14,434 nucleotides of DNA from Bacillota bacterium (GTDB taxonomy: Bacteria; Bacillota; Clostridia; Peptostreptococcales; Anaerovoracaceae). Shown here piece after piece: positions 1 through 14,434 of the stretch. The stretch is from positions 1-14,434 of the forward strand of contig JAFYUX010000064.1 of assembly GCA_017549385.1 (NCBI GenBank), read 5' to 3'. The first letter of the stretch is position 1, and every line of letters begins with the position of its first letter. Both the position numbers and the translations under genes were made by a program. Below the pieces are notes generated by a model, which saw only the letters and a list, made by a program, of their open reading frames with translations, was not told the origin of the DNA and did not search any database.

Positions 1-51
1 CGTGCTCAGGTGGCGGCGATGGTAATGAGGCTGGCTGATTTTGTTGGTTAA
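1..51 (+). CDS. C-terminal end of an SLH-domain surface protein (partial)
   Basis: The window opens inside a reading frame whose last 16 codons read RAQVAAMVMRLADFVG and end in TAA at 49-51. This matches the last helix of an S-layer homology (SLH) domain (pattern SRAE/QVA.M..R), and it resembles the end of the next gene downstream (SRAEVAIMLERLVKLMVK). The upstream gene is therefore probably another SLH-anchored cell-surface protein, which makes a tandem pair. Only 22 bases separate it from the next start codon, with no room for a terminator, so the two are likely co-transcribed. Nothing can be said about the rest of the protein. Confidence 0.75.
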   Translation, partial: RAQVAAMVMRLADFVG

Positions 52-73
52 GATACTTTAACGAGGAGAAAAT

Positions 74-3000
74 ATGAGACTATTCTTTAGAAAATCATTG
101 TCACTTTTGCTGGCTGTTGTGATGGTGATAAGCATGTTTGCGGTTCCTTCGATGGCTAAAACAGAAGGTACCATTTCAGCTGAAGAAGTAAATGTATATA
201 TCTTGGGAAAAGACGGCAAGAGTGAATGTATTGCTACATATACAGCAGATAAAGAAAATGATACTTATGTAGATAATAACAATAAAGAAATTCCTGGTGT
301 GGTAACTGTCAGTAATTTTACAAATGGTTCTTTAGGTGCAAAAAATTATATTTTATACTCAGGGTCTGATAACGGTAAGTTTTCAAGAGCTCCAGTTGTG
401 ACAAAGTATATTGCGCTTGAGGAGTTTGCAAAGGCTGTTACAGATGGAAAATACAATGCATCATCATGGTTTATAAAAATGAACGCAGGTGATGGATGGG
501 AAACATATTATGGTGTTCCTGATGGTACAAATCGAAAATTGGTTGATGCCAGTGCAAAACTTTATGCCAGTGTAGACTGGGTAAAGGATACCATGAAACA
601 AAATTACACAAGCTATAATCTTTCGGTTGATTCATATGATGATAAATACGAAGTTCCTACTGTGCTTGCAATATGCAGTTACAATGAGCGACTGAATGTA
701 GAAAGACCTGCAGTTGATGGCTTGGAAGCATGGGCTGATGCTCTTGCTGCAAAAAATGATACGGCAAATGCATTGCGTCTTTTCAGTGGGATGGAATCAG
801 GTATTACCAACGGGAAATACATCAATACAGGTTCAAACAGTGAAAAGGGTATATCCAAGATTACATTAGAACCACCTTATTATGTAATTAATGTGGAAGG
901 CGGTATTAAAAATGGTGTTGAAGGTGAGGCTGGGTTTAAGATAACGGCCAATAATGCATCTATATCAACTATGGATAACTGGTTTAAGGCAGGCAGCGAG
1001 GAAATTGTTAAATTAACAGTAATGCCAGATGAAAGTTGTAAAGTAGATCTTTCTGTTAAAACAGAAAGTGGTGATAAAGTTGCTTTAGAAGCAGGCGAAG
1101 CAGGCGTTTATACATTTAGAATGCCAGCAGAAAACGTAACTATTAATACTGTTAAGATTACAGGAGTAACATCTGAAGATTTTACAGGTGGTATATATAC
1201 AATTTCCGAAGGTGGCGAATATAATCTCGGTAAAGATATAGCAGGTACAATCAAAGTTGATACAACTGAAAAAGTAACTCTTACCGGCGGGTATGCTCTT
1301 AGTGAGGATTTAACTGCAACAGAAGACTCATATTCATTTGATTCATTATCTATTGATTGCTCAGGTCTTACTAATGGTGGTGCAAATGTAGAACTGAGGA
1401 ATATGGGCGTTATTGCTCCTGTTTCTGGAAAAAGCATGATTGATTTTACTGGAACAGGTAATATCTTGACTATTAGTGGTATTAATCTGTTGGATTTCAA
1501 CACAGGATTTGGCTCACAGGCTGCAATACATGTGGATAGTAATACGAAACTATTAGTAAATGGTGCGGGAACACTTTATTTATATAAATGTGCTGCAGGA
1601 GCAGGCATTGGTGGAAATAAAGGTGAATTAAATGGCGATATTACTTTTGGTGATGATGCATCATCAACTTTAAATATTTTTGCTAAAGGTACAAAACAAA
1701 GCGCCTTAATCGGAGCGGGTGCAAATGCAGGCAGTGTTAATGATGTGCCTGGTTACATTTCCTTTGTAAGCGGAAGCTACAATTTAATGACAAATTCACG
1801 AGGTGCCTGTGTAGGCGGATCTGCAGGCTCGGGTGGTGCCAGTGATGGAACAAACATATATGTGAAAACTGGAGCTAATGTAAATATTAATGTGGATTAT
1901 ACAGGTGCTGCAGTAGGTGGTGGAGGATACGACTCTGGAAACGATGCATCTGGTGGAATAATTTATATCGATGGTGGCAGCTTAAGGACATATGTAGATA
2001 CGAATGCAGCAAGTAGTGGAGCAACTGGTTATGCAGGTGTTGAATTCATCCAGGGGATAAATGATACAGCAATTACTGCAGATAGAAAGAATTCATCTGA
2101 CGAAACTGTATATAAATGTGTATTTGATACTACAGAATTAATGAAATCAGCAACATCTTTTGAGGTGAAGGTTGATGGTAAAACACATTATATTGGCGGA
2201 TTACATGAATATGGATACATATTTGAAAATACACCAAAAGAAGAGCAGAGTACGAATGGTTTAGTGACAGTGAAAAACTGGTACAAGAATAATGAAAAGA
2301 ATCTGTACTTATACCTCACAGGTAAAAACCATGAAATAGAGGTAAACGGTGAAAAGTTTACTGCAATATTCGATCCTGCCACTGTGGATGATAAAACGGT
2401 ATACACAACTGGGGGATTTGCAATTTTAAAAGATTCAACTGCTTCGTTAGGAGCCCCGGGGAAATTCGAAGTGGGTATTGAAGCAGAAGATATGACCGCA
2501 ACAGTCCCAGTTTCATTAATGGTTTCTTCTAATGGTAAAGGTCTGAAAACTATCAGCTTTAAGGTAAAGTGCCAGTTTCCATTAGAAAAGGTTAAGGTGT
2601 CAGATGAATACACTGCTGTTGTAAAAAAAGCAGATGCCAAGGCTCAGGGTGAAGTTGCAACGGTAGCTGAAACTGGTTCCGGAGAGTATATTGTTGAGAT
2701 AAATAAAAAAGAAGGTACTTTAGAAGCAGGTGCATTAAAACTTGATCTCACGTTTGAAATTTCTGCAGAGACTGCAAAAAAAGAGTATCCGGTAACTTTA
2801 TATGATGGAACATTTTCAGATGGAAATAATGTTGTTCCGTTAGATGTGTCATATGAGGGTTTCAGTATAGGAGTGTATGGTATAACGAGGAATGAAATTA
2901 CGTCCAGTACTGAAAACGGAACTTTAAAATTTAAAGTTGGAGGAACAGAAAATGCAAGTGTAAGAGAAGGTGAAACCGTAGTTGTAGAGACTAAGGCAAA

Positions 3001-5425
3001 TGATGGATACAAGCTCAAAACTGACAGTCTCAAAGTAGCTTGCGGTGATAAAAACATTCCGTTAGATTACAATGCAGATGCCGGTACATATTCATTTAAT
3101 ATGCCTTCAGGGCCGGTAACTGTTACTGCAGAATTTGCTAAGGCGTATAATGTTTTATTAGATAATTCTATTACTAATGGTACAGTAAGTATTGAACCTG
3201 CTTTTGCGGCTTTTGGTGAAAAGGTTATTCTTGAAGTAATGCCTGCGGCAAAGTACAAAATGAAGGATGGTTCATTAAAAGTTACGTATAAAGAACCTGT
3301 TCAGTCTGGTTCAACATTTGCAGCAAGATCAACTGAATACGTGATTAAAGATGTTTCTCTCACACCAGGGGTAAATGCTGGAACTTATATATTCACAATG
3401 CCTGAATATGAGGTTAATGTTGCTGTTGAATTTGAGTTTGATAAAGAACTGGAGGCTCAACAGAAATTAGAAGAACGTCTTAAAGATATGAATCTCACAT
3501 CAACTTATTGGGATGGTAAGTCTGTTGACGTAAGCTGGTACACAGGAAATAAAACTACATATAACATTAGCACGGCTGCAGAGTTTGCAGGTGTTGCAGC
3601 TCTTGTTAACGGTCTCGTAAACAGTAACTGTAAGGTATATACAGGGGATGCTGTATACACTGCAAGTGAGTGGGCTGCAAGTGATTATGTGGCAGGCGGT
3701 TCCGGCAGCACTGGCGGAAATAACGAAGCAACTACGTATTATCATTACGGAATCACAAATTTTGATGGTGTGACTATCAATCTGCTCAACAGTCTTAATA
3801 TGTCTGGCGGTAATTACATGCCTATCGGTGGATCATACCTTATGACAGATGAAAATACATCAACTAAAGTTGGCGGTTCTTTCTACGGTATTTTAGATGG
3901 TTGTGGAAATCGTGTAACTGTTCAGTGTGACAGACACTGTTCCGGAAATTACGGAGACGGCGCTAACGTAGGTCTTATCGGCAGACTTGGTGCACACGAT
4001 AACGATCCTGTTCCAAGAGGTAAGAGCGGCGTATATAATATTGCGGTTTATGGCTCCGTAAAGGCTAACAGATCTGTAGGTGGTGTAGTTGGCAAGATTG
4101 GTGAAACTTCTACAATTGCCACAGTATCAGGTTGTGCCAACTTTGCCTCTGTAACAGGCACAGATGCAAAGGGTACAGGTGGTATCGTAGGCGCAGGCTG
4201 GAACAATGGTGAAATAAAGAACTGTTATAATGCCGGCACGATTTTCAATTCATACAACGCATATGGTGGTATTGTAGGTTCCAATGAGGTTCCTGTAATT
4301 AACTGTTTTAATGTCGGCAAGGTTAGCGGTGCAGGTGCAGCTCCGGCAATTGCCACTGAAAACGGTGGGGGCAGCTACACAAACTGCTACTGGCTTGAAG
4401 GTACAGCTGACATGGGTGTATATAAGAGCGGAAAAGACGGTCTTTCGGCTGGTGCAAAGAAAACATCTGCAGAAATGAAGTCCGAAGAGTTCCTGGAACT
4501 TTTAGGTAGTGCCTTTGATGTTGACTCAGAAAAAATAAACAGCGGTTATCCCGTTCTCTCATGGCAGTCATCAGGAAAACTCCCTGAAGAGGAGGAAAAG
4601 ACAGCTGAAGAACTTACTGCAAATATTGAGACAACAGTAAAGGAAAATAAAGACGGTACAGTAAAGATTACTTTTACAGACAAGGAAAAGAAAGAATCTG
4701 TAGATAAGCTTCCTGCATTTATCAAGGTAAGCTTCCCTGCAAAGGAAGGCTCTGTAGTTGTTCTTGTGGACAAAGACGGCAAGGAAACAATTCTCCCTAA
4801 ATCAGTTATCGAAGACGGCAAAGCGTACATTGCAGTTGATGAAGCCGTAACTGTAAAGGTGGTAGATAACACTAAAGAATTTGCTGACGTGGCAGAAGGC
4901 GAATGGTATGAATCAGCAGTTGATTTTGCATCAAGCCATGGTCTCTTTGGCGGTGTTTCTGAAACAGAATTTGCTCCAAATGCGAAGATGACGAGAGCGA
5001 TGCTGGTAACAGTTCTCCATCGCCTTGAACTTGAATCTGCTGCCAGCAGTTCTGGTTCATTTGGTGATGTAGCCGCAGGTTCATGGTATGCAGATGCTGT
5101 TGCATGGGCCAATACAAACAAGATTGTAGAAGGCTATAACAGTGATACATTTGGTGCAAATGATAATGTTACCCGTGAACAGATGGCTGTTATCCTCTAC
5201 AGATATGCAAAATATATCAAGATGGGTACAGCTGCTGAAGGTGACTTAGGCAAATATACTGATGGTGCCAAGGTTTCTTCCTGGGCAAAGGATGCTATGG
5301 AATGGGCTATTGGTGAAGGTATCATCACTGGCCGTACTGACGGTAGTGCAGATCCTGCAGGGACAGCAAGCAGAGCAGAAGTTGCTATCATGCTGGAACG
5401 TCTTGTAAAACTTATGGTTAAATAA
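74..5425 (+). CDS. Large SLH-anchored modular surface protein (1783 aa)
   Basis: This is a secreted cell-wall-attached protein. A signal peptide (hydrophobic core about residues 8-25, cleavage near SMA-KT at 28) starts it, and GAGGAG lies just before the ATG at 74. From the N-terminus I see: a unique region (30-265); a bacterial-repeat (InlB-B-like) domain ending in the EAGVYTFRMPAENVTI pattern (about 269-363); a Gly-rich beta-helix or carbohydrate-binding-like region (about 372-680) with GIGG/LIGAG/CVGGS/VGGGG turns every 34-36 residues; a cohesin-like beta domain (about 780-935, weak call); two more bacterial-repeat domains (937-1025 and 1025-1120); a GLUG-type region (about 1154-1500); and three SLH domains (about 1603-1653, 1664-1713, 1729-1783). 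SLH domains bind pyruvylated secondary cell-wall polymer. Likely roles are S-layer or adhesion; the ligand is unknown. Codon use changes near residue 1135 (see findings). It follows another SLH gene and abuts a LysR gene. Confidence 0.93.
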   Translation: MRLFFRKSLSLLLAVVMVISMFAVPSMAKTEGTISAEEVNVYILGKDGKSECIATYTADKENDTYVDNNNKEIPGVVTVSNFTNGSLGAKNYILYSGSDNGKFSRAPVVTKYIALEEFAKAVTDGKYNASSWFIKMNAGDGWETYYGVPDGTNRKLVDASAKLYASVDWVKDTMKQNYTSYNLSVDSYDDKYEVPTVLAICSYNERLNVERPAVDGLEAWADALAAKNDTANALRLFSGMESGITNGKYINTGSNSEKGISKITLEPPYYVINVEGGIKNGVEGEAGFKITANNASISTMDNWFKAGSEEIVKLTVMPDESCKVDLSVKTESGDKVALEAGEAGVYTFRMPAENVTINTVKITGVTSEDFTGGIYTISEGGEYNLGKDIAGTIKVDTTEKVTLTGGYALSEDLTATEDSYSFDSLSIDCSGLTNGGANVELRNMGVIAPVSGKSMIDFTGTGNILTISGINLLDFNTGFGSQAAIHVDSNTKLLVNGAGTLYLYKCAAGAGIGGNKGELNGDITFGDDASSTLNIFAKGTKQSALIGAGANAGSVNDVPGYISFVSGSYNLMTNSRGACVGGSAGSGGASDGTNIYVKTGANVNINVDYTGAAVGGGGYDSGNDASGGIIYIDGGSLRTYVDTNAASSGATGYAGVEFIQGINDTAITADRKNSSDETVYKCVFDTTELMKSATSFEVKVDGKTHYIGGLHEYGYIFENTPKEEQSTNGLVTVKNWYKNNEKNLYLYLTGKNHEIEVNGEKFTAIFDPATVDDKTVYTTGGFAILKDSTASLGAPGKFEVGIEAEDMTATVPVSLMVSSNGKGLKTISFKVKCQFPLEKVKVSDEYTAVVKKADAKAQGEVATVAETGSGEYIVEINKKEGTLEAGALKLDLTFEISAETAKKEYPVTLYDGTFSDGNNVVPLDVSYEGFSIGVYGITRNEITSSTENGTLKFKVGGTENASVREGETVVVETKANDGYKLKTDSLKVACGDKNIPLDYNADAGTYSFNMPSGPVTVTAEFAKAYNVLLDNSITNGTVSIEPAFAAFGEKVILEVMPAAKYKMKDGSLKVTYKEPVQSGSTFAARSTEYVIKDVSLTPGVNAGTYIFTMPEYEVNVAVEFEFDKELEAQQKLEERLKDMNLTSTYWDGKSVDVSWYTGNKTTYNISTAAEFAGVAALVNGLVNSNCKVYTGDAVYTASEWAASDYVAGGSGSTGGNNEATTYYHYGITNFDGVTINLLNSLNMSGGNYMPIGGSYLMTDENTSTKVGGSFYGILDGCGNRVTVQCDRHCSGNYGDGANVGLIGRLGAHDNDPVPRGKSGVYNIAVYGSVKANRSVGGVVGKIGETSTIATVSGCANFASVTGTDAKGTGGIVGAGWNNGEIKNCYNAGTIFNSYNAYGGIVGSNEVPVINCFNVGKVSGAGAAPAIATENGGGSYTNCYWLEGTADMGVYKSGKDGLSAGAKKTSAEMKSEEFLELLGSAFDVDSEKINSGYPVLSWQSSGKLPEEEEKTAEELTANIETTVKENKDGTVKITFTDKEKKESVDKLPAFIKVSFPAKEGSVVVLVDKDGKETILPKSVIEDGKAYIAVDEAVTVKVVDNTKEFADVAEGEWYESAVDFASSHGLFGGVSETEFAPNAKMTRAMLVTVLHRLELESAASSSGSFGDVAAGSWYADAVAWANTNKIVEGYNSDTFGANDNVTREQMAVILYRYAKYIKMGTAAEGDLGKYTDGAKVSSWAKDAMEWAIGEGIITGRTDGSADPAGTASRAEVAIMLERLVKLMVK

Positions 5426-5426
5426 T

Positions 5427-6350
5427 ATGAACAGCAGAAGTTTGACTATATACAAAGCGGTATATGAAAAAATGAATATGACTGCTGCGGCGGAAAGCCT
5501 TTACATAAGTCAGCCTTCGGTGAGTCAGGTTATCAAGGAGTTGGAAGATTTCTACGGGGTAAGGCTTTTTCAGCGTATAGCAAAAAAGCTGCATCCGACT
5601 CCTGAAGGAGACCTGCTTTACAAATATGCGATACAGATACTTGGTATGTTTGATGAGGCTCAAAAGGAGATACATCAGCTTTCGGAAAATGGAGAAATCA
5701 CTATTGGGGCAAATATCTCTGTGGGTACGGTTCTTCTGGATAAGTATATAAACAGCTATAAAGAACTGTATCCAGATGTAAAGATTAAAATCAAGGTTAC
5801 CGGGTCAGCGAAGCTGTCCAAGATGATATGTGATCATTCTATTGATTTTGCACTGATGGAGGATCTTGTTTATGACACTTCCCTTGTGCAGGAACCATTT
5901 TACGAAGATAAGATTGTGGTGGTTTGTGCTCCTGATAATGAGCTGGCAGAGAAAAAGAATCTGAGTTTTGCAGACTTGAGAGATCAGGATTTTCTCCTTA
6001 GAGAGAAGGGTGCCGGGGTACGTGACAAGTTTGACTACATCATGAAACTTAATAATATAACTGTGGATCCAGTGTGGGAGGCCAGCAATACAAGGTCACT
6101 GGTAAATGCCGTTAAATCCAGCTATGGGATTGCGGTACTGCCTTATCTGCTGGTAATGGACGATATAAAGTCTGGTGAAATTGTTGAACTGGATATGGCG
6201 GAGTCTCTGCTCAATAGAAACCTGAGTATCACATATCACAAGGATAAGATCTTCAACAAGTGGGCAAAGGAACTGCTGGAACTTTTTCGCAGAGAATCCA
6301 GTGTGAATCCGGTAGCTGAAGAGGAAGAAAACAGAGAGATTCAATCATAG
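5427..6350 (+). CDS. LysR-family transcriptional regulator (307 aa)
   Basis: This is a DNA-binding regulator of normal LysR length. The N-terminal winged helix-turn-helix (residues 1-60) shows the family pattern: TAAAESLYISQPSVSQVIKELE, then GVRLFQR and TPEGDLLYKYA. The effector-binding domain (about 90-290) carries the CysB/CbbR-like segment FLLREKGAGVRDKFD and the motif NTRSLVNAVKSSYGIAVLP. The effector is unknown; the neighbouring molbindin and metal-importer operon make a metal, oxyanion or sulfur-linked signal possible, but that is inference. The ATG is one base after the stop of the SLH gene and I see no convincing ribosome binding site (upstream bases read AACTTATGGTTAAATAAT). Translation may therefore depend on re-initiation, or a promoter may lie within the end of the SLH gene. 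The next in-frame ATG falls inside the helix-turn-helix, so 5427 is the only sensible start. Confidence 0.92.
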   Translation: MNSRSLTIYKAVYEKMNMTAAAESLYISQPSVSQVIKELEDFYGVRLFQRIAKKLHPTPEGDLLYKYAIQILGMFDEAQKEIHQLSENGEITIGANISVGTVLLDKYINSYKELYPDVKIKIKVTGSAKLSKMICDHSIDFALMEDLVYDTSLVQEPFYEDKIVVVCAPDNELAEKKNLSFADLRDQDFLLREKGAGVRDKFDYIMKLNNITVDPVWEASNTRSLVNAVKSSYGIAVLPYLLVMDDIKSGEIVELDMAESLLNRNLSITYHKDKIFNKWAKELLELFRRESSVNPVAEEEENREIQS

Positions 6351-6361
6351 GCAATTGCTTA

Positions 6362-6372
6362 TATGAAACATA
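6362..6372. promoter_or_regulatory. Short inverted repeat TATG-AAA-CATA (possible operator)
   Basis: A small dyad with the T-N(n)-A character of LysR boxes lies 12 bases after the LysR stop and about 12 bases upstream of the putative -35 of the molbindin gene. Its position suits an activator site, but such short dyads are common in AT-rich DNA. No functional claim is made. Confidence 0.15.
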
Positions 6373-6383
6373 AAATCGCCGTA

Positions 6384-6413
6384 TTGGACTGATGATTAAG
6401 TTCGTTCTATACT
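6384..6413 (+). promoter_or_regulatory. Candidate promoter of the molbindin gene
   Basis: A good -10 hexamer, TATACT (6408-6413), is preceded at 18 bp by a poor -35, TTGGAC (6384-6389; three of six consensus bases). The predicted start of transcription near 6420 leaves a leader of about 38 nt with GGAGG before the ATG at 6458. A weak -35 fits activator-dependent expression, and the LysR gene lies immediately upstream. Confidence 0.45.
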
Positions 6414-6457
6414 CTAAAAGTACGACACAGGAAATAAAAAATTGGAGGTAATAGATT

Positions 6458-6871
6458 ATGAAATTAAGCGCTAGAAATCAGTTCGCAGGTAAGGTATCAA
6501 AGGTTACAGAAGGTGCAGTAAACGGCATCGTATCTATCGAAGTAAATGGTACACCAGTATCTGCTACAATCTCAATGGAAGCTATCAGCGAACTCGGTCT
6601 TGCTGAAGGTGTAGAAGCTGTTGCAGTTATGAAGGCTACAGAAGTTATGATCGCTACTGCTGATTCTAAGATCTCTGCAAGAAACAAGTTTGCAGGTAAG
6701 ATTGCTGAAATCAACAAGGGTGCTGTAAATGCTGTAGTTAAGGTGGACAGTGTAATCGGTACTGTTTCTGCTACAATCTCTCTCAACGCAGTAGAAGAAC
6801 TCGGCCTCGTAGAAGGTGGCGATGTAATCGCTGTAGTTAAGGCTACATCTGTAATGGTAGGCTTAGCATAA
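6458..6871 (+). CDS. Molbindin: tandem Mop (TOBE) domain molybdate/tungstate-binding protein (137 aa)
   Basis: This is a small cytoplasmic oxyanion-binding protein made of two homologous Mop/TOBE domains of about 69 residues. They begin SARNQFAGKV (residue 4) and SARNKFAGKI (residue 73). Each contains a VSATIS strand, an ELGL.EG turn and an A.V(M/V)KAT.VM ending, as in clostridial molbindins and the C-terminal di-Mop of ModE. Molbindins assemble into oligomers that store or buffer molybdate or tungstate. There is no helix-turn-helix and no ABC ATPase part, so it is a stand-alone binder. The start is clear: GGAGG sits eight bases before the ATG. Codon use is strongly biased (CTC/CTT Leu, GAA, GCT), suggesting high expression. 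It has its own candidate promoter and a terminator, so it is probably monocistronic. It gives the main hint that the neighbourhood concerns molybdenum or tungsten. Confidence 0.93.
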   Translation: MKLSARNQFAGKVSKVTEGAVNGIVSIEVNGTPVSATISMEAISELGLAEGVEAVAVMKATEVMIATADSKISARNKFAGKIAEINKGAVNAVVKVDSVIGTVSATISLNAVEELGLVEGGDVIAVVKATSVMVGLA

Positions 6872-6893
6872 TTTTTAAATAAATTTGTTTTTA

Positions 6894-6926
6894 AGAGACT
6901 GTCTCCCTCGGGCAGTCTCTTTTTTT
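6894..6926 (+). terminator. Rho-independent terminator after the molbindin gene
   Basis: AGAGACTG (6894-6901) pairs with CAGTCTCT (6913-6920), giving an 8-bp perfect stem extended by GU and GC pairs towards a short pyrimidine-rich loop. It is followed directly by a run of T (6920-6926). It ends the molbindin transcript 22 bases after its stop codon and separates it from the downstream operon. Confidence 0.93.
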
Positions 6927-6947
6927 ATGCCCTAATGGACAATTGGG

Positions 6948-6965
6948 ATATGCAACTTAATATGC
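6948..6965. repeat. Direct repeat ATATGC x2, 12-bp period
   Basis: ATATGC occurs at 6948-6953 and 6960-6965, separated by AACTTA, about 70-85 bp upstream of the -35 of the strong promoter at 7034. The spacing is close to one helical turn, as in some activator sites. An A-rich stretch of AAAC-type repeats (6993-7031) follows and could act as an UP element. Both readings are speculative. Confidence 0.2.
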
Positions 6966-7033
6966 CTAAAACAAAGATAAGCGTTATAAATGCAAACAAA
7001 ACGAAACAAACCAAACTAAAACTAACAAAAATG

Positions 7034-7062
7034 TTGACATGTAAAACCAGAAGTGGTAATAT
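7034..7062 (+). promoter_or_regulatory. Near-consensus sigma-A promoter of the transport operon
   Basis: TTGACA (7034-7039) matches the -35 consensus at all six positions. TAATAT (7057-7062) resembles the -10 consensus, and the spacer is exactly 17 bp. An A-rich UP-like tract lies immediately upstream. Transcription should begin near 7069, which gives a leader of about 340 nt to the SD-served ATG at 7407, or about 375 nt to the GTG at 7444. Such a strong core promoter suggests that control, if any, is by repression or through the long leader. Confidence 0.82.
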
Positions 7063-7101
7063 CAAGATACAGAAGGAGAGAAACTCCCTTTTATTTTTAC
7101 T

Positions 7102-7129
7102 AAGGTTATTTTCGAACTAGAATAACCTT
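7102..7129 (+). other. Leader hairpin 1
   Basis: AAGGTTATT (7102-7110) pairs perfectly with AATAACCTT (7121-7129). A wobble and an AU pair extend the stem, leaving a loop of about six bases that contains part of a TTCGAA palindrome. There is no T run after it, so it is not a terminator. It starts about 33 nt into the predicted transcript. Confidence 0.7.
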
Positions 7130-7144
7130 CGGCGAAATATATCA

Positions 7145-7166
7145 ACACACTCAAAACACACTCAAA
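7145..7166 (+). repeat. Perfect 11-nt tandem repeat in the leader
   Basis: The unit ACACACTCAAA occurs twice back to back (7145-7155 and 7156-7166), with no obvious self-pairing, between hairpin 1 and the long-range stem. An 11-nt period fits either an unstructured repeat bound by an RNA-binding protein or two turns of a DNA operator. Which, if either, cannot be told here. Confidence 0.6.
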
Positions 7167-7170
7167 CGTT

Positions 7171-7264
7171 TCGAAGAGGAAGCGGCTTATCAGCAGAGGT
7201 GGAAAATGTCGTACTTGATTCATTCGGTTTAGATCCGTATATATCACAGTCGCTTCTTTTTCGA
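7171..7264 (+). other. Long-range 14-bp stem in the leader
   Basis: TCGAAGAGGAAGCG (7171-7184) pairs along its whole length with CGCTTCTTTTTCGA (7251-7264), using two GU wobbles. A further GU pair (7185 with 7250) is possible. The stem closes a 66-nt internal segment. This is the closing-helix shape typical of a ligand-binding or multi-branched RNA domain. Confidence 0.65.
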
Positions 7265-7270
7265 ACAATC

Positions 7271-7299
7271 CACCGGATGATGCAGCTTATCATCCGGTG
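7271..7299 (+). other. Perfect 11-bp hairpin in the leader
   Basis: CACCGGATGAT (7271-7281) pairs perfectly with ATCATCCGGTG (7289-7299) around a seven-base loop, GCAGCTT. It follows the long-range stem by six bases. The sequence after it (ACATTGAACC) is not T-rich, so it does not look like a classical terminator. It could be a stabilising or processing hairpin, or the expression-platform stem of a regulatory RNA. Confidence 0.75.
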
Positions 7300-7302
7300 A
7301 CA

Positions 7303-7332
7303 TTGAACCGCTGATTAAAAACTTTCTATCAT
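7303..7332 (+). promoter_or_regulatory. Possible second promoter close to the operon
   Basis: TTGAAC (7303-7308, four of six) and TATCAT (7327-7332, five of six) are 18 bp apart. If used, transcription would start near 7339 and skip the structured leader. It is weaker than the promoter at 7034 and may be chance in this AT-rich stretch. Confidence 0.3.
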
Positions 7333-7339
7333 TATATTT

Positions 7340-7355
7340 ATGGCTATACAGCCAT
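7340..7355 (+). other. Small hairpin near the operon start
   Basis: ATGGCT (7340-7345) pairs with AGCCAT (7350-7355) around ATAC. It ends about 40 bases before the GGGAGGA ribosome binding site at 7395-7401. The stem is short and its significance is uncertain. Confidence 0.3.
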
Positions 7356-7394
7356 CTCCTTAAAATTGCAGGGTTTAAAGTCATAATTGTCATC

Positions 7395-7529
7395 GGGAGG
7401 ACATTTATGGCTTTTAACTTGTTTAGAGATAAATTTGACAGGGGTGAGAAAAACGAAGAGAAAACTTATAGCGATTATGCTGATGCTGGTTGTGATTATG
7501 TCCTGTACACTGCCGGTTATGGCTCTTGA
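7395..7529 (+). other. Strong ribosome binding site with a 40-codon ORF overlapping the next gene out of frame
   Basis: GGGAGGA (7395-7401) is the best Shine-Dalgarno sequence in this region, and it is ideally spaced for the ATG at 7407. That ATG opens a frame of 40 codons (starting MAFNLFRDKFDRGEK) that ends in TGA at 7527-7529. The frame overlaps the start of the following secreted protein, which is read one base further on. It could be a leader peptide, one side of a frameshift, or the true start of the secreted protein separated by a one-base indel (GGGG at 7441 and AAAAA at 7449 are likely places). See findings. Confidence 0.4.
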
Positions 7530-8694
7530 TGATGACGAGTTCAGCGGATATAAGGCTGATACTCTTACTATAAAAGTCGGATATTTTGGCGGACCTTATT
7601 ACGAGAAAGCAGTTTTTACTGTAAATGATCTGTGGGCTATGGATGTAATTTATCAGGATTACACATTTATAGACAATATGCCTTCGGTGGTTATTGATCA
7701 TGTTGCAGGTGTAAGACTTTCAGATGTTATGGAAGCGGCCGGTATAGATGTAAACTCCATAGAATCTTTTTATTTCTGGACAAGAGACAAGTCAAATGAT
7801 TACTACACTTCATACACAAAGAAGGCTCTTATAGACACAAGGCGATACTGCTATTACAGTTTGCCAGACAATTTTGACGAAGAAACCGGCACGGGAAACG
7901 AACTTGCGACTTCCGATAAAGTGCCTGTGGACACCGTATTGGCTCTGGGAGACGACTGGAACAGATGTATACAAGGTGCCACGTTTGGCAGCGACTATAT
8001 GAACCTCAATACCAATACAAGGTTTAGACTCATATTTGGTCAGACAAATGCCTGGGAACGCACAGCAAATCGCAGTGCAAAATGGATCCACGAAATTGTG
8101 GTGGAACTGGGCGGAGCTCCGGTACTGACTTTAGATGATTACAATCTGCAGGGTAAAGTGGGCAGCGTGCTACGTACAAACGCCCACATCCAGGCAGATA
8201 AGACTGTAATGGAAAATGAAAATATTAAGTGGTCTTCCAGCGATGAAAGCATTGCTTCTGTAGATGAAGAAGGAAATATCACTATTCATCAGGATGCACC
8301 TGTAACCATCACTGCAGAATTTGCGGGGGTGACAGCTACGCTGACAGTAAATGGAGCCACTGGTGCCGGAGGAGAAATTCAGGAAGGTGATAATCCTGAC
8401 GCATCCGGAGGTGAAGATCAGGAACTTTCAGAGTCAGACGAAGGCGGTATCTTTGAGATAAAAGAAGCCGAAGTTGAAACTGAAACTGACGAAGGCGGCG
8501 TACAGAACTGGAGAGTATTTGAAATGTCGGAAAATGCCGAGGCGTTACCTGAGATAAAGGATGATGAAAATATGCTGGCCGTGACAGGTGCTGCTGTGGC
8601 AGGCCTTCTGGCACTCAGCGGCGGCGGATATGCAGCCGGATTTTATATGAATATAAAGGGGACTAACAGATATGCTGACAGAAAAACTGACTGA
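7444..8694 (+). CDS. Membrane-anchored extracellular protein with SUOX-like and Ig-like domains (about 416 aa)
   Basis: This is the first gene of the operon. Starting at GTG 7444 gives a clean signal peptide (basic RKTKRK, a hydrophobic stretch, then a cleavage site near PVMA-LD at 27). TTG 7435 and TTG 7387 are alternatives, and none has a good ribosome binding site. Residues about 37-220 look like the molybdopterin-binding (sulfite-oxidase, SUOX) fold: GVRLSDVMEAAGID, a central segment, then TRFRLIFGQ and IHEIVVEL at its end. The position where sulfite oxidases carry the molybdenum-ligand cysteine appears to hold no Cys. An Ig-like Big_2-type domain follows (about 223-304, WSSSDESIASVDEEGNI), then an acidic linker and a C-terminal membrane helix (about 378-401) with a short basic tail. 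It probably sits outside the membrane as a partner of the ExbB/ExbD-like motor encoded next. No enzyme activity is claimed. The start codon is uncertain. Confidence 0.8.
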   Translation: MRKTKRKLIAIMLMLVVIMSCTLPVMALDDDEFSGYKADTLTIKVGYFGGPYYEKAVFTVNDLWAMDVIYQDYTFIDNMPSVVIDHVAGVRLSDVMEAAGIDVNSIESFYFWTRDKSNDYYTSYTKKALIDTRRYCYYSLPDNFDEETGTGNELATSDKVPVDTVLALGDDWNRCIQGATFGSDYMNLNTNTRFRLIFGQTNAWERTANRSAKWIHEIVVELGGAPVLTLDDYNLQGKVGSVLRTNAHIQADKTVMENENIKWSSSDESIASVDEEGNITIHQDAPVTITAEFAGVTATLTVNGATGAGGEIQEGDNPDASGGEDQELSESDEGGIFEIKEAEVETETDEGGVQNWRVFEMSENAEALPEIKDDENMLAVTGAAVAGLLALSGGGYAAGFYMNIKGTNRYADRKTD

Positions 8695-9322
8695 TGCTCT
8701 GCGTGCCATAGCGGCATCTATGCAGACTCCGGTAATAATCGTACTTCTTATTCTGATTGCGGTAGCAATCGTGATGGCAGGCACACTTATTGCCGAACTT
8801 ATAACTGAAAAAAGACACATGAAGGTAAAGCTTCCAGAACTTCTCAATGCTCTTCAAAAGGGCGAAAGACCGGCAGAAGAAATTATCACAGAAAGCGGAC
8901 TTCTCAAGAGACAGAAAAACGCTCTTCTCACTGTGCTGGCACAGCGTGAACTTACTCCGCTTAAGAGAGAGTCTCTTGCAGGAGAACTGATGGAGGCGGA
9001 AGCTGATCATTATGATTTCAGAGTAAAGATTACGGATCTGGTTATGAGACTTGGCCCTATGTTTGGTCTGCTTGGAACTCTTATTCCGCTGGGTCCTGGT
9101 ATTATTGCTCTTGGCAGAGGTGATACATATACTTTGTCAGAGTCTCTGCTGACTGCATTTGACACTACTATTGCAGGTCTTATCGCGGCAGCGGTGGCAA
9201 CAGTGATTTCAATGATTCGCAAGCGCTGGTATGCCAGATACATGGGCAATCTCGGCGCTGTTATGGAAAGTCTTCTTGAGGTAATGGAACATGATGAACA
9301 GATGGAAACTGAAGAGGCGTAG
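8672..9322 (+). CDS. MotA/TolQ/ExbB-type proton-channel protein (216 aa)
   Basis: This is an inner-membrane component of a proton-driven motor of the ExbB/TolQ/MotA family. One membrane helix lies near the N-terminus (about 19-44), followed by a cytoplasmic charged region (about 46-120). Two further helices carry the family core: LGPMFGLLGTLIPLGPGI (127-144) and LLTAFDTTIAGLIAAAVATV (about 160-180), with the typical Thr pair after D164. Length and topology match ExbB/TolQ. The ATG is preceded by AAGGGG at good spacing, and the gene overlaps the preceding one by 23 bases, implying coupled translation. The next gene encodes its ExbD-like partner. There is no tonB- or receptor-like gene in the window. 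A flagellar MotA is excluded by size and neighbours. Confidence 0.9.
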   Translation: MLTEKLTDALRAIAASMQTPVIIVLLILIAVAIVMAGTLIAELITEKRHMKVKLPELLNALQKGERPAEEIITESGLLKRQKNALLTVLAQRELTPLKRESLAGELMEAEADHYDFRVKITDLVMRLGPMFGLLGTLIPLGPGIIALGRGDTYTLSESLLTAFDTTIAGLIAAAVATVISMIRKRWYARYMGNLGAVMESLLEVMEHDEQMETEEA

Positions 9323-9638
9323 AGGCTCAGGCAGATTCAGCTCATACAAGATGGAAAGCGAAGATATCAACCCAATGGAATATGTGGCCAATCTGGCGGA
9401 CGTTATGCTGGTGTTTGCCTGCGGGCTGATGCTGGCGCTGATTACATACTGGAATGTAGACGTGGTTGGCATAGGTCAGACGGCTGTAGACATAAATCAG
9501 GGCCAGGAAGTGACTTCTCAGATGCAGAACCTTACAGATGAACAGGGTGAAGGTCTGGAAGGCAGTGGTCTCAACGAATACGGAAAGGTTTATCAGGATC
9601 CTGAAACAGGCAAACTCTATATGGTTATGGAGGGCTAG
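9291..9638 (+). CDS. DUF2149 protein, ExbD-like partner of the channel (115 aa)
   Basis: This is a small single-span protein with a basic cytoplasmic N-terminus (KLKRRRGSGR), one membrane helix (about 33-55) and an extracellular tail of about 60 residues. The helix begins ANLADVMLVFACG, with an aspartate at D37. This resembles the LVDVMLV motif of ExbD/TolR, where the membrane Asp carries the proton. The overall pattern fits the DUF2149 family as I remember it, including the tail ending YQDPETGKLYMVMEG. DUF2149 genes occur beside ExbB-like genes in methanogens and some bacteria (from memory). Here it overlaps the ExbB-like gene by 32 bases. The tail is far shorter than the ExbD periplasmic domain, so any partner contact must differ. 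ATG 9294 is an equally possible start. Confidence 0.85.
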   Translation: MMNRWKLKRRRGSGRFSSYKMESEDINPMEYVANLADVMLVFACGLMLALITYWNVDVVGIGQTAVDINQGQEVTSQMQNLTDEQGEGLEGSGLNEYGKVYQDPETGKLYMVMEG

Positions 9639-9640
9639 AT

Positions 9641-10156
9641 ATGGATATGAACAAAAGTGATAATAAGAAATCTGCATACCGTAAAATTCTGGCGTTGCTT
9701 ATTTCTGTGTTAATGTTGTTATCTCTTGCCGGCTGTGGAGACGGCTCCGCCGACATTTCTTCCTACGGAGACACTCCCATAGCTGTTGCGGGACTTACAG
9801 ACGAAGAGTTTGCAATAACTCCAAATCAGCTTCTGGAACTGGAATGTGTATCCCGTACTGCTACAGGTGCGACAGCTAAAGCCGGCACAGTAAGTGTAAA
9901 GGGTCCGCTTCTTGAAACGTTTCTTGCAGAGTATGGATGCAAATCGTCAGATTTTAACAAAATCAGATTTCTGGCAGGTGATGGATACAAGGTTGTGCTG
10001 AGAAACGAGTACCTCACTGACTATGAAGTGGTCATGGCAGTAACAGGCAGCAAAGAACCTCTGGGAGAACAGCAGCAGCCTATGAGACTTCTCATACCGG
10101 AAGCCGAGTCAGCAATGTGGGGGTATAACATTATCCGTATAGAATTTGAAAGGTAA
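9641..10156 (+). CDS. SUOX-fold lipoprotein (171 aa)
   Basis: This is a secreted lipoprotein. After a basic N-terminus and hydrophobic segment comes the lipobox SLAGC, with the lipidated Cys at 32. The mature part resembles a minimal molybdopterin-binding (sulfite-oxidase-type) domain. LLELECVSRT is followed about 18 residues later by VKGPLLETFLAEYG, then IRFLAGDGYKVVL and a terminal PMRLLIPEA...WGYNIIRIEF, the order seen in SUOX folds. C69 falls where sulfite oxidases place the Cys that binds molybdenum; this is an alignment by eye. GGAGGG at 9629-9634 serves ATG 9641, two bases after the previous stop; ATG 9647 is an alternative. It may be a ligand- or cofactor-binding partner of the ExbBD-like motor rather than an enzyme. 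Moco binding is unproven. Confidence 0.8.
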   Translation: MDMNKSDNKKSAYRKILALLISVLMLLSLAGCGDGSADISSYGDTPIAVAGLTDEEFAITPNQLLELECVSRTATGATAKAGTVSVKGPLLETFLAEYGCKSSDFNKIRFLAGDGYKVVLRNEYLTDYEVVMAVTGSKEPLGEQQQPMRLLIPEAESAMWGYNIIRIEFER

Positions 10157-10162
10157 TATCTT

Positions 10163-11248
10163 ATGAGAAAGAGACAAATAACAGCTCTGATTCTTGTACT
10201 GGTGATGCTGACAACATCAGTATTTTCCATGACAGGGTGTGCTGCTCCGGAAAAAGAAAACCATATGGAAACTGTGATATTTACTGATTCATGTGGCAGA
10301 GAAGTCGAGATTCCAACTGAGATAGATGAAATTGTACCTTCTGGGGATCTAGCGCAGATTATTCTTTATACATTTGATCCGGAGCTGTTTCTCGGTTTTT
10401 CTACCGCTCTGACAAAGGTTCAAAAACAGTTTATAGATGAAAAATACTGGGAACTGCCTGTTTTCGGTAAATTCTACGGTAGCGGGTCTACAGTAAATTA
10501 CGAAGAAATCATCAAGGCTGATCCTGATGTAATTATCGATATGGGCGAATTTAAAGAAGGTATTCGGGAAGATATGGATAAGCTCCAGGCTGATACAGGA
10601 ATTCCTGTGCTTTTTATCCAGGCTAATATAGATACTATGGATGAAGCCTACGAAGCTCTTGGAAAGATTACTGGAAATATTGAACGAGGAAAAACTCTTT
10701 CTACATATATAACAGACACTATTGAGGAAATGGAAGCTCTGGCATCTGTTATTCCTGAAAGTGAACGTAAACGTGTGCTCTATGCTCAAGGCGAATACGC
10801 AACAGAGGTAAACGCCGTGGGAAGTATTCATTCAGAGATCCTGGACATTATCGGTGCTGTAAATGTGGCTGAACTTGGCGAGCTGGGCAAAGATACCGCT
10901 AAAGAAGTCTCTATGGAACAGATTATGCTCTGGGATCCTGAACTCCTTATACTGGCTCCAGACAGCTGTTACGAAGATATCTTTGATGATGAAGCGTGGG
11001 CTGGTATAACTGCAGTAAAAAATGGAGACGTATATGAGGCTCCTCTGGGTCCTTACAGCTGGATTGACCGACCTCCTTCAGTTCAGAGAATTCTGGGTAT
11101 GCAGTGGTTGGGAAGTATTATATATCCTGAAGAGTTCAGCTACAGCATAGAGGAGAGAGCGCAGGAATTTTTTCAGCTCTTCTTACATTATGATATCAGT
11201 GATGCGGAGCTCTTCGCGATTATGAAGAATTCGGTGAGAATTCAGTAA
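10163..11248 (+). CDS. FecB/BtuF-type substrate-binding lipoprotein of an ABC importer (361 aa)
   Basis: This is the extracellular ligand-binding component of a type-II ABC importer. The signal peptide ends at lipobox SMTGC (Cys26). The mature protein has the two-lobe helical-backbone pattern of the cluster A-II family: DSCGREVEIPTEIDEIVPSG near the start, EEIIKADPDVIIDMG in lobe one, a long linker helix, then EQIMLWDPELLILAP and a second lobe containing GPYSWIDRPPSVQRILGMQWLG. Family members bind ferric siderophores, haem, cobalamin, nickel or cobalt chelates, or molybdate/tungstate (as in MolA). The ligand cannot be read from sequence by eye. It lies 6 bases after the SUOX lipoprotein, and its permease and ATPase follow after two inserted enzyme genes. 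GAAAGGT precedes the ATG. Confidence 0.9.
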   Translation: MRKRQITALILVLVMLTTSVFSMTGCAAPEKENHMETVIFTDSCGREVEIPTEIDEIVPSGDLAQIILYTFDPELFLGFSTALTKVQKQFIDEKYWELPVFGKFYGSGSTVNYEEIIKADPDVIIDMGEFKEGIREDMDKLQADTGIPVLFIQANIDTMDEAYEALGKITGNIERGKTLSTYITDTIEEMEALASVIPESERKRVLYAQGEYATEVNAVGSIHSEILDIIGAVNVAELGELGKDTAKEVSMEQIMLWDPELLILAPDSCYEDIFDDEAWAGITAVKNGDVYEAPLGPYSWIDRPPSVQRILGMQWLGSIIYPEEFSYSIEERAQEFFQLFLHYDISDAELFAIMKNSVRIQ

Positions 11249-11264
11249 ATATAGAATTTTCTTG

Positions 11265-11293
11265 CAGGGTTCGCTGTAAAAGTACGAACCCTG
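11265..11293 (+). other. Intercistronic hairpin after the binding-protein gene
   Basis: CAGGGTTCG (11265-11273) pairs perfectly with CGAACCCTG (11285-11293) around an 11-base loop. It sits in the only gap of any size in the operon (70 bases). The tail TTGTAATG is not a proper T run, so it is at best a partial terminator. Such hairpins after the binding-protein gene often protect the upstream mRNA or reduce read-through, raising binding protein over permease. Confidence 0.7.
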
Positions 11294-11318
11294 TTGTAAT
11301 GCATAAAACCAGGAAAGG

Positions 11319-12032
11319 ATGGTGGCCGTTATGAGAAAAATGCCCCCCTGGACAGAAAAAAGAATCGAATGGTATCAGCGGGCTGTAGCCTGGAACAGGT
11401 TTGACAGAGTGCTGGCTGACCATATCTGCAGGTTTATAAACGAAGGCGAAACTGTGTGTGATATGGGTTGTGGAACTGGATATGTCGCAATGGAACTTGC
11501 ACGTAGAGGTTATGAGACCACAGCTTTTGATATGAATGAAGTTACGATGGCTTATCTTAGACAGGAAGTGCCTGCAAGAGGGTTGCAGGACAAGCTTTCG
11601 CTGATTGAAGGTTCCTGGGATGACCTGGATGTCGAAGGCATGTGGGACAACGTGGTTATGGTATTTGCAGGGCACATGGACAAGGAACTGGAGAAGTTTA
11701 TCAGATTTTGCAGAAAGCGTCTGATTGTCATTATCCGTGAAAGTAGAAAAAGTCATGTGCAGGCAAGTGGCATCACGCCGCAGATTCATACAAAGCCTGC
11801 AGATATAGAAAAAGTACTGAGATGCAGAAGGTATGAAATGGTGCCGGTGGTAACGGAATTTGGACAGCCGCTTGAATCAATGGAAGAAGCTGTCGAGTAT
11901 CTTAAAACTTTTGGTGCTGACACAGAATCTGAGAAAAGTGCTCTCAAAAATATAATCCGATGTTTTGATAGCGAGTATACGTATTTTCTTCCAAATGAAA
12001 AGAAGATGCGTATGTATGTAATTGAGAGGTAA
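11319..12032 (+). CDS. Class I SAM-dependent methyltransferase (237 aa)
   Basis: This is a cytoplasmic methyltransferase with a Rossmann fold. Motif I is VCDMGCGTGYVAMELARRG (D48, G50, G52, G54 of the glycine loop). The acidic ribose-binding residue follows in TTAFDMNE (D71), then LIEGSWDDL and the strand WDNVVMVF. The C-terminal part carries no recognisable substrate domain. It starts either at ATG 11319, with AGGA four bases upstream, or at ATG 11331 (MRKMPPW), and it ends close to the next start. Its place between the binding protein and the permease suggests that it modifies the imported ligand or a related cofactor. The methyl acceptor is unknown; small-molecule, corrinoid or thiol substrates are all possible. 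Confidence 0.88.
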   Translation: MVAVMRKMPPWTEKRIEWYQRAVAWNRFDRVLADHICRFINEGETVCDMGCGTGYVAMELARRGYETTAFDMNEVTMAYLRQEVPARGLQDKLSLIEGSWDDLDVEGMWDNVVMVFAGHMDKELEKFIRFCRKRLIVIIRESRKSHVQASGITPQIHTKPADIEKVLRCRRYEMVPVVTEFGQPLESMEEAVEYLKTFGADTESEKSALKNIIRCFDSEYTYFLPNEKKMRMYVIER

Positions 12033-12036
12033 GATT

Positions 12037-12585
12037 ATGCATGTTTTCCTGACAGGCAATATACAGGTTGGAAAGACAACTGCCATACAAAGATACATAA
12101 ACAAGTACGGATATAAGGTGAAAGGTTTTCGAACTTTATCGGGGCCTTTTGCTGAAGATGGCAGTTCCGAGATATATATGGTGGCAGCAGACAACCCTGA
12201 AGATCTCAGAGAAGAAAACATCGTAATCTGGAGACATGGTTATTATGCACAGAAAGGTGTAACTGTAAATCTGGACGTGTATGAGAATTATGGGGTGGAG
12301 CTTCTGGAAAATACGGAAGGTTGCGACATCATCATGATGGATGAGCTGGGGCCTAAAGAATTGAATGCAAAGGAATTTGTGAAAAGAGCAAAAGCCTGCA
12401 TTGATGGCGATGTGCCTGTTATGGGAGTTCTGATGAAAAAAGGGTCACCTTTATTTTACTGGGTGAAAAATCATCCAAAGGTTACTGTTCTGGAAGTGAC
12501 CGAAGAAAACAGAGACAGAGTATTTCAGGAACTTCCTCCTGTTGAAAGATGGGGTGAACCAGGTGCTTTTGACAAATGTAGATAA
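12037..12585 (+). CDS. P-loop nucleoside-triphosphatase, THEP1/NTPase_1-like (182 aa)
   Basis: This is a small cytoplasmic NTPase. The Walker A motif lies at the very start (TGNIQVGKTT, residues 6-15), followed by YGYKVKGFRTLSG, the pattern of THEP1-type proteins (…GFyT.E). Walker B is CDIIMMDELGP (D102 and E103 are the acidic pair). ATG 12037 is preferred over TTG 12022 because AGAGGT lies six bases upstream of it and because it places the P-loop at the normal distance from the N-terminus. THEP1 relatives hydrolyse NTPs slowly in vitro and their cell role is unclear. MobB-like or metallochaperone GTPases are a less likely alternative because of the GFRT segment. It lies four bases after the methyltransferase and overlaps the permease gene. 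Confidence 0.85.
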   Translation: MHVFLTGNIQVGKTTAIQRYINKYGYKVKGFRTLSGPFAEDGSSEIYMVAADNPEDLREENIVIWRHGYYAQKGVTVNLDVYENYGVELLENTEGCDIIMMDELGPKELNAKEFVKRAKACIDGDVPVMGVLMKKGSPLFYWVKNHPKVTVLEVTEENRDRVFQELPPVERWGEPGAFDKCR

Positions 12586-13633
12586 AAAAGAAAAGAGGGT
12601 ATCCGGCAGTACTGCTGTAAAGGGTATTACAGGGTACAGATTAAGGTTTACTGTACTGGTGGTTATATTTGCTGTGGCTTTTTTTGGTTCCTTTATGCTG
12701 GGTAGATATCCGGTTATGCCCTGGGATCTTGTAAAAATTGTACTTTCAAAGTTTATAAATATTGAAACGACATGGAGTTCCAGTGTTGAAGCTGTTGTAA
12801 ATCTCCGTATCGTGAGAGCTGCAGCTGCCGTGTTTATAGGGGCTGCACTCGGTGCCGCAGGCACTGCTTATCAGGGAATGTTCAGAAATCCTATGGTGTC
12901 GCCAGATGTACTGGGTGCTTCCAACGGCGCTGCATTTGGTGCGGCTCTGGCGATTTTCTGTTCATTCGGTTATGTTGGCATCACATTGTCTTCATTTGGT
13001 TTTGGTCTTGCAGCTGTTCTCCTGGCATACTCCATAAGTCGAAAAGGCAAACTGAATGAAACATTAGGGATGGTTTTAGCCGGTATGATGATAAGCACAC
13101 TGTTCTCCTCCGCGACTTCGTTCCTTAAACTCATAGCTGATACTGACAGTGTGCTGCCGGCTATTACTTACTGGCTTATGGGAAGCCTTGCATCTGTGCG
13201 TGTAAACGATCTGGTGTTTGCAGGCATCCCGATTACTGCCGGTCTTGTGGTGTTGTATCTGCTGAGATGGAGAATCAATCTTCTGACAGTAGAAGAAAAT
13301 GAAGCAAAAAGTATGGGTATAAACACCACTCGTCTCAGAGCGGTAGTTATAATATGTGCAACTTTAGTAACTGCTGCCAGTGTATCTGTCAGCGGTCTTA
13401 TCGGATGGGTAGGTCTGGTTATACCACATATCTGCCGTCTCGTATTTGGGCAGGATTACAGCAGGCTTATGCCTGCTTCTATGGTGATGGGTGCAGCTTA
13501 TCTGCTGGTTGTTGATGCGGTGGCACGAATGGCGGCTTTATCCGAGATACCTCTCGGCATCCTGACATCAGTAATAGGTGCTCCTGTATTTATCTGGCTT
13601 ATCATGACTGGAGGCAGTAAAAATGGAGCTTAA
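12563..13633 (+). CDS. FecCD/BtuC-type ABC importer permease (about 356 aa)
   Basis: This is a membrane permease with the many-helix layout of the FecCD family. Diagnostic segments are GAALGAAGTAYQGMFRNPMVSPDVLG (Q104, R108, N109, P110 with the 12563 start), SNGAAFGAALA, the coupling-region GLIGWVGLVIPHICR (278 on) and the terminal EIPLGILTSVIGAPVFIWLI. One gene is present, so the permease would be a homodimer. The start is uncertain. GTG 12563 has GGTGA five bases upstream and overlaps the NTPase gene by 23 bases; TTG 12542, GTG 12554 and TTG 12569 are alternatives in the same frame. It works with the binding protein encoded upstream and the ATPase encoded next. Confidence 0.93.
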   Translation: MLLTNVDKKEKRVSGSTAVKGITGYRLRFTVLVVIFAVAFFGSFMLGRYPVMPWDLVKIVLSKFINIETTWSSSVEAVVNLRIVRAAAAVFIGAALGAAGTAYQGMFRNPMVSPDVLGASNGAAFGAALAIFCSFGYVGITLSSFGFGLAAVLLAYSISRKGKLNETLGMVLAGMMISTLFSSATSFLKLIADTDSVLPAITYWLMGSLASVRVNDLVFAGIPITAGLVVLYLLRWRINLLTVEENEAKSMGINTTRLRAVVIICATLVTAASVSVSGLIGWVGLVIPHICRLVFGQDYSRLMPASMVMGAAYLLVVDAVARMAALSEIPLGILTSVIGAPVFIWLIMTGGSKNGA

Positions 13634-14399
13634 TGTTAAAAATGTGACATTTTCATATGGTGACCATCACGTTCTTAAGGGATGTTCCTTTTCTGCACAG
13701 GCTGGAGATCTGATTGCGGTACAGGGACCAAATGGTGTAGGAAAGAGTACACTTTTTCAATGTATGCTGGGGTTGCTCAGTGGCTATGGCGGAACGATAA
13801 CTTGTGACGGTGATGATATAAAGTCTCTTTCAAGAACTGAGATTGCAAGACGTATTGCATATATTCCGCAAAATACCGCTCCGGTTTTCGATTATACAGT
13901 AGAAGAAACCGTAATGATGGGTGCAGCAGCCCAGCTGGGAATCTTCGCAAGACCTGGTGAAAGTCACAGGCAGGAAGCGGAAAGACTTCTGGAAAGTCTG
14001 GGGGTTTTAAGACTGGCTAAGCGGAGCTTTGCAAAACTCAGCGGTGGCGAGCAGCAGCTGGTACTTGTAGCCAGAGCTCTGATGCAGAAGGCAAAGATTC
14101 TCATTATGGATGAGCCTACAGCAAATCTGGATTTTGGCAATCAGCATATGGTGATGTCTCGCATAAAGGCGCTGGCTGAAGAAGGTTATTTAATTCTTTT
14201 TTCCACTCATAACCCGGACCAGTCGTTTTTATACGCAAATAAAGTGCTGGCTGTAAAGGATGGCGCAGTTAGAGCCTTTGGCAGACCTGAAGAAGTTCTT
14301 GACTCGGAAATGCTGTCAGAATTGTATGGCATAAAAATTTCACTTAAGAGTTTTGAAACCAGCGGGAAAAATCTGCTGGTATGTGTGCCGGAGGAGTAA
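13623..14399 (+). CDS. FecE/BtuD-type ABC importer ATPase (258 aa)
   Basis: This is the cytoplasmic ATPase of the importer. Walker A is GPNGVGKST (35-43), the Q-loop segment is AYIPQNTAP, the signature is LSGGEQQ (139-145), Walker B is ILIMDEP (D163, E164) and the switch histidine is H196 in STHNPDQS. Length and order match the FecE/FepC/BtuD group. It overlaps the permease gene by 11 bases, so translation is likely coupled. No key residue is missing. No substrate can be assigned from the ATPase alone. Confidence 0.95.
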   Translation: MELNVKNVTFSYGDHHVLKGCSFSAQAGDLIAVQGPNGVGKSTLFQCMLGLLSGYGGTITCDGDDIKSLSRTEIARRIAYIPQNTAPVFDYTVEETVMMGAAAQLGIFARPGESHRQEAERLLESLGVLRLAKRSFAKLSGGEQQLVLVARALMQKAKILIMDEPTANLDFGNQHMVMSRIKALAEEGYLILFSTHNPDQSFLYANKVLAVKDGAVRAFGRPEEVLDSEMLSELYGIKISLKSFETSGKNLLVCVPEE

Positions 14400-14402
14400 A
14401 AA

Positions 14403-14434
14403 ATGAGAAAGAAAACACTGATTGTTAACGGGTC
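14403..14434 (+). CDS. Start of a further operon gene (partial, first ten codons)
   Basis: GGAGGAG (14390-14396) is ideally placed six bases before an ATG at 14403. The frame reads MRKKTLIVNG and runs off the window. It lies three bases after the ATPase stop, so it belongs to the same operon. The K-T-x-x-VNG start resembles the N-terminus of the [2Fe-2S] part of molybdenum hydroxylases (aldehyde oxidoreductase or xanthine dehydrogenase family, which often begin …KTI.VNG.E). That would fit the molybdenum theme, but ten residues cannot prove it. Confidence 0.6.
   Translation, partial: MRKKTLIVNG

Follow-up and report, generated by a model that had tools for sequence, protein, structure and literature searches.

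A TonB-like motor pair beside SUOX-fold surface proteins in a clostridial operon, and its possible role in tungsten- and molybdenum-cofactor handling

Organization of the operon

The window, that is, the whole 14,434-nucleotide stretch of Bacillota DNA analysed here, carries one tight operon in which all genes lie on the forward strand, bearing out the sequence-only reading that motor, SUOX proteins and importer belong to a single transcription unit. The first gene, SUOX1 (7444..8694), encodes a signal peptide, a SUOX/PruR-like domain (residues ~39-221), a Big_2 domain (225-309), a linker, a WRVFEMS box and a C-terminal membrane helix (375-405). Its final part (8500..8694, residues 353-416), comprising the helix and the box in its longer form VQNWRVFEMS, is a putative motor-docking anchor, and SUOX1 is likely a motor-coupled receptor. 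It is followed by an ExbB/TolQ-type proton channel subunit (8672..9322; PF01618, E 9e-9, above the cut-off at 35.6 versus 22.9 bits) and by DUF2149 (9291..9638; PF09919, E 3e-12, above cut-off), an ExbD-like axle that spans the membrane once and has an invariant Asp at residue 37. SUOX2 (9641..10156), a lipoprotein of PruR/SUOX fold, is likely a second ligand holder.

The remainder of the operon encodes a complete type II (BtuCDF/FecBCD) importer, namely a FecB/BtuF-type binding lipoprotein (10163..11248; PF01497, E 2e-21), a FecCD/BtuC-type permease whose start codon is uncertain (12542..13633; PF01032, E 9e-81) and a BtuD/FecE-type ATPase (13623..14399; PF00005, E 5e-33). Between binding protein and permease lie a SAM-dependent methyltransferase (11319..12032; PF13649, E 1e-11), for which the top NCBIfam model is CpaM at 53.5 bits, well under the CpaM cut-off of 180, and a THEP1-like NTPase_1 (12022..12585; PF03266, E 4e-26). 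HI_1472, which we take to be MolA, a binder of molybdate and tungstate, ranks fifth among eight solved relatives of the binding lipoprotein (E 9e-10). No gene for TonB or a TonB-dependent receptor was seen within the window.

Upstream, on the same strand, a molbindin-type Mop gene (6458..6871; two TOBE domains, TIGR00638, E 8e-37) probably forms a separate unit, with a hairpin and T run near 6890-6930 at its end; its presence agrees with a molybdenum or tungsten context. The giant SLH protein at 74-5425, considered as a possible third SUOX protein, gives only a weak match to SUOX (6.7 bits) and no match to PF00174.

Locus classes among relatives

Among 49 classified DUF2149 loci (L082 was removed from an initial 50, as phmmer gave no DUF2149 match), SUOX1 lies directly before the motor in 31, upholding the proposed link between a proton motor and SUOX-fold surface proteins, a CobN/HmuS-type gene lies directly after it in 10, and a CobN fragment is found in three. 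Conversely, of 398 genomes of the phylum, 21 give a SUOX1 match of more than 360 bits; 20 of these also carry DUF2149, and the remaining one, G397, stops at a contig edge. The FecBCD importer is much rarer, being found in 4 of the 31 SUOX loci and in the window, such that ExbB/DUF2149 pairs occur mostly apart from it, the outcome that the sequence-only reading had set as its own refutation. The window's operon as a whole is thus rejected as a fixed unit: the constant unit is SUOX1 plus the motor, and the FecBCD importer is optional. In three loci (L061, L062 and L073), an ECF-type set stands at FecBCD's place, with an S component of family PF09819 in L062.

Of 61 kin genomes, one gave an Omp85 match; none was found in the window's own genome (57% complete) or in 28 motor-bearing genomes of the phylum. 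The cells therefore look monoderm, as the sequence-only reading had supposed.

The ExbB/DUF2149 pair

Twelve ExbB residues are invariant in 26 aligned sequences (P129, T136, L137, P139, G141, P142, G143, A162, F163, D164, T166 and G169), and the motifs LGPMFGLLGT..GPG and AFDTT..G are invariant or nearly so. A PDB sequence search with ExbB reached E. coli ExbB at E 0.7 only. In the case of DUF2149, the Asp is kept in 50/50 aligned sequences, and hhalign places it on the Asp of the DVMLV stretch of E. coli ExbD, in a weak alignment (E 0.004, probability 8%, 19 columns). Against Pfam, DUF2149 matched PF09919 alone at E up to 0.1, with no match to PF02472 (ExbD), and from PDB sequences, too, the DUF2149 profile did not retrieve ExbD. 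The ExbD likeness of DUF2149 is confined to a single short stretch.

On plasmids, tblastn with a CobN-class DUF2149 query gave nothing, and the ExbB query gave four records. In favour of a motor of its own, T. lovleyi pGLOV01 encodes DUF2162-ExbB-DUF2149-CobN alongside a separate ExbB-ExbD-TonB set.

A shared C-terminal anchor

Otherwise unrelated motor partners, SUOX1 and the CobN/HmuS-type proteins, have in common a C-terminal anchor consisting of an [FYH]E[IMVL] box and one membrane helix, both of which are present in the window's SUOX1. Among the 39 partners for which a helix was detected (a further five SUOX1 proteins fall below the helix threshold and lie outside the 39), 32 have the strict box, versus 5 of 101 background proteins. 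When 2621 tails were ranked by a SUOX1-tail profile, from which L081 was excluded because its tail is masked, 10 of 14 CobN-type tails followed the SUOX1 tails and the SUOX1 fragment of L045, ahead of all background; the other four, and the SUOX-class tail of L050, ranked within background. The reverse profile, built from CobN tails, did not separate the SUOX1 tails. T. lovleyi CobN, with the sequence FEMK, tops its list by the CobN-tail profile (E 0.03), not by the SUOX1-tail profile. Three Bacteroidota HmuS tails, and 7 of the 25 SUOX1 tails in which a helix was detected, lack the strict pattern, and the idea that the box is a universal mark was accordingly rejected. From these sequence patterns, the shared anchor is likely a docking module for the motor.

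Riboswitches and the SUOX fold

The two main locus classes differ in their RNA elements. Moco/Tuco riboswitches (RF01055) are found in 12 of 31 SUOX loci and 0 of 8 CobN loci, whereas cobalamin riboswitches (RF00174) are found in all eight CobN loci scanned and in none of the 31 SUOX loci (CobN loci L084 and L091, and also L052, L053, L065, L069, L071, L077, L086 and L089, lie outside the Rfam scan). Fifteen Moco/Tuco RNAs lie within 10 kb of a motor, where 1.0 would be expected (P 4e-13), although certain of these genomes carry many such RNAs (up to 26). All 15 lack stem P3, and the P3-less type has been assigned to the tungsten cofactor (PMC2408646). A model built from these 15 RNAs also matches SUOX loci with no motor in view (L128 and L130-L133), one of which, L131, stops short of the motor position; as no motor was found at the other four, the RNA tracks SUOX and not the motor.

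In the window, no riboswitch was found by Rfam gathering score, with the E limit relaxed to 1 between 6860 and 7480, or with the model of the 15 motor-linked RNAs, which likewise found none in the 19 of 31 SUOX loci that lack an Rfam Moco/Tuco RNA. The four other FecBCD-bearing loci also have no Moco/Tuco riboswitch. Because the window, the importer loci and 19/31 SUOX loci are without one, the ligand is carried over to the window by homology.

Models of SUOX1 and SUOX2 have a SUOX fold of PruR size, with PruR at the top of the SUOX-type matches, level with sulfite oxidases. PruR is described as binding pterins without a Mo-ligating Cys, in a pocket too small for Moco (PMC13259868). Both proteins are predicted to combine a SUOX/PruR fold with Sec-type export, and not to be Moco enzymes.

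Proposed mechanism and cargo

From fold and riboswitches, we infer that a tungsten- or molybdenum-pterin cofactor, or its metal, is the SUOX ligand. ExbB/DUF2149, a predicted proton-driven motor, would engage SUOX1, the likely receptor for the cofactor, at its C-terminal membrane anchor, and rotation of a 5:2 motor may pull or turn SUOX1, such that proton flow would load or release the ligand for import. In the window, the ligand would then pass from SUOX1 to SUOX2 and the binding protein, and on to the FecBCD permease, the cargo presumably being the intact cofactor and not bare tungstate or molybdate. The chances that this scheme is right appear about even. The earlier proposal is supported in part: its link between a proton motor and SUOX-fold surface proteins in an apparently monoderm cell stands, the likely cargo being a cofactor or a metal, but the importer is not borne out as a defining part. 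A broader possibility, which must be regarded as doubtful, is that this represents the first uptake machine for finished W/Mo-pterin cofactor, a TonB-like motor minus TonB and outer membrane that works interchangeable surface proteins via a common C-terminal docking helix, SUOX-fold proteins for W/Mo-pterin and CobN/HmuS-type proteins for corrinoid or heme.

Somewhat less probable again, yet the strongest of the competing explanations, is that tungstate or molybdate is acquired and not the cofactor, with an oxyanion or metal complex bound by the SUOX proteins, and FecBCD acting like Haemophilus MolBCA. Of 28 SUOX-class genomes, 22, the window's own among them, have MoaC, a gene of pterin-cofactor synthesis (among relatives, 7/9 versus 26/52, P 0.16). 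Pterin scavenging is therefore not needed in most of these genomes, Moco auxotrophy is rejected as the reason for uptake, and it may be the metal that is scarce. The kinship of the binding lipoprotein with HI_1472 and the upstream Mop gene are also in keeping with metal uptake, as is the fact that Moco RNAs precede molybdate transporters as well as molybdenum enzymes (PMC2408646). Against it, the fold predicted for the SUOX proteins is one known from pterin and Moco binders, and the motor-linked transporters (FecBCD, and the ECF sets) belong to families for large organic ligands. Oxyanion import is not known to need a surface motor. In favour of the cofactor scheme, 18 of the 19 SUOX genomes in the draw have AFOR genes, versus 209 of 378 others; against it, none was found in the window's own, incomplete genome.

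It is rather unlikely that the SUOX proteins are instead surface Moco/Tuco oxidoreductases, anchored or assembled in the S-layer by the motor, with riboswitches that mark cofactor use and not uptake. PF00174 is found in 11 of 25 SUOX1 proteins and 15 of 40 flanking proteins (the Pfam tallies cover the window's SUOX1 together with 24 of its 29 orthologues, and 40 of 46 flanking proteins), and two P3-less RNAs of Syntrophomonas wolfei, treated as exceptions in 2008, lie upstream of putative sulfite oxidases (PMC2408646). However, no Mo-ligating Cys is found among the invariant or 90% columns of SUOX1, and in SUOX2, judged by eye, only some relatives carry a Cys close to where one would be expected. 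Moco enzymes are normally loaded prior to Tat export, yet a strict Tat motif was found in none of 102 proteins of the SUOX-type clusters and a loose RR in six, as judged by a simple pattern, not a trained predictor, on protein starts taken from ORFs. Least likely of all is that the SUOX domains are purely structural and that, by analogy with the CobN/HmuS class, the cargo is a tetrapyrrole such as heme or a corrinoid: the same motor does serve CobN-type proteins under cobalamin riboswitches, the importer is of BtuCDF/heme type, and 7 of 40 flanking surface proteins contain Shr-like_HID, a domain that takes its name from hemoglobin binding, but the SUOX loci have Moco/Tuco and not cobalamin riboswitches, and a Pfam search of the window matched neither PF02514 (CobN) nor a NEAT domain.

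Relation to known systems

The sequence-only reading knew of no described system with this composition, and the literature searched gave nothing to the contrary. New beyond that reading are the shared C-terminal anchor, the CobN/HmuS-type class of partners, and riboswitch evidence that points to a W/Mo cofactor. Among the closest counterparts is HmuSTUV of Bacteroidota hmu loci (HmuS, a heme de-chelatase; HmuT; HmuU, ExbB-like; HmuV, a DUF2149 protein), where the same pair adjoins an exported, C-terminally anchored cofactor-handling protein. Both ends of HmuS are predicted to carry membrane helices (PMC13227078, PMC12583661), and HmuU/HmuV of Bacteroidota heme loci are drawn in print as powering TonB and an outer-membrane receptor (PMC12583661, PMC10100974). 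HmuSTUV differs in that its hosts are diderms with a TonB-dependent receptor, its partner is CobN-type and not SUOX-fold, and three Bacteroidota tails are without the strict box. A re-reading is suggested, in which HmuU/HmuV of Bacteroides may act on HmuS instead of, or besides, the TonB receptor. Membrane fractions with hmu proteins de-chelate heme in vitro with NADH alone (PMC12583661), and a proton gradient is therefore not strictly needed in that system.

ExbB-ExbD-TonB and TolQ-TolR-TolA resemble the present motor in their ExbB-family channel, in a partner with one membrane helix whose Asp, by the weak alignment, falls in a DVMLV-like stretch, and in a third protein with one helix and a long outside part. 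Here, however, DUF2149 takes the place of ExbD, the window has no TonB or receptor, no outer-membrane assembly gene was found, and it is the C-terminus that anchors the presumed transducer, a protein that likely binds the ligand as well. PruR shares the secretion signal, the SUOX fold and the lack of a conserved Mo-ligating Cys, but feeds a c-di-GMP enzyme or kinase (PMC13259868), whereas here a motor and importers adjoin, with Moco/Tuco riboswitches in some relatives. The BtuCDF/FecBCD and MolBCA type II importers likewise combine a binding lipoprotein, a FecCD permease and an ATPase in one operon; in the window, they go together with a proton motor and SUOX proteins as well as with a methyltransferase and an NTPase.

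A 2022 review of 5:2 motors holds that whether and how Ton orthologues work in Gram-positive cells is still to be tested (PMC9389320). According to a 2025 study, the Ton systems observed in monoderms probably do not function (PMC12204202). The shared anchor offers a testable answer, namely that the motor may work cofactor-handling proteins at the cytoplasmic membrane. The movement of Moco between cells has also been described as an open question (PMC9793310). Finally, the two P3-less 'sulfite oxidase' RNAs of 2008 (PMC2408646) would fit the cofactor-uptake reading if the genes that they precede encode SUOX-fold receptors of this kind.

Gene order of the operon and its variation between genomes

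The SUOX-motor operon of the window, which is the entire contig C46 of a MAG that is 57% complete, is encoded on the + strand from 7444. The gene order is SUOX1 (an exported SUOX/PruR-like protein), ExbB, DUF2149 (the ExbD-like partner of ExbB in the motor), SUOX2 (a SUOX-fold lipoprotein), a FecB-type binding lipoprotein, a methyltransferase, NTPase_1, a FecCD permease and an ATPase. Adjacent genes overlap or lie no more than 6 bases apart, the sole exception being a 70-base gap. The start position of SUOX1 is uncertain, as a typical signal peptide begins at GTG 7444 with no clear ribosome site. A 40-codon frame (7407-7532), with its ATG at 7407 behind a good ribosome site (GGGAGG), runs out of frame across this start, and represents a leader peptide, a small assembly error, or chance. 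Upstream of the operon, ahead of a hairpin with a T run, are a LysR regulator gene and a Mop gene that probably form a separate unit. These are preceded by a gene for a 1783-residue SLH protein (74-5425), with a weak and uncertain resemblance to SUOX1 near its N-terminal part.

DUF2149 is present in 13 of the 61 genomes of the host family and order, and in 34 of the 398 genomes sampled across the phylum, both counts including the host's own genome. The locus set comprised all 48 DUF2149 places outside the window and two named loci; 49 of these 50 showed DUF2149 in the script and were classified. SUOX1 lies immediately 5' of ExbB in 31 loci (the SUOX class; 29 assigned by sequence cluster, with L050 and L045, a fragment, assigned by hand), and a large exported CobN-type protein lies immediately 3' of DUF2149 in 10 (the CobN class; PF02514 demonstrated in one). 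Three loci (L069, L071 and L077) have a CobN fragment 5' of ExbB and a binding protein 3' of DUF2149, the latter of family 5 as demonstrated for L069, and the remaining five are other or truncated. In the three fragment loci the C-terminal CobN piece retains its membrane anchor and ABC ATPase genes lie 5', while the family 5 protein of L069 carries a Cu_amine_oxidN1 domain. A DUF2162-type membrane protein, in the place of HmuT, adjoins the motor in nine loci, eight of the CobN class plus L089 (class other), with the Pfam match demonstrated for one of the nine.

A FecCD gene and a FecB-type gene are found within eight genes of DUF2149 in the window and in only four of the 31 SUOX loci (L002, L048, L051 and L060, the last with these genes on the opposite strand). 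In L061, L062 and L073, an ECF-type transporter set lies 3' of DUF2149 in place of FecBCD; in L062 the S component gives a PF09819 match, and its counterparts in L061 and L073 are related to it. FecCD genes are also present at one CobN-class locus, L090. The FecBCD importer is an optional part of motor loci. Thus, the complete operon described in the sequence-only reading does exist in the window, but as one configuration of a wider module rather than a fixed unit.

Other surface proteins accompany the motor. In L052 (7326-12983), the motor is flanked by an 881-residue surface protein with no Pfam match that ends in HEID and a membrane helix, and that may represent another class of partner. 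Secreted proteins of one sequence cluster, metallophosphatase-like by eye, recur near the SUOX-motor genes of L046, L048, L049, L050, L058, L059, L073, L076, L078 and L079, and in L048 such a protein occupies the place of SUOX2.

Envelope type of the host

The outer-membrane protein family Omp85 (PF01103) was not found in the host's own genome; as this genome is incomplete, the monoderm assignment depends on related genomes. A single match (G009:C209:282-794) was found among the 61 genomes of the family and order, own genome included, in an assembly of 550 contigs, and is possibly contamination. No match was obtained in any of the 28 genomes from other parts of the phylum that carry the motor (19 of the SUOX class, nine of other classes), and the same search was positive in seven of 14 control genomes. 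Judged from its kin, the host cell is probably a monoderm.

A shared C-terminal anchor

In an alignment of 28 SUOX1 proteins, the other members are 21-62% identical to that of the window. Their common layout is a hydrophobic segment at the N-terminus, followed by SUOX-type and Big_2 domains, a variable linker and a terminal helix. Conservation resumes at the extreme C-terminus, with a WRVFEMS-like box, the helix and a short, often basic tail. CobN-type partners have a similar terminal box and helix despite unrelated outside parts.

When the 70 C-terminal residues of each of the 2621 ORFs were searched with a SUOX1-tail profile, the members of the profile and the fragment from L045 came first, followed by 10 CobN-type or CobN-fragment tails (E 7e-7 to 0.05), below which background starts at E 0.2; the other four of the 14 such tails (ranks 42, 43, 54 and 87) and L050 (rank 46) fall among background. 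The reverse profile, made from CobN tails, recovered the CobN tails themselves plus two more pieces of CobN, but could not tell SUOX1 tails from background. A simple pattern, [FYH]E[IMVL] at most 45 residues N-terminal of the helix, occurs in 32 of 39 partners (SUOX1 18/25, CobN 11/11, CobN fragment 3/3) and in five of 101 other proteins that have a helix at the C-terminus (Fisher P 1e-19).

The arrangement suggests that the anchor is a docking element on the motor. It would then take the place that TonB and TolA have in diderms, with topology reversed. In the case of G442, a second SUOX1 with the complete anchor is encoded at a locus that gave no ExbB or DUF2149 with the profiles, the pair being present elsewhere in the genome, and thus one motor may serve several receptors. 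Among the matches listed in the openly licensed literature on DUF2149, HmuS, ExbB, Moco and PruR, no description of a SUOX-linked motor was found, nor, in the openly licensed matches listed, one of the shared anchor.

Relation to Ton and hmu systems

The ExbB/DUF2149 pair corresponds to the final two genes of the published hmuYRSTUV, where DUF2149 is named (PMC10434189). In papers on Bacteroidota, HmuU and HmuV are attributed to the receptor HmuR with TonB (PMC12583661, PMC10100974), and an effect of HmuT, HmuU and HmuV on HmuS is left possible (PMC13227078). On plasmid pGLOV01 of Trichlorobacter lovleyi, DUF2162-ExbB-DUF2149-CobN is directly followed by ExbB-ExbD-TonB and a receptor. Two engines for one task would be odd, so a private engine for CobN is the simpler reading, and the pair need not be a Ton motor. 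Counting against a strict need for the motor, membrane fractions of B. thetaiotaomicron convert heme with NADH (PMC12583661). The pGLOV01 cluster (L097, 5844-17253), with both motors and receptors, lies beside the cobalamin genes cobT, bzaF and cobyric acid synthase. Eight further loci (L056, L057, L083, L085, L087, L088, L090 and L092) combine exported CobN-type proteins, the DUF2149 motor and cobalamin riboswitches. The Omp85 search found no match in their genomes, and the loci likely represent a system by which monoderms handle corrinoids or tetrapyrroles.

Riboswitches and the cargo

An Rfam scan of all 31 SUOX loci identified riboswitches for the Mo/W-pterin cofactor (Moco/Tuco) in 12, with 15 RNAs in total, most of them directly 5' of SUOX-type genes in the cluster. 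Cobalamin riboswitches were found in all eight of the 10 CobN loci that were scanned (11 RNAs), and no scanned locus of either class had a riboswitch of the opposite class. Because Moco RNAs are numerous in some genomes (0 to 26 each), the counts near motors were compared with genome density, using spans entered by hand: given 156 RNAs in 28 genomes, 15 (in 12 genomes) lie within 10 kb of a motor versus 1.0 expected (P 4e-13). In G388, G393, G415 and G286, every Moco RNA found sits at the motor locus. Moco/Tuco RNAs are also present at SUOX loci with no motor in view, and hence they report on the SUOX proteins. Five genomes (G442, G121, G194, G075 and G389) have 13 to 26 such riboswitches each, with and without stem P3, partly in runs (L098, L119).

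Stem P3 is missing from all 15 motor-linked RNAs, by alignment and consensus and also by pattern and eye, whereas RNAs distant from the motor in the SUOX-class genomes G121 and G389 possess it. A role as sensors of the tungsten cofactor has been proposed for RNAs lacking P3 (PMC2408646). In the phylum sample, AFOR genes of the tungsten type are present in 18 of 19 SUOX-class genomes and 209 of 378 others, uncorrected for relatedness; none was found in the host's own incomplete genome.

The cargo may be either the intact cofactor or its metal. In favour of the cofactor are the pterin-type predicted fold and transporters from families that serve organic ligands; in favour of the metal are the presence of MoaC in 22 of 28 genomes examined and the kinship of the window's binding protein to HI_1472.

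A possible transport route

From the observed gene order, anchor and riboswitches, and from the predicted folds, we infer the following route. A ligand would be caught by surface proteins that carry SUOX domains and, in many cases, SLH domains, and passed to SUOX1, anchored beside the motor. Proton flow via ExbB would rotate DUF2149 and shift SUOX1, a movement that might free the ligand toward SUOX2 and the binding protein, from which the importer would carry it into the cell. SLH domains are present in 17 of the 40 flanking surface proteins scanned. Shr-like_HID, a hemoglobin-interacting domain family, is present in seven of these 40 SUOX-flanking proteins (alignment A7; for instance, L067 1774-5451), where it could serve ligand extraction from proteins.
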